DNA of 64,000 nucleotides from Desulfonatronum lacustre DSM 10312 (GTDB lineage: Bacteria > Desulfobacterota > Desulfovibrionia > Desulfovibrionales > Desulfonatronaceae). The stretch covers positions 2,885,313 through 2,949,312 of the forward strand of contig NZ_KI912608.1 in assembly GCF_000519265.1 (NCBI RefSeq), read 5' to 3'. A program made the position numbers and the translations under genes. This document shows, piece by piece, positions 1 to 64,000 of this stretch. The notes under the pieces are model-generated. The model was not told the DNA's origin. It ran no database searches and saw nothing but the letters and a program-made list of their open reading frames with translations. Within the stretch, counting starts at the first letter, position 1, and every line of letters begins with the position of its first letter.

Positions 1-2
1 CC

Positions 3-1214
3 GCGGACTGTCCGCTTTGGGACGGACTGACGATCACGGAAGGCCTCAAGGTCTGGATGTCCCACGGAGACAAGGTCCTGACACCGCCGCCGGGATTCAC
101 CCCCCTGGCCCGGACCAGTCGGGTGGACGTGGCGGCCATGGCCGACGTTTCCCGCAAGATCTACGCCCTGCAGTTCCATCCGGAAGTCGTTCACACCGAG
201 GACGGCGACACGATCCTGCGCAATTTCCTGTTCCGGGTGGCCGGCCTGAACCCGACCTGGAACATGGCCTCCTTTCTGGAAGAAAACCTGGCCCGACTGC
301 GCGATCAAATCGGTGACCAGGAACAGGTAATTTGCGCGCTGAGCGGCGGCGTGGATTCAACCGTGGTGGCCGTGATGCTGCACAAGGCCATCGGACGCCG
401 ACTGCACTGCGTCCTGGTGGACAACGGCCTGCTGCGCCAGGGCGAGGGCGAGGAAATCGTGGCGTATCTGCGCCAACATTTCGATCTGAACCTGCACTAC
501 GCCCAGTCCCAGGATATGTTCCTTTCCCGGCTCAAGGACGTGGAAGACCCGGAGCAGAAACGCAAGATCATCGGCCACACCTTCATCGAAGTTTTTGAAC
601 AGGAAGCCAAATCCCTCACCGGCATCAAGTACCTGGCCCAAGGTACCCTGTACCCGGACGTCATTGAAAGCATCTCCTTCAAGGGGCCTTCCGCGGTGAT
701 CAAAAGTCACCACAATGTCGGTGGGCTGCCGGAGATAATGAACCTGTCCCTGATCGAACCTTTGCGGGAGTTGTTCAAGGACGAGGTGCGCAAGGTTGCC
801 GTGGAACTCGGCCTGCCGGATTTTATTGTTTGGCGGCACCCGTTCCCGGGCCCGGGGCTGGCCATCCGCATCCTGGGAGAAGTCACCCCGGAACGGCTGC
901 ACATCCTGCGGCAGGCCGACAAAATCGTGCACACGGAACTCATGGCCGCGGGTTGGTACTACAAGGTCTGGCAAGGCTTCGCCGTGCTTCTGCCCCTGAA
1001 GACCGTCGGCGTGATGGGTGACGAGCGGACCTACGAGCACGTCATCGCCCTGCGCATCGTGGACAGCATCGACGCCATGACCGCGGACTGGTCCCGAGTG
1101 CCCTCGGAAATCCTGGGCCAGATATCCAACCGGATCATCAATGAAGTCAAAGGAGTGAACAGGGTTGTCCTGGACATCTCCTCCAAACCGCCCAGCACGA
1201 TTGAGTGGGAGTAG
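3..1214 (+). CDS. guaA: GMP synthase (glutamine-hydrolysing), 5'-truncated
   Basis: Converts XMP to GMP with ATP and glutamine, the last step of de novo GMP synthesis in the cytoplasm. The frame is open from the left edge, so the first roughly 110 residues lie outside the window; 403 residues are visible, against about 515 for the family. The tail of the class I glutaminase domain is present, with the triad His and Glu in LQFHPEV. The ATP-pyrophosphatase domain follows, with the PP-loop SGGVDST (about nt 343-363), HNVGGLP and [12 protein letters not shown]. The C-terminal dimerisation domain ends in the usual [10 protein letters not shown]. The stop is 4 bp before tatB. In related genomes guaB usually lies upstream; that cannot be checked here. 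Identification is secure. Confidence 0.97.
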
Positions 1215-1218
1215 GCAC

Positions 1219-1812
1219 ATGTTCGGCATCGGCACAACGGAATTGCTCATTATCATGCTCGTGGCCCTGATCGTCCTGGGTCCGAAGCAGCTTCCCGGCA
1301 TTGCCCGTTCCCTGGGCAAGGCCCTGGGAGAATTTCGGCGCGTGACCACGGATGTTCAGCGGACCTTGAATCTGGAAGCGGCGAAGATCGAGGAGGACGA
1401 ACGGGAACAGAAGAAGGCCGCGACGGCCGTCAAAAAGGCCGAGGAACCTCAGGCGAAATCAGAGCCATTTTCAACGCCTCCTTCGGCTGCCGGCGAGGAG
1501 AGTATCCCGCCTTCGAAACACGCGGATTCAAATCCCTATGTCGCCGCGCGGGGCGAAACTTCACCAGAAAAAACTTCACCGGACGAAACTTCACCGGACG
1601 AAACTTCACCGGACAAAACACCAGCGGACAAAACACCAGCGGACGAACGTCAACCCCAACCAATGACTTCCCACGCTTCGTCCCAGGAATCGACTGCCTC
1701 GACGCAAACTCCCTCTGCTTCCTCCGTGGCGAGGGAGACCTCCCCGGCCGGAGAATCTGAAAAAGAGGCATCTGATTCGTCCGAATCATCACATTCCAAG
1801 GCCCAGGCATGA
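1219..1812 (+). CDS. tatB: Sec-independent protein translocase TatA/B family, probably TatB
   Basis: Membrane component of the twin-arginine translocase, which exports folded proteins. The start is the ATG giving MFGIGTTELL; an in-frame upstream ATG at 1165 lies inside guaA and is rejected. The 197-residue protein has one N-terminal membrane helix with Glu8, the LGPKQLP hinge typical of TatB (TatA usually has FG instead of LGP), and an amphipathic helix to about residue 60. A long charged tail (about residues 60-197) follows, carrying a 15-bp tandem repeat that encodes TSPDE/TPADK pentads. It overlaps tatC by 4 bp (ATGA), so the two are probably translationally coupled. Assignment as TatB rather than TatA is likely but not certain; no second TatA is visible here. 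Confidence 0.88.
   Translation: MFGIGTTELLIIMLVALIVLGPKQLPGIARSLGKALGEFRRVTTDVQRTLNLEAAKIEEDEREQKKAATAVKKAEEPQAKSEPFSTPPSAAGEESIPPSKHADSNPYVAARGETSPEKTSPDETSPDETSPDKTPADKTPADERQPQPMTSHASSQESTASTQTPSASSVARETSPAGESEKEASDSSESSHSKAQA
1555..1648 (+). repeat. 15-bp tandem repeat within tatB
   Basis: About six degenerate copies of the 15-base unit GAAACTTCACCGGAC run head to tail and encode the repeated pentapeptides TSPDE, TSPEK and TPADK in the disordered TatB tail. The units are a multiple of three, so copy-number change would lengthen or shorten the tail without breaking the frame. Confidence 0.85.
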
Positions 1813-2615
1813 ACGCGACGACCCAGAATACGGAGCAGCAAAAGGACGTCGCCGGGGAACTGAAGGAAATGACCCTCATGGACCATCTGGGGGAGTTGCG
1901 GTCCCGCCTGACCCGATCCGCGGTGGCCGCTGTCCTGGGCTTTCTGATCTGCTACGCCTTTTCCAAACAGCTCTTCGGGATCATGATGCTGCCGCTGATG
2001 GAGGTCATGCCGCCGGAGAGCACCCTGATCTTCACCGGCCTACCCGAAGCCTTCTTCACCTACGTCAAAACGGCCTTTGTGGCCGGTTTGTTTCTGGTCA
2101 GTCCGTATATCTTCTACCAGATATGGCAATTCATCGCCCCGGGACTGTACGAGCACGAACGCAAGTACATGATCCCCATCGCCGCGATTTCCGCCTTGTT
2201 TTTCATCAGCGGCGCGTTGTTCGGCTACTACATCGTCTTTCCCTTTGGCTTCGAATTCTTCATGGGCTATGCGGACGAAATGATCCGGCCCATGCCCAGC
2301 CTCAGGGAGTATTTCAGCTTTTCACTGAAACTGCTCCTGGCCTTTGGGGTGATTTTCGAACTGCCTCTGTTCATCTTCTTTCTGGCCCGGCTGGGCCTGG
2401 TCACTCCCGCTTCGCTGCGCAAAAAACGCAAGTACGCCATTCTGCTCTCTTTCGTGGTCGCGGCCATCCTCACTCCGCCGGACGGGATCACTCAGATTCT
2501 GATGTCCGGTCCCTTGATCATTCTCTACGAAATCAGCATCTACGTGGCCCACTTCTTCGGCAAGAAAAAGAAGCCCAAGCCCACGGACGACGAAGAAGAG
2601 GACGCGAAGCAATGA
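1809..2615 (+). CDS. tatC: Sec-independent protein translocase TatC
   Basis: Polytopic receptor of the twin-arginine translocase; it binds the RR signal together with TatB. The protein has 268 residues, close to the family norm of about 250. The conserved cytoplasmic N-terminal motif MTLMDHLGELRSRL is followed by six predicted membrane spans, the periplasmic FTGLPEAFFTYVK segment and YQIWQFIAPGLYEHERK. The tail is very basic then acidic (KKKKPKPTDDEEED). It starts inside the tatB stop and its own stop overlaps the yicC start by 4 bp, indicating one operon. Tat substrates in this window include the iron-sulfur protein at 33.1 kb and perhaps the cyclotransferase at 36.5 kb. Confidence 0.97.
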   Translation: MNATTQNTEQQKDVAGELKEMTLMDHLGELRSRLTRSAVAAVLGFLICYAFSKQLFGIMMLPLMEVMPPESTLIFTGLPEAFFTYVKTAFVAGLFLVSPYIFYQIWQFIAPGLYEHERKYMIPIAAISALFFISGALFGYYIVFPFGFEFFMGYADEMIRPMPSLREYFSFSLKLLLAFGVIFELPLFIFFLARLGLVTPASLRKKRKYAILLSFVVAAILTPPDGITQILMSGPLIILYEISIYVAHFFGKKKKPKPTDDEEEDAKQ

Positions 2616-3529
2616 TCACTCCAGGACAGGCCCGAAGCATGACCGGCTTTGGAACGTGCCAAGTCCAAGACGACCATGGACGGCAAAGCTGGGAGATTCG
2701 CACGGTCAATTCCCGGTATCTGGAAGTGAAATGGCGGATTCCCGGATACTGTCGCCGTCTGGAAAGCGCTTGGGAGAAAATCGTCCGCGACCACCTGGCC
2801 AGGGGCCGGGTGGAGATCAGCCTGGACCTTCGGCTCAGCCGTCCGGACGCCGCTTGCCCTACCCTGGACACGGCCCAGGCCAGGGGCATGGTGGACCAGA
2901 TGCGCGCCCTGGCGGAACAGACCGATATTCCCTTTCACCCTGACCTGAATCAACTGTTTCATCACAGCGGCTTGTGGCGGGACCCTTCAGGAGATCTGCC
3001 CGAGTCATTGGTCGATTCCCTGGTCGCCGGTCTGCGGACCGCGCTGAGGGATGTCCAGGAAACCCGCTCCAGGGAAGGGCGAGCCCTCAGCGTGGATATC
3101 CTTGAACGGTTGGAGCACTTGTCGCGGATCTCGACCACTATCCGCGACCAGGTTTCCCAACTCGCCCCAAAACGCATGGAAGTGTTGCGCGAACGGGTCG
3201 ATGCGTTGCTCCAAGGGTGCAATCAGCACCGGGAGTCGGCACCGCTGGTGTTGGACGAACCCAGGCTGCTGCAGGAATTCGCCCTGCTCGCGGATCGGCT
3301 GGACGTCAGCGAGGAACTCACTCGCTTGTCCGCGCATCTGAACGAAGCGGTCAGGATTCTGACCAAGCTCCCTGATCCCGGACGACGCCTGGATTTTCTG
3401 TTTCAGGAATGTCTGCGGGAGATCTCCACCTGCGGCAACAAGACCCAGGACGCGGACATCAGCCGCGACGTCGTGGCGTTCAAGGCGGAACTGGAAAAGT
3501 GTCGGGAACAGGTCCAAAACCTGGAATAA
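2612..3529 (+). CDS. yicC: YicC family endoribonuclease
   Basis: YicC/YloC proteins are stress-associated RNases; in E. coli YicC affects small-RNA turnover. The protein has 305 residues and both family halves: the N-terminal MTGFG and [11 protein letters not shown] motifs, and the C-terminal DUF1732 block [20 protein letters not shown], then [12 protein letters not shown] and [13 protein letters not shown]. The start at 2612 overlaps the tatC stop (ATGA); an internal ATG at 2639 begins directly at MTGFG and is an alternative. The order yicC-remA-gmk matches the Bacillus yloC-remA-gmk order, which supports the calls of all three. Confidence 0.93.
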
Positions 3530-3566
3530 CCGCTCCATCAACTTTCAGCCGAGGAGGAAGAGGTCC

Positions 3567-3836
3567 ATGTCCAAAACAAGCCTGCTGAACATCGGGTACG
3601 GCAATTTCGTCGTCAGTTCCAGAATCATCACCATCGTCAACCCGACATCCTCTCCCATGCGCCGACTGCGCGAAGAGGCCAAGGCGGACAAACGACTGAT
3701 CGACGCCACACAGGGCCGAAAGACGCGCTCCATCGTCATTACGGATTCCAATCACGTCATTCTCTCCGCCATTCAGGCCGAAACAATCGGACAGCGTTAC
3801 ACGGTCCGCGACGACGGCCCGGACGAAGACAAGTAG
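3567..3836 (+). CDS. remA: DUF370/RemA family regulatory protein
   Basis: Small protein of 89 residues belonging to the DUF370 family, whose Bacillus member RemA binds DNA and activates matrix genes. The family pattern is clear: [21 protein letters not shown], then [12 protein letters not shown], and [20 protein letters not shown] strong AGGAGGAAGAGG tract sits just upstream of the ATG. The gene ends 1 bp before gmk, so the two are cotranscribed. What it controls in Desulfobacterota is not established; the function is transferred from Firmicutes and is uncertain. Confidence 0.92.
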
Positions 3837-3837
3837 C

Positions 3838-4464
3838 ATGGCCGGAGAACCAGGACGGTCCCGTCAGGGCATCCTTATGGTGATCAGCGCCCCCTCGGGT
3901 ACGGGCAAAAGCACGCTGATCAACCGGTTACGCGCCGAATTCCCCCGCCTGGCCTTTTCGGTGTCCTACACGACCCGAGCTCCCAGAGCCGGTGAACAAA
4001 ACGGACGGGAGTATCATTTCGTCGACATGGAGACGTTTATCCGCCTCCGCGATGCGGACGAACTGGCCGAATGGGCGGAAGTCCACGGCAATTTCTACGG
4101 AACCTCCAGACCGGCGGTCCAGGCGATGTTGGAACAGGGTCTGGACGTACTGTTCGACATCGACGTCCAGGGATCCCGGCAACTGCGCCAAGCCTTTGCC
4201 CAGGGCGCGTTCATTTTTCTCTTTCCTCCCTCAATGCGGGTTTTGGAACAACGACTGCGCGGCAGAGGCACCGAAACCGAGGAATCCCTGGCCAAACGCC
4301 TGGCCAACGCCCGCCGGGAACTGGAACAGGCGGATTTTTTCGATTACTGGATCGTGAACAACGACCTGGAGTCGGCCTATCGGGATCTACGCAGCGTGTA
4401 CCAGGCCGAAGGCCTGCGCAAGTCGTGCAACGCCGGACTCGTGGAGCAGGTCCTGGCCAACTGA
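3838..4464 (+). CDS. gmk: Guanylate kinase
   Basis: Phosphorylates GMP to GDP with ATP, the step after GuaA. The 208-residue length is typical. The P-loop SAPSGTGKSTL lies at about residues 17-27. The GMP-binding segment SYTTRAPRAGEQNGREYHFV and the lid region RGRGTETEESLAKRLANA are intact. The start lies one base after the remA stop with no separate strong ribosome site, pointing to coupling. The C-terminal residues GLRKSCNAGLVEQVLAN are ordinary for the family. Confidence 0.97.
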   Translation: MAGEPGRSRQGILMVISAPSGTGKSTLINRLRAEFPRLAFSVSYTTRAPRAGEQNGREYHFVDMETFIRLRDADELAEWAEVHGNFYGTSRPAVQAMLEQGLDVLFDIDVQGSRQLRQAFAQGAFIFLFPPSMRVLEQRLRGRGTETEESLAKRLANARRELEQADFFDYWIVNNDLESAYRDLRSVYQAEGLRKSCNAGLVEQVLAN

Positions 4465-4479
4465 TCTCCCGAGGAGCCC

Positions 4480-5247
4480 ATGCCTGAACTGATCGTCGCC
4501 CTGGATACGCCGGATCTGAATTCAGCTCTGCATCTCGTCGACCGGCTGCGGCGGCACACGCGCTGGTTCAAGGTCGGTCTGGAACTGTTCTCCGCGGTCG
4601 GCCCTCGGGTCGTGGAGACCCTGCGTTCCAGGGACTGCGATGTTTTTCTGGACCTGAAATATCTGGACATCCCGAACACGGTCCAGGCCGCCGCCCGGGT
4701 CGCGGCAGGCCTGGGCGTGAACATGCTCACCATCCATTTGTCCGGCGGGCAACGGATGGTTCAGGCCGCCCTGGAGGGCGTCCGCCGAGGAACTCCCTCT
4801 TCCGCGTCTGTTCCCTTGGTGGTTGGGGTGACGATGCTCACCAGCCTGAATCAGGAAGATCTTTCCTGGATGGCGAAACCCGGTGACAAAGCCGCTCCCG
4901 ATCCGGGCGGCCTGGCTCTTGTCTTGGCCGAGCACGCCCGCCGATGGGGCGTGGACGGCGTGGTCTGTTCCGCCCAGGAAGCGGCCGGGATCAAATCCAT
5001 CACCGACGCGGCCTGTATCTGCGTCACACCGGGAATCCGCATGCCGTCCGACCAACAAACCAAAATCGCGCAGGACGATCAATCCCGGGCCCTCACTCCG
5101 GCCGAAGCCGTAGCCGCCGGCAGCGACTATCTGGTGGTGGGCCGCCCCATCACCAGAGCGGACGACCCGGCCCGAGCCGCGGAATCCATTATGCAATCCA
5201 TGGCAGCGACGATTGAAAGGAGGCATCCATGGCCGAACCTTCCGTGA
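4480..5247 (+). CDS. pyrF: Orotidine-5'-phosphate decarboxylase
   Basis: Decarboxylates OMP to UMP, the last step of de novo pyrimidine synthesis. The 255-residue protein starts ELIVALDTPD. It carries the catalytic Asp-Lys-Asp array in DLKYLDIPNTV (the family usually has DLKFHDIPNTV), and ends with the phosphate-binding loop VVGRPITRADDPARAAES. The ribosome site is GAGGAG, 6 bases before the ATG. Its last 19 bases overlap the next gene, whose strong AAAGGAGG site lies inside pyrF. The extra stretch RRGTPSSASVP between beta strands is slightly longer than in many homologues. Confidence 0.96.
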   Translation: MPELIVALDTPDLNSALHLVDRLRRHTRWFKVGLELFSAVGPRVVETLRSRDCDVFLDLKYLDIPNTVQAAARVAAGLGVNMLTIHLSGGQRMVQAALEGVRRGTPSSASVPLVVGVTMLTSLNQEDLSWMAKPGDKAAPDPGGLALVLAEHARRWGVDGVVCSAQEAAGIKSITDAACICVTPGIRMPSDQQTKIAQDDQSRALTPAEAVAAGSDYLVVGRPITRADDPARAAESIMQSMAATIERRHPWPNLP

Positions 5248-6011
5248 AAACTCCGTCCAATGAACACAGCCGACAAACCAAGGAGCGAATCAAAGGCGTT
5301 TTTTCTTCCCAGGTGCTGACCAAGATCGGTACCGGCACGACGATGCGCAAGAGCATCCAGAAAAGTTATTTTTTCGTCCAGGAACTGGACGACGGGACCA
5401 TTGAAGTCCAGCCGCTGAACGTAAACTACGTGCCCTCCGGCCCGAAACAGATTTTGTCCAAGGATGAATTTCTGGAAAAATTTTCACCGGAGCCGGAATT
5501 CTACACCATTACGGTCATGCCCAAAATGCGGGAGTTGGAGAAGACCATTGCCCGAGGCGACCGGCACCGCAAGCGCGGCGAGACGTTCAGCGCGGAAATG
5601 GAATACGGCAGTGCCGTCAGGGTCGACGAAGAAAACGTCCGCGCCAATTTCGGATTGGGATTGACCTACCTGGAGCGTGGGGCCACGGACAAGGCCCAGG
5701 ATATTTTCGAACGTCTGGTCAAACTGGAAGCGGCGTATGAGTCGGAGCACAAACATCTGTTCAATGAATTCGGCATCAACCTGCGCAAAAACAAGATGAT
5801 CGACCAAGCCCTGGATTACTATGCCCGAGCCCTGGAGCTTTCGAAGAACGACGAGAACCTTTACTACAATATCGCCCGGGTCTGCCTCGAAAAAAAAGAC
5901 ATCCCAAAAACCGTCGAAATGCTGACCAAAGCCCTGGAGATCAACCCGGAAATGCCGGAAGCCCATAAATTTATGGACTTCCTTAAAAGCAAAGGCTTGG
6001 CCAAGACGTAA
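5229..6011 (+). CDS. TPR-repeat protein
   Basis: A 260-residue protein with an N-terminal region of about 100 residues (VLTKIGTGTTMRKSIQKSYF, then FFVQEL) that I cannot assign, then three to four tetratricopeptide repeats between about residues 105 and 250 (for example YGSAVRVDEENVRANFGLGL, YYARALELSKNDENLYYNIA, LTKALEINPEMPEAHKFM). TPR arrays bind protein partners. There is no signal peptide, so it is cytoplasmic. The start is set by AAAGGAGG 6 bases upstream. A TPR gene directly after gmk-pyrF is, from memory, common in Desulfovibrionales; its role is not known. Confidence 0.85.
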   Translation: MAEPSVKTPSNEHSRQTKERIKGVFSSQVLTKIGTGTTMRKSIQKSYFFVQELDDGTIEVQPLNVNYVPSGPKQILSKDEFLEKFSPEPEFYTITVMPKMRELEKTIARGDRHRKRGETFSAEMEYGSAVRVDEENVRANFGLGLTYLERGATDKAQDIFERLVKLEAAYESEHKHLFNEFGINLRKNKMIDQALDYYARALELSKNDENLYYNIARVCLEKKDIPKTVEMLTKALEINPEMPEAHKFMDFLKSKGLAKT

Positions 6012-6087
6012 TCCAACGAAACGCAATCTCACGATTCGCTCCGTCGGTCACGTCATGCTTCGAGACCTAACCTCAAAGGGAGTTTCG

Positions 6088-6966
6088 GTGGCCTTTCACA
6101 CCAGAGGGCAGGATTTTTTAAACCAAATACCAGAAATCCAACAGGATCTTCCGGTTTCCCCGCAACTGTTCCAGACGCTGTTTTTGCTGACCAGCGAGCA
6201 ATCCAGTTCGTCGCTGGTGGACATCGCCAAGGTCGTCGAGAAAGATCAGGGACTGACCGTTCGCATTCTGACCATGGCCAATTCGGCCTATTACGGATTG
6301 CAGTCCCAAGTCGGCTCCGTGCATCGGGCCGTGATGATCCTGGGACTCCAGGAAGTCCGTAAACTGGTTCTGCTTTTGAACATCCGCTCCCTGGAACAAC
6401 GCTTGGATGCTACCCTGTTCGACGTTTCGACCCATTGGCGACACCAAGTGGACGTGGCCCATGCCGCCAAAATCATGGCCGGCCACGCTCCGGGCGCGGA
6501 TCCTGAGGAACTGTTCACCATCGGCCTGCTCCATGACCTGGGCAAGATGATCACCGCCCTGTACCGCCCCGACGACTGGAAAGCCATCCTCGAGCTTCGT
6601 TCGACGAAGAATGTTCCGCTGTTCATGGCCGAAGACGCCTATTGGGGGCTGGACCACGCCCTGATCGGCGCGATGACCCTGAAATCCTGGTTTTTGCCCG
6701 CTTCCCTGACCGAACCCATCAACTGGCATCATGCCCCTGAGCTGGCCAAGGATTTCGGGATGCAAGCCAGGATGATCCGGCTGGCGGACGTTCTGGTGCT
6801 TCATCAGCTTGATCATCATGGACGCGACTGGCCCGAAACAAATCTTCCCGCCAAGGACATTCGCGACCTCCAGCTTCCTGAAGACCTCGAACACAATTTA
6901 ATTCCCGAAATGCGGGCCTCGGGCCGGACCGATCTGTTCCTGCGGGGCCTGGGAATTGCCGCATAA
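6088..6966 (+). CDS. HDOD domain protein
   Basis: HDOD proteins are signalling scaffolds related to HD-family phosphohydrolases, often tied to motility or c-di-GMP pathways. I chose the GTG at 6088 because AAAGGGAG lies 5 bases before it; the upstream in-frame ATG at 6055 has no ribosome site. The 292-residue protein shows the HDOD core LFQTLFLLTSEQSSSSLVDI, AKVVEKDQGLTVRILTMANS and SVHRAVMILGLQEVRKLVLL, followed by an actual His-Asp pair in FTIGLLHDLGKMI, which many HDOD proteins lack. Catalytic activity is therefore possible but not shown. Confidence 0.88.
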   Translation: MAFHTRGQDFLNQIPEIQQDLPVSPQLFQTLFLLTSEQSSSSLVDIAKVVEKDQGLTVRILTMANSAYYGLQSQVGSVHRAVMILGLQEVRKLVLLLNIRSLEQRLDATLFDVSTHWRHQVDVAHAAKIMAGHAPGADPEELFTIGLLHDLGKMITALYRPDDWKAILELRSTKNVPLFMAEDAYWGLDHALIGAMTLKSWFLPASLTEPINWHHAPELAKDFGMQARMIRLADVLVLHQLDHHGRDWPETNLPAKDIRDLQLPEDLEHNLIPEMRASGRTDLFLRGLGIAA

Positions 6967-7010
6967 AGCCCCAAAAATCCTTCTGATCAGCACCGTCCCT
7001 TGTCATCATC

Positions 7011-8732
7011 ATGCACACACTCCCCACCTTCCCCGACAAAACGTGGAGGTTTCGCTCCGCTTTGCCCGAACGACGTCACGTCAGGAACCTGGCCGCCGAC
7101 CTGGATATTTCCCCGCTTCTGGTCAATCTGCTCTGGAGCCGCGGAGTACGCACGACCGAGGAAATGGATTTGTTCCTGTCTCCCGGACTGCGACATCTGG
7201 CCCAACCGGAGCAATGGTGCGGCCTGACCGCTGCCGGAGAAACCCTTGCCAAAGCCATCGCCCAAGGCAGGAAACCGGCCATTTGGGGCGACTACGACGT
7301 GGACGGGATTACCAGCACCGCGCTCCTGCTGCTTTTTTTCCAGGCCAGAGGCGTCGAGGCGGACCACCATATTCCCCATCGACAGACCGAGGGCTACGGA
7401 CTGAACATTACCGGTATCGAGGACCTGGCCCGGCGCGGGATCGGCTTGTTGATCACCGTGGACTGCGGCATCAGCCATCTCCGGGAAGTGGCCCGGGCCA
7501 AGGAATTGGGCATGACCGTGGTGGTTTCCGACCACCATCTGCCCGGCCCCGACCTTCCGGCCGCGGACGCGATCATGAACCCCAAGATCGGCGACTGCCC
7601 GTGCCCCAATCTGGCCGGGGTGGGCGTGGCCTTTCTTCTGGCCGCGGTGCTCAACCGGATGCTTCCCGGCGAACCTCTGGACATGCGTCAATTTCTGGAT
7701 CTGGTAGCCTTGGGCACTGTGGCGGACATCGTGGAACTGACCGGACAAAACCGGATTCTGGCCAAGAACGGTCTGACCATGCTCAAGGAGGGCAAACGTC
7801 CGGGCATCCTGGCCCTGAAGGAAGTCTGCGGATATAAACCAGGCGCGGTGCTGGACGAGGACCGGGTGGGGTTTGGTCTGGCCCCCCGGATCAATGCCGC
7901 TGGCCGGCTGGGTCATGCCGAAACCGCCCTGCGCCTGCTGCTGGCCCGAGAGATGACCGAGGCCAGGGAACTGGCCAAGGAATTGGACGGCTACAACACC
8001 CACCGCCGGGACATCGGCAAGGAAATCCAGGAGGAAGCCCTGCGCCTGGCCCTGGAGCAAAAAGACCGCTTCGGACTGGTGCTGCACGCCCCGCACTGGC
8101 ACGAGGGCGTCATCGGGATCATCGCCTCCAAGGTGGCGGAAACCCATTACCGCCCGGCCATCATCCTCACGGACCACGAATCCGGCCACCTCAAGGGGTC
8201 CGGGCGGAGCATCCCGGAGTTTTCGCTCTACGAGGGGCTCGTGGCCTGCCAACACCTGCTGGACGGTTTCGGCGGTCACAGCCAGGCCGCCGGGCTACGG
8301 CTACGCCGGGACAACCTCGCGGCCTTTCAGGAAGCCTTCAATGCCGCGGCGGCCCGGGCCCTGGACAATACCCCGCCCAAGCCCACCCTGATCCTGGACG
8401 CGCCATTGAACTTCGGGGAAATCGACTACGATCTGCTCAAGGAGCTGGAACTCCTGGCCCCTTACGGCGCGGACAACCCAAAGCCGCTGTTTCTCTCCCC
8501 TTCGGTGACCGTGCGCAACCGCAAACCAGTGGGCGCGGACCATGTATTCCTGGATCTGCGCGACGACGAGGCCGGGGTGACCATGCGGGCCAAGGCCTGG
8601 AATCAGGCCGAAAACCTGCCCCGAAGCGTTGCCGGGAAGTCCATGTTCCTGGCCTACACTCCGAAATTCAACGAATTCAACGGCGTGACCAGCATCGAAC
8701 TGGCCTTGCGGGACTGGGCGCTTCAGGGATGA
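7011..8732 (+). CDS. recJ: Single-stranded-DNA-specific exonuclease RecJ
   Basis: 5'-3' single-strand DNA exonuclease of recombination and mismatch repair. The 573 residues fit the family. The DHH-phosphoesterase motifs are intact: WGDYDVDGITSTALL, TVDCGISH, VVVSDHHLPGPDLP and NPKIGDCPCPNLAGVG. The DHHA1 part has EGVIGIIASKVAE, KGSGRSIPEF and GFGGHSQAAGL. The C-terminal OB-fold region ends TSIELALRDWALQG. It starts 44 bp after the HDOD gene and is followed 4 bp later by the glycosyltransferase. Confidence 0.97.
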   Translation: MHTLPTFPDKTWRFRSALPERRHVRNLAADLDISPLLVNLLWSRGVRTTEEMDLFLSPGLRHLAQPEQWCGLTAAGETLAKAIAQGRKPAIWGDYDVDGITSTALLLLFFQARGVEADHHIPHRQTEGYGLNITGIEDLARRGIGLLITVDCGISHLREVARAKELGMTVVVSDHHLPGPDLPAADAIMNPKIGDCPCPNLAGVGVAFLLAAVLNRMLPGEPLDMRQFLDLVALGTVADIVELTGQNRILAKNGLTMLKEGKRPGILALKEVCGYKPGAVLDEDRVGFGLAPRINAAGRLGHAETALRLLLAREMTEARELAKELDGYNTHRRDIGKEIQEEALRLALEQKDRFGLVLHAPHWHEGVIGIIASKVAETHYRPAIILTDHESGHLKGSGRSIPEFSLYEGLVACQHLLDGFGGHSQAAGLRLRRDNLAAFQEAFNAAAARALDNTPPKPTLILDAPLNFGEIDYDLLKELELLAPYGADNPKPLFLSPSVTVRNRKPVGADHVFLDLRDDEAGVTMRAKAWNQAENLPRSVAGKSMFLAYTPKFNEFNGVTSIELALRDWALQG

Positions 8733-8736
8733 CGCC

Positions 8737-9867
8737 GTGCACGTTCATCACCACACGACCTTGCAATCCCAGGGCGGCACGGCCCGTGTCGCCCTCAACC
8801 TCATGGACTGGCTTTCCAGGCAAGGGGTCACCAGCTCCCATTCCTTCGAGATCCAGGACGGCGCCGACTCCGGAGAGCGTCTTCAACCATCCGCGGTTGC
8901 CGAGCATGTCCGCCATTCAACCAACCTTCCAAGCAGCCAAATCGTCGTCCACCTTCACGGCTCAGGCGACTGGCCCACGTGCCTGGAAGGATTCGCGGCC
9001 AACCCTCACGGGCTGGTAATCACCCTCCACGACTGTCGCCTGCTCACCGGAGGCTGCGCCTATCCCCTGGAGTGCGGGTTCTGGAAAACCGGTTGCCGGG
9101 AGGCCTGCCCCCAAAACCTGCCCGCTCCCGCCCACCACCATCAGGCCGTTTTCCGGCTGCTGGCAACGCTCCGTCCGCTCCTGATCTCCCCCTCCGCCTG
9201 GCTGAGCCGCATGGTCCGGGAAAGCCATCCCCAGGCCCAAATCCAAACCATCCCAAACGCCGTCCCGGAAAAGCCCGGCCCATTGGCAATCAAATCAGCC
9301 GCCGTCAAAACGGCCATGAAGCGGGAACTGGGCATCGACGTCGCGGGGAAAGTCGTCCTCTTCGTGGCCCATGGCGGCAAGCAGGCCAGGTACAAAGGTG
9401 GACACCTGTGGGACCGGATCTGGAAACACATTAAGAAGGGCGAGCCCCGGGCCGTGGCTCTGGCCGTGGGCGGAGACGCTCTGCGCCGTTCGGGTGACTT
9501 TCTCGAGCTGCCCTATCTGGACCAGGAACACCTCTCCCGCTGCATGAACGCGGCGGACGTACTGGTCTATCCCAGCCTGGCGGACAACCACCCCCTGATC
9601 ATTCTCGAAGCCATGTCCCGCGGCCTGCCCTGCGCGGCCTTTGCCAGCGGCGGCATTCCCGAACAGATCATCCATGAGCACAGCGGATTGCTGGCGCCTT
9701 TGGGCGACGTGAACCGCCTGGCCGCCTCGGCCCTGAACATTCTCAGAAATCCACGCCTCGGCAACCAGCTTGCCAAAACCGCCCAGGACCGCTTTATCCG
9801 ACTGTTCCAAATGGAACACATGGGCCATCGTCACCTTCGGCTCTACGCCGACCTGCCGCGATTCTGA
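8737..9867 (+). CDS. Family 4-type glycosyltransferase
   Basis: Predicted retaining glycosyltransferase of the GT-B fold, transferring a sugar from a nucleotide-sugar donor to an unknown acceptor. The 376-residue protein uses a GTG start right after recJ. The N-terminal half has the WcaC/GT4-like block LVITLHDCRLLTGGCAYPLE followed by cysteine-rich CGFWKTGCREACP. The C-terminal donor-binding half has DVLVYPSLADNHPLIILEAM and SRGLPCAAFASGGIPEQI, with the usual E-x7-E arrangement. No polysaccharide cluster surrounds it. The 3' end overlaps the end of the convergent M48 gene by about 25 bp. Confidence 0.85.
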   Translation: MHVHHHTTLQSQGGTARVALNLMDWLSRQGVTSSHSFEIQDGADSGERLQPSAVAEHVRHSTNLPSSQIVVHLHGSGDWPTCLEGFAANPHGLVITLHDCRLLTGGCAYPLECGFWKTGCREACPQNLPAPAHHHQAVFRLLATLRPLLISPSAWLSRMVRESHPQAQIQTIPNAVPEKPGPLAIKSAAVKTAMKRELGIDVAGKVVLFVAHGGKQARYKGGHLWDRIWKHIKKGEPRAVALAVGGDALRRSGDFLELPYLDQEHLSRCMNAADVLVYPSLADNHPLIILEAMSRGLPCAAFASGGIPEQIIHEHSGLLAPLGDVNRLAASALNILRNPRLGNQLAKTAQDRFIRLFQMEHMGHRHLRLYADLPRF

Positions 9868-11111
9868 CCGGACAGGGCCGCCTCGCGTTCCAACAGCGTG
9901 GGGTGGGAATAGTGGAATGCGCTGTACAGGGGGTGGGGGGTCAGGTTGGAGAGGTTCTTCTCACTGAGTTTGCGCAGGGCCCCGATCATCGGGTCGGCGC
10001 CCGGTCCTTTTTCCCGGGCGAAACGGTCCGCCTGATATTCATGGTTGCGGGAAAGCCGGTTCATCAGCGGAGAAAGCCAAAACGTGAACAGCCCGGCCAC
10101 CAGGGCGAAGAGCAGAAAAGCCGGTCCCGCGCCGCTTTGCGCGTGGTGAAACCCGAACGCTTCGATGAACGCCGGGCTTTGCAGCAGCCAGGCCAACAGC
10201 GCGAAGGAGACCAGCCCGAATCCGGCGGACAGGGCCAGCATTTTCGGAATATGGCCGAGTTTGTAGTGGCCGATTTCATGGGCCAGCACGGCTTCCAACT
10301 CCTCCTCCGACAACTGCTCGATCAAGGTGTCGAAGAGTACGATCCGCCGGAACCGCCCGAACCCGGTGAAAAAGGCGTTGGAATGGCCGGACCGCTTGCT
10401 GCCGTCCATGACCTGGATGGTCTTGGCCTTGAACCCGGTCCGGTCCGCCAGGGCCATCAGCCGCTGTCGCAGTTCGCCCTCCGGAAGCGGGGTCAGCGTG
10501 TTGAACCAGGGCAGGATCAGCATGGGGTAGAGCACCATCATCACCAACTGAAAGACGAAAAAGACCACAAAGGCCCAGATCCACCACCAAGGTCCGATCC
10601 AGTCGATCAGGAATAATATCCCGGCCAGCAGGGGCAGGGCGATGATCACGCCCAGGATCAGCCCCTTGATCTTGTCCGTGATCCACAACCGCATCGTGCT
10701 GTTGTTGAATCCGAATCGCTCCTCCAGCCGAAACTGGGCATGGTGATCCAGGGGCAGGCCGGGCAGGGAGAGCAGGATCATCACGGCAACCAGATACAAC
10801 CCCTCCCGCCAGACCGAAGCCGACGACCCACCGCCGAACAGGTCGTACGCCCACGGCAGCAGCCCGGAAAAAAGCACCGCCACAAGGACCACCGCTCCAT
10901 ACACCTCGCCGAACAGCCCAAACCGGCTTTTGGCCAGGGTGTATTCCACGGACTTGCGATACGTCGCCTCATCCATCACCTCGCGCAAGGCCTTTGGCGG
11001 CGCATGCCTCCGGCGGCGTACTTCGCGCATGTTCAAAAGAATCAACCAGCCTTCCCAAATCACCTTGGCGAGCAAGGCGGCCGAAACCACGATGAGAATC
11101 AATGTTTGCAT
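9843..11111 (-). CDS. M48 family membrane metallopeptidase (Ste24-like)
   Basis: Integral membrane zinc protease of 422 residues, the size of CAAX prenyl protease 1 homologues. The zinc motif HEIGH is in LAHEIGHYKLGHIPKM, and the third ligand Glu is in NHEYQADRFA. Several membrane segments flank the motif, for example LYLVAVMILLSLPGLPL and FVVFFVFQLVMMVLYPMLIL. The typical GRFRRIVLFDTLIEQL precedes the zinc site. Bacteria do not prenylate proteins, so the role is presumably membrane-protein quality control; this is an inference. No clear ribosome site precedes the ATG. Confidence 0.92.
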   Translation of the reverse strand: MQTLILIVVSAALLAKVIWEGWLILLNMREVRRRRHAPPKALREVMDEATYRKSVEYTLAKSRFGLFGEVYGAVVLVAVLFSGLLPWAYDLFGGGSSASVWREGLYLVAVMILLSLPGLPLDHHAQFRLEERFGFNNSTMRLWITDKIKGLILGVIIALPLLAGILFLIDWIGPWWWIWAFVVFFVFQLVMMVLYPMLILPWFNTLTPLPEGELRQRLMALADRTGFKAKTIQVMDGSKRSGHSNAFFTGFGRFRRIVLFDTLIEQLSEEELEAVLAHEIGHYKLGHIPKMLALSAGFGLVSFALLAWLLQSPAFIEAFGFHHAQSGAGPAFLLFALVAGLFTFWLSPLMNRLSRNHEYQADRFAREKGPGADPMIGALRKLSEKNLSNLTPHPLYSAFHYSHPTLLEREAALSGQNRGRSA

Positions 11112-11147
11112 CTTTATAAAATCATATATTACAAGTTGGTAAGTTTA

Positions 11148-13049
11148 CTAATCGTTTTTGGCTTCATGAACCACGGCTCCGAAGCGCGACGGATCCAATT
11201 CCTGTTGCAGCACTTCCAGATTCACCCGCAGGGCGTCCTCCAGATCCCGGACTTGGTTCAACAGGTCTTCGATTCCTTCGCGCACCCGGCGCAGGGATTC
11301 GGTTTCCGCCGGGGCGTCCAGGGCCTGGACCAGTTGCTCCGGCGGGGGGAGGTCGCCGGAGCGGGTCAAGGCGACGGAAACGAGCAGGTATCCCGGAAAA
11401 AGGCTGATCAGGAACACCGCCACGGCGGTCAGATAAAAATCAAAGGGCAGCCATTCCCCGGCCAGCCAACCGAGAACCAGGCGCAGGGCGGCATGGCCGA
11501 AGACCAGCACCGGCAGGAGATTGCCCGCCAGGGTGTGTGCGAGGCCCAGGCGCTGGACGGCCAGTTGGTCGGCACTGGCAAGCACGGCTTGTTCCAAGCG
11601 CTCTTGGAAAATTTCCCGGGTGCGCTGGTCCTGCTCCAAGTGTTCCGACGTCCGGGGCAACACGCCTTGGGAGCGCAGCACGTTCAGGCTTTGATGCAGC
11701 AGTCGGGCCGTCCAAAGGGCCTGCTCCGCTTCAGGCGACGAAGCCGGTGGTTCAGGAACTGATGGTTTCGCGCCGTCCAGCCGGTCCAGTCCGAGGTCCT
11801 GCAAGGTTCTGCGCGCATCCTGGACGACCTCGGTCAATCGGCGTTCCTCTTCAGCGGAAAACCCTTGCAGGATGGTCCGCATGGGTAAAATCCCCTGCCA
11901 GGCGGCCTTGGCCGCGTGCCACCCGGCCCGGAGCATCCTGGTCAGGGACGGCCCGCCCGCGGACATCCTGGCCAGGTGATAGGCCAGGCCGGAAAAGGCC
12001 AGCCGCCCGCGCATCCACACCGGCAGGGCCAGGAAGCCGCCCACGCGGCCCGGAGCGGCCCGCCAGGCCTGTTCCCGAATGATCCGGCGCAGCATGTCCC
12101 GGCTTTGGGGCGTGGATACGGCTCGCAAAAAGACCGAGCGCACCCGCTGGTCCAATTCCCGCTCATGGGTCAACAGGGTTTGATGCAACGTCTCCAGGTC
12201 TCCGCGCGCTGATCCGGAAAGGGCGTGCCGGATCTGGTTGAATGCGTCCTCCACGCGCAGAGCCCGGACCTGCTCCCTGGCCCGGTGGGCGAACAGGGCC
12301 GCGCGCAGCCGTTCCAGACGCTCGTTCAACCCATTTGCACCGTTTTGCGCCGCCACCGCACTGACCGCGAAAAAACCGTCCAGGTCCAGGTCAAAGCCCA
12401 GTTCCCGCACCCGGCCCAGAAAATCCGCGCACACGGCCTCCCGGTCCTGCTCCGGAATCTGGTCCAGCTTATTCAGCACGAAAAACCAGCGCTTGCGGGC
12501 CGCCCAGCGCCGGACCTCGTCCTGGACCCTGAAATTGGCCCGCTTGTCCGGGCTGCCGACGTAGACCACGATGTCCGCCCGTTCCACCAACCGACGGGTG
12601 CGCTCCAGATGCACGGACTCCGTGCTGTCCACGTCCGGAGCGTCGATAAGAACCGTTCCGGACAAGCGGTGATCAATGGTCACCACATCCGCTTCGTCCA
12701 GAAAGGTGAGATGCTGTTTGTCCGCCGGGGCCGCCGCGACATGGGCGTGAGTGGTCTTGGGGCGAATCGTGGCCGAGGTCGGGCTGAGACCGGGCTTGTC
12801 CAGCAGGGCGTTGAACAGTTCGGACTTACCCACCCCGGTCCCCCCCAGCAGCACGATGCACACCGGACGGTCCAGATATCCTTCGAAACCACCAGAACCG
12901 GCTGCTTCGCCATCCAGGACGGTCACGGCCCGCTCCAGGCGCAGGGCCATGGTCTGGGCCGCGGAAAGGCGGTCGAATGACCGGACTTCCTGGATCAGCT
13001 CCTGAATCCTGGCGACGATCCGCCGGGAAAATAATTGTGGCGCGGTCAT
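11148..13049 (-). CDS. Large membrane-associated GTPase (dynamin-like), second of a tandem pair
   Basis: 633-residue protein with an N-terminal G domain: P-loop LLGGTGVGKSELFNALL, switch region TIRPKTTHAHVA, a G3-like VLIDAPDVDSTES (Asp-Ala-Pro-Asp rather than DxxG) and G4 VLNKLD. A helical middle follows, then two hydrophobic segments (LLPVLVFGHAALRLVLGWLA and FYLTAVAVFLISLFPGYLLV) and a C-terminal coiled coil. This layout resembles bacterial dynamin-like membrane GTPases. I chose the ATG at 13049: it overlaps the stop of the upstream GTPase by 4 bp (ATGA) and has AGGAG 6 bases before it; an ATG at 13082 adds an unlikely basic leader. The substrate or partner is unknown, probably its neighbour. 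Confidence 0.85.
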   Translation of the reverse strand: MTAPQLFSRRIVARIQELIQEVRSFDRLSAAQTMALRLERAVTVLDGEAAGSGGFEGYLDRPVCIVLLGGTGVGKSELFNALLDKPGLSPTSATIRPKTTHAHVAAAPADKQHLTFLDEADVVTIDHRLSGTVLIDAPDVDSTESVHLERTRRLVERADIVVYVGSPDKRANFRVQDEVRRWAARKRWFFVLNKLDQIPEQDREAVCADFLGRVRELGFDLDLDGFFAVSAVAAQNGANGLNERLERLRAALFAHRAREQVRALRVEDAFNQIRHALSGSARGDLETLHQTLLTHERELDQRVRSVFLRAVSTPQSRDMLRRIIREQAWRAAPGRVGGFLALPVWMRGRLAFSGLAYHLARMSAGGPSLTRMLRAGWHAAKAAWQGILPMRTILQGFSAEEERRLTEVVQDARRTLQDLGLDRLDGAKPSVPEPPASSPEAEQALWTARLLHQSLNVLRSQGVLPRTSEHLEQDQRTREIFQERLEQAVLASADQLAVQRLGLAHTLAGNLLPVLVFGHAALRLVLGWLAGEWLPFDFYLTAVAVFLISLFPGYLLVSVALTRSGDLPPPEQLVQALDAPAETESLRRVREGIEDLLNQVRDLEDALRVNLEVLQQELDPSRFGAVVHEAKND

Positions 13050-14926
13050 GGATGGTCTCCTGGTTCGCCGTGTTTTGGCCAATCCGCCCGAATCGCCTCC
13101 GCGGCGGCCAGACAGGCTTCAGGATCGGCCTCATTCAGGGCGCGAATCCGCTCTTGCCAACCCTGCGCAAAAAACGGTTCCGCGAGATGCTCGCGCAGAT
13201 GGGCCTCCAATTCATCCCGACGCTGGGCCCGCCATTTGGCGTCGGCCTTTTCCAAGATATCCTTGAGTTTGAGTTCCTCGAACATCTTCAACACCGTTCC
13301 CGCACCCAGACTCCCGGCCCCTGCGGCCCCGGCCACGCCGAGCTGACCCATAGCGCCAAAGACTCCACCGGACACAGCCAGATCCAAAACCAATGCCGCG
13401 CCGCCCAGCAATACCAGCATTTCCGACAACGTTCCCACCAGGGAGCCGTACCAGGGATGCTGTCGTGACCAGTCCCGGACGTCGGCCCGGAGCGCCTCCT
13501 TCCAATCGTCGCGCACCGGGGGCGGTTCGTGTTCCTGAAACTGCCGGGCCGCTTCCCGGCAGTTCTGCGCGGAAAACAACTCCGCCTCCGTGGAAAAATC
13601 CCGTCGCCAGGCTTCCAAAAGCACGTCCACGGCTTCTTCCAAGCGCCGCTGTTCCAGTTGTCGGCGATCCCGCAACACCGCACGGCCTTCGGTCTTGCGA
13701 AACCGTGTGAACAATTTGCGTACGGAAAACAGCATGCCCGCTGCCTGGGCCATGGGAAACGTGACGATCCGCAACCAGCCGGGCCGACTTTCCTTGACCA
13801 CGTCAATGATCAACTCCACCAACTCCCCGGCGGGAAACTGGGACCCGGCGATCCGCTCGCTGACCTCGACGATTCGCTGATCCGCGGTCTTCAGACGCCC
13901 GCGCAGCTCGTCCCGGATCGCCACGGCTTCCCGAGCCAGTCCCTGGGCCGCGGTCAGCCCCTGATCCACGACCTCCAGGAGATTGGACCAGTACACCCCC
14001 ACGGCGTCCTGGCCCTTGATCAGGGACCAAAAATCCGGACCATCCGAATCCAACGGCCGGATACCCTCCAATTTCGGTAAAGCATCGCGCGGCGCATAAT
14101 ACACCGCCGCCTGTTCCAAAAACGCGCCGATCCGCCGTCCATCCCCTCGCAAATCCTGAAATTCCGGAGCCTGTCGGACATGATTCAAGACATCCTCCCA
14201 GATGTCCCGGGCTGCGTCAGCCTCGGCGGGAGCCGACAGCTTGGTGATCACGTAGACCAGATGCCCGGCCCGCCCGGCGGCGATGCGCAACTGCTCCATG
14301 ACCGCGGCGTCCTTGTACGCTTCGGGATAAACCATGAAGACCACGGTCTCCGCCCGCCCGAGCATGGCCTCGGCCCGGGACCGATTGCCCCGCTCCACGG
14401 TATTGAAATCCGGCACGTCCACCAGGATCAACCAGGCCGATTCCGACTGGTGAACTGACTGGCGAACCGGTTGGTGAACCGATTGATAATCCGGGTAATA
14501 CTGAAAAAAAAGGTCCGTCGCCGGTCGCTTCCCGTCACGGAGCACGTCCATCTCGGTCAACGGATGCATCCGGTAGCCGGGAAAGAGTTCGTCCAGGTCC
14601 AGGTCCTCCCGCAACGGTTCCGGAACGCCCACGGTGCAGTTGAAGGTCATGGGCCGCCGCGTTTCCCCGGCAGGCACGGGAATGCCGGTCAGCAGCCGAA
14701 AAACCGTGCTTTTCCCGGCTCCGCTGGGCCCGAAAAGCACGCAGACCAGACATACCCTGCCCCCATGAACAAGAATCCGCCCCGGCCTGCCCACCAACTC
14801 GGACCACCCAGGCAGACAGTTCAGATCAACATCCTCGCGGCCCATGGCCCGATGCACCCTGGGCACGCAGTCCAGAAGGCGGCTGAGTTGCCGCTGAATG
14901 GATGATGAAAATTCGGTTTGCAACAT
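13046..14926 (-). CDS. Large membrane-associated GTPase (dynamin-like), first of a tandem pair
   Basis: 626-residue protein with P-loop LFGPSGAGKSTVFRLLTG at about residues 67-84, a G3-like LVDVPDFNTVE and a G4 position reading VITKLS instead of NKxD, so guanine specificity is open. A helical region with RDRRQLEQRRLEEAVDVLLE follows, then a Gly/Ala-rich hydrophobic stretch near residues 510-560 (LLGGAALVLDLAVSGGVFGA and beyond). It is translated first and coupled to the second GTPase by an ATGA overlap. Tandem dynamin-like pairs are known to act as heteromers in membrane remodelling in other bacteria; that role here is inference. Codon repeats give the string SVHQPVRQSVHQS inside the G domain. 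Confidence 0.82.
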   Translation of the reverse strand: MLQTEFSSSIQRQLSRLLDCVPRVHRAMGREDVDLNCLPGWSELVGRPGRILVHGGRVCLVCVLFGPSGAGKSTVFRLLTGIPVPAGETRRPMTFNCTVGVPEPLREDLDLDELFPGYRMHPLTEMDVLRDGKRPATDLFFQYYPDYQSVHQPVRQSVHQSESAWLILVDVPDFNTVERGNRSRAEAMLGRAETVVFMVYPEAYKDAAVMEQLRIAAGRAGHLVYVITKLSAPAEADAARDIWEDVLNHVRQAPEFQDLRGDGRRIGAFLEQAAVYYAPRDALPKLEGIRPLDSDGPDFWSLIKGQDAVGVYWSNLLEVVDQGLTAAQGLAREAVAIRDELRGRLKTADQRIVEVSERIAGSQFPAGELVELIIDVVKESRPGWLRIVTFPMAQAAGMLFSVRKLFTRFRKTEGRAVLRDRRQLEQRRLEEAVDVLLEAWRRDFSTEAELFSAQNCREAARQFQEHEPPPVRDDWKEALRADVRDWSRQHPWYGSLVGTLSEMLVLLGGAALVLDLAVSGGVFGAMGQLGVAGAAGAGSLGAGTVLKMFEELKLKDILEKADAKWRAQRRDELEAHLREHLAEPFFAQGWQERIRALNEADPEACLAAAEAIRADWPKHGEPGDHP

Positions 14927-14980
14927 GACGAATCGCTCATCAGCAATATATTAAATTAAAAAACTGCTATTATTGAAAAA

Positions 14981-16144
14981 TTACACGCCATACTGCTCAA
15001 TATACCCCTCCAGCCGACGCATGCCCTCCTCCAAATTTTCCAGGGAATTGGCGTAAGAAAAGCGCAAAAAGCCTTCGGCGTTGGCGCCGAAGTCGATGCC
15101 CGGGGCCACGCCGATCTTGGCCTTGTCCAGGATATCGAAGGCCAGCTTGAGAGAGTCCGCTCCCAGGTGCCGGGCATTGGCCAGGATATAGAAGGCGCCG
15201 GTGGGTTCCACGGCGACGCCCAGGCCCAGTTCTCGCAGTCGGCGGACCAGGAACTTGCGCCGCTGATCATAGACGGCCCGCATCCGGGCCACGTCCGGCC
15301 CGGCGGATTCCAGGGCAGCGATGCCGGCCCATTGGGCCATGGCGTTGGCGGAAATAAAGAAGTTCTGGTGCAGGATGCGCAGGGTGGGGATGAATTCCCT
15401 GGGCGCGATGACGTAGCCCAAGCGCCAGCCGGTCATGGCGTAGGCCTTGGAGAATCCGTTGAAGACGAAGGCCCGATCCGTAAACTCAAGGACGCTGCGC
15501 TCCCGGCCCTCATAGACCAGGCCGTGATAGATCTCGTCGGAAAGAATCCAGGGATGCCCTTCCGACTCGGCGCACATTCGGGCAAGGTTTTGCATCCGTT
15601 CAGCGCAGAGCAGGGTCCCGGTGGGATTGGACGGGGAGTTGATCAGGAGACCGCGGGTTTTGGGCGTGATTCTGGATCGCACGTCCTCGGGCCGGAACTG
15701 GAACCCGTCCTCCTCCAGCGTGGGCACGCACACCGGCACGCCGCCGACAAAACGGATAAAGTTCAGATAACAGGCATAGTGGGGGTCTGAGACGATGATT
15801 TCCTCACCCATGGCCAACAAAGCGGAAAAAACCAGGAACATGGCCGGCGAAGTGCCGGCGGTGACGATGATCTGGTCCGGATGGACCTCAACGCCGTAGG
15901 TTTCCTGGTAATGGCGGCAGATGGCCTCCCGAAGCTCGATGATCCCCTGACTGTGGGTATAGTGGGTGTGGCCGTCCATCAAGGCCTTACAGGCGGCCTG
16001 CTTGATGCACTCCGGGGTGTCGAAGTCCGGCTCGCCGATCTGCATGTGGATCACGTCGTGTCCCTGGCAGGCGATGCTTTGACATTTCTCAAGAACTTCC
16101 ATTACATAAAACGGCTTCATGCCGGTACAGCGATGTCGACTCAT
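14981..16144 (-). CDS. PLP-dependent aminotransferase, class I/II
   Basis: 387-residue fold-type I aminotransferase. The PLP-lysine motif is FVFNGFSKAYAMTGWRLGY. Other family marks are MQIGEPDFDTPE, VTAGTSPAMFLVFSALL, LLINSPSNPTGTLL and ILSDEIYHGLVY, with the substrate-carboxylate Arg in EGFLRFSYANS. It most resembles aspartate-aminotransferase-like enzymes of amino acid metabolism; the exact substrate cannot be read from the sequence. TTGGAG precedes the ATG by 9-10 bases. It is separated from the GTPase pair by a short AT-rich gap. Confidence 0.93.
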   Translation of the reverse strand: MSRHRCTGMKPFYVMEVLEKCQSIACQGHDVIHMQIGEPDFDTPECIKQAACKALMDGHTHYTHSQGIIELREAICRHYQETYGVEVHPDQIIVTAGTSPAMFLVFSALLAMGEEIIVSDPHYACYLNFIRFVGGVPVCVPTLEEDGFQFRPEDVRSRITPKTRGLLINSPSNPTGTLLCAERMQNLARMCAESEGHPWILSDEIYHGLVYEGRERSVLEFTDRAFVFNGFSKAYAMTGWRLGYVIAPREFIPTLRILHQNFFISANAMAQWAGIAALESAGPDVARMRAVYDQRRKFLVRRLRELGLGVAVEPTGAFYILANARHLGADSLKLAFDILDKAKIGVAPGIDFGANAEGFLRFSYANSLENLEEGMRRLEGYIEQYGV

Positions 16145-16243
16145 GATGTACGCTCCAATGCGATTTGATCGCGGGTTTCTATCCGGGATTTTGCCCGCGA
16201 CCGCAATCCCAAACTCTATGCCAGGACGAATGGAAAGAAAAGT

Positions 16244-16769
16244 TTGACCGACCAGTCTCCCCTCCTTTCAGAATCCGATTTTGCCAGCTATCACCATCAG
16301 CACCTGTTTCACGCCGCCGGAGAAGGATATTTCCTGACGTGGTTCGACCGGGATCTGGAACATATTCTGGACCGGGCATGGAATTCTTCGCCCAGTGCGG
16401 CATTCGCCCTTCATCAACGAATGACCAGGCGGATCATGGAAACGCTGGTCGCCCATATTCCCCAGGTTCGAGAACACGGGTGCGCTCCGCTGCCGCCCTG
16501 GACTCCGATTTTGGATCAGGCCATGGTTTTGCTTGACGTCCGATATCTTCCCGGAGGCCGGTTCAACCGCGCATACGCGGTGTTGACCTTCTGGCCGTGG
16601 CGGGCCAGGGGCGGCGGGGGGGCCAGCGGGTGTTTCGGGTGCGCCTTGCGGCAAGGCGATCCAGACACTGGTCAACGGGATTGCCAAGGACGGTTTTTCG
16701 ATGTTCGCAACTCGATTTGATCATCGCGGTTCAGGCCTGATATATGAATCAAAAAATCTCATTATTTAA
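16244..16769 (+). pseudogene. Hypothetical gene with a frameshift at a G7 tract
   Basis: A TTG-initiated frame begins TDQSPLLSESDFASYHHQHL and reads protein-like (FHAAGEGYFLTWFDRDLEHI, then VLLDVRYLPGGRFNRAYAV) until a run of seven G at 16616-16622. After the run the annotated frame becomes cysteine- and glycine-rich nonsense, ending at 16720. A +1 shift gives a natural-looking tail (GKAIQTLVNGIAKDGFSMFA, then TRFDHRGSGLIYESKNLII) ending at 16767-16769. Total length 526 = 3n+1 fits one extra G. I do not recognise the family. It could be a sequencing indel, a pseudogene or a phase-variable gene. Confidence 0.6.
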
Positions 16770-16974
16770 ACATGATGACAAAGATAGGAAAACCATGGTA
16801 TATATCTTCGTTTTTTACGAACAGAATATACCTCCACCCATGAACCACCCCCCCAAAGGAACATCGAAGATTCTGTTCCGCACCCTTGAAATGACATTAT
16901 TTTAATAAAACAAATCAAAGATATACGTTGAATACCAACAAAGTGACAATGCTCATAACAAGAGGAGTATTTAT

Positions 16975-18138
16975 ATGAAATTTCTTATACAGAGAGAAGA
17001 AATTCTCCCAGCCTTGCAACAGGCCGCCCAGATCACCAGCGTGAAGACCGGAGCCGTGTATCTCCGATCAACGTGGCTCAAGGTGGAAAACGACCAATTG
17101 CGGATCATGGCCACGGATTCGAACATCGAGTTTTTCGGCGTCTTCTCTCCACAAGTCAGGGAAGACGGACTGGTGGGCGTCAACGGACGCCATCTGTACG
17201 ATCTGATCCGTAAACTCCATCCTGGAGAGCTGCAATTTCTCGTGGATGAGAAAGCCAACAACCTGGTGGTCAAGCAAAACAAACGGAAATATGTCTTGCC
17301 CATCAATGAGAACTACTGGTTTCAGCCGCTTTCCGTCTTTCCCGAGGAAAACGCCGTTTCCCTGTCTGGAGAGACCCTCTCCACGATCATCGACAAGGTT
17401 TCCTATTCCGTGAGCGACGACGACACGTTGCAGGCCTTCAACTGCATGCTTTTGAAATACGCGGCCAAGGACCAAAAAGTCGATTTTTGCGGTCTGAACG
17501 GCCATCAGTTGGCCCTGTGCAAACTGGAGCACGAAGGACTGCAAAATCTGTTGCCGGAACAAGGCATTTTGATCAGCAAAAAGTATCTCCACGAACTGAA
17601 ACGCATGATTCCCTTGAAGGAAATCGAACTGAACATCCAGAACAATCGGTTTTATTGCCGTTCCGTGGATCACAAGGAGAACATCAGTCTTCCCCTCTCC
17701 TTGTATGAATATCCGGACTATAACCAGTTGCTGGCCAAACACGCCGCGCCGGATCCCAGCGGGATGGACGTGGATCGCCGGGGTTTGGTGGATGCCCTGG
17801 ACCGGATTCTGATCTTCAATACGGAAAACAGCATGTGCACGTTTTTCGAGTTTAGCGAAGGCATGGTGCAGATGGATGTCCAATCCGAGGAAAAGGGTGA
17901 AGCCAAGGAATTTCTGGATGTCGTGTTTCAGGGGAATTTGAAGAAGATAGCCTTTCCAACACGAGATATGATTGAAATTCTCTCTCACTTCGAAACGGAT
18001 CAAATCCATTTTCACTTCACCAGCCCGGATGGACCGTGTTTTATCGAAGACATCAATGATCCGGACTATAAAGTGCTGATTATGCCCATGCAGATATCCG
18101 AAGAAGTGGTGTACACGGATACGGACACGGAAGCGTAG
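16975..18138 (+). CDS. dnaN: DNA polymerase III beta subunit (sliding clamp)
   Basis: Ring-shaped processivity clamp of the replicase. The 387-residue product shows three clamp-domain repeats and the C-terminal DPDYKVLIMPMQ motif, where the family has the conserved P-M-R/Q ending. The ribosome site AAGAGGAG lies 8 bases before the ATG. It is followed by gyrB after 61 bp and gyrA, the order found near many bacterial origins, but dnaA is not upstream. The upstream 200 bp is AT-rich with no clear TTATCCACA-type DnaA box. Confidence 0.96.
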   Translation: MKFLIQREEILPALQQAAQITSVKTGAVYLRSTWLKVENDQLRIMATDSNIEFFGVFSPQVREDGLVGVNGRHLYDLIRKLHPGELQFLVDEKANNLVVKQNKRKYVLPINENYWFQPLSVFPEENAVSLSGETLSTIIDKVSYSVSDDDTLQAFNCMLLKYAAKDQKVDFCGLNGHQLALCKLEHEGLQNLLPEQGILISKKYLHELKRMIPLKEIELNIQNNRFYCRSVDHKENISLPLSLYEYPDYNQLLAKHAAPDPSGMDVDRRGLVDALDRILIFNTENSMCTFFEFSEGMVQMDVQSEEKGEAKEFLDVVFQGNLKKIAFPTRDMIEILSHFETDQIHFHFTSPDGPCFIEDINDPDYKVLIMPMQISEEVVYTDTDTEA

Positions 18139-18157
18139 CGATCAGACTCGATCATGA

Positions 18158-20578
<2,421 letters not shown>

Positions 20579-20587
20579 TTTATATAC

Positions 20588-20607
20588 GGCCCTTTTCGGG
20601 CCTTTCG
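20588..20607 (+). terminator. Short GC hairpin between gyrB and gyrA
   Basis: GGCCC-TTTTC-GGGCC forms a 5-bp stem with a 5-base loop, followed by TTTCGTTT. It could be a weak terminator or attenuator between gyrB and gyrA. The stem is short and the T-run interrupted, so readthrough is expected. Confidence 0.4.
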
Positions 20608-20654
20608 TTTAGAACGGCTGACGCATGACCAGCCGACCATTTTTCGGAGCCATC

Positions 20655-23099
20655 GTGAAGAACAACATATTTATTGAAGAGGAAATGCAGCGCTCCTATC
20701 TGGAGTACTCCCTGAGCGTGATCATCGGCCGGGCCATCCCCGATGTCCGGGACGGGCTCAAGCCGGTGCACCGGCGAATTCTGTTCGCCATGCATGACCT
20801 GGGGAACACTTACAACCGGGCGTACAAGAAATCGGCCCGTATCGTCGGCGATGTGATCGGTAAGTATCACCCCCACGGCGACAGCGCGGTGTACGACGCC
20901 ATGGTCCGCATGGCCCAGGATTTTTCCATGCGCGAACCCCTGGTGGACGGGCAGGGCAACTTCGGGTCCCTGGACGGAGACGCTCCGGCGGCCATGCGGT
21001 ACACCGAAGTGCGCATGTCCAGGCTGACGTCGGAGTTTTTGCAGGACATCGACAAGGAAACCGTTCCCTTCCGGCCCAACTACGACAACACCTTGCAGGA
21101 GCCGGAAATTCTGCCCACCAAGGTACCCAACCTGCTGCTCAACGGTTCGTCCGGGATCGCGGTGGGCATGGCCACGAACATCCCCCCGCACAATCTCGGC
21201 GAGCTGATCGACGGCCTGCTGCTGTTGTTGAGCAAGCCTGAAGCCGAGTTGGCGGACCTGCTGGAATATATCAAGGGTCCGGATTTTCCCACAGCCGGGT
21301 TCATCTACGGTCGGCACGGGATCATTGACGCTTACAAGACCGGCAAAGGCTCCATCAAGGTCCGGGGCAAGGTGGATATTGAGGAGCGCTCCAAACAGGC
21401 CGAGTCCATCGTGATCACCGAGATTCCGTATGCCTTGAACAAGGCCAATCTCGTGGAAAAGATCGCTCAGATCGTCCATGAAAAAAAGGTGGAGGGGATC
21501 AGCGACCTGCGGGACGAATCCGACCGCAATGGGATTCGAATCGTCATGGATCTGAAGAAAAACGCCATCCCGGAAGTGGTGATCAATTCCCTGTACAAAT
21601 TCACGCCTCTGGAATCCTGGTATCACATCAACACCCTGGCGGTGGTCCACAACCGGCCCCAACTTCTGAAGTTAAAAGACGTTTTGGAGCTGTTCATCGA
21701 ACACCGCAAGGAAGTGGTCCTGAACCGGACCCGGTATGATTTGAACAAGGCCGAACAGCGGGCGCACATTTTGGAAGGGCTGAAGATCGCCCTGGAAAAC
21801 ATCGATGAGGTCATCGAACTGATAAAGTCCTCCAAGACGCCCGCGGAAGCCAAGCAGAACTTAATAGCCCGTTTCGCCTTCACGGACCTCCAAAGCCAGG
21901 CCATCCTGGACATGCGCTTACAGCGCCTGACCAACCTGGAACGGGACAAACTTTTGGCCGAATACCAGGAACTGATCAAGCGAATCGAATATCTGAAGAG
22001 CATCCTGCAAAACGTGGAGGTTTTGATCCAGGTCATCCGTGAAGAGTTGGTGGAGATCAAGAAACAATACGCTACCCCGCGACGATCCGTGATCGTGGAG
22101 GAAGACGCCGGCAGCATCAATATGGAAGATTTGGTGGGCGACACGGAAGTGGTGGTCACCCTGTCCCAGCGCGGCTACATCAAGCGCACACCCATGGACA
22201 TCTATCAGCAGCAGAAGCGCGGGGGCCGCGGCATCTACGGCGCTTCCACGGTTTCCGAGGACATCATCGCCCAGATGTTCACCACCACGAATCACAATTT
22301 CATCCTGCTGTTCACCAACAAGGGCCGGATGTATCAGATCAAGGCCTATAACATTCCCGAAGGTTCGCGCACGGCCCGGGGCATTCACGCCTCCAACCTG
22401 CTGCCCCTGGACAAGGACGAGTTCATCGCCACGGCCATGACCATCAAGGATTTCGCCACGGACAAGGATTTTCTGTTCGCCACCAAAAGGGGCGTGGTGA
22501 AGCGCTCCCAGGCTCAGTTGTACGTGAACTGCCGGCAAAGCGGCCTGAAGGCGGTCAATCTCCATCCGGAAGACGAACTGATTACCGTGCGGGAGATTTC
22601 CTCCTCTGCCGAGGTGGTCCTGATCAGTAAACACGGCAAGTCCATTCGGTTTTCCTGTTCGGATATCCGCTCTACCGGTCGAGCTACGGCCGGGGTCAAG
22701 GGCATGGACCTGAACCACGACGATCAGGTGGTGTCCTGCGTGGTCACGGACGACGACCAGCGCCATGAAGTGCTGACCGTTTCGGCCAACGGTTACGGCA
22801 AGCGAACTCTGCTGGAGAACTATCGCAGCCAGTCCCGGGGCGGGAAAGGTGTGATCAACATGCGCGTGACGCCCAAGACCGGCAACGTGGTTGGCTCGGT
22901 CCTGGTTCAATCGGAGGACGACCTGTTGATCCTGACCAGCGCCGGAAAGATCATTCGGATGAACGTGGCCGGAATCAGCCGCGTGGGTCGCGACGCCCAG
23001 GGCGTGATGCTGGTGCGCATGGACCCGGACACCATGGTGGTCGGCTTCGACAGCATTGACGTTGACGAAAAGGAATTGTTGGACAACGGTGAGGAATAG
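20655..23099 (+). CDS. gyrA: DNA gyrase subunit A
   Basis: DNA-cleaving subunit of gyrase. The breakage-reunion domain has [37 protein letters not shown] and the catalytic Tyr in [10 protein letters not shown]. The quinolone-determining region reads [20 protein letters not shown] with Ser and Asp at the classic positions, the quinolone-sensitive type. The GyrA box QQKRGGRG and six blades of the C-terminal domain are present. I prefer the GTG at 20655, which follows CGGAG by 5 bases and places four residues before the conserved IEEE; the ATG at 20625 in the same frame adds ten residues. It ends 11 bp from the convergent regulator. Confidence 0.97.
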
Positions 23100-23110
23100 G
23101 AGGTTGAAAA

Positions 23111-24712
23111 TTACGTCCGCCCCCGGCCTCGGGGCGCGGTGATCCCCAGCTTGCGCATTTTGCCCCGCAGGGTGCTGGGGTTCAGGTCCAGCAATTCGGC
23201 GGCCCCGCCGGGGCCGATGACCTTGCCGCCCGTGCGTTCCAGGGCCGCGCGGATCAGCCTGGTCACGGCATGGTCAAAGGGGAGCACGTCCTCTTCCGTC
23301 GTGGAAGGCTGTTTGCCCTCCGGGGCTGGTCCGCCGGGATGCATCTCCACGCTCAGGATGTCGGAGGCGGGCGAGGCTGCCTGATTCTGACTTTGGACCT
23401 GACCCTGGTTCTGACCCTGGCTCTGGCTTTGGATCAGGGAGCGCTCCACCAGGTTCTGCAGCTCCCGCACGTTGCCGGGCCACGGGTGCTGCTTGAGCAG
23501 GTCCAGGGCCCCCGGGGCCGGGCGGACCTTACGGGTGATCTTCATCTCCCGGGACTTTTTGGTCAGCAGATGATCCAGCAGGGCGGGAATGTCCTGCGGG
23601 CGGTGCCGCAGGGGCGGGATCATGATCGGGAAGACGTTCAGCCGGAACCAGAGGTCCTCGCGAAACGTTCCATCCCGGACCATCTGCTCCAGATTGCGGT
23701 GCGTGGCGCTGATGACCCGGACGTCCACCGGGATGGTCCGTGTACCGCCGACCCGTTCGATTTCCTTCTGCTGCAAGACCCGGAGGAGCTTGACCTGAGC
23801 GCCAGGAGTCAGCTCGCCGATCTCATCCAAAAAAATCGTGCCTCCTTGGGCGCGCTCAAACCGGCCCCGCTTCTGGGCAATGGCGCCGGTGAACGCCCCT
23901 TTTTCATGCCCGAACAGCTCGCTGTCCAGCAGGCTTTCGGGCAATCCCCCGCAATTGACCTTCACAAAGGGCCCGCCCCGCCGAGGAGAAGCCCGGTGCA
24001 GGGCGTTGGCCAGAAGTTCCTTGCCCGTGCCGGTTTCTCCAAGAAGCAGGACCGGGCTTTCCAAGGGGGCGACCTGCCGGACCAACAGCATCACCTCTCG
24101 GAGTCCCAGATCCGCGCCGATGATCGTATCGCTGGAAGTAATGCCGCGCAGCTCGTTGAACAGATATTGGTTGTCGTCCTCAAGCATTTCCTTGAGCCGG
24201 ACCACTTCCTGATATTGCAAAGCGTTGGCCAGGGCTACGGCAAAGGGTTCGTTGAGGGTGTTCATTAATCGGGCGTGCCGCTCCGTATAGCGGCCGCGGC
24301 CCTCGGCCCCCAAGAGGAGCATCCCGATGCGCTTGTTTTCGAGGTCCAGGTCGGTGCGCAGCAACGAAGTATTATCCGGCCAGGTCATCTTCAGGATGGG
24401 TAAAACAGCCGGCTCCGCGTCCTTCCAGTCGTTGATAATGTTGAACGTGGGCGCGGATCGCCACTGTTGCCGCACATAGGCCAGGGAAACGTCCGGCACG
24501 GTCAGGGACTCCGGCGACTTCGGCCAATGGTCGGGAAAAATGCGGACGATGGTCCGCCCGATGTTCAGATCCGGATCAAACAAGCCGATAAACAGCCCAT
24601 CCGCCGGAACAAACTCCCGAATGAACTCCAGGGTCCGCTCCATGGCCCGCCGCAGATTCAGACTGCTGCAAATCCGCAGCGTCGCTTCCCGAAAAAAAAT
24701 GTTGTCGTCCAT
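23111..24712 (-). CDS. Sigma-54-dependent transcriptional regulator with N-terminal GAF-like domain
   Basis: Enhancer-binding protein that opens sigma-54 promoters using ATP. The N-terminal ~190 residues look like a GAF sensor ([20 protein letters not shown]). The AAA+ domain has Walker [20 protein letters not shown], the sigma-54 contact loop GAFTGA, Walker [10 protein letters not shown] and the sensor [11 protein letters not shown] low-complexity linker [17 protein letters not shown] precedes a Fis-type helix-turn-helix ([20 protein letters not shown]). It is divergent from two small genes, with three palindromes in between, which suggests local control and possible autoregulation. The signal is unknown. 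Confidence 0.93.
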
Positions 24713-24731
24713 CTTGAGTCAATCTTGGTGT

Positions 24732-24794
24732 GTCATATTTAACGGGTTGTGCTGTAAAGTCATATTTGACGGGCATTATTTAGTCAAATATGAC
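24732..24794. promoter_or_regulatory. Three 12-bp palindromic operator/enhancer candidates
   Basis: Three sites lie upstream of both the sigma-54 regulator and the divergent small gene: GTCATATTTAAC (24732-24743), GTCATATTTGAC (24759-24770) and GTCAAATATGAC (24783-24794). The second is an inverted repeat of GTCA around a four-base centre, and the third is its exact reverse complement, so sites two and three also form a larger dyad. They start 27 and 24 bp apart. Dyads read by the Fis-type domain of an enhancer-binding protein would look like this. The link to the adjacent regulator is inferred. Confidence 0.65.
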
Positions 24795-24845
24795 TTTTAA
24801 ATAATGACCATCATCGCAACATATTAAATTAAAAGTTTTTTATAC

Positions 24846-24861
24846 TTGGCACGACAAATGA
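24846..24861 (+). promoter_or_regulatory. Possible sigma-54 promoter (weak -12 element)
   Basis: TTGGCACG is a perfect -24 element, but at the -12 spacing the sequence is ATGA instead of TTGC. It lies about 50-115 bp downstream of the three palindromes and about 60 bp before the small gene at 24922. The arrangement is right for an enhancer-dependent promoter, but the poor -12 element leaves this uncertain. Confidence 0.35.
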
Positions 24862-24921
24862 AAAGTACTCCTATCCGTCAAAACCGACACTGCTTCGAAC
24901 ATATTGCCCGGAGGCGTGGAA

Positions 24922-25209
24922 ATGCAGGAGTTCAGGGTCAAAAGGACCGGCAGGGACGATCTGGTCTTTCAGGGCGAGGTTATTTTCGCCGTCAGGCTGG
25001 AAAAGGTCAAATTCGTTCTCTATCTGACACGGAAAAGGACGTACGTCTTGTCCCGCGAGTACTACTTTCTCAATCTGCGTTATCTCAGAATGGCTCATTG
25101 TTTCGACACGTTGAAGGAATTGAACGCCTTCGCGACGTCGGAAAAGGACATGGATGCGGTGCGATTCATCATCAAAAACGACGCTTCGTTTTCCCGGGCA
25201 ATGAGCTGA
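24922..25209 (+). CDS. Small protein of unknown function
   Basis: 95-residue soluble protein, MQEFRVKRTGRDDLVFQGEV at the start, rich in aromatic and basic residues (VKFVLYLTRKRTYVLSREYY). I do not recognise the family. GGAGG lies 7 bases before the ATG at 24922, so I prefer it over an in-frame TTG at 24904. It is the first gene downstream of the palindromes and possible sigma-54 promoter, and the next small gene starts 22 bp after its stop. The shared control region with the enhancer-binding protein suggests it is a target of that regulator. Confidence 0.7.
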   Translation: MQEFRVKRTGRDDLVFQGEVIFAVRLEKVKFVLYLTRKRTYVLSREYYFLNLRYLRMAHCFDTLKELNAFATSEKDMDAVRFIIKNDASFSRAMS

Positions 25210-25231
25210 CCGGCCCCGCCGAGGCGATACC

Positions 25232-25504
25232 ATGCAAAGAATGGAAGTCATCTACGTCTGCCCGCTCAGTCGCGAAGAGGGGTTGCGAGCGAAACAAAGC
25301 GCGGAGGAACTGTACCTTTCCGGCGAGGGGGCCGTGAACTGCATTGACGTCTGGGCGTGTCCGGAACGAGAAGGCGACATCGTCATTTTGCTGTATAAAG
25401 ACCAGGAACCGGGGATGGAGGAGTTGTCTCCGGAAGGAGCCAGAATCGCGGACTTTTTTTCACGGTTCGGCTGGGTTTCGCATACCCGGTGGTCGAGGGT
25501 GTGA
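25232..25504 (+). CDS. Small protein of unknown function
   Basis: 90-residue soluble protein (MQRMEVIYVCPLSREEGLRA and onward), with GAGG about 8 bases before the ATG. The pattern beta-helix-beta-beta suggested by VIYVCPLS, GLRAKQSAEELYLS, GAVNCIDVWACP and GDIVILLYKD could be a ferredoxin-like fold, but I cannot assign it. It follows the 95-residue gene at 22 bp and is probably cotranscribed with it. The efflux genes begin 110 bp later, so possible cotranscription with them is unproven. Confidence 0.65.
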   Translation: MQRMEVIYVCPLSREEGLRAKQSAEELYLSGEGAVNCIDVWACPEREGDIVILLYKDQEPGMEELSPEGARIADFFSRFGWVSHTRWSRV

Positions 25505-25614
25505 GGGGGCGGCAATCGATCGATTTCGATTTCGATTTTGAGCATGCACTGAATGGTTGTGTCGTGTTGAATGGAAAACAGAGAGAGAACGGCATGAAGA
25601 TATGGAGGGTCGGG

Positions 25615-26814
25615 ATGCGAAGGGATGTTTTTTTTGTCCGGTATGGCGCGGCCATGATGGTCGTTTTGTTGTTTGTCCTCGGGCTGGCGGCGTGCGGTGG
25701 GTCCTCGGAGCCCCAGGAGCGTCCCGCGCCTCCTCCTCCGCCGGTGACCGTTTTGACCGTGCAGGCGCGGGACGTGGAGGTGGTTCGGGAGTATCCGGCC
25801 AGGGTTCACGGTTCGCGTCAGGTTCAGATTCGCTCCAGGGTGGAGGGAATCCTGCGCGAGCGGCTGTATGAGGAAGGCAGGGTGGTCAAGAAGGATGAGC
25901 TGCTGTTTCGCATCGATCCGGAACGCTATGAGATCGCCCTGCGGCGGGCCGAGGCCGATCTGGCCGACGCCCGGGCCAACCTGAACCATGCCCAAAGGGA
26001 GTGGGACAGGTATTCCCGGCTGTTCGCCGAGGCCGCGGTGAGCGAGCTGGAGCGGGACAAGGCCCTGACCGTCCTGGAAACGGCTCAGGCCCGTTTCGCC
26101 CAGGCCCAGGTGGCCGTAACCGACGCCCGGCGCAACCTCGGCTACACGGAAGTCCGCGCCCCGGTGGCCGGAGTGACCGGCCTGGAGAATCTCTCCGAGG
26201 GCAATCTGATCGAATGGGGCGGGCTGCTGGCCACCATCACCCAGCATGATCCGGTGCACGTCCGGTTCGCCATGCCGGAAACCGATGCCGCGATGCGTGG
26301 CGACGGCCGCTCCCGGCGCGCGGAACTGCTGCTGCCGGAAGGGCTGAAGTATCCCCACCCCGGAGAGATCGACTTCACCGCCAGCGTGATCGACGCCCGG
26401 ACCGGCACGGTCACGGCGCGGGCCGTTTTTCCCAATCCGGACCAAACGCTGATCCCCGGACAATTCGTCCGAATTCGAGTCGCCCTGCAAAATTTGGAAG
26501 GTGTTTTCGCGGTGCCCGAGGCCGCCGTGGGCCAGGGCCGCGAAACGCCGCACCTGTTTGTCCTGGACGACGAGGACGCGGCCGGGATCAGGCCGGTCCG
26601 TCTGGGGCCGGTGAGCGACGGTCGACAGATCGTCCTGGAGGGACTGAACAACGGTGACCGGGTCGTTATCAACGGTCAGGTCGCCCTGCGCGACGGCGCG
26701 CCCGTGAACGTCGTGGAGACCGTCCATGACGATGCCGTAGGGGACACTCCCGAGGGTGATCAAGTGACCAACGGCCAAATTTCCGGGGAGAATCCGGAGC
26801 CGGAGGAACGCTGA
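25615..26814 (+). CDS. RND efflux periplasmic adaptor (membrane fusion lipoprotein)
   Basis: Periplasmic adaptor that links an inner-membrane RND pump to an outer-membrane channel. The 399-residue protein has a lipoprotein signal ([15 protein letters not shown], lipobox LAAC), a proline linker, the barrel-lipoyl block [20 protein letters not shown], a helical hairpin ([20 protein letters not shown]) and the second lipoyl half [17 protein letters not shown] chose ATG 25615, preceded by GGAGGG at 5 bases; ATG 25594 is possible. It is coupled to the pump by TGATG. No outer-membrane channel gene is adjacent, so it probably shares a TolC-like partner. Confidence 0.93.
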
Positions 26815-29800
26815 TGTTTCGCTTCTTCATCGATCGACCGATCTTCGCCTCGGTCATTTCCATCATCATTATTCTGGCCGGAGGGGCCGCCCTGCGCGTG
26901 CTGCCCGTGGAGCAGTATCCGAACGTGGTTCCGCCGCAGGTCGTGGTCGCGGCCATGTACCCGGGCGCCAGCTCCGAAGTCATCGCCGCGGCCGTGGCCG
27001 CTCCCCTGGAGCAGGAAATCAACGGCGTGGACAACATGATCTACATGGAGTCCAGCGCCACGGACTCCGGGATGCTGCAAATCACGGTCTCCTTTGAAAT
27101 GGGCACGGACCCGGACCAGGCGGCCATCAACGTGAACAACCGGGTTCAGGCCGCCGCCTCCCGGTTGCCCCAGCGGGTCCGGGATCTGGGGGTGCGCGTG
27201 GAGGCCCGTTCCACGAACATCTTGATGGTTCCAGTGCTCTACTCGCCCGACGACAGCCGGGACACGCTGTTCATCAGCAACTACGCCCTGCTCAACGTCC
27301 TGGACGAGTTGGTCCGGCTGCCAGGCGTGGGGGAGGCCTCCCTGTTCGGCTCCCAGGACTACTCCATGCGCATCTGGTTGAACCCGGACAAGCTGGCCCA
27401 GTACGACCTGACCCCGTCGGACGTGGCCGCCGCCGTCCGGGAGCAGAACGCCCTGTTCGCCGCCGGTCAATTGGGCGCCGAGCCTTCCCCGGCGGACCAG
27501 GCCTTTTCCTTTGCCGTGACCACCCGAGGCCAACTGGCCGACGCCCAGGAGTTCGAACGGATCATCCTGCGCTCCTCCGAGGACGGGGGCGTGCTGCGTC
27601 TGGGCGACGTGGCCCGGGCCGAGCTGGGCTCTCAGAGTTACGCCTTTTCCGCGACGTACAACGGCCAGTCCGCCGTGCCCATCGGGGTTTATCTCCAGCC
27701 CGGGGCCAACGCCCTGGATACGGCCAATCGAATCCACGACACCCTGGAGGCGCTTTCCCAGCGCTTCCCGCCCGGCGTGGCCCATACCGTGGCCTACGAC
27801 ACCACCGAGTTCGTGGAAATCTCCATCCGCGAAGTGATGATCACCCTGGTCATCGCCGTGGTCCTGGTGGTGCTGGTCACCTTCGTCTTCCTGCAGCGCT
27901 TCCGGGCCACCCTGGTCCCGGCCGCGGCCATTCCAGTCTCCCTGGTGGGCACCTTTGCCGGGATGCTGGCCATGGGCTTTTCCGTGAACCTGCTGACCCT
28001 GTTCGGCCTCGTGCTGTCCATCGGCATTGTGGTGGACAACGCCATCATCGTCCTGGAAAACGTGGACCGGTTGATGCGCGAACAGGGCCTGCGGGCCCGG
28101 GAAGCAGCCATCGAGACCATGAAGCAGGTTTCCGGAGCCGTGGTCTCTTCGACCCTGGTTCTTGTGGCGGTATTCGTGCCCGTGGCGTTTCTCGGCGGGA
28201 TGACCGGCGAACTCTACCGCCAGTTCGCGGTGACCATCTCCGTTTCCGTGGTGGTTTCCGGCGTAGTGGCCCTGACCCTGGCCCCGGCCATGTGCGCTCT
28301 GCTTTTGGACCGCAAGGTCCGCAAGACGTCCGGGCCCTTTGCGCTGTTCAACTATTTGTTCGACAAGCTCACCGCCGCCTTTGCCTGGATCGTGGAGAAG
28401 ATGCTGCGCCACGCCGTGATCAGCATGCTGCTCTTCCTGGCCGTGACCGCCGGGACGGTGTACGCGGTCACGCGCCTGCCCTCGGGCCTGGTCCCCCAGG
28501 AAGACCAGGGCGTGGCCATGGTCGTCTTTCAACTACCCCAGGGGTCGGCCCTGCCGCGCACCGAGGCCGCGCGGGAGACCATCACGGGCATGCTCACCGG
28601 CCTGGACGAGATTCAGGACTTTACCACCGTGGCCGGGTTCGACATCTTTGACGGAGCCTTGCGCACCAACGCCGGACTGGGCTTCGCCAACCTGACCGAC
28701 TGGAAGGACCGCCGAGCCCCCGGTCAGGACGCCATGTCCCTGGCCGGACGGATCATGGGCATGGGCATGAGCGTCCCGGAAGCCAACGTGCTTGCCTTCA
28801 CCCCGCCGCCCATCCAGGGGCTGTCCCTGACCGGAGGCGTGCAAGGCTACCTGGAGGTCCGCGACGGCTCCTCGCCCCGGGAGGTCGAAACCCGGGCCGG
28901 ACGCTTCATCGCGGCGATCAACGCCCGTCCTGAAGTGACCAACGCCCGGGTCACCCTGGACACCACCATCCCCCGCTACCACGCCGAGGTGGACCGGGAA
29001 AAGGCCCGGGCCGCGGGCGTGCCCATCAACCAGATCTTCGAGGCCATGCAGAGCACCTTCGGCGCCCTGTACGTCAATGACTTCACCCTGGCCGGACGCA
29101 ACTGGCAGGTGAACATGCAGTCCGAGGGCGAATTTCGGAGCCGGCCCGAAGACCTGAACCGGGTCTTCGTACGCTCGGAGCACGGCCAAATGCTGCCCCT
29201 GAGCGCCCTGGTCACCCTGGAGCGCCGGCCGGGCCCGGACGTCATCAACCGCTTCAACGGCAACGCGGCGGCCAAATTTTTCGCCGATCCGGCCCCGGGC
29301 TTCACCACGGGCCAAGCCAAGGAGGCCATCGAAGAGACGGCCCTGGACGTGCTGGACCAGGCCACGCGGATCGGCTGGGTGGGGGAGGCCTACCAGTTGG
29401 ACGCCGCAGCCGGGGCCGGAGCTCTGGCCTTCGGGCTGGGCCTCTTGATGGTCTTTTTGATCCTGGCCGCCCAGTATGAACGCTGGTCCCTGCCTTTCGC
29501 CGTGGCCTCGGCCGTGCCCTTCGGCGTGCTCGGCGCGGCCCTGTCCGGCCTGTGGCGCGGCTTTCCCAACGACATCTACTTCCAGATCGGCCTGTTGGTG
29601 CTCATCGGACTGGCGGCCAAAAACGCCATCCTGATTGTGGAGTTTGCGGCCCAGAACCGGGAACGCGAAGGCCTGTGCGCCTTCGACGCGGCCCTGGCCG
29701 CGGCCCGACAGCGCTTCCGGGCGATCATGATGACCGCCCTGACCTTCATCATCGGCTCCCTGCCCCTGGTCTTCGCCACCGGCGCGGGCGCCAACAGCCG

Positions 29801-29951
29801 TCAGGAGATCGGCACCGTGGTGGTGGGCGGCATGATCCTGGCCAGCTCCCTGGCCCTGCTCTTTGTCCCGGTGTTCTACAAACTGATGGACGACTCCTCG
29901 TTTTGGTTCCACAACCGGAAGATGCTCCATCCGGAGAAGGAGTGCTCTTGA
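26814..29951 (+). CDS. RND multidrug efflux transporter, HAE1 family
   Basis: Proton-driven inner-membrane exporter of the AcrB/MexB type; 1045 residues, the normal size. It begins [20 protein letters not shown] and has the porter-domain landmark [15 protein letters not shown]. Transmembrane helix 4 carries the proton-relay Asp pair in [19 protein letters not shown]. The second half has [20 protein letters not shown] and [20 protein letters not shown]. Its start overlaps the adaptor stop by one base. Substrates cannot be predicted; the sensor-type regulator at 23.1 kb is close but separated by two genes. Confidence 0.96.
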
Positions 29952-30148
29952 TGCGCGGATGAATGACCGGCCTGTTTCGAACAGTTACTGGCCAGCTGGC
30001 CTTTCGCGGGAATGACGTGTTTTTCAATACGTTTCCGAGTCAGTTATACTCGCAAAGGCGGTATCCATGCTGCTTTTACTCGGAAGAGTGCGAGTAGTTA
30101 TACCAATTCTACTTCGGCAATGCGTTTTTCGCTTGAGAAAATGCAGTT

Positions 30149-30244
30149 ATCGGGGTCGGCGTCGGTATCGGTATCGGTATCGGTATCGGGATAGATACTG
30201 TTTGTTCGCCAATAATTCTAATTCGATCCCGATACCGATACCGA
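30149..30244. repeat. Hexamer-repeat hairpin element
   Basis: The gap between the RND pump and glnQ (29952-30356) holds no convincing gene. It contains four perfect copies of CGGTAT at 30163-30186. The segment 30174-30191 is perfectly complementary to 30227-30244, giving an 18-bp stem with a 35-base loop. A longer degenerate arm (GGGGTCGGCGTCGG) precedes it. A related but different element with (A/T)TCGG units lies at 51.2 kb. It looks like a dispersed repeat rather than a terminator. Confidence 0.75.
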
Positions 30245-30356
30245 AAGAGAAGCTTTGAATTAGAAATGGTATTACAACCATTTTTTGTTTCGATGGACTT
30301 GCCTCTTCCAGGTCCGACATCCTCGTCGCGATTCGGCTGTGCCGGAGAATTGGGAT

Positions 30357-31085
30357 TTACTGAATATGACGCAAAAAATCCCGCAATCGTTCCGAGGGAG
30401 GGTTTTCGTAAAGATCTTTGGGCGGTCCGTCGTGGATGATCCGGCCTTCGTCCATGAAGATAAGCCGGGTGCCCACGTTGACGGCGAAATTCATTTCGTG
30501 GGAAACGATGACCATGGTCATGCCTTCCTCGGCCAGAGAGCGCATCACGGCGAGCACCTCTCCTTTCAATTCCGGATCCAGGGCCGAGGTGGGCTCGTCG
30601 AAAAGCATCAGCTTGGGCTTCACCGCCAAGGCGCGGGCAATGGCCACGCGTTGCTGCTGTCCGCCCGAAAGCTGTGACGGATAGTGGTTCCCACGTTCCT
30701 CCAGGCCCACTTTGCGCAACAATTCGGCGGCCAGTTCCCGAGCTTCGGCGCGAGATAAGCCGCGCACCTTGCGCGGTCCGAAGGCCACGTTTTCCATGGC
30801 CGTCATCTGAGGAAAAAGGTTGAACTGCTGAAAGACCATGCCCGCCTCCAGCCGGATCAGTCGGACATCGGTTTTGGAATCCGTGACGCTTTTGCCGTCC
30901 ACCAGCAGCTCTCCGGAGGTGATCTTCTCCAACACGTTGATGCAGCGCAGCAAAGTTGACTTGCCCGAGCCCGAGGGGCCGATGACCACAACCACCTCGC
31001 CTTGATCAATGTTCAGGTCGATGTCCCGCAATACCGTTACCTTGCCAAAATTTTTACAGACCTTCCGGCACTCGACCATGCTCAT
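30357..31085 (-). CDS. glnQ: Glutamine/polar amino acid ABC transporter, ATP-binding protein
   Basis: Cytoplasmic ATPase of a polar amino acid importer. The 242-residue product has Walker A IGPSGSGKSTLLRCIN, the Q-loop in MVFQQFNLFPQMT, signature LSGGQQQRVAIARAL, Walker B LMLFDEPTSALDPEL and the His switch VIVSHEMNFA. The start at 31085 overlaps the permease stop by 4 bp and has AAGGATG upstream; an upstream in-frame ATG at 31172 lies inside the permease gene. The symbol follows the close resemblance of the neighbouring binding protein to GlnH. Confidence 0.94.
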   Translation of the reverse strand: MSMVECRKVCKNFGKVTVLRDIDLNIDQGEVVVVIGPSGSGKSTLLRCINVLEKITSGELLVDGKSVTDSKTDVRLIRLEAGMVFQQFNLFPQMTAMENVAFGPRKVRGLSRAEARELAAELLRKVGLEERGNHYPSQLSGGQQQRVAIARALAVKPKLMLFDEPTSALDPELKGEVLAVMRSLAEEGMTMVIVSHEMNFAVNVGTRLIFMDEGRIIHDGPPKDLYENPPSERLRDFLRHIQ

Positions 31086-31738
31086 AGGATTTTCATCCTT
31101 CGTTCCAGCAGACGCAGGGACAGCGCCAGGGTTGTCGTCATAACCATGTACAGGATGGCCACCGCGGTCCATACTTCCAAGGCCCGAAAGGTGGAAGCCA
31201 TGATCTCCTGCCCCTGCCGGGTCAGCTCGCCCACGCCGATGACGATGAACAAAGAGGTATCCTTGAGGCTGATGATGAACTGGTTGCCCAATGGAGGAAT
31301 CATCCGCCGGAAGGCCAGTGGACCGACCACGGACATGATGACTTGCAGCCTGGACAGGCCCAATGCAAGACCGGCGTCCACCAAGCCCTTGTTGATGGAG
31401 AGCACGGCCCCGCGGACGATCTCCGCGATATAGGCTCCGGCATTGACGGAGAGCACCATGATCGCCGCGTTCAAGGCGTTCATGCGGATTCCCAGGGCCA
31501 GGGGCAAGGCGAAATAGACGAACATGGCCTGGACCACTATGGGTGTTCCGCGAATGAAGGCCACGTAGGTAAAGGCAATCCAGTTCAGCACCGGAACCTT
31601 GTAGGCCTGGAACAACCCGGTAAGAATCCCGAGCAGAGTCCCCCCGATTAAACCGTAGAACGTGATTTCGATGGTCAGCTTCACGCCCTTCATCAGTTGG
31701 GGCATGGAGTTGAGGACCACGTCGTATTGAAATTCCAT
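31082..31738 (-). CDS. glnP: Glutamine/polar amino acid ABC transporter, permease
   Basis: Inner-membrane subunit of 218 residues, normal for the His/Glu/Gln/Arg/opine permease family. It has about five membrane helices and the coupling-loop EAA motif in KGLVDAGLALGLSRLQVIMS, followed by VGPLAFRRMIPPLGNQFII. The N-terminus YDVVLNSMPQLMKGVKLTIE is the usual family opening. It lies between glnH and glnQ; a strong hairpin sits between glnH and this gene, which should leave it less abundant than the binding protein. Confidence 0.95.
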   Translation of the reverse strand: MEFQYDVVLNSMPQLMKGVKLTIEITFYGLIGGTLLGILTGLFQAYKVPVLNWIAFTYVAFIRGTPIVVQAMFVYFALPLALGIRMNALNAAIMVLSVNAGAYIAEIVRGAVLSINKGLVDAGLALGLSRLQVIMSVVGPLAFRRMIPPLGNQFIISLKDTSLFIVIGVGELTRQGQEIMASTFRALEVWTAVAILYMVMTTTLALSLRLLERRMKIL

Positions 31739-31813
31739 TGGATGTATCCTGATGGTTAAAGGTGTCGGCAGGCGTGAAAAAGACCTCGGTGGCGAAACAT
31801 CAACCGGAGGTCT

Positions 31814-31858
31814 CCGCGTTGGAGCGCGGTCCAGAGATTGGACCGCGCTCCAACGCGG
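31814..31858 (-). promoter_or_regulatory. Perfect 20-bp intercistronic hairpin between glnH and glnP
   Basis: CCGCGTTGGAGCGCGGTCCA at 31814-31833 is exactly complementary to 31839-31858, with loop GAGAT. It lies 12 bp after the glnH stop and 75 bp before glnP, in the transcribed direction. No U-run follows, so it is more likely an mRNA-stabilising or partial-termination structure that keeps binding-protein mRNA in excess than a full terminator. This function is inferred from analogous transporter operons. Confidence 0.8.
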
Positions 31859-31870
31859 CGCGAGGACGGA

Positions 31871-32626
31871 TTAACGAGGACTGGGGTCCTGGCCGAACCA
31901 TTTGCGGTAGATTTTCGCATAACGTCCGTTTTCCACCAACTCCAGAAAGGCGACGTTGACGTCGTTGCGCAGCTTGCTGCCCAGGGGAAAACCGATGCCG
32001 TAGGACTGGGCCTGCATCCGGGGGCCCACGGCCTTGACCGCGCCTTCACCAGCGGTGGTGATATAGTACAGCACGTTGGGCGTGTCGTGCATGGCCACGT
32101 CCACGCGACCGGTGCGTAATTCCATGTAGGCTTGTTCGATGTTGGGAAACTTGATGATTTCCGACGGATTCAGCGAGGGGGCGTGGTTGTCGCTGGTGGT
32201 TCCCGTGCGCACCGCGATCCGTTTTCCGGCCACGTCCTCCGGACCCTTGATCTCCTCATTGTCCGAACGGACCATCAGGGTCAGGCCGCTGTCGTAGTAG
32301 GGATGGGAAAAATCCACGACTTTTTCTCGTGCGGAAGTGATGGTGATTCCGGCCAACGCCGCGTCAATGCTTCCGGTTTGCAGGGCCGGGACGATACCCG
32401 CAAAATCCATGGGCTGTAGTTCGTACTCCACGCCGAGCTCCTCGGCGATGGCGGCCCAGAGGTCGATGTCGAATCCAGTGTACTCGCCTGTTTTCGGGTC
32501 ACGAAACTCAAAGGGAACAAAGGCCGTATCCACGGCCACAACAAGCTTTTTTGCCGCCGCCGGGCCTGAAAGAAGACCGAGAGTCAGCAACAGCGCGACC
32601 ACGACGCATCCAATCAATTTTTTCAT
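31871..32626 (-). CDS. glnH: Glutamine/polar amino acid ABC transporter, periplasmic binding protein
   Basis: Periplasmic solute-binding protein of family 3. The 251 residues include a signal peptide (KKLIGCVVVALLLTLGLLSG, cleaved near AAAKK). The mature part follows the E. coli GlnH pattern closely: VAVDTAFVPFEFRDPKTGEY, GFDIDLWAAIAEELG, PMDFAGIVPALQTGSIDAAL, IKFPNIEQAYMELRTGRVDV and AMHDTPNVLYYITTAGEG. The start at 32626 has GGAGGT 5 bases upstream. It is the first gene of glnHPQ. Specificity for glutamine is likely but inferred by similarity from memory. Confidence 0.94.
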   Translation of the reverse strand: MKKLIGCVVVALLLTLGLLSGPAAAKKLVVAVDTAFVPFEFRDPKTGEYTGFDIDLWAAIAEELGVEYELQPMDFAGIVPALQTGSIDAALAGITITSAREKVVDFSHPYYDSGLTLMVRSDNEEIKGPEDVAGKRIAVRTGTTSDNHAPSLNPSEIIKFPNIEQAYMELRTGRVDVAMHDTPNVLYYITTAGEGAVKAVGPRMQAQSYGIGFPLGSKLRNDVNVAFLELVENGRYAKIYRKWFGQDPSPR

Positions 32627-32812
32627 AAACACCTCCGGTTAAAGTTTTTACAAGTTCAACAACTCGCCTGTCGGGCGTATACAATACTGGAGACCTATCC
32701 AATAAAAACAAGGAGTGTCAATTTTATTCCATGTCTGATCGGCAATTCGGGCCGTAATGTGAAGTGGTCAAAACGTCGCGGACGGCGCATTGACCCGCGC
32801 CGCTGTCGATGT

Positions 32813-32824
32813 GTGATTAATCAC
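32813..32824. promoter_or_regulatory. GTGATTAATCAC palindrome in a divergent intergenic region
   Basis: The 431-bp gap between glnH and the iron-sulfur gene contains promoters for both directions but no gene I can support. It holds one perfect 12-bp palindrome, in context TGTGATTAATCACG. The half-sites resemble those of CRP/FNR-family regulators, but the spacer is four bases instead of six, so the regulator is unknown. Confidence 0.4.
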
Positions 32825-33057
32825 GTGTAGATATCGCGAAAAGAAAAAACTCTTTCTCCTGACAGGCAGTTAAAAAGGACCATTTTTTAAGCCGGATGGA
32901 AGACAATGTTTTTGTGGCATGATTCATGCTAAGTTTGTGCTGTTAAACAATGTCCGATTCCGCGGACTGCTCACCGAACCTTGACGGCGCATTGAGCAAC
33001 GTGGCTGACGAGTTTTCAACGGCCCGCCGCGGAAGAGGAGAGCGACCGGGAGGTCTT

Positions 33058-34074
33058 ATGCACAATGGCGACGATGGTGATGGTGCTGTGCCGCGATCCG
33101 CAACCCTTTCCAGACGAAATTTCCTGAAAGCCGCAGGGGTGGCCGGCGCGGCCGCGGTTTTGCCCCTGAAAACGAATCCTGGCGGGGCTGCCCAGCGATC
33201 CGACCAGCACCCCGAAGAACTGGCCACGGTTCTGGACATCAGCCAGTGCATCAACTGCGGGGCCTGCGTGGAGGCCTGCCGGGAGGTTAACGGGTTCAAG
33301 CATCCCAAGCCGGAGAAGCCCTTTCCGGAGATGTTCCCCAAGCGGGTGCAGGCCGAGGACTGGACGGATCGGCGGTTCACGGACGACCGGCTGACCCCGT
33401 ATAACTGGCTGTACATCCAAACCGCCGCCGGGGAGTGGAACGGCAAGCCTTTTGAGCTGCACATCCCAAGGCGGTGCCTGCACTGCCAAAACCCGCCCTG
33501 CGCCAATCTTTGCCCGTGGGGCGCGGCCCTGCGCCAATCCGACGGCATCGTGCGGATCAACGAAAAAATCTGTCTGGGCGGGGGCAAGTGCCGCGACGTC
33601 TGTCCGTGGGCGATCCCGCAGCGCCAAACCGGGGTGGGTCTGTATCTGGACCTGATGCCCAGATTCGCCGGGAACGGGGTGATGTACAAATGCGACCGCT
33701 GCTACGACCGTGTAGCCCAGGGCGAAGAACCGGCGTGCATCGAAATCTGTCCCATGCGCATCCAGCACATCGGCCCGCGATCCGAAATGCTGGATCTGGC
33801 CCGCAAGCTGGCCAAGGACATGGATGGGTACGTGTACGGGGCCGAAGAGAACGGCGGGACGAACACCTTTTATGTTTCCCCGGTTCCGTTTGACGTGCTC
33901 AACGGTGCGATGCAGACCGGTCCGGGCCGACCGCATCTGGAGCCGGTCCAGGACGTGATGGCCAAGGCGGAAAACCTGACCTGGGCCCTGGTCGCGGCGC
34001 CCCTGGCGGGCATCGCCGCCGGGCTGCTGACCGGCGCACGGGCCGTGATCCAAAAGGAGTCCGGCCATGAATAG
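33058..34074 (+). CDS. Tat-exported ferredoxin-type protein with four cluster motifs
   Basis: 338-residue HybA/NrfC-like electron-transfer subunit. A twin-arginine signal (LSRRNFLKAAGVAGAAAVLP) directs it to the periplasm, and a C-terminal hydrophobic helix (WALVAAPLAGIAAGLLTGA) may anchor it. Four cysteine motifs follow: CINCGACVEAC, CLHCQNPPCANLCP, CLGGGKCRDVCP and CDRC...CIEICP. The third lacks the second cysteine (Gly instead), so it may hold a 3Fe-4S or altered cluster. ATG 33058 has GGGAGG 4 bases upstream; an ATG at 32950 lacks a site. It overlaps its membrane partner by 8 bp. No catalytic molybdopterin or hydrogenase subunit is adjacent. Confidence 0.88.
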   Translation: MHNGDDGDGAVPRSATLSRRNFLKAAGVAGAAAVLPLKTNPGGAAQRSDQHPEELATVLDISQCINCGACVEACREVNGFKHPKPEKPFPEMFPKRVQAEDWTDRRFTDDRLTPYNWLYIQTAAGEWNGKPFELHIPRRCLHCQNPPCANLCPWGAALRQSDGIVRINEKICLGGGKCRDVCPWAIPQRQTGVGLYLDLMPRFAGNGVMYKCDRCYDRVAQGEEPACIEICPMRIQHIGPRSEMLDLARKLAKDMDGYVYGAEENGGTNTFYVSPVPFDVLNGAMQTGPGRPHLEPVQDVMAKAENLTWALVAAPLAGIAAGLLTGARAVIQKESGHE

Positions 34075-34543
34075 CCCGAAACCTCTCATCTCCCCCTGGC
34101 AGACCCGGCTCTTCGCGGTCAGCGTGTTCGTGCTGGCCGTTTCCGGACTGGGCCAGATGCCGCTTTTCAAGCGATACTATATCGCGGATATTCCCGGCCT
34201 AGCCTGGACCGCGGACTTTTTCGTCCAGCATGTCCTGCACTACGTTGCCGCCGGGATTTTTCTGGCCCTGGTCGCCTATTGGGCCGTAATCCATCTCCGG
34301 GTTCTTTCCCGGACATACCGGATCACCCTTTGGGGCCGGTTGCGCATCGCGGCCGTCGCGGCCCTGATCGGATCGGGCTTTTTCCGGGTGCTCAAGAACC
34401 TGCCTGAGTGGTCCTTTTCCCCGGAAGCCGTGATGCTCATCGGCTGGTCCCATCTGGCCGCGGCCCTGCTGTTCGGGGTTCTGGCCCTGCTGGCGCGAAT
34501 CAGCGGAAATTCCGCATACGTGGCTCCCCGTTTCCCTGAGTAA
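34067..34543 (+). CDS. Membrane anchor / cytochrome b-like subunit
   Basis: 158-residue integral membrane protein with about four helices (RLFAVSVFVLAVSGLGQMP, HYVAAGIFLALVAYWAVIHL, IAAVAALIGSGFFRVL, HLAAALLFGVLALLAR). Histidines in QHVLHY, VIHL and GWSHLAAA could ligate b-type haem, as in formate dehydrogenase gamma-like subunits. It overlaps the iron-sulfur gene by 8 bp, so the two probably form a two-subunit quinone-linked electron carrier module. A strong hairpin follows it. I do not recognise a named family. Confidence 0.75.
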   Translation: MNSPKPLISPWQTRLFAVSVFVLAVSGLGQMPLFKRYYIADIPGLAWTADFFVQHVLHYVAAGIFLALVAYWAVIHLRVLSRTYRITLWGRLRIAAVAALIGSGFFRVLKNLPEWSFSPEAVMLIGWSHLAAALLFGVLALLARISGNSAYVAPRFPE

Positions 34544-34553
34544 CGACTTTCTC

Positions 34554-34578
34554 GGGCGCGAAACGCTGTTTCGCGCCC
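34554..34578 (+). terminator. Terminator-like hairpin after the iron-sulfur/cytochrome pair
   Basis: GGGCGCGAAAC-GCT-GTTTCGCGCCC is a perfect 11-bp stem with a three-base loop, 10 bp after the stop. A pyrimidine-rich tract with CTTCTTCCTGTTTTT follows. It probably ends the two-gene operon before yjbQ. Confidence 0.7.
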
Positions 34579-34735
34579 CCCTTCTTCCTGTTTTTCCTCT
34601 CTGCCCCAACGCTTCGTCTCTCTTGTTTGTTCCCCGGTTTTCTGTCAGTCTTGGCCCTGTTTTTTCGGACTCCGGCCATGCCGGAGCGATCACTCCGGCG
34701 ACCGAGAATCCCCTGAGCGACAACGGAGGGAGCGC

Positions 34736-35144
34736 ATGCAGGAACTGACCATCCAGACCCCGCAACGCGAAGCCCTGGTGGACGTCACGGCCCAGGTGCA
34801 GGACGTCGTCCGCAACCATGAGTTTCTGGACGGCATGCTTGTGCTGTTTTGTCCGCATACCACAGCCGGGCTGACCATCAACGAGAACGCCGATCCCACC
34901 GTGCCTCGGGACATTTTAACGACCTTGCGGCGTCTGGGTCCCGCATCAGGGCGACTACCAGCACTCCGAGGGCAACAGCGACGCCCACGTCAAGGCATCG
35001 CTGCTCGGCTCGGACTTGCGCGTTCTGGTTGAGGAGGGGCGGTTGCTGCTGGGCCTCTGGCAGGGTGTCTTTCTGGCGGAATTCGACGGTCCGCGTTCCC
35101 GCAAAATCTGGCTGAAGTGGTTCCCTTCGCCGGGGTCGGCCTGA
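34736..35144 (+). pseudogene. yjbQ: YjbQ family (UPF0047) protein, frameshifted
   Basis: GGAGGG precedes the ATG. The first half reads QELTIQTPQREALVDVTAQV and FCPHTTAGLTINENADPTVP, the conserved YjbQ start. At GGG 34936-34938 the frame is lost; removing one G restores LRRLVPHQGDYQHSEGNSDA, then HVKASLLGSD and LLLGLWQGVFLAEFDGPRSR, ending at 35142-35144. Total length 3n+1 agrees with one inserted base. Family members are small trimeric proteins with a reported weak thiamine-phosphate-synthase activity. Because both halves are otherwise perfect, this may be a sequencing or assembly indel rather than a decayed gene. Confidence 0.85.
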
Positions 35145-35168
35145 CCGGCGTTTTACGGGGTTGTCATC

Positions 35169-36059
35169 GTGCCCACCACGGAGGTTCTTCTGGAAACCAT
35201 GCCCGATCCCAACCTGTTCCTTCGCAAGTTGCTGATCTGCGTCAGCGAGGATCCGGCCCTGCTCCACGGAGCACGTTTCGTGAGCAATTTTTTTCAACCT
35301 GCCGAGGATTTGCTGATCGATCTTGTCCTGACGCCCCAGACCGATCTGGCCGGGGACGACCCGGACCGGCTTTCCTCGCCGGACGCCCTGCACTGGGCCG
35401 TGGCCGTGCTGGAGGAAAAGGGCTTCTCGGTAGCAAAAACGTGCCCGGACGCATCCGGCAAGCCGTTTCTCCGCATTTCCGACATCGCCGAAGTGGCGGA
35501 TCACCACCGTTATGACGCCGTGGTTCTCGGCTGCCGGGGCATTCGTCGCCTGGAAGAGCATCTGAATACCGCGTTCAAGGAAACCGTTTTCGACCAAAAC
35601 CTGGACTTTCCCTTTTGGATATGTCGGGAGCCGGATCTGACCCGATCCGGCGTCTTGCTCTGCGTGGACGGCTCCAAGCCCGGCCTGTGCGCCGCTGACC
35701 ATGTGGGCATGATGTGCGCCCCGGAGCCGCGCCATGCCATTTGCGTGGCCTACCTGGCCGACCCGAATCGGCGGGACCATCGGGACGAGGCGTTGATTCT
35801 GGACAATGCCGTGCGCATGCTGCGGGCCAACGCCGTTGCCGAGTCACGGATCTCAACAAAGGTGCTAACCGCGGCGGACCATGCTCAAGGAATTCTCGAA
35901 GAAGCGGAGCGGGGGCGTTACGCCGCCGTGGCCGTGGGGCGAGCCGGAGCCGGACGGGGGATGATGGCCGATTGGCAGTTCGGTTCGGTCAGCTTGCGGT
36001 TGTTCCGCGAATTGTGCGGCGCGAGTCTGTGGGTTTGTGGCTATCCGTGCAAGCTGTAG
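35169..36059 (+). CDS. Universal stress protein family, probable two-domain
   Basis: 296-residue protein with a GTG start. Two alpha/beta Usp-like halves are seen: LRKLLICVSEDPALLHGARF with DAVVLGCRGIRRLEEHLNTA, and SGVLLCVDGSKPGLCAADHV with YAAVAVGRAGAGRGMMADWQ then FGSVSLRLFRE. The second half keeps a degenerate nucleotide-binding G-x2-G-x9-G(S) pattern. An alternative start is ATG 35199. It may bind nucleotides under stress; its target is unknown. The 3' end overlaps the intramembrane protease frame. Confidence 0.75.
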   Translation: MPTTEVLLETMPDPNLFLRKLLICVSEDPALLHGARFVSNFFQPAEDLLIDLVLTPQTDLAGDDPDRLSSPDALHWAVAVLEEKGFSVAKTCPDASGKPFLRISDIAEVADHHRYDAVVLGCRGIRRLEEHLNTAFKETVFDQNLDFPFWICREPDLTRSGVLLCVDGSKPGLCAADHVGMMCAPEPRHAICVAYLADPNRRDHRDEALILDNAVRMLRANAVAESRISTKVLTAADHAQGILEEAERGRYAAVAVGRAGAGRGMMADWQFGSVSLRLFRELCGASLWVCGYPCKL

Positions 36060-36451
36060 AACGGAAAGCATGGTTTCGGGACCCCTGGTTCTACGCCGTC
36101 CTGGCCCTGGCACCCGCGGCATGGCTTCTACCCGAACCCGCGGTTGCCGTGGCCCTATGGAGGCTGGGGGTGATGGCCCTGGCCGAGGAAGTGGTATTCC
36201 GGGGACTGCTGCAAAAGTGGCTTCGCGGGCGTTCTTTTTATTTACGGAGCTGGGGGCCGCTGACCCTGGCCAATCTTGTCGCCTCGATCTGTTTCGCCGC
36301 GGCGCACCTGTTCGCCCAGCCTCCGCTCTGGGCCGCGGCCGTGTTTTTTCCCTCCCTGATTTTTGGATGGATCTGGGACAGACACGGACGCATCCTGCCC
36401 TGCGTCCTGGTGCATTTCGGCTATAACCTTTTCTTTTTCCACCGATTTTAA
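36047..36451 (+). CDS. CPBP-family glutamic intramembrane protease (MrtJ-like)
   Basis: About 134 residues with four membrane helices. The CPBP (Abi/Rce1-like) motifs are present: the Glu pair in LAEEVVFRGLL, FAAAHLF with His, and VLVHFGYNLFFF with His and Asn. The short size and the run FPSLIFGWIWDRHGRILPCV resemble, from memory, the MrtJ protease of the JDVT-CTERM protein-sorting system. The start is uncertain: GTG 36047 within the Usp 3' end, or GTG 36029. No JDVT-type substrate is in the window, so the sorting role is a hypothesis. Confidence 0.75.
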   Translation: MQAVERKAWFRDPWFYAVLALAPAAWLLPEPAVAVALWRLGVMALAEEVVFRGLLQKWLRGRSFYLRSWGPLTLANLVASICFAAAHLFAQPPLWAAAVFFPSLIFGWIWDRHGRILPCVLVHFGYNLFFFHRF

Positions 36452-36472
36452 CGCCCCGCGACCTCGAATACC

Positions 36473-37279
36473 ATGCACAGACGACGGTTTTTAGCCCTGG
36501 CCGCCGGCATCGCCACGCTGACGGGCATGGGGGCCCTGAAGCTGTTCCCCTCCCGGCTGCTTGCCCAGCCTGAATTTCCCATCCCTCGCCAAAAAACCTT
36601 TCGGGTGATCAACACCTACCCCCACGACCCCGCGGCCTCCACCCAGGGGCTGCTGTTTTATGACGGGCATCTCTACGAAAGCACCGGAGGCTGGGGCACT
36701 TCCTCGCTGCGCAAGGCCGAATTGACCACCGGGCGCGTGCTGCGCAAGCGGAACCTTGCGCCGCAGTACTTTGGCGAAGGCCTGGCCCTCTGGGACGACC
36801 GGCTGATTCAGGTCACCTGGAAGTCCGGTACCGGCTTCGTCTACGATCTGGATACCTTCGACCAGTTGGAGACCTTCACCTACCCCGGAGAGGGCTGGGG
36901 GCTGACCCAGGACGACCAGGGGCTGATCCTCAGTGACGGCACCCATATCTTGCGCCGCCTGGACCCGTACACCTTCCAGGAAACCGGACGGATCGCGGTC
37001 CATGACCAGGGTCGGCCCCAGCGCGGCCTGAACGAGTTGGAATACATCGAGGGCGAGATCTGGGCCAAGATTTTTCCCACGGACGAGATGGTCCGCATCG
37101 ATCCAGACGACGGGCATGTGGTGGCCCGGGTCGATCTGAACGGAATCCTCGGGCCGCGGCGGAGATCTTCGGAAGCCGTGCCCAACGGGATCGCCTACGA
37201 CTCGGAGCAAGGGCGGATATTCGTGACCGGCAAGCTGTGGCCGGTGTTGTTTGAAATCGAAGTCGTTCCAAGGAGTTGA
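36473..37279 (+). CDS. Glutaminyl-peptide cyclotransferase
   Basis: Beta-propeller enzyme (plant/bacterial glutamine cyclotransferase family) that converts N-terminal Gln to pyroglutamate. The 268-residue protein has an export signal starting MHRRRFLALAAGIATLTGMG, which may be Tat- or Sec-type. Family motifs are STQGLLFYDGHLYESTGGWG, YFGEGLALWDDRLIQVTWKS, EGWGLTQDDQGLILSDGTHI, LNELEYIEGEIWAKIF and VPNGIAYDSEQGRIFVTGKL. The cyclase acts on exported peptides in the cell envelope. It lies 21 bp after the intramembrane protease gene and 2 bp before the phosphoesterase. Confidence 0.93.
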   Translation: MHRRRFLALAAGIATLTGMGALKLFPSRLLAQPEFPIPRQKTFRVINTYPHDPAASTQGLLFYDGHLYESTGGWGTSSLRKAELTTGRVLRKRNLAPQYFGEGLALWDDRLIQVTWKSGTGFVYDLDTFDQLETFTYPGEGWGLTQDDQGLILSDGTHILRRLDPYTFQETGRIAVHDQGRPQRGLNELEYIEGEIWAKIFPTDEMVRIDPDDGHVVARVDLNGILGPRRRSSEAVPNGIAYDSEQGRIFVTGKLWPVLFEIEVVPRS

Positions 37280-37281
37280 AA

Positions 37282-37746
37282 ATGAGTCGACTCGTCGGCG
37301 TGATATCGGACACCCACGGCCTGCTGCGCCCCAGCGCCCTGGCCGCACTGCAAGGCTGCGACCTGATCCTCCATGCCGGAGATGTCTGCGGCCCGGAGAT
37401 CATCGCCGCCCTGCAGGGCGTCCAGCGCACCGTGTTCGTCCGGGGCAACATGGACCGGCCCGCTTCGGGCAGCCCGATGCCCAAAACCGAGGCGGTGGAA
37501 TTCGCCGGAAAGCGCTTTTACGTGCTCCACGACCTGTACGAACTGGACCTGGACCCCAGGGCCGCGGGCGTGGACGCCGTCATCCACGGCCATACTCACA
37601 CCCCGGACATCACCTACAAGGACGACGTGCTCTATCTCAATCCGGGCAGCATCGGGCCGAAGCGCTTCACCTTGCCGGTTTCCATGGCCGTCATCCGTGT
37701 CAAGGATGACGCCATGCATCCGGAACTGATCACGTTGCCGGAGTAA
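37282..37746 (+). CDS. Metallophosphoesterase, YfcE/MJ0936 type
   Basis: 154-residue calcineurin-like phosphodiesterase with every metal motif: GVISDTHGLLRP, ILHAGDVCG, VRGNMDRP (GNMD in place of the usual GNCD) and IHGHTHTP, followed by NPGSIG. Members hydrolyse phosphodiesters in vitro; the physiological substrate is unknown. AAGGAG lies 6 bases before ATG 37282. It is 2 bp after the cyclotransferase stop and so probably in the same transcript; selB follows 47 bp later. Confidence 0.93.
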   Translation: MSRLVGVISDTHGLLRPSALAALQGCDLILHAGDVCGPEIIAALQGVQRTVFVRGNMDRPASGSPMPKTEAVEFAGKRFYVLHDLYELDLDPRAAGVDAVIHGHTHTPDITYKDDVLYLNPGSIGPKRFTLPVSMAVIRVKDDAMHPELITLPE

Positions 37747-37793
37747 CGGGGCGACACGTCAACCAACCGAGTTTTAACGGAGGAAAAATCCGC

Positions 37794-39695
37794 ATGGCGA
37801 TCATCATGGGCACCGCGGGCCACATCGATCACGGCAAGACCAGTCTGGTCAAGGCTCTGACCGGTATCGACTGCGACCGACTGCAGGAGGAGAAGAAGCG
37901 CGGCATTACCATCGAACTGGGCTTTGCGTTTCTGGATCTGCCCGGCGATGTCCGTCTGGGCGTGGTGGACATGCCCGGTCACGAGCGGTTCGTGAAGAAC
38001 ATGGTGGCCGGGGCCGCGGGGATCGACTTCGTGTTGCTGGTGATCGCCGCGGACGAAGGCGTGATGCCTCAGACCCGGGAACACCTGGAAATCTGCACGC
38101 TGCTGGGCATCCGACGCGGATTGGTGGCCCTGACCAAGGTGGACATGGTGGAGGAAGAATGGCTGGAATTGGTCCAGGAGGACGTGCGCGCTTTTTTGGA
38201 ACCCACGTTTTTGGCCGAGGCCCCGTTGATGCCGGTTTCCGCGCACAAGGGGATCGGGCTGGACGATCTGCGGCTGGAAATCGCGGGGCTGGCCGGAGAG
38301 TTTCACCGGGAGCCCCGTTCGGACGTGTTCCGGCTGCCCGTGGACCGGATCTTCACCATGCGCGGTCACGGCACCGTGGCCACGGGGACCTTGATTTCCG
38401 GGACCCTCAAAGTGGGCGACGACCTGGAGATCGCGCCCAGGGGCCTGAAAAGCAAGGCCCGCGGCCTGCAAGTCCATGGCGACTCCCCGGAACGGGCCGA
38501 GGTGGGCCAGCGCACGGCGGTGAACCTGCACGGCCTGGAGGTGGAAGACCTGGAGCGGGGCATGGTCCTGACTCATCCCGGCACTCTGTTTCCCAGCACC
38601 ACCTGGGACCTGGAGCTGACCTGCCTGCCTTCCACGCCAAAGGCCCTGAAACACCGCACTCAGATCCACTTTCACCACGGCACCCGGGAAATCCTGGCTC
38701 GGATCTACTTTTTGGACCGAGACAAGCTGGAACCGGGCGAGACGGCCATGACCCAGGTCCGGTTCGAGGAGCCCATGGTCGGGATGTACGGGGACCGCTG
38801 CGTACTGCGCTCGTTCTCGCCGCTACGCACCGTGGCCGGCGGCAAGCTGGTCAATCCCCTGGGCCGCAAGGTCAAGCGCCATTCGGCGACCGTTGGTCGG
38901 CTGGGAGAACTGGCCGGGGCTCAGGGAGATCAACGCATCCTGCTCCAGCTCGAACTGGCCGGATTGTCCGGACTGACGTTCGGCCAACTGCGGGCCGTGA
39001 CCTGCCTGGAAACCAAGGAACTGGAGAAGCAGCTTCAACTCTTGGGCGGTAGGCAAGAGGCCTTTCTGTTCGAGCGGGAAGACCGGACCTATGTCCATGG
39101 TCGGCTGGCCCAGGAACTCGGCGCGGGCATCGTGGAGCATGTCGGGGAATTTCACCGCAAGGAGCCCATGAAGCAGGGCGTTTCCCGCGGAGCCCTGGCC
39201 TCGGGCTGGGGACGGAAACTGCACCCCAAGCTGTTCCATTTTGTCCTGGAGCGGACCCTGAAGCAGGGTGCCTTGGCCGCGGACGGCGACCTGTTCCGCC
39301 TCCCCGGCCACAAGGTATCCCTGGCCTCGGATCAGGCCAAGCTGCGCGAGACGATTCTGCAAGCCTACGACCGGGGCGGCCTGACCCCGCCCAACGTCAA
39401 GGACGTCCTGGCCCCCTTAAACCTGGAAATGAAGGAGGCCGCCCCGGTCTTCCGTCTGCTTCAGGAGCAGGGCGAGTTGGTCAAGGTCAAGGAGGACATG
39501 TTCTTCACCGCCCAGGCCCTGGAGCGGATCAGGGAGATGGTCAGGGGCTTTTTCCGCGACAACCCGGAAATGGAACCCTCGGATTTTCGAACCGTCACCG
39601 GCCTGTCCCGCAAATTCTCCATCCCGCTGTTGGAGTATTTGGACAAGGAGAAGATGACCGTGCGGGTAGGGGACAAGCGGCGGTTGCGGTCCTGA
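37794..39695 (+). CDS. selB: Selenocysteine-specific translation elongation factor SelB
   Basis: GTPase that brings selenocysteyl-tRNA to UGA codons next to a SECIS hairpin. The 633 residues have G1 [37 protein letters not shown]3 [14 protein letters not shown] and G4 TKVD, then domains II-III and the C-terminal winged helices that bind SECIS (for example [20 protein letters not shown] and [20 protein letters not shown]). Its presence implies selenoproteins such as formate dehydrogenase elsewhere; selA, selC and selD are not in the window and no recoded UGA was seen. A MITE-like repeat begins directly after its stop. Confidence 0.96.
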
Positions 39696-39846
39696 CATTC
39701 CGTTGAAAAACTCCCAATTGTTGCGTCGCTGCAAAAAAATCAAACTCTCGCGTATCAATAAATACGCTTCGATCTTGATTTTTTATTGCTCCTTGCACTT
39801 GGGGTTTTTGAACGGACTGCCGACAAAGCATTTTTTCAGCACTCAG
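39696..39846 (+). mobile_element. MITE-like repeat, copy 1
   Basis: About 150 bp immediately after selB, nearly identical to the reverse complement of 43659-43808. Its 124-bp core runs from CCGTTGAAAAACTCC to GGGGTTTTTGAACGGACTG; the ends are inverted repeats of each other, and the middle contains ATAAATACGCTTCGA. No transposase is encoded. It looks like a small non-autonomous element or dispersed palindromic repeat. Confidence 0.8.
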
Positions 39847-39857
39847 CTAAACGAAGC

Positions 39858-40415
39858 CTACTGCACTCCCCCGTCTCCGGCCCGCTCGTCTTCGCTGACC
39901 GCTTTGGCCAGATAGGTCCGGGTGTGGGCCATGGTGTTGGCAAAGAGCTTGGCTCCGGCCAACACGGCGAAGGGATCGTCCTCGCGGCCGCAGCATCGCG
40001 CAAAGGCCGGGCCGATGGCCTGGGTCGGGTCGGCGTCTCCGGTCAGCGCGGTCATGGCCTGAACGTAGGTGTTCAAGCGGGCCTTGATCGCCTCAAAATA
40101 CTCGATGTCCTTGCCGATGAGCAGGGACGTGGTCTGGGAGAGGTTTTCGGCGAACTCCCGGACGGCTTGCCAATACGGCTCCAGAATTTCATCCTTAAGC
40201 GGGTCCTCCTGCAAGAAGTAGGAGATGCCCCAGCCGATGCTCACGATCTTGAGCAATTGCAACTCATACTCCGCCGTATTCGGGTCCACGCCACCCTCTT
40301 GAGGCAGCCCTTGTACCAGCCACTTGATGTCCTCGCGCTCCAGGGCGAAGCCGCACAGCCACTGGACATGGCCTTGAGGGCCGCCGGTATCGTGTTGGTC
40401 GGTGTTGTTCTCCAC
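39858..40415 (-). CDS. Conserved-looking hypothetical protein
   Basis: 185-residue soluble, mostly helical acidic protein (GHVQWLCGFALEREDIKWLV, LLKIVSIGWGISYFLQEDPL, IKARLNTYVQAMTALTGDA). I chose GTG 40415 because AAGGAGA lies 7 bases upstream; an in-frame ATG at 40520 has no such site. I do not recognise the family. A possible Cys-Cys pair occurs in FARCCGRE. It lies downstream of the LuxR/PAS regulator on the same strand, with a 14-bp hairpin between, so it may be cotranscribed and partly attenuated. Confidence 0.65.
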   Translation of the reverse strand: MENNTDQHDTGGPQGHVQWLCGFALEREDIKWLVQGLPQEGGVDPNTAEYELQLLKIVSIGWGISYFLQEDPLKDEILEPYWQAVREFAENLSQTTSLLIGKDIEYFEAIKARLNTYVQAMTALTGDADPTQAIGPAFARCCGREDDPFAVLAGAKLFANTMAHTRTYLAKAVSEDERAGDGGVQ

Positions 40416-40474
40416 GTTACGTTCTCCTTGTTTTTCTTGCTGACTTGCGCGCAACTGCGCCCTCTCCTTCGTAA

Positions 40475-40515
40475 TCTTCGACGTTGGATGTGGAATTGAC
40501 CTCCAACGTCGAAGA
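40475..40515. repeat. Perfect 14-bp inverted repeat
   Basis: TCTTCGACGTTGGA at 40475-40488 is exactly complementary to 40502-40515 with a 13-base loop. It sits between the LuxR/PAS regulator stop and the 185-residue gene. No T-run follows on either side, so an operator or attenuating mRNA hairpin is as likely as a terminator. Confidence 0.65.
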
Positions 40516-40522
40516 ATCACTA

Positions 40523-41770
40523 TTATTCAAAAAAGTTATGCTGTTGGAGGAAGGAGGAAAGAGAAACCCTGCGCCCCTTGAGGGCCAGCTTGCGGCGGAT
40601 ATTTTTGCGGTGGGTCTGGATGGTGTCAAAGGAGGTGTTCAACAGCTCGGCCACCTGCTGGGTGCCCGCGCCCATGCGGATCAGTCGGCAAACTTCGATT
40701 TCCCGGGGAGTGAGCTTGAGCAGGAGATTCGCCGATGCGTCGGTTTGGGCGTTCAGGCCGTCGGCGGAACCGGACTCGGAAAAGGCGGTGATGCGTTCCT
40801 CGATCATCACCTTGAGGGCGCTGCGCAGCTCCGGGGATTCCTCCCTGGCCATGCGCTCCACGGCCGGCAGTATCGCGGCCCGGACCTCCCGGAGCATGGC
40901 CTCCCGGACTTGTTCCTTCTCCTTTTCCGTGGAGCGGACCACGTTGCGCAGAGCCAGGCTCATGCCCTCCACTTCGGCCCGCTTGCGGCGAAGGCCCTTT
41001 TCCAGCAGGGCCTGGGCGGTCAGGTCGCGCAATACCATGTGATAGAGAGTGAAGCCCTGCAAATCGATCCGCCAGAGAGCCACCTCCACCGGAAGGGTGT
41101 CGCCATCCGGGCGCAGACACGTCCTACGAGACGTCCATCGTCCCCCGTCCTTGATGCGGGCCAACTTTTCAGCGATCACTTCCCGGTCCTCGACCTGGAA
41201 CAGCGTCGTCACCGAACGCCCGACAAGCCCGTCGCCCCGCGGGTCCAGCAATTTCGCGGCCCGGGGATTGGCGGCGTGGACGACCCGGTCCTGAGCCAAA
41301 AGCAGCATGGCGTCCTGAACCCCGTCGAACATGGCCCCGAACAGATGGATCGAGTTCTCCAAAGCCTGAATGTTCTCCCCGATCCGTTCTTTGTATATTT
41401 CCCGTAACTGGACGATGGGTCGATTGTCCGTGGCGATGATCACGTAGGCGGGGCGAGTGGACGCGGAAGCAGGGCGAGGGGGCGGGCCGGACTCCGCGGA
41501 GGGCCCGGCATGGATGTCGGGTCGAGGCTGTGATTCGAGGGGTGACGGACAACCGGGCAAAGCAATAATCCGCAACGCAAACGTCCCCTTCCCGCCCGGC
41601 GCATGAACCTCGTGCACCCGTCCGGGCGGGAATCGCTCCAAGGCCTGCTCCAGACTCCGAACCGGTAGCTTGAGAATATCCCAGAACGTTCCGCCGGCAC
41701 TTTCACGCGACGAGTCCTCCACTCCGCCCTGACCAACACTCAAAACTCCGCCAGCGGCGTCCGCGAACAA
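40523..41770 (-). CDS. PAS-sensor LuxR-family transcriptional regulator
   Basis: Regulator with PAS-like sensing modules and a C-terminal LuxR helix-turn-helix (LTPREIEVCRLIRMGAGTQQ, then VAELLNTSFDTIQTHRKNIR). A central PAS domain is seen around MFDGVQDAMLLLAQDRVVHA and GRSVTTLFQVEDREVIAEKL, followed by a coiled linker (GLRRKRAEVEGMSLALRNVV). The TTG at 41770 is the only standard start, but the open frame continues upstream to 41853 and encodes more of the N-terminal PAS fold (LSAVVRAFNDRVLFADA). A good ribosome site, GAAGGAG, precedes an ATC codon at 41845. The true start may therefore be ATC at 41845, or the 5' end may carry an indel. Signal unknown. Confidence 0.8.
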   Translation of the reverse strand: MFADAAGGVLSVGQGGVEDSSRESAGGTFWDILKLPVRSLEQALERFPPGRVHEVHAPGGKGTFALRIIALPGCPSPLESQPRPDIHAGPSAESGPPPRPASASTRPAYVIIATDNRPIVQLREIYKERIGENIQALENSIHLFGAMFDGVQDAMLLLAQDRVVHAANPRAAKLLDPRGDGLVGRSVTTLFQVEDREVIAEKLARIKDGGRWTSRRTCLRPDGDTLPVEVALWRIDLQGFTLYHMVLRDLTAQALLEKGLRRKRAEVEGMSLALRNVVRSTEKEKEQVREAMLREVRAAILPAVERMAREESPELRSALKVMIEERITAFSESGSADGLNAQTDASANLLLKLTPREIEVCRLIRMGAGTQQVAELLNTSFDTIQTHRKNIRRKLALKGRRVSLSSFLQQHNFFE

Positions 41771-41877
41771 TACTCGGTCGTTGAACGCGCGGACAACGGC
41801 GGAGAGGTTGCGAGGGCGGCGATGGACTGAGTTTTTGGGGGCGATGGCGGTTGCTCCTTCAGATGCAAGTCACTCAA

Positions 41878-42564
41878 TTAGCCGAGATCATTAAACGTGG
41901 CGTGTCCAGTGTCTTCAAGGACTGGGAGCCGGTCATCGCGACAGGCGCGGAGTGCTTCGATGTCCGCCGAAACAATGATGGCCAGATGCTTCGTGATCTG
42001 CTCAACGGGCCAGTCCCACCAGGCAATGGCTTCGAGTTCCGCGACGACCTCGGGAGAAAAGCGCCGCCTGATCTGCCTTGCCGGATTTCCTCCGACGACC
42101 GTGTACGCGGGAACGTCGGAAGCAACCACGGAGCACGCGGCGATGATCGCGCCGTTGCCGATCTGTACTCCCGGCATGACCAAGCTGTCGTATCCGATCC
42201 AAACATCGTTCCCAACCACCGTATCGCCTTTGTACGGCTCGTCGTCCCGGTCCGGTCCCGTGTCCCAGCCGTTGCCGAAAATTTGGAAGGGATACGTGGA
42301 GAACCCCGAAAGCTTGTGGTTCGCCCCGTTCATGATGAACTTTACACCACAAGCCAAGGCGCAGAACTTCCCTATGACCAGTCGGTCGCCCATGAACGGG
42401 AAATGATAGAGCACGTTGCGCTCAAAGTTCTCCGAATCGTCCGGATCATCGTAATACGTGTAGTCCCCGATGACGATGTTCGGATTCGTCACCGTGTTTT
42501 TGATGAAGCAGACCCGCGGAAATCCTTCCATTGGATGTTTTGTTGATGGATGTGGCCCGTTCAC
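41878..42564 (-). CDS. CatB/Vat-type hexapeptide O-acetyltransferase
   Basis: Left-handed beta-helix acetyltransferase of the xenobiotic/streptogramin acetyltransferase class; 228 residues. Motifs are NIVIGDYTYYDD, LVIGKFCALACGVKFIMNGA, VVGNDVWIGYDSLVMPGVQI (with the hexapeptide register), IIAACSVVASDVPAYTVVGG and NPARQIRRRFS. The catalytic His is expected in NHKLSGFSTYPF. It starts at GTG 42564 with AAGGGA 7 bases upstream. Family members acetylate streptogramins or other hydroxyl acceptors with acetyl-CoA; true drug resistance cannot be claimed from sequence. Confidence 0.88.
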   Translation of the reverse strand: MNGPHPSTKHPMEGFPRVCFIKNTVTNPNIVIGDYTYYDDPDDSENFERNVLYHFPFMGDRLVIGKFCALACGVKFIMNGANHKLSGFSTYPFQIFGNGWDTGPDRDDEPYKGDTVVGNDVWIGYDSLVMPGVQIGNGAIIAACSVVASDVPAYTVVGGNPARQIRRRFSPEVVAELEAIAWWDWPVEQITKHLAIIVSADIEALRACRDDRLPVLEDTGHATFNDLG

Positions 42565-42632
42565 GGTGTTTTCCCTTGTTGTGGTTGAGCGTTTTCCAGT
42601 TCCGGAATGCTCCCTGGGGCCAGCTGCCTAGG

Positions 42633-43529
42633 CTACTCCGCTCCCTTCCTCGTCTCAACCATGCCCGCGATCACGCCTTCCAGCTTCCGGTTGAACGCTT
42701 CAGGCTCGGCCATGTGCAAAAAGTGGTCGGTCCCTTCAATGATCACTACATCGAAGGAATGGATATGGTGACGGTTGGCCTCCACGTTGGTCGGCCAGAG
42801 GTCCGCGTTGATCGCCACGATGGGCAACTCGAACCCGTCGAAGGCGGAAAGCGCGACGCCGCTGACCACGTCCGAAAGCATGTGTTCCATGGCGCTGAGA
42901 GCCACTTTCGGCGGCGCGGCCGACATGTCCGCCACCACCCAGTCGCGCAGGACAGGATCCGTCTTCTCGATGAACATCTGCCGCACGAATTGGGCCGCCC
43001 CGGCGGGGAAGTCGGGCTGGAGCAATCCCATCCAGGAATCGAATTCCTCCCGCGTCATCGGGTGGGAGACGTCATGAAAGGTATCCACCCCAATGGCCCC
43101 GATCACCCTGCCCGGCATCAGCCGAGCTGCCGCCACGCTTACAGGCCCGCCCATGGAATGCCCGATCAGGATCACCTGCTCGGCCCCCACTTCCTCGACC
43201 ACGGCCTGGACATCCTCGCCAAAGGCGTCCATGGCGTAGTCCTCGCGTCCCAGCCCGGAATGCCCATGTCCCGCCAGGTCGATCACCACGACCCGATGAT
43301 TTTTCGAGAAGTGCGGGACCTGCATCCGCCAGTAACGCCCATCGCAACTCCAGCCATGCACGAACACCAGAGTCGGTTCGCCGGTCCCATGCACCTCATA
43401 GGAGATCGGCACCCCATCGGCTGATCCAACCATGCCCGGCCAAACCGAATCCGCCAGTACCTGGGCGTTCAGCATGGAAAGCAGAAAGCAGGATAAAACG
43501 GCACCAAACAGCAAATTCTTGATCTTCAT
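42633..43529 (-). CDS. Exported alpha/beta hydrolase
   Basis: 298-residue protein with a signal peptide (MKIKNLLFGAVLSCFLLSML, cleaved near VLADS). The alpha/beta hydrolase core shows the oxyanion region VFVHGWSCDG, the nucleophile elbow LIGHSMGGP (Ser), the acid probably Asp in VAINADLWPTN, and His in GTDHFLHM. The ATG at 43529 has GGAGG 5 bases upstream. It is probably periplasmic; the substrate is unknown. It lies upstream of the acetyltransferase on the same strand, and both are bracketed by the inverted MITE-like repeats. Confidence 0.88.
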   Translation of the reverse strand: MKIKNLLFGAVLSCFLLSMLNAQVLADSVWPGMVGSADGVPISYEVHGTGEPTLVFVHGWSCDGRYWRMQVPHFSKNHRVVVIDLAGHGHSGLGREDYAMDAFGEDVQAVVEEVGAEQVILIGHSMGGPVSVAAARLMPGRVIGAIGVDTFHDVSHPMTREEFDSWMGLLQPDFPAGAAQFVRQMFIEKTDPVLRDWVVADMSAAPPKVALSAMEHMLSDVVSGVALSAFDGFELPIVAINADLWPTNVEANRHHIHSFDVVIIEGTDHFLHMAEPEAFNRKLEGVIAGMVETRKGAE

Positions 43530-43658
43530 TATGTCCTCCAAATGGATGATTGACGGGTGATTCCGTATCATAGCCCAGGGTTGCGGCGTCCACGCCCCCG
43601 CTGACGCTACCCTGGGTCAGGGTCCGGCATTCCACCCACAAACCCGGCAGCTCATATC

Positions 43659-43808
43659 TGAGTGTTGAAAAAGTCCTTATCCGGCAGTCCGTTCAAAAAC
43701 CCCAAGTGCAAGGAGCAAAAAAAGTTCAAGGTCGAAGCGTATTTATTCATACGTGAGAGTTTGAACTTTTTGCAGCGACGCAGCAATTGGGAGTTTTTCA
43801 ACGGACTG
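43659..43808 (-). mobile_element. MITE-like repeat, copy 2 (inverted relative to copy 1)
   Basis: The 124-bp core 43685-43808 begins CAGTCCGTTCAAAAACCCC and ends GGAGTTTTTCAACGGACTG, which are near-perfect terminal inverted repeats. Similarity to copy 1 extends about 25 bp further, to a second GTTGAAAAAGTCC-like sequence at 43662. The two copies are in opposite orientation and flank 3.8 kb containing the hypothetical gene, regulator, acetyltransferase and hydrolase. No target-site duplication was identified. Confidence 0.8.
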
Positions 43809-43856
43809 ATATGTCCGAAACGCATATTGAGCCATCCTTATTTCATTATGGGGGCG

Positions 43857-43902
43857 TAAAAAAGCCCCTCTGTATCGTTCGCCAGAATGACCGAGGGGCT
43901 TT
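43857..43902 (-). terminator. Rho-independent terminator, copy 1
   Basis: On the minus strand GAGGGGCTTT follows a 22-base loop after AAAGCCCCTC, giving a 10-bp stem, and the run continues TTTTTTTAC. It ends the minus-strand dinJ-yafQ-small gene set. The same terminator is repeated at 45043-45087. Confidence 0.85.
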
Positions 43903-44060
43903 ACAGCCAAGGCTCCAAGCCAAGTCCGGAAGGTTGTGATCCAAGTTTACCCGTGGGCGGGCACTTGGATTAATGTGTTGGATCGAACAGGGCCGATTGA
44001 TTTTGTCCGTGCTTGCCTGGATCGTTGTTTACGGCGCACATGTTCTTCAGCTATCAGTTC
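43857..44060. repeat. Duplicated module, copy 1
   Basis: About 200 bp (terminator, spacer and 3' half of the small HigA-like gene) that closely matches 45043-45246 in the same orientation, judged by eye at roughly 85-90% identity. Similarity drops in the 5' halves of the two genes, so the conserved piece is the tail plus terminator. Confidence 0.8.
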
Positions 44061-44135
44061 AGCCGTCCGCTTTTCAATCCGTTCCCTCCGTTCAGGGGAA
44101 AGGCCGACCATCATTTCATCAAGAGTTTTTGCCAT
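43947..44135 (-). CDS. Small HigA-like antitoxin remnant or truncated XRE protein, copy 1
   Basis: 62-residue reading from the ATG at 44135 (MAKTLDEMMVGLSPERRERI, then EKRTAELIAEEHVRRKQRSR). The first ~35 residues match the N-terminal helix region of HigA/XRE antitoxins (M-A-x-T-L-x-E-x(6)-P/S-E-R-x(3)-I-E-x-R-x-A-E-L), but the helix-turn-helix is missing and replaced by QARTKSIGPVRSNTLIQVPA. The last 27 residues are shared with the copy at 45.1 kb. It sits 52 bp downstream of yafQ. It may be a fragment, or a small protein family built on this fusion. Confidence 0.5.
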   Translation of the reverse strand: MAKTLDEMMVGLSPERRERIEKRTAELIAEEHVRRKQRSRQARTKSIGPVRSNTLIQVPAHG

Positions 44136-44187
44136 GGCTGACATCCTCGTTCAATTCCATCAAGTTCCATGGTTTATCGAAAGCGGC

Positions 44188-44460
44188 CTACCCCATAAAC
44201 ACATCAGCGTGTTTTCCTGTACGTTCGAATCGCACAACATCTCCGGAAACCTTGTAGATCAGAACCCAGTCTGGCTCAATATGCGCATCCCGAAAACCAA
44301 TCCACTCTCCTTTCAACGGATGGTCAAGATATGTCGCTGGCAACGGCACGCCTTTAATGAGCAATGCCAGTAATTTTTTAAGTTTTTCCACATCCTTGCC
44401 ACGCTTCTTTGCCAGCTTTACGTCTCTCTTGAATTGACCTGAATATTCTGGAGTGCGCAT
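44188..44460 (-). CDS. yafQ: YafQ/RelE-family mRNA interferase toxin
   Basis: 90-residue ribosome-dependent endoribonuclease of the YafQ type. Typical features are YSGQFKRDVKLAKKRGKDVE, LPATYLDHPLKGEWIGFRDA, HIEPDWVLIYKVSGD and the active-site end FERTGKHADVF with the catalytic His. The start overlaps the antitoxin stop by one base (TAATG), so translation is coupled. It should inhibit translation when free of antitoxin. All expected residues are present, so the toxin looks active. Confidence 0.92.
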   Translation of the reverse strand: MRTPEYSGQFKRDVKLAKKRGKDVEKLKKLLALLIKGVPLPATYLDHPLKGEWIGFRDAHIEPDWVLIYKVSGDVVRFERTGKHADVFMG

Positions 44461-44720
44461 TAGATACCGAGTTGCCGGAAAAGGTCTTCAGCATCTTTAG
44501 CGCGGTATACATCCTCGCCTCGCTCACTCTTCTCCAGCGTTTTAGCCGTGAGAGCGTTTGGAATACGCATATCAAACGGCAGCGCCTTTTCTTTGGCAAC
44601 TTTCGTTAACGCAATACGCACCACGTCAGAAACGGTAAGCCCCATTTCTGCTAATACACTGGAAGCCTCATTTTTTATAGTTTCATCAATCCTTGCCCGG
44701 ACAACTGCTGTTGCAGCCAT
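44460..44720 (-). CDS. dinJ: DinJ/RelB-family antitoxin
   Basis: 86-residue ribbon-helix-helix antitoxin. The N-terminal DNA-binding part ATAVVRARIDETIKNEASSV with VLAEMGLTVSDVVRIALTKV and AKEKALPF is the standard DinJ pattern; the C-terminal tail (SERGEDVYRAKDAEDLFRQL) should wrap the toxin. GGAG precedes the ATG at about 10 bases. It neutralises YafQ and should repress its own promoter, which must lie in 44721-44800. Confidence 0.92.
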   Translation of the reverse strand: MAATAVVRARIDETIKNEASSVLAEMGLTVSDVVRIALTKVAKEKALPFDMRIPNALTAKTLEKSERGEDVYRAKDAEDLFRQLGI

Positions 44721-45042
44721 GGTTCATATCTCCGTTGAAGATTTTTGTAGCCCAATTGGTTTACAATATATAGATGTTCATTGCACGGTCAAGCCGGGAT
44801 TTCGTGAAAATCACTTTTCATGGTGTCGCTTTTGGGGAGACCTCACGGATCACTTTCGAGAGGCTGGTCCACTACCAACAAACGTGTCGTTTGGGGCAAA
44901 CTGATTCAACCGTGGCAACTCAGAAAACGGAAAAAATCGTACGCTATGGGTTCACTCCACCAAAATGAAATTTGTGTCCGCTAAGCTCTGGTGGCAAGTA
45001 CTCCAACAAACAAGAGCCGTTCGCGGGGAAATTAGATGGCGC
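44721..45042. other. Intergenic region with no supported gene
   Basis: This 322-bp gap contains the dinJ promoter region. Short open frames occur (for example 64 codons on the plus strand from 44774), but they lack ribosome sites and recognisable content. I see nothing else in it. Confidence 0.5.
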
Positions 45043-45087
45043 AAAAAAGCCCCTCTGTATCGTTCACCAGAATGACCGAGGGGCTTT
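45043..45087 (-). terminator. Rho-independent terminator, copy 2
   Basis: Same AAAGCCCCTC/GAGGGGCTTT stem as at 43.86 kb with AAAAAA on the plus-strand side, which reads as a U-run on the minus strand. It follows the second small HigA-like gene. Confidence 0.85.
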
Positions 45088-45246
45088 ACGGCCAAGGCTC
45101 CAAGCCAGGGTCGGAAGGTTGTGTGGTCCCTTTTACCTGTGGGCGGGCACTTGGGTTAATGTGTTGGAGCGAACAGGGCCGGTTGCTTTTGTCCGTGTCT
45201 GCTGTGAGCGTTGTTCACGCCGGGCATGTTCTTCGCGGATGATCAC
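45043..45246. repeat. Duplicated module, copy 2
   Basis: Direct repeat of 43857-44060, covering the terminator, spacer and the conserved 3' half of the small gene. Differences are scattered substitutions and a few indels. Confidence 0.8.
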
Positions 45247-45321
45247 CGCTGCCTGGACCTCGATGTCCTTCCGGTCCTCGGGGGAAAATTCCGCGAGCAC
45301 CTCTCTAAGATTTCTTGCCAT
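45133..45321 (-). CDS. Small HigA-like antitoxin remnant or truncated XRE protein, copy 2
   Basis: 62 residues starting MARNLREVLAEFSPEDRKDI, with GGAGG 6 bases before the ATG. Like copy 1 it has a HigA-type N-terminus and then EQRSQQTRTKATGPVRSNTL instead of a helix-turn-helix. The N-terminal halves of the two copies differ much more than the C-terminal halves. No intact toxin is adjacent; the resolvase lies upstream on the same strand. Confidence 0.5.
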   Translation of the reverse strand: MARNLREVLAEFSPEDRKDIEVQAAVIIREEHARREQRSQQTRTKATGPVRSNTLTQVPAHR

Positions 45322-45399
45322 GGCTTACCTCCGCTATTTTGTCCAAGTGCCGTTGGTATCATCCGTCAGCTTGCCGGGATTCCGTGAAAGTCATCCCTA

Positions 45400-45963
45400 T
45401 CAAATCGAGGCTTGCCCTGCCGGTACCCATCGGTAAAGAGTCGGCACGGAGACATCAAGAGTTTGGGCAACATCCCTGGCGGGCATACCGGAGGACAGTA
45501 GTTTCTTCGCGGACTCAACCTTGGTCAGCGTCATCTTTGGCTTGCGGCCACCATATCGGCCAAGTTTACGTGCGGCTTCCAGACCGGCCTTGGTCCGCTC
45601 AACGGTCAATTCCCGCTCCATCTCAGCCAGACTGGCCACCATGACGTGGAAGAAGAACCGACCAGCAGGTGTGCCGGTGTCGATGGCGTCAGTAATGCTT
45701 TTGAACTCAATTCCGCGTTCCCGCAACGATCCAACCAGGTCAACCAGGTGCTTTACGCCGCGGCCCAGGCGATCCAGTTTCCAGATCACGAGCGTATCGC
45801 CCTGACGGAGCATGTCGAGGGCCTTGGCAAGCCCTGGCCGATCCACCTGCGTTCCGCTGACCTTGTCCTCAAAAATTTTCTCGCAACCTACGCTGACAAG
45901 GGCTTCCTGTTGCAGGTTCAGGTTTTGATCCGTGGTCGAAACACGTGCGTAGCCGATCAGCAT
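45400..45963 (-). CDS. Serine recombinase (resolvase/invertase)
   Basis: 187-residue small serine recombinase. The catalytic domain has IGYARVSTTDQNLNLQQEAL with the nucleophilic Ser, then VIWKLDRLGRGVKHLVDLVG and FFFHVMVASLAEMERELTVE, then the E-helix RTKAGLEAARKLGRYGGRKP, and a Hin-like helix-turn-helix (SSGMPARDVAQTLDVSVPTL). It resembles Tn3-type resolvases and Pin-like invertases. A res-like array of repeats lies directly upstream. No transposase is nearby, so it is probably a remnant of a transposon or plasmid-type system. Confidence 0.93.
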   Translation of the reverse strand: MLIGYARVSTTDQNLNLQQEALVSVGCEKIFEDKVSGTQVDRPGLAKALDMLRQGDTLVIWKLDRLGRGVKHLVDLVGSLRERGIEFKSITDAIDTGTPAGRFFFHVMVASLAEMERELTVERTKAGLEAARKLGRYGGRKPKMTLTKVESAKKLLSSGMPARDVAQTLDVSVPTLYRWVPAGQASI

Positions 45964-45982
45964 TTGGACACCCCTCTGGTTG

Positions 45983-46116
45983 TTCTCGAAACTCGTCAGT
46001 GATTGTCATTTTGAGAAAAGAGATTCAAGAACTATTTTTGAGAAGGGCGGAGCCTTGATTTTTTGTCAGTCGTGCAGACGACAGCTAACATTCTCATAAA
46101 CCATCGTTTTTGAGAA
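45983..46116. other. Putative resolvase res site
   Basis: Directly upstream of the recombinase start are five related 9-mers: TTCTCGAAA (45983), TTTTGAGAA (46009), TTTTGAGAA (46036), TTCTCATAA (46091) and TTTTGAGAA (46108). The first two and the last two form inverted pairs spanning 35 and 26 bp, close to the subsite sizes of Tn3-type res sites. This is a pattern match by eye. Confidence 0.55.
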
Positions 46117-46221
46117 TTGAAAAGGCTCCTTTCCGCCTAAAAACGGCGAGCAAGGGGCTACCGCCCCCTGCACCCCCCGTTAATGATTGAATTACCCAAA
46201 TAATCCAAGCTCCAAAGCACC

Positions 46222-46677
46222 TCACTGTCCGGCGCGGACCGGCCACACGTGGAAGGTGAGGGTCGTGTAGTTGAAGTTCACGTTGATGTTGCTCATGCTC
46301 ACGCTCCACGCGTTGCCCGGGTAGTCCGCGTCGTGCGTGCTGGACCAGTAGTAGGACGACTGGACCCCGGTAAAGGGATGTCCGCCTTGAATTGCATGCC
46401 TAATAGCCACAAGCTCATCCTTGCTCGGCAGCCGCCAGCCGCTAATTCCGCGGATGCTGAAAAAGGTGCACCTTAACATGGCGTCATCCCAATTCAATCT
46501 ACCGAACGGGTCCGCATCCTTGGTCCACATCAGCCCCGTCGCCGTGTCCGTCACTGTCCCGTCCCCATTGTCCACGAACCTCTGGGCCTGAGCTTCGCCG
46601 GACATGACCAGTCCGGTCAGGCAGAGCATGAAGGTCAGGGCCGCTGTTCCGAAAATCATTCTCCACATTTTTCTCAT
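46222..46677 (-). CDS. Exported DUF1566 (Lcl C-terminal domain) protein
   Basis: 151-residue protein with a signal peptide (FGTAALTFMLCLTGLVMSGE, cleaved near AQAQ). The DUF1566 fold is clear: RFVDNGDGTVTDTATGLMWT, LNWDDAMLRC, GISGWRLPSKDELVAI, SYYWSSTHDADYPGNAWSVS and the closing FHVWPVRAGQ. These domains are surface or envelope proteins, often in multiple copies; function unknown. AAGGAG lies 7 bases before ATG 46677; the longer in-frame start at 46884 has no site. Confidence 0.85.
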   Translation of the reverse strand: MRKMWRMIFGTAALTFMLCLTGLVMSGEAQAQRFVDNGDGTVTDTATGLMWTKDADPFGRLNWDDAMLRCTFFSIRGISGWRLPSKDELVAIRHAIQGGHPFTGVQSSYYWSSTHDADYPGNAWSVSMSNINVNFNYTTLTFHVWPVRAGQ

Positions 46678-46692
46678 GACGATACTCCTTGG

Positions 46693-47439
46693 TTGGGTTG
46701 AGTGTTGATGTTTCTCAACATTAAGCACGATCCATGCCATTGGTAAAACTACATGAATACAAAATGTTAGGTGAAATCGCCAACCAGCTAAAGCCTTGCT
46801 GTTTGCGCCCATTCCGTTGGCACTGCCAAGATACTTGGCGATTCGAGAGGTTCCGGGAAGCTGTTGGTGTCGAGTCCAGAGCACAAGGACAAGGAGGCCA
46901 AGGCGAGGTTGCGCTCCTGGGGTTTGATAGCAGTGCGGGCCGGTTGCGGCAATCGGAGGGCGCGGCCTGGACCGGGGCTGTCGCGAATAGGCCCAATCCC
47001 AACATTCGTGTCACCAAGTATCAAGTAACTTTTGAGCAGGTAGCTACACGATACGCATCCCCTCCACCTGGACCCACTTCCTGCAGATTCGACGGACAGG
47101 TTAGGAATCGAATTCATCTTGCAATCTTCTGTTATTGCTCGACCAAAAAAGACCAAGTCAAGCACGATGTACCGGATTATGCACCAAAAAGCAGGGCTTA
47201 CCGTACACAAATTTCCGCTTGGTGGAGTGAGTCCACATCGCGCAATCTCTAGTTCGGAGCCTCCGGACAATAATATGGTTTTTAATGCAATTCCTCAGTC
47301 AACGTCGAAGGTCCAGAAATGCCTATTCCAAGCCGAGCAATTTGGCCGGGTCCGATGAACCGGGAAGAACGTAGGAGCCCGGCAGCCGGCTCACAGTCGC
47401 ACGTCCCGGGTTGGGGAGTCGTCTTGTACGACCTCCACT
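46693..47439. other. Region without supported genes
   Basis: About 750 bp upstream of the DUF1566 gene. Open frames up to 172 codons exist on both strands but have no ribosome sites, poor codon choice, frequent Cys/Ser/Trp runs and no recognisable domain. It may be degraded accessory DNA. At the right end, a start ATG-CCT-GAA-GTG (minus strand, 47446) encodes a short MPEVEVVQDDSPTRDVRL, perhaps a truncated DUF3368/PIN-type partner of the UPF0175 gene. Confidence 0.5.
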
Positions 47440-47692
47440 TCAGGCATGTTGTAATTCACTCGCCAAGCTGTCCACATCCACGGAGAAGACTTCGACCTTC
47501 TGAGCGGCAAGTGCTTTCCAGAAAGTCGTTCCGATCCAGACCGGCAATCAATGCCCCTTTTTCCATGGATATTTCGCCACGCGCATACCAGTGGATCGCC
47601 GTGGCCAATCGCAAATCATGCCCGAAGAGTCGCGGTGGCTGCTTGCGAGCAGAAAAAACCTCGTCCGGGAGTTCCAGGGTAAGTCGAACCAT
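47440..47692 (-). pseudogene. UPF0175 family protein, frameshifted
   Basis: UPF0175 proteins are small antitoxin-like, possibly DNA-binding proteins. The first 50 residues fit well: VRLTLELPDEVFSARKQPPR, then ATAIHWYARGEISMEKGALI and AGLDRNDFLE. After the AAA at 47515-47517 (minus strand) the frame degenerates; dropping one A restores ALAAQKVEVFSVDVDSLASE ending at 47440. The usual partner is a DUF3368/PIN toxin downstream, of which only a short start remains. A real pseudogene or an indel error are both possible. Confidence 0.7.
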
Positions 47693-47744
47693 ACCTTGCC
47701 CTTATTCTTGATTCAGGGCATTCCTGACAGGATGGGAGATCAGA

Positions 47745-48080
47745 TCAGTTGGGGCAAGCAGCCCGTTCATTGCGGCTCTCAGGAGCGATGACCAGACGTA
47801 GTCCGACCGCCTTGAGTACAGCCAACAGAGTCTTGAGCGTTGGGTTTCCTTTGGGCGACAAGGCCCTGTAGAGACTTTCACGCTTAATTCCCGCTGCGTT
47901 GGCGACATCAGCCATGCCGAAGGCTTCAGAAACATGCCGCAGAGCTATGAGCAATACCGCGGGCTCGTCGGTATCTTCCATGGCAGCCTGGAGATACTCC
48001 GCCGCGAAAAGAGGATCCGCACGGAGTTCTTGTACAAGGGCCTCATCATGGCTAACACTGGCGCGATCAGTTTTCTTCAT
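47745..48080 (-). CDS. HigA-like addiction module antidote (helix-turn-helix)
   Basis: 111-residue antitoxin of the putative addiction-module antidote family. The N-terminal half (LVQELRADPLFAAEYLQAAM) pairs with a HTH in DVANAAGIKRESLYRALSPK, then GNPTLKTLLAVLKAVGLRL. The start overlaps the toxin by 14 bp, giving the toxin-first order of HigBA. It probably binds the operon promoter. The partner toxin appears frameshifted, leaving an intact antitoxin. Confidence 0.9.
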   Translation of the reverse strand: MKKTDRASVSHDEALVQELRADPLFAAEYLQAAMEDTDEPAVLLIALRHVSEAFGMADVANAAGIKRESLYRALSPKGNPTLKTLLAVLKAVGLRLVIAPESRNERAACPN

Positions 48081-48397
48081 GGCCTTCCCTTCTTTTGAAA
48101 TCGGCAAGATAGTCGATTGCCCGCTGAATATCGGCTTCCTGTGTCCGTTTATCGCCACCGCATAAAAGCAACACAATCAGCTTTCCCACCCTGCTGAAAT
48201 AGACGCGATACCCGGGGCCGTAGTCTATCCGCAGTTCCGAGACACCACCCCGGAGTGTTTTGCAATCGCCGAAATTACCAGCTTTCAAGCGGTTGATCGA
48301 CAATCTTGGCTCGTGCCCGCACATCCCGGAGGTCGGTCAGCCAATCCGCAATGACCTCCCGACCGTTATTAGCACGGTACCGACGAATGATGTTCAC
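48067..48397 (-). pseudogene. RelE/HigB-like toxin, apparently frameshifted
   Basis: The open frame from ATG 48324 (85 codons) ends with the family body INRLKAGNFGDCKTLRGGVS, ELRIDYGPGYRVYFSR and LIVLLLCGGDKRTQEADIQR. Its first ten codons (MCGHEPRLSI) are not family-like, whereas another frame upstream from GTG 48397 gives NIIRRYRANNGREVIADWLT then DLRDVRARAKI, the expected N-terminus. An indel near 48300 therefore separates the two. The intact part alone probably lacks the first helices. The adjacent antitoxin gene is intact. Confidence 0.7.
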
Positions 48398-48467
48398 GAA
48401 TTTTTGTAACTTTCAAATCACAGATGGTCAACAGATCTATCTCGCCATTTCGGCAAGTTGTCACCTT

Positions 48468-50948
48468 TCATCCACGCAGAAAAAAGTCCCGGTTCGTCCG
48501 TGCCGTCAGCCCGCGCACCGGCACCACGGGGTGGCCGTCACGTTCCTCGACTCCTTCGGGCCAGTCAAAATCCGGATCAATATCGCGCATGGCTTTTTTG
48601 GTCACGCAGAGCAGGCGCATCAGGACGTGGTCGTCGTGGGCGGCGACGATGCGGGCGTTGAGGTTGAAGTCCGCGTCGCCGAGGATGGTACGGACCACGT
48701 AGACCGGGACCTCCCGGCCGCTTTCGTGGCGGCGCAGGTGGGTGGCCAGGTCGATCACCGTGGTGGCTTCCACGGGGGTGTCCCGGTTCCATTCCTCCTG
48801 CACCGGCAGGCCGGCGACGTAGAGGTTCTGGAGCTCAATGCCGATCTGGCGGCAGTTGTAGCAGATCCGCTTCATTTCCTCCGGGGAGTCGTTGATCCCG
48901 GAGAGCAGGGCGATGTTGTTGTACACGGTCACGCCGTGGGCCAGGAGGCGGCGGATGATTTCGCCGTGGACCAGGCGAAACTCGCTGGAATGGACGAACT
49001 GGGTTTCCAGTTCCAGGCGGGTCGGGCGGGCGGGGTCGAGGTGGTTCAGGGCGATCAGTTCCTCGATCACGTCGTCGGTGTAGGCCTCGGGCTCGTAGGC
49101 GAACATCAGGCTGCGCACCCGCAGGGCGGTGACCTGGGGCAGGGAGCGCAGGGCCTGGGCATAGGCCTGGACCTCGGGCAGGTGGTTGAGGATTTTGTCT
49201 TCCGCGGCCAGGACCACGTCCGAAATCTCCGGATTGGCCTGGATGTACTCCAGAATGGCGGGCATCTCCCGGTTCGCGGCCACGTCCACCTCCACCTGGG
49301 TGCGGTGAACGCGCTGCAGGGCCTCGATGCCCGTGGGAACGATGCTTTGACGGATGCGTTGGTCTTGGCAGATGAGCTGCTGGACCCGGCCCAGTTCCTG
49401 GGGATCAAAGTCCCTGGCCGGCGGCGCGTCCTGGGAAAGGGAGCCGAAAAACAGGGACTCGTCGCCGATCCGGGCCATGAACCGGGAGTCCAGGGTCCCT
49501 TCGTGGTTCACGCGGCTTTTCTCCAAGGAAAATTGCGGGGCGAACGACTTGAAGTAGCCTTCGGTGTAGGGGGTGCGGATCCAGATCATATCCGGTTCCT
49601 CCCCGCTTTGCTCCACGGCCCAGCCGCTGGTGTTCCAGTCGATCTTCCCGATCTTGGTGGCCGTGCACAGAATGGGCATGGCCCGGTCCGGCAGGTGGCC
49701 GCGCAGATGGGCCAGGGCCGTATGACCGGCGGAAATGGGCGTCCAGTAGATATTGTTGCCCTGGATGGGGCTGCACGGGATGTAGATGTAGTGCAACTCG
49801 GAGCCCACGGCCCGCAGCTGGGCGTAGAGCTCGGCCAGCTCCGCGCCGGTGTCGTTGCAGTCCTTCAGGAACGGGGTCTGGGTGTAGACGCCGACCCCGC
49901 CCCGGACCAGCCGGGAGATGATCTCCAGACTGTAATGGGAGATTTCGTCCGGATGGATGAAGTGGGTGGCGATCTCGATCTTCTTGTTGGTCTTTTGCAG
50001 CTCCCGGTTCCGGTCGATCAGGTAGTTCAGCCAGAATTCGTTCTCCGCGAAGAACAGGGACGGGTAATAGGAGATGCACCGGGAGGCGATGCGGATGGTC
50101 TGGACGTGGGGAATCCCGGCCAGACCGGCCACTGCCGTGGTCAAGGTGGCCTTGTTCATCAGCGGCTCCCCCCCGGTGAGCACGATCTCCTTGATCTGGG
50201 GCGAGGCGGCGATGTGATCCACCGCCTTTTGGACGTCCTCCACCGTGGGCGCGGGGAGGTTGCGGCAGTCCTTGTGTTTGCGGAAGCAGAACCGGCAATA
50301 CACCGGGCAGCTCATGTGCAGGACGAAAATCGGGCGGTTCTGGTACATCTGTTCCAAAAGCCCCTGGTGAAACTGGCCGATCCAGGTGTTTTTCAGGCCG
50401 GTCTGATCCAGCTCCTGGACAAAGGGCATGAACTGATAGGCCACGTGCCGGGACAGGCGGGACTGGCGCAGGACGTGTCGGGACAGCCGCACCGGGTAGG
50501 TGTCGATGACCTGTTGCAGGTCTTCGCGCTGGTCCTCCGGAACCGTGATGTTGGTCAACTCCGCGTACTGTTCCACCGAGCGCACCGCCACGAACCCGTC
50601 GCCGGGAAGCATCTGCTCCAGGAAGACCAGCAGCAACCGCTTGGGCAGAACAATCCCGGAGACGCGCACCTCCGGACCTTCGTGGTCGTCCATTTCGTGA
50701 TCCGACTGGTGGTTCGTTTTGGCCAGTTGCCGCAAGACCTCCTGGAAAAACGCCGCCTCGTCCATTCCACAGGCTCGAAGCAGGTTCGCGATCCGGTCGC
50801 CATGGCCCAAAAGCGTTCCAAAGTCCGGCCCCAGATAGAACCGCGTGCCCCAGCGCTCCAGAAAATCCACCACAGCCGCCCGCAGCGCGTCGTGGGATAT
50901 GTTTGCTTCGTTTCCTGAATGACTGAATCGTACGGAATAGGTCTTCAT
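48468..50948 (-). CDS. Double-domain KamA-family radical SAM protein
   Basis: 826-residue cytoplasmic protein. The N-terminal ~500 residues are a lysine-2,3-aminomutase-like radical SAM domain with the [4Fe-4S] motif CPVYCRFC (CxxxCxxC), then IKEIVLTGGEPLMNKATLTT and FIHPDEISHYSLEIISRLVR. The PGGGGK lysine motif that binds PLP in true aminomutases is absent, with ILCTATKIGKIDWNTSGW at the comparable place. The C-terminal ~300 residues repeat the KamA barrel (ISDVVLAAEDKILNHLPEVQ, QFVHSSEFRLVHGEIIRRLL) without any cysteine triad. So one active and one pseudo-domain are fused. The reaction is unknown. TTGGAG precedes the ATG by 10 bases. Confidence 0.88.
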   Translation of the reverse strand: MKTYSVRFSHSGNEANISHDALRAAVVDFLERWGTRFYLGPDFGTLLGHGDRIANLLRACGMDEAAFFQEVLRQLAKTNHQSDHEMDDHEGPEVRVSGIVLPKRLLLVFLEQMLPGDGFVAVRSVEQYAELTNITVPEDQREDLQQVIDTYPVRLSRHVLRQSRLSRHVAYQFMPFVQELDQTGLKNTWIGQFHQGLLEQMYQNRPIFVLHMSCPVYCRFCFRKHKDCRNLPAPTVEDVQKAVDHIAASPQIKEIVLTGGEPLMNKATLTTAVAGLAGIPHVQTIRIASRCISYYPSLFFAENEFWLNYLIDRNRELQKTNKKIEIATHFIHPDEISHYSLEIISRLVRGGVGVYTQTPFLKDCNDTGAELAELYAQLRAVGSELHYIYIPCSPIQGNNIYWTPISAGHTALAHLRGHLPDRAMPILCTATKIGKIDWNTSGWAVEQSGEEPDMIWIRTPYTEGYFKSFAPQFSLEKSRVNHEGTLDSRFMARIGDESLFFGSLSQDAPPARDFDPQELGRVQQLICQDQRIRQSIVPTGIEALQRVHRTQVEVDVAANREMPAILEYIQANPEISDVVLAAEDKILNHLPEVQAYAQALRSLPQVTALRVRSLMFAYEPEAYTDDVIEELIALNHLDPARPTRLELETQFVHSSEFRLVHGEIIRRLLAHGVTVYNNIALLSGINDSPEEMKRICYNCRQIGIELQNLYVAGLPVQEEWNRDTPVEATTVIDLATHLRRHESGREVPVYVVRTILGDADFNLNARIVAAHDDHVLMRLLCVTKKAMRDIDPDFDWPEGVEERDGHPVVPVRGLTARTNRDFFLRG

Positions 50949-51147
50949 GCCCGCTGCTCCAAAATGTTGTCGTCCTTAACCCCAACAGCGGCAAATATTT
51001 AGGCCGGATCGATTCCGGTCGTACCGCGTGTTCGCCCCGGAGAGAGGTGCCGGACACGGGCTTGTTCGTCAATGGTTTTGGGCGGACGGGCGATGGCTTG
51101 GCACTACAGCGACACTTCCATTTCCATCGTCTGTCCAGGATGTTCAA

Positions 51148-51411
51148 CCACGGGGCACACGGGGAGCACGGGGAAAGAACTCCTCAATTTGTATTTACTC
51201 AGCACATTTTGTGTTCGCCCTTGCTCCGGCAATCGGAGTCGGGGTCGCTATCGGAATCGGAACAGGAAAAATTATGAACGCTTCCAGCGTTTTCGATCCC
51301 GATAGCGAAGCGCCGATCCCGACTCCGACCCCGGTAACGGTATTACTCAATGCTGAATAGTTACCTCAATTTTACGAAATATCTTCCCTGTGCTCCCCGT
51401 GCTCCCCGTGG
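51148..51411. repeat. Large nested inverted repeat
   Basis: Within the 535-bp gap before the double-KamA gene, 51148-51175 (CCACGGGGCACACGGGGAGC and on) is nearly complementary to 51384-51411. Inside, 51226-51259 (GTCGCTATCGGAATCGG core) is complementary with mismatches to 51293-51336. The whole folds into a hairpin of about 260 bp. Short CACGGGG-type units are widespread in bacterial genomes and often give false HGEHGE-type ORFs, as here. No gene is supported. Confidence 0.75.
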
Positions 51412-51484
51412 TGAAATTTTCAGCAAGATCGGCTGTTGCCCAAAAATGTCGGTGTCGTGTTCGGCTTCGCGAGGCAAAGGCGGA

Positions 51485-52708
51485 TCAGGGCGTGGGCTGA
51501 TCTTGTGACGGCGACGGCTTGAGGGCCGTGGTCAGGAGCGTGCTGAGCAGGATCGCCGCCCCCAGGAGAATGAAGCCCAGGGCGAAGAGGTCGTGGTCGC
51601 CGAAGATGCCAAGTCCGGCCGGAATCAGTCCGCCGCCGGCCAGCACGGCCATGGGCACAACCAGGGAGATGGCCAGGGGCCGGACGGCCGCGGGGTAGAC
51701 CAGGGAGAGCACGGCGAACCCGGCTGGGAAAAAACAGCCGCCCATGGTCGGCTGGACCAGCACCGCCAGCATGACCCAGCTCCCGGGCAGCAGGCCGAAG
51801 GTGATGGTCGCGATGCCGGTCAGGGCCACGAAAATGCGCAGGGCCCGAATGGGACCGAGGCGATCCACGATCATTCCGGCCCAGAAGACCAGAAACAGCC
51901 CGGAAACCCGGGACGCGGCCAGGAGGTAGTTGACCCAGTCCGCGGGCAGATCACGAACGCTGACCAGGTACAGCGGCGTTTGGGCGTAGACGCCCTGGGT
52001 GGCCCCGATGGCCATGGTGAAGAAGACGGCCAGAATCCAGAAGCGCCGGTCCCCCAGGGCGGTCAGGTAGGCCTTGGGGCGGGGAGGAATGCTTTTTTCC
52101 CGGCCCGCGGAACAGTACCGAAGGAACAGAACCAGGGCGACCAGTGCCAGGAGAGCGTTGCCGGTCAACGCCGTCCTCCAGCCCAGCCCCAGACCAATCG
52201 TCATTTCCGCCAGCAGCGGGGCCAGGATAAAGCTGAGGTTCGGGGCCAGCTCATGGATGGCCAGGGCCTTGCCCCAGTTGGTGTGCGGGACCATGGACGT
52301 GAGCACGGCGAAACCGGACGGAAAGTACAGCCCGCCGAAAAGGCCGACCACGAGCAGGCTCGACCGCAGCCAGAGCAGGTTCGGGCTGAGCGCGGCCATG
52401 ACCAGGGCCAGGGCGATGCCCACCGCGGAAACCACGATCACATGGCGGTGCTCCAGACGGGAGGAAAGGAGGCCGGAGCAGAGCAGGGCCACGCTGTAGC
52501 CCAGGGAGACGATGAAGAACAGCTCCCCGGCCTGGGCCTTGGTCAGATCGAAATCGTCACGGATATGCAGTAAAAACGGAGCAAGGACGACCCGGCTCAG
52601 AAAGTTGGCGAAAAAAATGCCCATTAGGCTGAGCAGGCCGGGAACTACGGATCGAAAGGCCGGATAGCCGGCGGCATCCGTGCCGGGAGAGACAAGGGGC
52701 GTGGGCAT
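51485..52708 (-). CDS. Major facilitator superfamily transporter
   Basis: 407-residue, 12-helix MFS permease. It opens GLLSLMGIFFANFLSRVVLA and shows the loop 2-3 element ELFFIVSLGYSVALLCSGLL then SSRLEHRHVIVV, a central loop with SAGREKSIPPRPKAYLTALG, and FWAGMIVDRLGPIRALRIFV in the second half. The substrate is unknown. I use ATG 52708; an in-frame TTG precedes it at 52714. There is no obvious ribosome site. It is not clearly in an operon with its neighbours. Confidence 0.9.
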   Translation of the reverse strand: MPTPLVSPGTDAAGYPAFRSVVPGLLSLMGIFFANFLSRVVLAPFLLHIRDDFDLTKAQAGELFFIVSLGYSVALLCSGLLSSRLEHRHVIVVSAVGIALALVMAALSPNLLWLRSSLLVVGLFGGLYFPSGFAVLTSMVPHTNWGKALAIHELAPNLSFILAPLLAEMTIGLGLGWRTALTGNALLALVALVLFLRYCSAGREKSIPPRPKAYLTALGDRRFWILAVFFTMAIGATQGVYAQTPLYLVSVRDLPADWVNYLLAASRVSGLFLVFWAGMIVDRLGPIRALRIFVALTGIATITFGLLPGSWVMLAVLVQPTMGGCFFPAGFAVLSLVYPAAVRPLAISLVVPMAVLAGGGLIPAGLGIFGDHDLFALGFILLGAAILLSTLLTTALKPSPSQDQPTP

Positions 52709-52833
52709 GATCAAGAAAGTGGAGTGAAAGGGAATGCGTCAAGAGGATGGACGAAACACGCCCTGCGAGGGGTGTGTCGCGTACCGTTACGGGTCGCCCG
52801 GATCAGGGGCGGGGCCGAATATTGCTCGGTCCG

Positions 52834-53223
52834 TTACGGGCCCGAAGCCGAAGCTGCTCCGGTTTTCAGCTCATTGGCGTAGAGGATCGCGGGAATGGCG
52901 AAGAGGCCGTAGATGACCACCGCCATGCCCAGGTCGATGGGCCAGAACGGCGAAGCGGACTCGTCCAGGGTGGACAGCACCAACAAGACGTGGACCCCGC
53001 CCAGGATCAACGTCAGCCGCCCGGGCCAGACCCAGAATGACGGCGAGAAGTGGTGTCGTCCGAAAGCCAACCCATGGCAGGCCAGCAGGCAGAGGGCGAA
53101 AAAGGCGATGTCGGCCAGGATTTTCACGGTGAGCGCGGGTTCGCCGGAAATGGCGAGCAGCAACAGCCGCGTGACCGTGGTGGCCAGGAAAAGAATCGCC
53201 AGCAGGAAGAAATAAATTTTCAT
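52834..53223 (-). CDS. Small four-helix membrane protein
   Basis: 129-residue hydrophobic protein with four predicted helices (KIYFFLLAILFLATTVTRLL, LADIAFFALCLLACHGLAFG, LTLILGGVHVLLVLS, LGMAVVIYGLFAIPAILYAN). I do not recognise the family. It lies 126 bp upstream of the MFS gene on the same strand and could be cotranscribed with it. No catalytic motif is visible; His residues in FGRHHFSP and GGVHVLL are the only candidates for a ligand. Confidence 0.7.
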   Translation of the reverse strand: MKIYFFLLAILFLATTVTRLLLLAISGEPALTVKILADIAFFALCLLACHGLAFGRHHFSPSFWVWPGRLTLILGGVHVLLVLSTLDESASPFWPIDLGMAVVIYGLFAIPAILYANELKTGAASASGP

Positions 53224-53462
53224 GGGTCAACCCCGAGTGGATGGAAAAGCGCCGGGCGTGCGTCCGCTTTCCACGCACGGTTGTTGAGATGTATTCAGGA
53301 ACGTTCTGGGATGTATGGGGCTTGGCCGGAAATGTCAAAAGGCAGCGCGGGCGCTGCAATGGTCTCGCCCTTGAACGGCGTTCCGAATTGAGTCAGTATC
53401 CAGCCCGCCTTTTGCGGCGAACGCCCATTGTTGTACACCTCAATCAATTATAAGGAGAAAGC

Positions 53463-53885
53463 ATGCTGGAAGTCGTCCAGGCCTATCTGACGAGATGGCA
53501 GGCGGACCCGAAGCGAGTCCGTCCTTTTTTCGCGCGCTTGCTGGAAGCGTTGCGCGACCCTGAAAACGAGATGGAGTTCGTGGAACGGGACGGAGTGAGC
53601 GCCAGTCTGCGGGCAAAAATCGCGGAGCCGGACAAGGGCGCTGTCTCGGGAGAACTGTTCTGTCTGGTAGATGTGGTCGAAGACGTGGACGGGCGGTGGC
53701 TCTCGGTCTGTTTTTACGCGGACACGGTCAGTGACCCGGAAGAGCGCGGTAATCTCGTGCCCCTGGGGCTGCTTGGCGAGGACGGTTATTGCTTCGACGT
53801 GGAAGAGCCGGATTCCGTTCTCGAGGATTATGTTCTGGAGAGAATTGACGAGGCCCGGAAGCGCGTTGGGACGGAACGGCGATAG
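53463..53885 (+). CDS. Small acidic protein of unknown function
   Basis: 140-residue soluble acidic protein (MLEVVQAYLTRWQADPKRVR, GELFCLVDVVEDVDGRWLSV, EDYVLERIDEARKR). AAGGAGA precedes the ATG by 6 bases. I cannot assign a family. It is isolated between divergent and convergent minus-strand genes. Its acidic, aromatic character fits a small intracellular binding protein, but no function should be assumed. Confidence 0.75.
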   Translation: MLEVVQAYLTRWQADPKRVRPFFARLLEALRDPENEMEFVERDGVSASLRAKIAEPDKGAVSGELFCLVDVVEDVDGRWLSVCFYADTVSDPEERGNLVPLGLLGEDGYCFDVEEPDSVLEDYVLERIDEARKRVGTERR

Positions 53886-53910
53886 CTGATGGAGCTATTT
53901 AGAGCTCCGA

Positions 53911-54348
53911 TCATGCCGTCTCCGAGGCTTGCGCCTCAAGTTCGGCGATTTGGGCGGAAATCTGATTAATTTCAGCCTGGATTACTTGGATCATGCTGTT
54001 TTTCGTCTGCTCCGGCATAGACTGGTTGGCGGCGATGGCGGACAGTTTGTTCGTCAGGTCCTTCAGCCGGGCTTGCAGCGCCTCCAAGGGGCCGCTTGAA
54101 GAGGAATCGATCCCGCCTCTGGCCTTGTGCATGTACTTCCTGAATGCTTCCGCCGCGTCATTGTCGCCGGTGTCTTCGGACTTTGCGGCTTGCTGAGCCT
54201 CCCTGGCCGCAGGTGAAATGCTCACGGTGTCGCCCCCGGCGGAGGTCGAAGCGCCCCGGAACCAATCCGTTGCCTGAGTTTCCCGGACAATGGGCTGTCC
54301 CGCAGACTCCCCTGTCCGCAAAAAATTCTGATAACCGTCTATGCGCAT
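53911..54348 (-). CDS. DTVSIS-motif protein with C-terminal coiled coil
   Basis: 145-residue protein of low hydrophobicity. After a disordered start (MRIDGYQNFLRTGESAGQPI) comes GGDTVSISPAAREAQQAA, a motif also seen in the next gene (ADTVTISSEGRRAAD) and reminiscent of FlgM-like and flagellum-associated proteins. The C-terminal half is a coiled coil (LEALQARLKDLTNKLSAIAA, IQVIQAEINQISAQIAELEA). It has GGAG 8 bases before its ATG. The function is unknown; a structural or anti-sigma-like role is only a suggestion. Confidence 0.7.
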   Translation of the reverse strand: MRIDGYQNFLRTGESAGQPIVRETQATDWFRGASTSAGGDTVSISPAAREAQQAAKSEDTGDNDAAEAFRKYMHKARGGIDSSSSGPLEALQARLKDLTNKLSAIAANQSMPEQTKNSMIQVIQAEINQISAQIAELEAQASETA

Positions 54349-54634
54349 AGCTCACTCCAATTGGGAAATAGTTGCCGTGCGCAGTATCGCAGCAAAAGGC
54401 ATGCCTCGGTAGCGACTCTGGCCAGAGGTATCCGGCAAGACGTATCTGGCCGGACGCATCTGCTGGCATGAAGCGGCTTCGCCTGCCCTATCCAGCGATA
54501 AACTGACTTCTTGAAGACGGAAAAGGAAATGAAAAGGGCGGACAGTCCGCCCTCAATGGGAATATTTTTCCAGGCGACGACAACAGGCCGCAAGCCAGCC
54601 ACAATGGTCGTCACGGCGAAGACGATGCGCAGGT

Positions 54635-55192
54635 CTACATTATCACGGAAGACTTGCCCATGATGTGCATCAACTCAGCCAGTCGGGTGTCTCCCCGGAC
54701 TCGCTCCATCATTTCTTGACGCAGAGATTCGCTGCGCGACTGGTCAAGCACCAGGGCGTTGTAGTGAGACTCCAAGCCGGTAATGTCGTTTTCAGCAAGC
54801 ATGGCCCGATAATGCCCGCGCACGAGTTCGGCGTATTCCCTACGTTCAGCGGTGGATGCGGCAGCGGCTTGGGGATATCTTTCAGCGAACCAATCTCCTT
54901 TGGCCCCAAGCTGGGTGGAAACTTGAAACCCATATTCAGCGAACCAGGCGGGAATCTGATACATTTCCAGGGGGTAGTCGGCGGCGGATGTCTGCCGGGC
55001 ATCCCCTGTGGCGGAAATGTCGCCGCGCAGAGCATCCGCAGCCCGCCTGCCTTCGCTGGATATCGTCACGGTATCCGCGCTGTTCGAGGAATTGCCGCCA
55101 AGGGAATTTGCCCTGGGCGGAACGGTGTGCACCGAGTTCACGTAAGGCGTGGCGGAAGGGTTGCCGATAGATTGCAGGTTTCCTGTAAGCAT
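54635..55192 (-). CDS. DTVTIS-motif protein of unknown function
   Basis: 185-residue soluble protein. The N-terminal 60 residues are Ser/Asn-rich with ADTVTISSEGRRAADALRGD, matching the motif of the adjacent 145-residue protein. The rest is helical (YPLEMYQIPAWFAEYGFQVS, AERREYAELVRGHYRAMLAE). AGGAGAAGG lies 6 bases before the ATG. No signal peptide or membrane helix is visible. The pair and the diguanylate cyclase upstream on the same strand may relate to surface or motility control, but this is speculative. Confidence 0.7.
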   Translation of the reverse strand: MLTGNLQSIGNPSATPYVNSVHTVPPRANSLGGNSSNSADTVTISSEGRRAADALRGDISATGDARQTSAADYPLEMYQIPAWFAEYGFQVSTQLGAKGDWFAERYPQAAAASTAERREYAELVRGHYRAMLAENDITGLESHYNALVLDQSRSESLRQEMMERVRGDTRLAELMHIMGKSSVIM

Positions 55193-55290
55193 GTGCCTTC
55201 TCCTGGTCGGTCATGAACGGATACCGGATGACGTCCTTTCGTGCTCGAATGCAAGCGTGAGACCAAAAGGCGACTCGACAACCAGTCTCG

Positions 55291-56394
55291 TCAAGTTGAC
55301 TCGGAGGTTCGCGCCCGTTCGCTGGCTGAAGGCTTAGCGCTGTACATGCTCGTGTCTGCCCGTTGGATGAACTGGTGGAGGGTTTCTCCGGGGCGATGCA
55401 TGGCCAAGCCGATGGAGGCCGTGATCCTGAGTTGCGTGGCGACCGCACAGACTTGGGCGACGGGGAGGGTGCGCAGCGCATCCTGGATGCGGTTTGCGGT
55501 TCTTTGAGCCGTTTCCCTGTTCACGTCCGGAAGCAGCAGTAAAAATTCGTCGCCTCCCAGACGGATGAAAATGTCGTAGTCGCGAACGATGTTCTGGATC
55601 GCATGCGCCACGGCGACCAGGAGCTGGTCTCCGCAAGCATGACCCAAGGTGTCGTTGACTTTTTTGAATCCGTCCAGATCGATGAACAGCAGCGCGACCG
55701 GCATTTTTTTACGATGCGCGAACTCCAGGATTCGCGGCGCGTGCTTCATCAGGTAGGATCGGTTATGACAACCGGTAAGATGGTCTTGAGTGGATTCACG
55801 CTGGAGTTTTTCGTGTTCCCGGAGCGTTACCAGGGACCAGGAGAACAGGTCGGCGAAGAACTCGATGAAGTCGGTGGCCATTCCTTCATTGTAGCGCAAA
55901 GGATCGCCGTCTTTCAGGGCCAGAAAGCCGATCAGGTTGTCCGGCTGATACTTGTCCCAGAGGGGAAAGACGCATACCGAGCCGAGACAGTCCCGTTGGC
56001 CGCGTGTTTGGAACAGTTCCCGGGCGGTAGGAGCCTGGATCGCGATGTCCGCGAAGGAGCCGAGCAGTGGGTGCCTGAAGGACTCGGCCAGGCCCATCTC
56101 CCTGAGCATGCGTCGAAGAGAAAGCTGGGATCGGGTGGGGATGGAATCGGGGAGAAAACCGGCGTACTGCTCCCGGTCCAAGACGAGATGAATGTCCCGC
56201 AATTTGAGGCTGCCGCGCAACGTGGTCAGAAGCGCGGGAAGTTGGTCCAGGGAGGTTATGGCCTGGATTTGAGAGGCGCAAAGTTTGAACTTGTGAAAGA
56301 CGGAAAGATTTTGCCTGTACAGTTCCAGAGTCCGCTCCAACCTTTCCCGTAGGCAGTGCGCGTCGGCCGCGTTCTGAGCATCGCGACCGCTCAT
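55291..56394 (-). CDS. Diguanylate cyclase with GAF-like sensor
   Basis: 367-residue cytoplasmic GGDEF protein that makes c-di-GMP from two GTP. The C-terminal domain has DHLTGCHNRSYLMK, LLFIDLDGFKKVNDTLGHAC, the active-site IFIRLGGDEFLLLLPD and ITASIGLAMHRPGETLHQFI. The N-terminal ~190 residues look like a DUF484/GAF sensor (RELFQTRGQRDCLGSVCVFP, LIGFLALKDGDPLRYNEGMA). An RxxD inhibitory site is not evident upstream of GGDEF. The signal is unknown. Confidence 0.93.
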   Translation of the reverse strand: MSGRDAQNAADAHCLRERLERTLELYRQNLSVFHKFKLCASQIQAITSLDQLPALLTTLRGSLKLRDIHLVLDREQYAGFLPDSIPTRSQLSLRRMLREMGLAESFRHPLLGSFADIAIQAPTARELFQTRGQRDCLGSVCVFPLWDKYQPDNLIGFLALKDGDPLRYNEGMATDFIEFFADLFSWSLVTLREHEKLQRESTQDHLTGCHNRSYLMKHAPRILEFAHRKKMPVALLFIDLDGFKKVNDTLGHACGDQLLVAVAHAIQNIVRDYDIFIRLGGDEFLLLLPDVNRETAQRTANRIQDALRTLPVAQVCAVATQLRITASIGLAMHRPGETLHQFIQRADTSMYSAKPSASERARTSEST

Positions 56395-56652
56395 GGAGCT
56401 TCCGTTGGAGCCGGGGGGCGCCGGATTCCGGAAAACAAGGCTTGAGCACGGTGGAGAAATGACTGATGAGCCTCTGAAGGGGACATTGTACCGATGATTT
56501 TAGTCCGCATGGGTGAAGACCGCAACATCAAACGCCCATAACCTCTCGCCTCTCGGCGGTCTTGATCACCTCAGGCACTCCTGATAGCCTGAAATTCTTG
56601 CCTCACCGCGCTTCCCGCGCAACCGAATCACAACGCGTTTTTTCCTGACGAC

Positions 56653-58122
56653 ATGGTCTTCAGCTCCCATATTTTCCTTTTCTATTTTCTACCGCTGGCC
56701 CTGTTCGCCTATTATCTGCTGCCCCGGCGGGGCAAGCATCTGGGGCTGACGGTACTCAGCTACGCCTTTTACGGCTGGTCCAATCCGCTGTTCGTCCTGA
56801 TCCTGCTGTCGTCCACGGTGGTGGACTATTTCTGCGGATTGATCATGGCCGGGCGGCGGCCCTTGTTCGACCAGCGGCCCATTCAGGAGTTGGACCCGAA
56901 GGGGCCGCGCACCCGCAGCCAGAAAATCGCCCTGGCCGTGTCCATCCTGACCAACCTCTCCCTGCTCGGCTTTTTTAAGTATTTCAATTTCGCCGTGGAG
57001 AACTACGACCTGCTGCTGGGCTGGCTCGGCCTGCATGGGCTGCAACTGGAAACGGCCCTGCGGATCACCCTGCCGTTGGGGATCAGCTTCTATACCTTCC
57101 AGTCCATGAGCTACTCCATCGACGTCTATCGAGGCCAGGCCAAGGCCCTGCGCAACTTCATCGACTTCGCCTGCTACGTGTCCATGTTCCCGCAGCTTGT
57201 GGCCGGGCCGATCATCCGCTTCCGGGAGGTGGCGGATCAGCTCCTGCACCGCGCCCATACCCTGGAAAAGTTCGCCCGGGGCGTGGCCTTCGTCAGCCTG
57301 GGCCTGGCCAAGAAGATCCTTCTGGCCAACCCCTGCGGCAAGGTGGCGGACACCATTTTCGACGCCGCGACCATCACCACGGTCCAGGCCTGGTACGGGG
57401 CCGCGGCCTACGCCTTTCAGATCTACTTCGACTTCAGCGCCTACTCGGACATGGCCATCGGCCTGGGCCTGATGCTGGGCTTCGTCTTTCCCAAGAACTT
57501 CGATTCGCCGTACCTGTCCAAGTCCATCACGGAGTTCTGGCGGCGCTGGCACATTTCCCTGTCCACCTGGCTGCGGGACTACCTGTACATCCCCCTGGGC
57601 GGCAACCGCAAAGGCCCCCGGCGCACGGCCATCAATCTGGCCCTGGTCATGCTCCTGGGCGGGCTGTGGCACGGAGCGGCCTGGACCTTCGTGATCTGGG
57701 GCGCATTGCACGGCCTGCTCCTGGGATTGGAACGAATCCGGGGCAAGGCCAGCCTCTACCATCGCCTGCCTGGCGGGGTGCAAATCGCGTTCACTTTTGT
57801 TCTGATCTTGATCACCTGGGTCTTTTTCCGGGCTGCGGACCTGCCCTCGGCCCTGACCTACCTGGGAACCATGTTCGGCCTGGTCCAGGCAGGCCCAGAG
57901 GCCATCGCGGGCGCCGGACTGCTCAACGGACTGATCTACCAACCCTACTACCTGGGCACCTTCCTGTTGGCCGCCGTGGTCACCTGGTCCTGTCCCCAGA
58001 CCTGGGACTGGACCAGGGCCATCACCCCGGCCAAGGCTTTGGTAATCGTGGCCCTGCTGCTGCTCTCCGTGGCCGTGCTGGCGACCCAGGCCTATAACCC
58101 ATTCATCTACTTTATATTTTAG
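56653..58122 (+). CDS. MBOAT-family O-acyltransferase, AlgI-like
   Basis: Polytopic acyltransferase of the AlgI/DltB group that passes acetyl groups across the membrane for polysaccharide O-acetylation. The 489 residues start FSSHIFLFYFLPLALFAYYL. Family motifs include PLGISFYTFQSMSYSIDVYR, QLVAGPIIRFREVADQL, FDFSAYSDMAIGLGLMLGF, SITEFWRRWHISLSTWLRDY and the catalytic His in LLGGLWHGAAWTFVIWGALH. It heads a coupled operon with two AlgJ/AlgX-like proteins. The polysaccharide that is modified is not known. Confidence 0.93.
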   Translation: MVFSSHIFLFYFLPLALFAYYLLPRRGKHLGLTVLSYAFYGWSNPLFVLILLSSTVVDYFCGLIMAGRRPLFDQRPIQELDPKGPRTRSQKIALAVSILTNLSLLGFFKYFNFAVENYDLLLGWLGLHGLQLETALRITLPLGISFYTFQSMSYSIDVYRGQAKALRNFIDFACYVSMFPQLVAGPIIRFREVADQLLHRAHTLEKFARGVAFVSLGLAKKILLANPCGKVADTIFDAATITTVQAWYGAAAYAFQIYFDFSAYSDMAIGLGLMLGFVFPKNFDSPYLSKSITEFWRRWHISLSTWLRDYLYIPLGGNRKGPRRTAINLALVMLLGGLWHGAAWTFVIWGALHGLLLGLERIRGKASLYHRLPGGVQIAFTFVLILITWVFFRAADLPSALTYLGTMFGLVQAGPEAIAGAGLLNGLIYQPYYLGTFLLAAVVTWSCPQTWDWTRAITPAKALVIVALLLLSVAVLATQAYNPFIYFIF

Positions 58123-58124
58123 CC

Positions 58125-59834
58125 ATGGCCGATTTTGATCTGCAACGCTCGCGAGAACAGACCGCCCGGGAACAGGTGGGCGTGACTCGGATATCCCGGG
58201 CCACGGCCTGGCTGCTGACCCTGGCCCTGCTCCTGCTCATCGGCCTGGTGACCGTGAGCCAGCATGTCCATGACCTGCGGGCCGCTTTACGCGGAGAACG
58301 ATCCACCTGGCTGCCCCAGTCCCTGGAGATTCTCCGGGCCGTGCCCGAAGCCTTAGATGTCTTCCACACTTCCGACCAGCCTTTTTTCTCCAGGGTTCTG
58401 GCCGCCAACCGGCTGCTGCTGCGCGAGATGGGCGCGTTCGAGGACGACCTGGAGGACGCATCCATTTTGGGACAACTTGTCCGCCCCGGCATGCAGACCG
58501 TGTTGACCCGCCTGGGAGTGGGCAACGAGCAGGTCTACGTGGGGCGGGACGGGTGGCTCTTTTACCGGCCCGGCCTGGATTATCTCACTGGTCCCGGCTT
58601 TCTGGTGCCCCGGCAACTGGCCCGGCGGGCGGCAGCAGGCAACGAATGGCAGCCCGCGCCGCAACCGGACCCTCGCAAAGCCCTGGTGGACCTGCACCGG
58701 CAGCTGCGGGCCCGGGACATCGAGTTGGTGGTCATGCCCACCCCGGTAAAGCCCATGGTCCACCCGGAGATGTTCGCCGCAGGCTTGAACAAAGCCGAGC
58801 CCCTGAACAACCCTTCCTACGCCGCCTTTGTCCGGGACCTGGAGCAGGCTGGCATCCTGGTTTTCGATCCCCTTCCGATTCTGATGCGGGCCAAGGCCGA
58901 GACCGGACAACCCCAATACCTTGCCACGGACACCCACTGGCGACCCGAGGCCATGCAGCGCGTGGCCCGTGAGCTGGGAGACTTTTTGCGGCAACAAGAT
59001 TTACCGGCTCTTCGCGCCGCAACCGGAATGCGAACCAGGGCCGTTGAAATCGCCCATACCGGCGATATCGCCACCATGCTGGAGCTGCCCCAGGACAGCC
59101 CCTTGTTTCCTCCGGAAACCGTCCCGTTGGAACAGCTCCTGGGCGCCCGGGACGACTTCTGGCGGCCTGATACCGCCGCCGACGTTCTGCTGCTGGGCGA
59201 CAGCTTCACCAATATTTTTTCCCTGGAGCCCATGGGTTGGGGAGAGGCGGCCGGGTTTGCCGAACATCTCAGCCTGGCCCTGCAACGCCCCGTGGACCGC
59301 ATCGCCCGCAATGACCACGGGGCCTTTGCCACGCGGGAGATTCTGGCCCGGGAACTGGCCCGGGGCCGGGACCGTCTGGAGGGCAAACGGGTGGTGATCC
59401 ATCAGTTCGCCGTCCGGGAACTGGCCGTGGGAGACTGGAAGCTGATTGACCTGGAGTTGGGCGAGCCCCTGCCCTCGCTTTTTTTCCAGCCTGAACCCAA
59501 CCACCCTCTGGAGGTCCGGGCCGTGGTCGCCGCCGCGTCCCCGGTCCCCCGTCCCGGCAGCGTGCCCTACGCCGACCACATCCTCAGCCTGCACCTGGTG
59601 GACCTGGAGCACGATGGGACCTTGCTTGCCGATCCCCAGGCCGTGGTCTATGTCTGGGGCATGCGGGACAATGTCTGGACACCGGCGGCCCGTCTGCGCC
59701 CCGGAGACGAGGTGACCATCCGGCTCCAGGCCTGGACGGGTGTGGCCGATGCCTACGACGGGATCAATCGCAGCGAATTGGATGATTTCGCCTTGCAACT
59801 GGAAGAACCGACATGGGGAGAGATTTTGGAATGA
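58125..59834 (+). CDS. AlgJ/AlgX-like SGNH acetyltransferase, large
   Basis: 569-residue membrane-anchored periplasmic protein; one N-terminal helix (ATAWLLTLALLLLIGLVTVS). The SGNH-like acyltransferase domain shows VYVGRDGWLFYRP, the catalytic DTHW in LATDTHWRPEAM and the nucleophile GDSFTN in VLLLGDSFTNIF. The C-terminal ~150 residues (DHILSLHLVDLEHDGTLLAD) are an added beta-rich part not needed in AlgJ. It starts two bases after the acyltransferase stop with no independent ribosome site, implying coupling. It should take acetyl from the MBOAT protein and place it on a glycan. Confidence 0.88.
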   Translation: MADFDLQRSREQTAREQVGVTRISRATAWLLTLALLLLIGLVTVSQHVHDLRAALRGERSTWLPQSLEILRAVPEALDVFHTSDQPFFSRVLAANRLLLREMGAFEDDLEDASILGQLVRPGMQTVLTRLGVGNEQVYVGRDGWLFYRPGLDYLTGPGFLVPRQLARRAAAGNEWQPAPQPDPRKALVDLHRQLRARDIELVVMPTPVKPMVHPEMFAAGLNKAEPLNNPSYAAFVRDLEQAGILVFDPLPILMRAKAETGQPQYLATDTHWRPEAMQRVARELGDFLRQQDLPALRAATGMRTRAVEIAHTGDIATMLELPQDSPLFPPETVPLEQLLGARDDFWRPDTAADVLLLGDSFTNIFSLEPMGWGEAAGFAEHLSLALQRPVDRIARNDHGAFATREILARELARGRDRLEGKRVVIHQFAVRELAVGDWKLIDLELGEPLPSLFFQPEPNHPLEVRAVVAAASPVPRPGSVPYADHILSLHLVDLEHDGTLLADPQAVVYVWGMRDNVWTPAARLRPGDEVTIRLQAWTGVADAYDGINRSELDDFALQLEEPTWGEILE

Positions 59835-61000
59835 AAAAATGGTGGATAGATAACAATGGAGCGTGGATGGAGGCAAGGCAGGTCGACGTCAATCTGAACT
59901 TAACAGGTCGTCTCTTGAAGATACCGAACCCCTGTCGACTCCTGGTAAATGTCGTCGGCATTTTTGTTCTTCTCTCCTCAGCTCCAGTCTGGGCGGAAGA
60001 TTCGACAGCGGCTTTTTTTGCCGAATCGGCCAGACTAGCCGTTGAGGCCCGCGAACAAGGAACCATGGCCGTTCAAGGGCTGGAAGGCTGGCTGTTCTTC
60101 GATCAGGAACTGGACCACGTCGCCTCGGGGCGGTTCTGGGGCGAGCGAGCCGCTGAGGTCAGCCGGGCTACCAGCCCGGATTTCGCTGATCCTCTGCCGG
60201 CCATTCTTGATTTTCATGCCCAGCTCCAGGCTGCGGGCGTGGAGCTGCTTTTGGTCCCGGTTCCTCCCAAGGCCTTGATCTATCCCGACTTTGTTTCCGA
60301 ATTCATGGCGGACCGTTTATCCAAGAACGATCCTCTTCAGCGACTGGACCCGGCGCACCAGGAATTTTACGAACTTTTGCGCGAGCACGGCGTGCGGGTG
60401 CTCGACCTGACCAATGTGTTTCTCCGGGAACGCCTTGCCGACCAGGGCCCGCTGTACTGCCGCCAGGATACCCACTGGTCCGGCGTGGGGTGCGTCGCCG
60501 CGGCCCGGGAAATCGGAGGCTTGGCCCGAGAAATGCCGTGGTACGCTGAGGTCGCGGCCCAGCAGTTTGATCATCGATGGCAAGACGTTGAAATCAGCGG
60601 AGACCTGTGGCGGGCCTTGGATTCGCCGGACTTGGAACGGGAAACCGTCAGCCTGCGTCAAGTGGGGCGGGAAGCGTCCACTGGCCTGGAGCCCATTGAA
60701 CCGGACCAAGCCAGCCCGGTGATCCTGCTCGGCGACAGCCACAATCTGGTCTTTCAGGCCGGAGGAGACATGCATGCCCGGGGAGCGGGGCTGGCCGACC
60801 AGCTGGCCCTGGAACTGGGTCTGCCCATGGACCTGATCGCCGTACGCGGCTCCGGTGCCACCCCGGCCCGGATCAATCTCTTTCGCCGGGCCCAGCGCAA
60901 CCCGGATTACTGGCAGAACAAAAAGCTCGTAATCTGGGTGTTCACGGCCCGGGAATTCACTCATGCCGACGGTTGGCGGGTTGTGCCGATTCAACCTTAA
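59831..61000 (+). CDS. AlgJ-like SGNH acetyltransferase, second
   Basis: 389-residue exported protein with a late hydrophobic signal (LLVNVVGIFVLLSSAPVWAE). Family marks are MAVQGLEGWLFFDQELDH, the catalytic RQDTHWSGVG and the GDSH nucleophile in VILLGDSHNLVFQ. I chose ATG 59831, which overlaps the previous stop by 4 bp. The two SGNH proteins in one operon differ in size and sequence, so they may act on different acceptor positions or at different steps. The lipoprotein gene follows 22 bp later. Confidence 0.86.
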   Translation: MKKWWIDNNGAWMEARQVDVNLNLTGRLLKIPNPCRLLVNVVGIFVLLSSAPVWAEDSTAAFFAESARLAVEAREQGTMAVQGLEGWLFFDQELDHVASGRFWGERAAEVSRATSPDFADPLPAILDFHAQLQAAGVELLLVPVPPKALIYPDFVSEFMADRLSKNDPLQRLDPAHQEFYELLREHGVRVLDLTNVFLRERLADQGPLYCRQDTHWSGVGCVAAAREIGGLAREMPWYAEVAAQQFDHRWQDVEISGDLWRALDSPDLERETVSLRQVGREASTGLEPIEPDQASPVILLGDSHNLVFQAGGDMHARGAGLADQLALELGLPMDLIAVRGSGATPARINLFRRAQRNPDYWQNKKLVIWVFTAREFTHADGWRVVPIQP

Positions 61001-61022
61001 CTTTGCAAAGGTTTTTTTGTTC

Positions 61023-63137
61023 ATGATGGTTTTTCGAAGATGGTTGGTTGTTTTTGGTATGTGGTTCTTGGTTTTGACCGGATGCGCCCAGGAGAAGGAT
61101 TCGCATATCGAGGAGCAAATTGAAGCCGGCTTAGCAGATGAAATACGTGAATTGACAGGAGCACCGGCGCGTATTGTCTGGCTTCAGGACACTTCCGATG
61201 GTTCGGATTATCTTGCGCGAGGGGACGAACTGCGCCTGATGGGATTGGACACCGAAGTCCTGCCAAGTGTGCGCATCGTGCTTGACGGCCACGGCAATAT
61301 GGCCAAACCCTTTTTTACTGTTAATGGCGAGTGGGTTGTGTTTTCTGATCGTTACCAGCAAAGGGTTTTTGTCGTGAGCTGGGAAGGCGGGCAGTTGCGG
61401 GACCTTGGACCCGGGTTCGGCCTAACCACATGGGTTGACCCGAACACAGGCATCGAGTGGCTTTACGTGGCCAGGGACCGTTTGGATGATCGTCGCATCC
61501 TGCCGGCGTACCTGTCCCTCTGGCGTTTTCCCTTGTTTTCCGCTGACGGTAGTTTTCCAGGAGATGATTCTGATCAGACGGAAAAGCAGGAACAGCTTGT
61601 CTGGGACCAGACCCAGATCAGCGAGGACAGTTTTCAGCTTTCGCGAGACGGTCGCTACGCCAGCGCTGCCTTTCCTTGGCCGGAAACGGGCATTCTTGAT
61701 CTTGAAGCCCGGCGCTGGGATCGATTGGGCCAGGGATGCTGGGTGGCCATGTCCCCTGACAATGACTACCTGTTCTGGATTTTTGACGGCCCGCATCGCA
61801 ACGTATTCATGTTTCGGGGCGATAACAGGGAGGATCGGTGGACGGTGAACGTGAACAACGCGATCGGCATGGACGGCTATGAGGTATACCACCCCAGGTG
61901 GTCCAATCATTCACGTATTATTGCCGTCAGCGGTCCATATAAAGTTGGAGAGGGTTCCTACAGGCTCCCGGGCGGCGGCGCTGGGGTGAAAATATACCTG
62001 GGAAGGTTCAACCCTGAGCGGACTGAAATCGAAGCCTGGGTCCAGGCAACGGATGACAGCAACGCTGATTTTTATCCCGATGTCTGGGTTCAACCTCACG
62101 CAGATCTCAAGGTTGCAAAACAGGATGTGGTTGCCCGGGAAACAAAACCCCAGGAGGCATCATGGCCGCTTCATCGCGAAGGCTTGCTCTATGTCTGGGA
62201 GAATGCAGCCGGGCTGCATGATATTATCGTCAAGCAAACCGGCTCGCAGTACTTTTTCAGACCAGAACCCCGTTTGCTGGCCCGATACACCCGGCATAAC
62301 GCCATGCACCTGGACGGAGGATTCTTCATCGACAAATCGTTCGGGAAGCATCTTCAACGGTTCCCCCCTTTGGATGCATTCACCCTGGAATTCACGGCCA
62401 CCCCAGCCCTTGCGCAAACCGAAACGGACGAGGCTTGGGTTTTTGCGGTGGAAAGAGCGGGCTTTCCGGTTCTTATAGCATCCAGTGAAGGGCGGTGGCG
62501 AGTGCAAGCATTGGATGCCGACGCTATCCTGCAACCGGTCGTTCCTGGACGCCCTGTGCACTTTGCTCTGGCATATCTCCCAGGCGAGATGAGGGTTTAT
62601 GTTGACGGGAACCTTGCTGGTGTCCTGTCGGTTGATATTGACTCGGACATGTGGCTCGACGCGACCTTGCTTTTCGGTGGAGACAAAGTCGGGGGCCATG
62701 ACTGGCAGGGCAGCTTGGAAAAGTTTGCCCTGTATCAGGGGGAACTCAAGGCGGAGGAAATTGCCCAACAGCAGGCATTGATCGTCCATGAGCATGCACA
62801 GCGGCCGATTCCGGATACGGTCCTGGTCCGGGCACGAGTGGTTCAGACGTCGTCCGTCCCTTCTCCCGAGGATATTGCCCCGTATCAACGGGGCCTTGTG
62901 GTGAACGAGTACGAAGTGACCGAGGTGCTGGAAGGCCAATTCAACGAGAATCGGTTTCTGGCGGCGCACTGGGCAATCCTGGATGAAACTCTTCTGGATA
63001 CGGCCCATCGCATGCCCGGGGCAGAGCGCGTCATGCTCCTTGAACGCTTTGATCAGCGTAAGGAGCTGGAAGGGGAGCGCCTGTCCCAGGACACGGATAA
63101 CTTTTTGCTGGAACTGTACTTTGACATGTACCTGTGA
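61023..63137 (+). CDS. Large lipoprotein with propeller-like and LamG-like parts
   Basis: 704-residue protein with a lipoprotein signal (MVFRRWLVVFGMWFLVLTGC, lipobox LTGC). The first ~400 residues contain repeated short beta units (NMAKPFFTVNGEWVVFSDRY, QISEDSFQLSRDGRYASAAF, GCWVAMSPDNDYLFWIFDG) like a WD40/TolB-type propeller. About residues 430-560 resemble a LamG/concanavalin domain (FALAYLPGEMRVYVDGNLAG, DWQGSLEKFALYQGELKAEE). The C-terminus is unassigned. It may bind the acetylated polysaccharide at the outer membrane; this is inference from operon context. It overlaps the HAD gene by one base. Confidence 0.75.
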   Translation: MMVFRRWLVVFGMWFLVLTGCAQEKDSHIEEQIEAGLADEIRELTGAPARIVWLQDTSDGSDYLARGDELRLMGLDTEVLPSVRIVLDGHGNMAKPFFTVNGEWVVFSDRYQQRVFVVSWEGGQLRDLGPGFGLTTWVDPNTGIEWLYVARDRLDDRRILPAYLSLWRFPLFSADGSFPGDDSDQTEKQEQLVWDQTQISEDSFQLSRDGRYASAAFPWPETGILDLEARRWDRLGQGCWVAMSPDNDYLFWIFDGPHRNVFMFRGDNREDRWTVNVNNAIGMDGYEVYHPRWSNHSRIIAVSGPYKVGEGSYRLPGGGAGVKIYLGRFNPERTEIEAWVQATDDSNADFYPDVWVQPHADLKVAKQDVVARETKPQEASWPLHREGLLYVWENAAGLHDIIVKQTGSQYFFRPEPRLLARYTRHNAMHLDGGFFIDKSFGKHLQRFPPLDAFTLEFTATPALAQTETDEAWVFAVERAGFPVLIASSEGRWRVQALDADAILQPVVPGRPVHFALAYLPGEMRVYVDGNLAGVLSVDIDSDMWLDATLLFGGDKVGGHDWQGSLEKFALYQGELKAEEIAQQQALIVHEHAQRPIPDTVLVRARVVQTSSVPSPEDIAPYQRGLVVNEYEVTEVLEGQFNENRFLAAHWAILDETLLDTAHRMPGAERVMLLERFDQRKELEGERLSQDTDNFLLELYFDMYL

Positions 63138-63820
63138 TGGGACGTCTGCTCAAGGAATTGCCCAAGGCCGTGATCTTCGACGTGGACGGCACCTTGTACG
63201 ATCAACCTCGACTGCGTCGAAAAATGTGCCGCGAACTGGCTGTGCATTGTATCCGCTCACCAATGACCGGCCTGGGGACCATAAAAACCCTGGCCGTTTT
63301 TCGTCGTTTGCGCGAAAGCATGCCGACAATGGAAGTCGTCAACGTGGCCCATACTCCGTATGCCATGACTGCGCAGCGCTTGAACTCTCCCCTTGAACAC
63401 GTGCGCCGCATCGTTCATGAGTGGATGTTTCACCGGCCCTTGCGCCATTTGCCGTCCTGCAAGTTTCCCGGACTGGACTCTTTTCTGGAACATTTGACCA
63501 TGCGCGGTGTCGCTACGGCTGTCTTTTCCGACTACCCGGCGCAGGCCAAAACTCAAAGCATGGGATTGACGTTTTCCCTGCTCTTGGACGCGGAGGATGA
63601 ACGGGTCGACCGGCTTAAGCCGGATCCCAAAGGACTCATCGTCTGCTCTGAGCTGCTGAACCTTGATACCGCCGAGTGCCTGTTCGTCGGCGACCGGGAC
63701 GATCGCGACGGGGAGTGCGCTCGGCGGGCCGGTATGCCGTATTTTTTATATTCCAAGTCATCCCTGGCTCGCCCGAATATGTTTCGTTCCTACGGAGAAT
63801 TGCTTGAGTCGTTTCGGTAA
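63137..63820 (+). CDS. HAD-superfamily hydrolase
   Basis: 227-residue HAD phosphatase. Motif I is AVIFDVDGTLYDQ with the nucleophilic Asp; motif II is VFSDYP (Ser/Thr position); motif III Lys lies in RLKPDPKG; motif IV is ECLFVGDRDDRDGECARRAG. The cap is small and alpha-helical. The closest general type is phosphoglycolate phosphatase-like, but the substrate is unknown. Its start ATG overlaps the lipoprotein stop by one base (TGATG), so it is the last visible gene of the O-acetylation operon. Confidence 0.9.
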   Translation: MGRLLKELPKAVIFDVDGTLYDQPRLRRKMCRELAVHCIRSPMTGLGTIKTLAVFRRLRESMPTMEVVNVAHTPYAMTAQRLNSPLEHVRRIVHEWMFHRPLRHLPSCKFPGLDSFLEHLTMRGVATAVFSDYPAQAKTQSMGLTFSLLLDAEDERVDRLKPDPKGLIVCSELLNLDTAECLFVGDRDDRDGECARRAGMPYFLYSKSSLARPNMFRSYGELLESFR

Positions 63821-64000
63821 AAACAGTATGTGATCGTCCCTGGGAGCCATGGGCGCGCATCGAAAGTGTTATGAAACCGCCCTGAAGACCTGCTTGATGC
63901 GGCATCAGGTAGGAAATGATTCAAACCTGTCTCCTTGCTGAGCCTCCAGGCTTTTCTTTTCGACCGCAAACCGTCTTTCCTGTCAGCATGCAACCTCTAG
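63821..64000. other. Right-edge sequence without supported gene
   Basis: The final 180 bp after the HAD gene contains no open frame with a ribosome site. The minus-strand open frames there are not supported by codon use or motifs. Confidence 0.5.

What the first reader, a model, noticed from the sequence alone, without database searches (positions are those of the whole stretch)
48468..50948. Radical SAM protein with an active and a degenerate KamA domain
The 826-residue protein fuses a KamA-type radical SAM domain, with CxxxCxxC but without the PLP motif, to a second KamA-like barrel with no cluster ligands. It is not a normal lysine aminomutase, and the second domain may be a substrate-binding or regulatory pseudo-enzyme.
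Basis: partly seen in the sequence, partly recalled or inferred. Interest (0 to 1): 0.65.

Follow-up and report, generated by a model that had tools for sequence, protein, structure and literature searches.

The report
Radical enzyme fused to inactive twin
A bacterial gene encodes a radical-SAM enzyme of the lysine-aminomutase type joined to an inactive copy of the same fold; dozens of mostly salt-water anaerobes keep it, and several carry it beside genes known from making a salt-protecting amino acid.

Summary
The ORF is real (window 48468-50948, minus strand, 826 aa). It is one member of a rare family found in 38 loci from several phyla. The N half is a KamA-like radical-SAM barrel. The C half alone also folds as a lysine-aminomutase barrel (best PDB match 2a5h, Z 20.1). 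Its whole cluster loop is missing, not only the cysteines, and the PLP lysine is replaced by Asp/Glu.

Only the glycine-rich stretch of the PLP motif is lost; the lysine itself (K435) is present in 34 of 34 homologues, so a PLP-type 2,3-aminomutase remains likely. The two Asp that grip lysine's side chain are Ser/Thr here.

The two halves are sisters in a tree. Both are under purifying selection, and the C half keeps an invariant charged set of barrel-strand residues.

Gene context is the main new result. The gene sits in or beside the ablB/polyamine-type-transporter/proline-racemase-like/amidohydrolase set in relatives. In the window's own genome that set carries canonical ablA; in at least two relatives the fused protein is the only KamA-type protein.

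Substrate and C-half role are untested.

The parts
48468..50948 (-). Whole gene: double-KamA protein (dKamA), 826 aa, ATG start, stop included
   Evidence: homologues of the same architecture
50637..50948 (-). N-terminal extension, residues 1-104, no counterpart in LAM and no Pfam or PDB sequence match
   Evidence: (LAM match begins at residue 105)
49434..50636 (-). N half, residues 105-505: KamA-type radical SAM barrel
   Evidence: PF04055 38.6 bits over cut-off 29.5; full-length model vs 2a5h Z 25.6
50286..50309 (-). C214-x3-C218-x2-C221, [4Fe-4S]/SAM ligands
   Evidence: sequence; invariant in A3
49614..49652 (-). IGK435[ILMV][DE]WxxSGWAV motif (residues 433-445); K435 = position of the PLP lysine (LAM K337)
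48471..49406 (-). C half, residues 515-826: degenerate KamA barrel without cluster loop
   Evidence: DSSP (beta1 ends 555, helix starts 559; N half 211 to 236)
48675..48680 (-). G757-D758: D/E in place of the PLP lysine in the C half
49005..49019 (-). R644-x-E646-x-E648, invariant charged residues on one face of a barrel strand of the C half

Best explanation
A radical-SAM, PLP-dependent amino-acid 2,3-aminomutase-type enzyme built as a covalent pseudo-dimer. The N half binds the [4Fe-4S] cluster and SAM, makes the 5'-deoxyadenosyl radical and, through K435, holds PLP to move an amino group between C2 and C3 of an amino acid that is not held by the usual lysine-binding aspartates. The C half, a sister copy that lost the cluster loop and the PLP lysine, stands where the second subunit of a LAM-type dimer would stand and keeps a polar pocket that probably binds a ligand. 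The product feeds the same pathway as AblA: beta-amino acid, acetylation by AblB, linked to a polyamine-type importer, a proline-racemase-family enzyme and an amidohydrolase. Shown: architecture, predicted fold, residues kept and lost, sister relation of the halves, selection on both halves, linkage to the abl set in relatives. Inferred: PLP use, aminomutase reaction, pseudo-dimer packing, ligand binding in the C half, substrate.
For: Radical SAM cysteines and GG[ED] motif conserved; K435 in 34/34 and aligned to the PLP lysine of canonical AblA; nearest solved fold for both halves is LAM 2a5h. The single superposition of the full model on one LAM chain spans 105..814 to 3..368, i.e. it runs from the N half into the C half; [quoted passage not shown] N and C halves each one clade and sisters, 100/99; dN/dS 0.04-0.16 for N, 0.07-0.32 for C. 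Context: ablB immediately upstream of dKamA in L066 and L067, truncated in L081; in the same gene set about 10 kb away in L060 and L061. Genomes G297 and G300 hold ablB and no other KamA-type protein. The window's own genome carries ablA-ablB-potBCDA-proline racemase-amidohydrolase, the genes after ablA being 42-78% identical to that set. A same-genus genome has dKamA-LuxR-ablA-ablB-potBCD on one strand.
Against: The glycine-rich stretch before the PLP lysine and the LAM Arg at the position of M201 are altered, so PLP binding is not certain. Lysine-binding Asp pair absent (S393, T429). In the window itself dKamA is not next to ablB, and some genomes with dKamA have no ablB (G302, G303, G304, G309, G311). 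In G020 dKamA and canonical AblA coexist in one gene row, so it is not simply AblA's replacement.
Confidence: 0.5

Rival explanations
1. A KamA-derived radical SAM enzyme that has left PLP chemistry: K435 is kept for another role, and the enzyme does epimerisation, dehydrogenation or modification of a peptide or amino acid.
For: Altered glycine-rich stretch before the PLP lysine, the LAM Arg replaced by invariant M201, novel invariant motif IGK-x-[DE]-W-x2-SGWAV; score under even the broad KamA cut-off, 169 vs 199.2 bits; an M23-type peptidase gene adjacent in 9 genomes.
Against: Other KamA paralogues of the genome show the same short form of the motif (ATNIGK, SHATGK), so the short form is not by itself a sign of PLP loss; linkage to ablB, whose known partner makes a beta-amino acid.
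Confidence: 0.25
2. The C half is pure scaffold: it only replaces the partner subunit of a LAM-type dimer and binds nothing.
For: Superposition on one LAM chain runs from the N half into the C half; C half less tightly constrained than the N half.
Against: Invariant R546, H548, D577, R610, R644, E646, E648, Y676, E705 and near-invariant R612, N678 lie on the polar faces of successive barrel strands, as in a binding pocket. A scaffold should conserve its outside contact surface instead; burial was not measured.
Confidence: 0.3
3. dKamA is a stand-in lysine 2,3-aminomutase that makes beta-lysine for N-acetyl-beta-lysine, with the lysine side chain held by new residues.
For: Only KamA-type protein beside ablB in G297 and G300, in a gene set that carries canonical ablA in the window's genome; AblBs with either partner are about equally similar, and their separation is weak, 67/80.
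Against: Both lysine-side-chain aspartates replaced by Ser/Thr in 33/34; it coexists with canonical AblA in the window's genome and in G020.
Confidence: 0.25

Closest known systems
Lysine 2,3-aminomutase (AblA/KamA, TIGR03820; PDB 2a5h)
   Same: Barrel fold (Z 25.6), CxxxCxxC, SAM motifs, PLP-lysine position, gene company of ablB in relatives
   Different: Fused to a second barrel; S393/T429 for D293/D330; glycine-rich motif shortened; extra 104-residue N-terminal part; 25% identity to the genome's own AblA
Arginine 2,3-aminomutase (TIGR04468) and glutamate 2,3-aminomutase (TIGR04368)
   Same: Best NCBIfam hit is TIGR04468 (179 bits); the genome's paralogue nearest to that model (L003) has the same short xIGK motif
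   Different: Far under cut-offs of 600 and 650 bits; the models describe single-barrel proteins of 351 and 404 positions
FbiC (CofG/CofH fusion)
   Same: Two radical SAM barrels in one chain (recalled from general knowledge; not tested here)
   Different: There both domains carry clusters and catalyse (recalled); here one is cluster-less and of KamA type
abl osmolyte operon (N-epsilon-acetyl-beta-lysine)
   Same: ablB beside the gene in several relatives; same transporter/racemase/amidohydrolase set around canonical ablA in the window's genome
   Different: Fused protein in addition to, or in place of, AblA

Membership tests
Radical SAM superfamily (PF04055), N half | Curated score cut-off and CxxxCxxC | tested here: met
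   38.6 bits vs 29.5; C214/218/221 invariant
Radical SAM superfamily, C half | Cluster-binding CxxxCxxC | tested here: not met
   No conserved CxxxCxxC; the beta1-alpha1 loop that would carry it is about 3 residues long. Fold shared with LAM, so it is a derived, cluster-less barrel
KamA family TIGR00238 | Curated cut-off 199.2 bits for the whole protein | tested here: not met
   169 bits; clear relative (E 1.3e-49) but under the family's own line
Lysine 2,3-aminomutase AblA (TIGR03820) | Equivalog cut-off 525.4 bits | tested here: not met
   168.7 bits
Lysine 2,3-aminomutase | Lysine-side-chain aspartates D293 and D330 | tested here: not met
   S393 and T429 by alignment with own AblA; Ser 33/34, Thr 33/34. 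Residue roles recalled from the 2a5h literature, paper not held
Lysine 2,3-aminomutase | PLP-binding lysine (K337) | tested here: met
   K435 aligned with it, 34/34
Lysine 2,3-aminomutase | Aminomutase activity, PLP and cluster content | not testable with these tools
   Needs purified protein
Arginine 2,3-aminomutase (TIGR04468) | Equivalog cut-off 600 bits | tested here: not met
   179.1 bits

The most novel reading that the evidence does not exclude
A radical SAM aminomutase whose second barrel has become a substrate- or effector-binding pseudo-enzyme that controls the active barrel inside an obligate pseudo-dimer, acting on a substrate other than lysine (for example an amino acid with an uncharged side chain, such as N-acetyl-lysine acetylated before migration), hence a new route to beta-amino-acid osmolytes or to their use.
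Probability: 0.2. Interest if true: 0.75.

Novelty: new variant of a known kind. Interest (0 to 1): 0.52.

Why it matters
The KamA family is central to beta-amino-acid biochemistry, and its well-known members are single-barrel proteins that pair up. A natural fusion of one live and one dead barrel gives a built-in heterodimer in which the contribution of the second subunit can be tested one side at a time. It also marks an unassigned step or alternative enzyme in a gene set linked to salt-protecting beta-amino acids in sulfate reducers and other anaerobes, with a small list of candidate substrates.

Tried and rejected
Misannotated or spurious ORF: rejected, homologues keep both halves across phyla. 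Fusion as an assembly artefact: rejected, same architecture in many independent assemblies. Antisense ORF 48306-50918 (+) as the real gene: the long open antisense frame is not kept at that length in most homologous loci, and the minus-strand frame has the homologues. Riboswitch upstream that would name the substrate: none in the window or in 21 related loci at Rfam gathering thresholds. AblB tree to tell whether dKamA-linked AblBs form their own group: weak, 67/80. M23-like gene as universal partner: rejected, no close stand-alone homologue in the window's genome. Literature search for a degenerate or inactive radical SAM domain fused to a KamA domain found nothing relevant in the held library, which does not include most subscription journals, so 'not described before' is not established. 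LAM structure paper not held.

Full report
OBSERVATION. The ORF lies exactly where the finding puts it, on the minus strand, ATG to stop, 826 residues. Pfam sees a radical SAM domain at 214-267 (38.6 bits, cut-off 29.5). NCBIfam sees KamA-type models in two stretches. The best is arginine 2,3-aminomutase at 179 bits, but all are under their cut-offs. Each half searched alone still hits KamA-type models: N half 1.4e-35, C half 2.3e-19.

THE SECOND HALF IS A KAMA BARREL. Profile-profile comparison of the two halves gives probability 99.9 and E 1.8e-33. An AlphaFold2 model of the full protein has pLDDT 90.3 and pTM 0.93. The C half folded alone has pLDDT 92.2 and pTM 0.89, and its best solved match is lysine 2,3-aminomutase 2a5h: Foldseek E 7e-14, VIA Z 20.1, rmsd 2.4 over 230 residues, well above the next rows at about 12. 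The finding's own refutation test therefore does not refute it. In the model the segment that carries the cluster cysteines in the N half (between strand end 211 and helix start 236) is cut to 555-559 in the C half: the loop is gone, not merely mutated. No conserved CxxxCxxC exists in any C half.

The PLP motif is not gone from the N half. The canonical form is DAPGGGGK; the genome's own AblA reads DAPGGGGKIP. The N half reads TATKIGKID, and another paralogue of the same genome, ATNIGKIP, bridges the two. K435 is invariant in 34 of 34. In the C half the same position is D or E. The LAM residues that hold the lysine side chain, D293 and D330 (roles recalled from the literature, structure paper not held), align with S393 and T429, conserved as Ser and Thr in 33/34 each. 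So the likely chemistry is an aminomutase, but not with lysine held in the known way.

THE FAMILY. A scan of about 85,000 species genomes with the C-half profile returned 38 loci, most with both halves in one frame: Desulfovibrionales, Desulfobacterales and other delta-lineages, a Spirochaetia bin, Aminicenantes, KSB1, Acidobacteria, Eremiobacterota and Muiribacteriota. Full-length proteins reach 42-74% identity to the window's. In a sample of 297 genomes of the window's order, about 11 carry it; in 148 of the phylum only the window's own had a match at E 1e-30. It is rare and patchy.

ORIGIN AND SELECTION. In a tree of 53 rows the N halves are one clade, the C halves one clade, and the two are joined against 25 other KamA-type proteins with support 100/99, with the stated caveat that long branches meet there. 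Sub-groupings inside the N and C clades match in part (window/L041/L053; L059/L072), as expected of an old fusion inherited as a unit. dN/dS over nine pairs is 0.04-0.16 for N and 0.07-0.32 for C: both are constrained, the C half less tightly. On the polar face of successive C-half strands, R546, H548, D577, R610, R644, E646, E648, Y676 and E705 are invariant and R612 and N678 nearly so. That is more like a kept binding pocket than decay, but burial was inferred from strand alternation, not measured.

HOW THE HALVES PROBABLY SIT. [quoted passage not shown] The full model aligns to a single LAM chain over 344 residues with model range 105..814 against chain 3..368, so the last part of one LAM subunit is matched by part of the C half. 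The C half alone matches LAM only to residue 341. This fits a covalent pseudo-dimer.

GENE CONTEXT. In the window the neighbours are an MFS transporter upstream (PF07690) and an addiction-module antidote gene downstream, with little meaning across the family. Elsewhere a clear set appears: IclR regulator, PotB, PotC, PotD, PotA, a proline-racemase-family protein with both catalytic cysteines (CGH and DRSPCGTG), an amidohydrolase (PF07969), a class I aminotransferase and AblB (334 bits, cut-off 205). ablB lies immediately upstream of dKamA in L066 and L067 and, truncated, in L081. In L060 and L061 it ends the same row about 10 kb away. Genomes G297 and G300 have ablB but no KamA-type protein other than dKamA. 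Four other genomes of the 16 tested have ablB without a canonical AblA over cut-off, while four with canonical AblA keep ablB beside or close to it. The window's own genome carries ablA-ablB-potB-potC-potD-potA-proline racemase-amidohydrolase in one row, the genes after ablA being 42-78% identical to the Desulfobacterales set. A same-genus genome (G020) has dKamA, a PAS-LuxR regulator, ablA, ablB, potB, potC and potD on one strand. dKamA thus belongs to the abl theme; whether as AblA's alternative, its partner or an enzyme for another substrate stays open. A second link is an M23-type protein adjacent in nine genomes from Desulfovibrionales, Desulfobacterales-type lineages, Spirochaetia and Aminicenantes, related to the M23 segment of a kinase-M23-aminotransferase fusion, and next to ablB in G312.

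VERDICT. A new variant of a known kind: a KamA-derived radical SAM protein, probably PLP-dependent, with a sister pseudo-barrel. It is not filed as lysine 2,3-aminomutase (equivalog cut-off and aspartate pair not met), nor as a TIGR00238 member (under its cut-off). It works, most likely, like one.

Noticed in passing
L048:8374-9918 (genome G010, same genus): Variant with an in-frame loss of residues 173-483, i.e. the whole catalytic barrel, leaving the N-terminal part joined to an intact C half. Metagenome assembly, so it may be an artefact.
   Followed up: partly
window 48306-50918 (+): 870-aa open antisense frame over the whole gene, longer than the gene itself; no sign that it is a gene.
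   Followed up: partly
window 40523-41770 (-): PAS-LuxR regulator whose 55%-identical relative sits between dKamA and ablA in G020; perhaps a remnant of an older shared gene row.
   Followed up: partly
L091, L092 (genomes G013, G038): 1034-1058 aa ORFs that look like kinase-M23-class III aminotransferase fusions, whose M23 segment resembles the stand-alone gene next to dKamA.
   Followed up: partly
L115:1-5991 (= L079): dKamA followed on one strand by an ornithine-aminotransferase-like gene, a proline-racemase-family gene and an MttB-like methyltransferase: a different company that hints at amino-acid breakdown.
   Followed up: partly
window genome, 5 further KamA-type genes (L002-L006): Six KamA-type proteins in one 3.76-Mb genome, including canonical ablA and several unassigned types.
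   Followed up: partly
window 45400-45963 (-): Resolvase-family recombinase with HTH (PF00239) near lower-GC stretches at 44-48 kb; possible mobile segment next to the gene.
   Followed up: no
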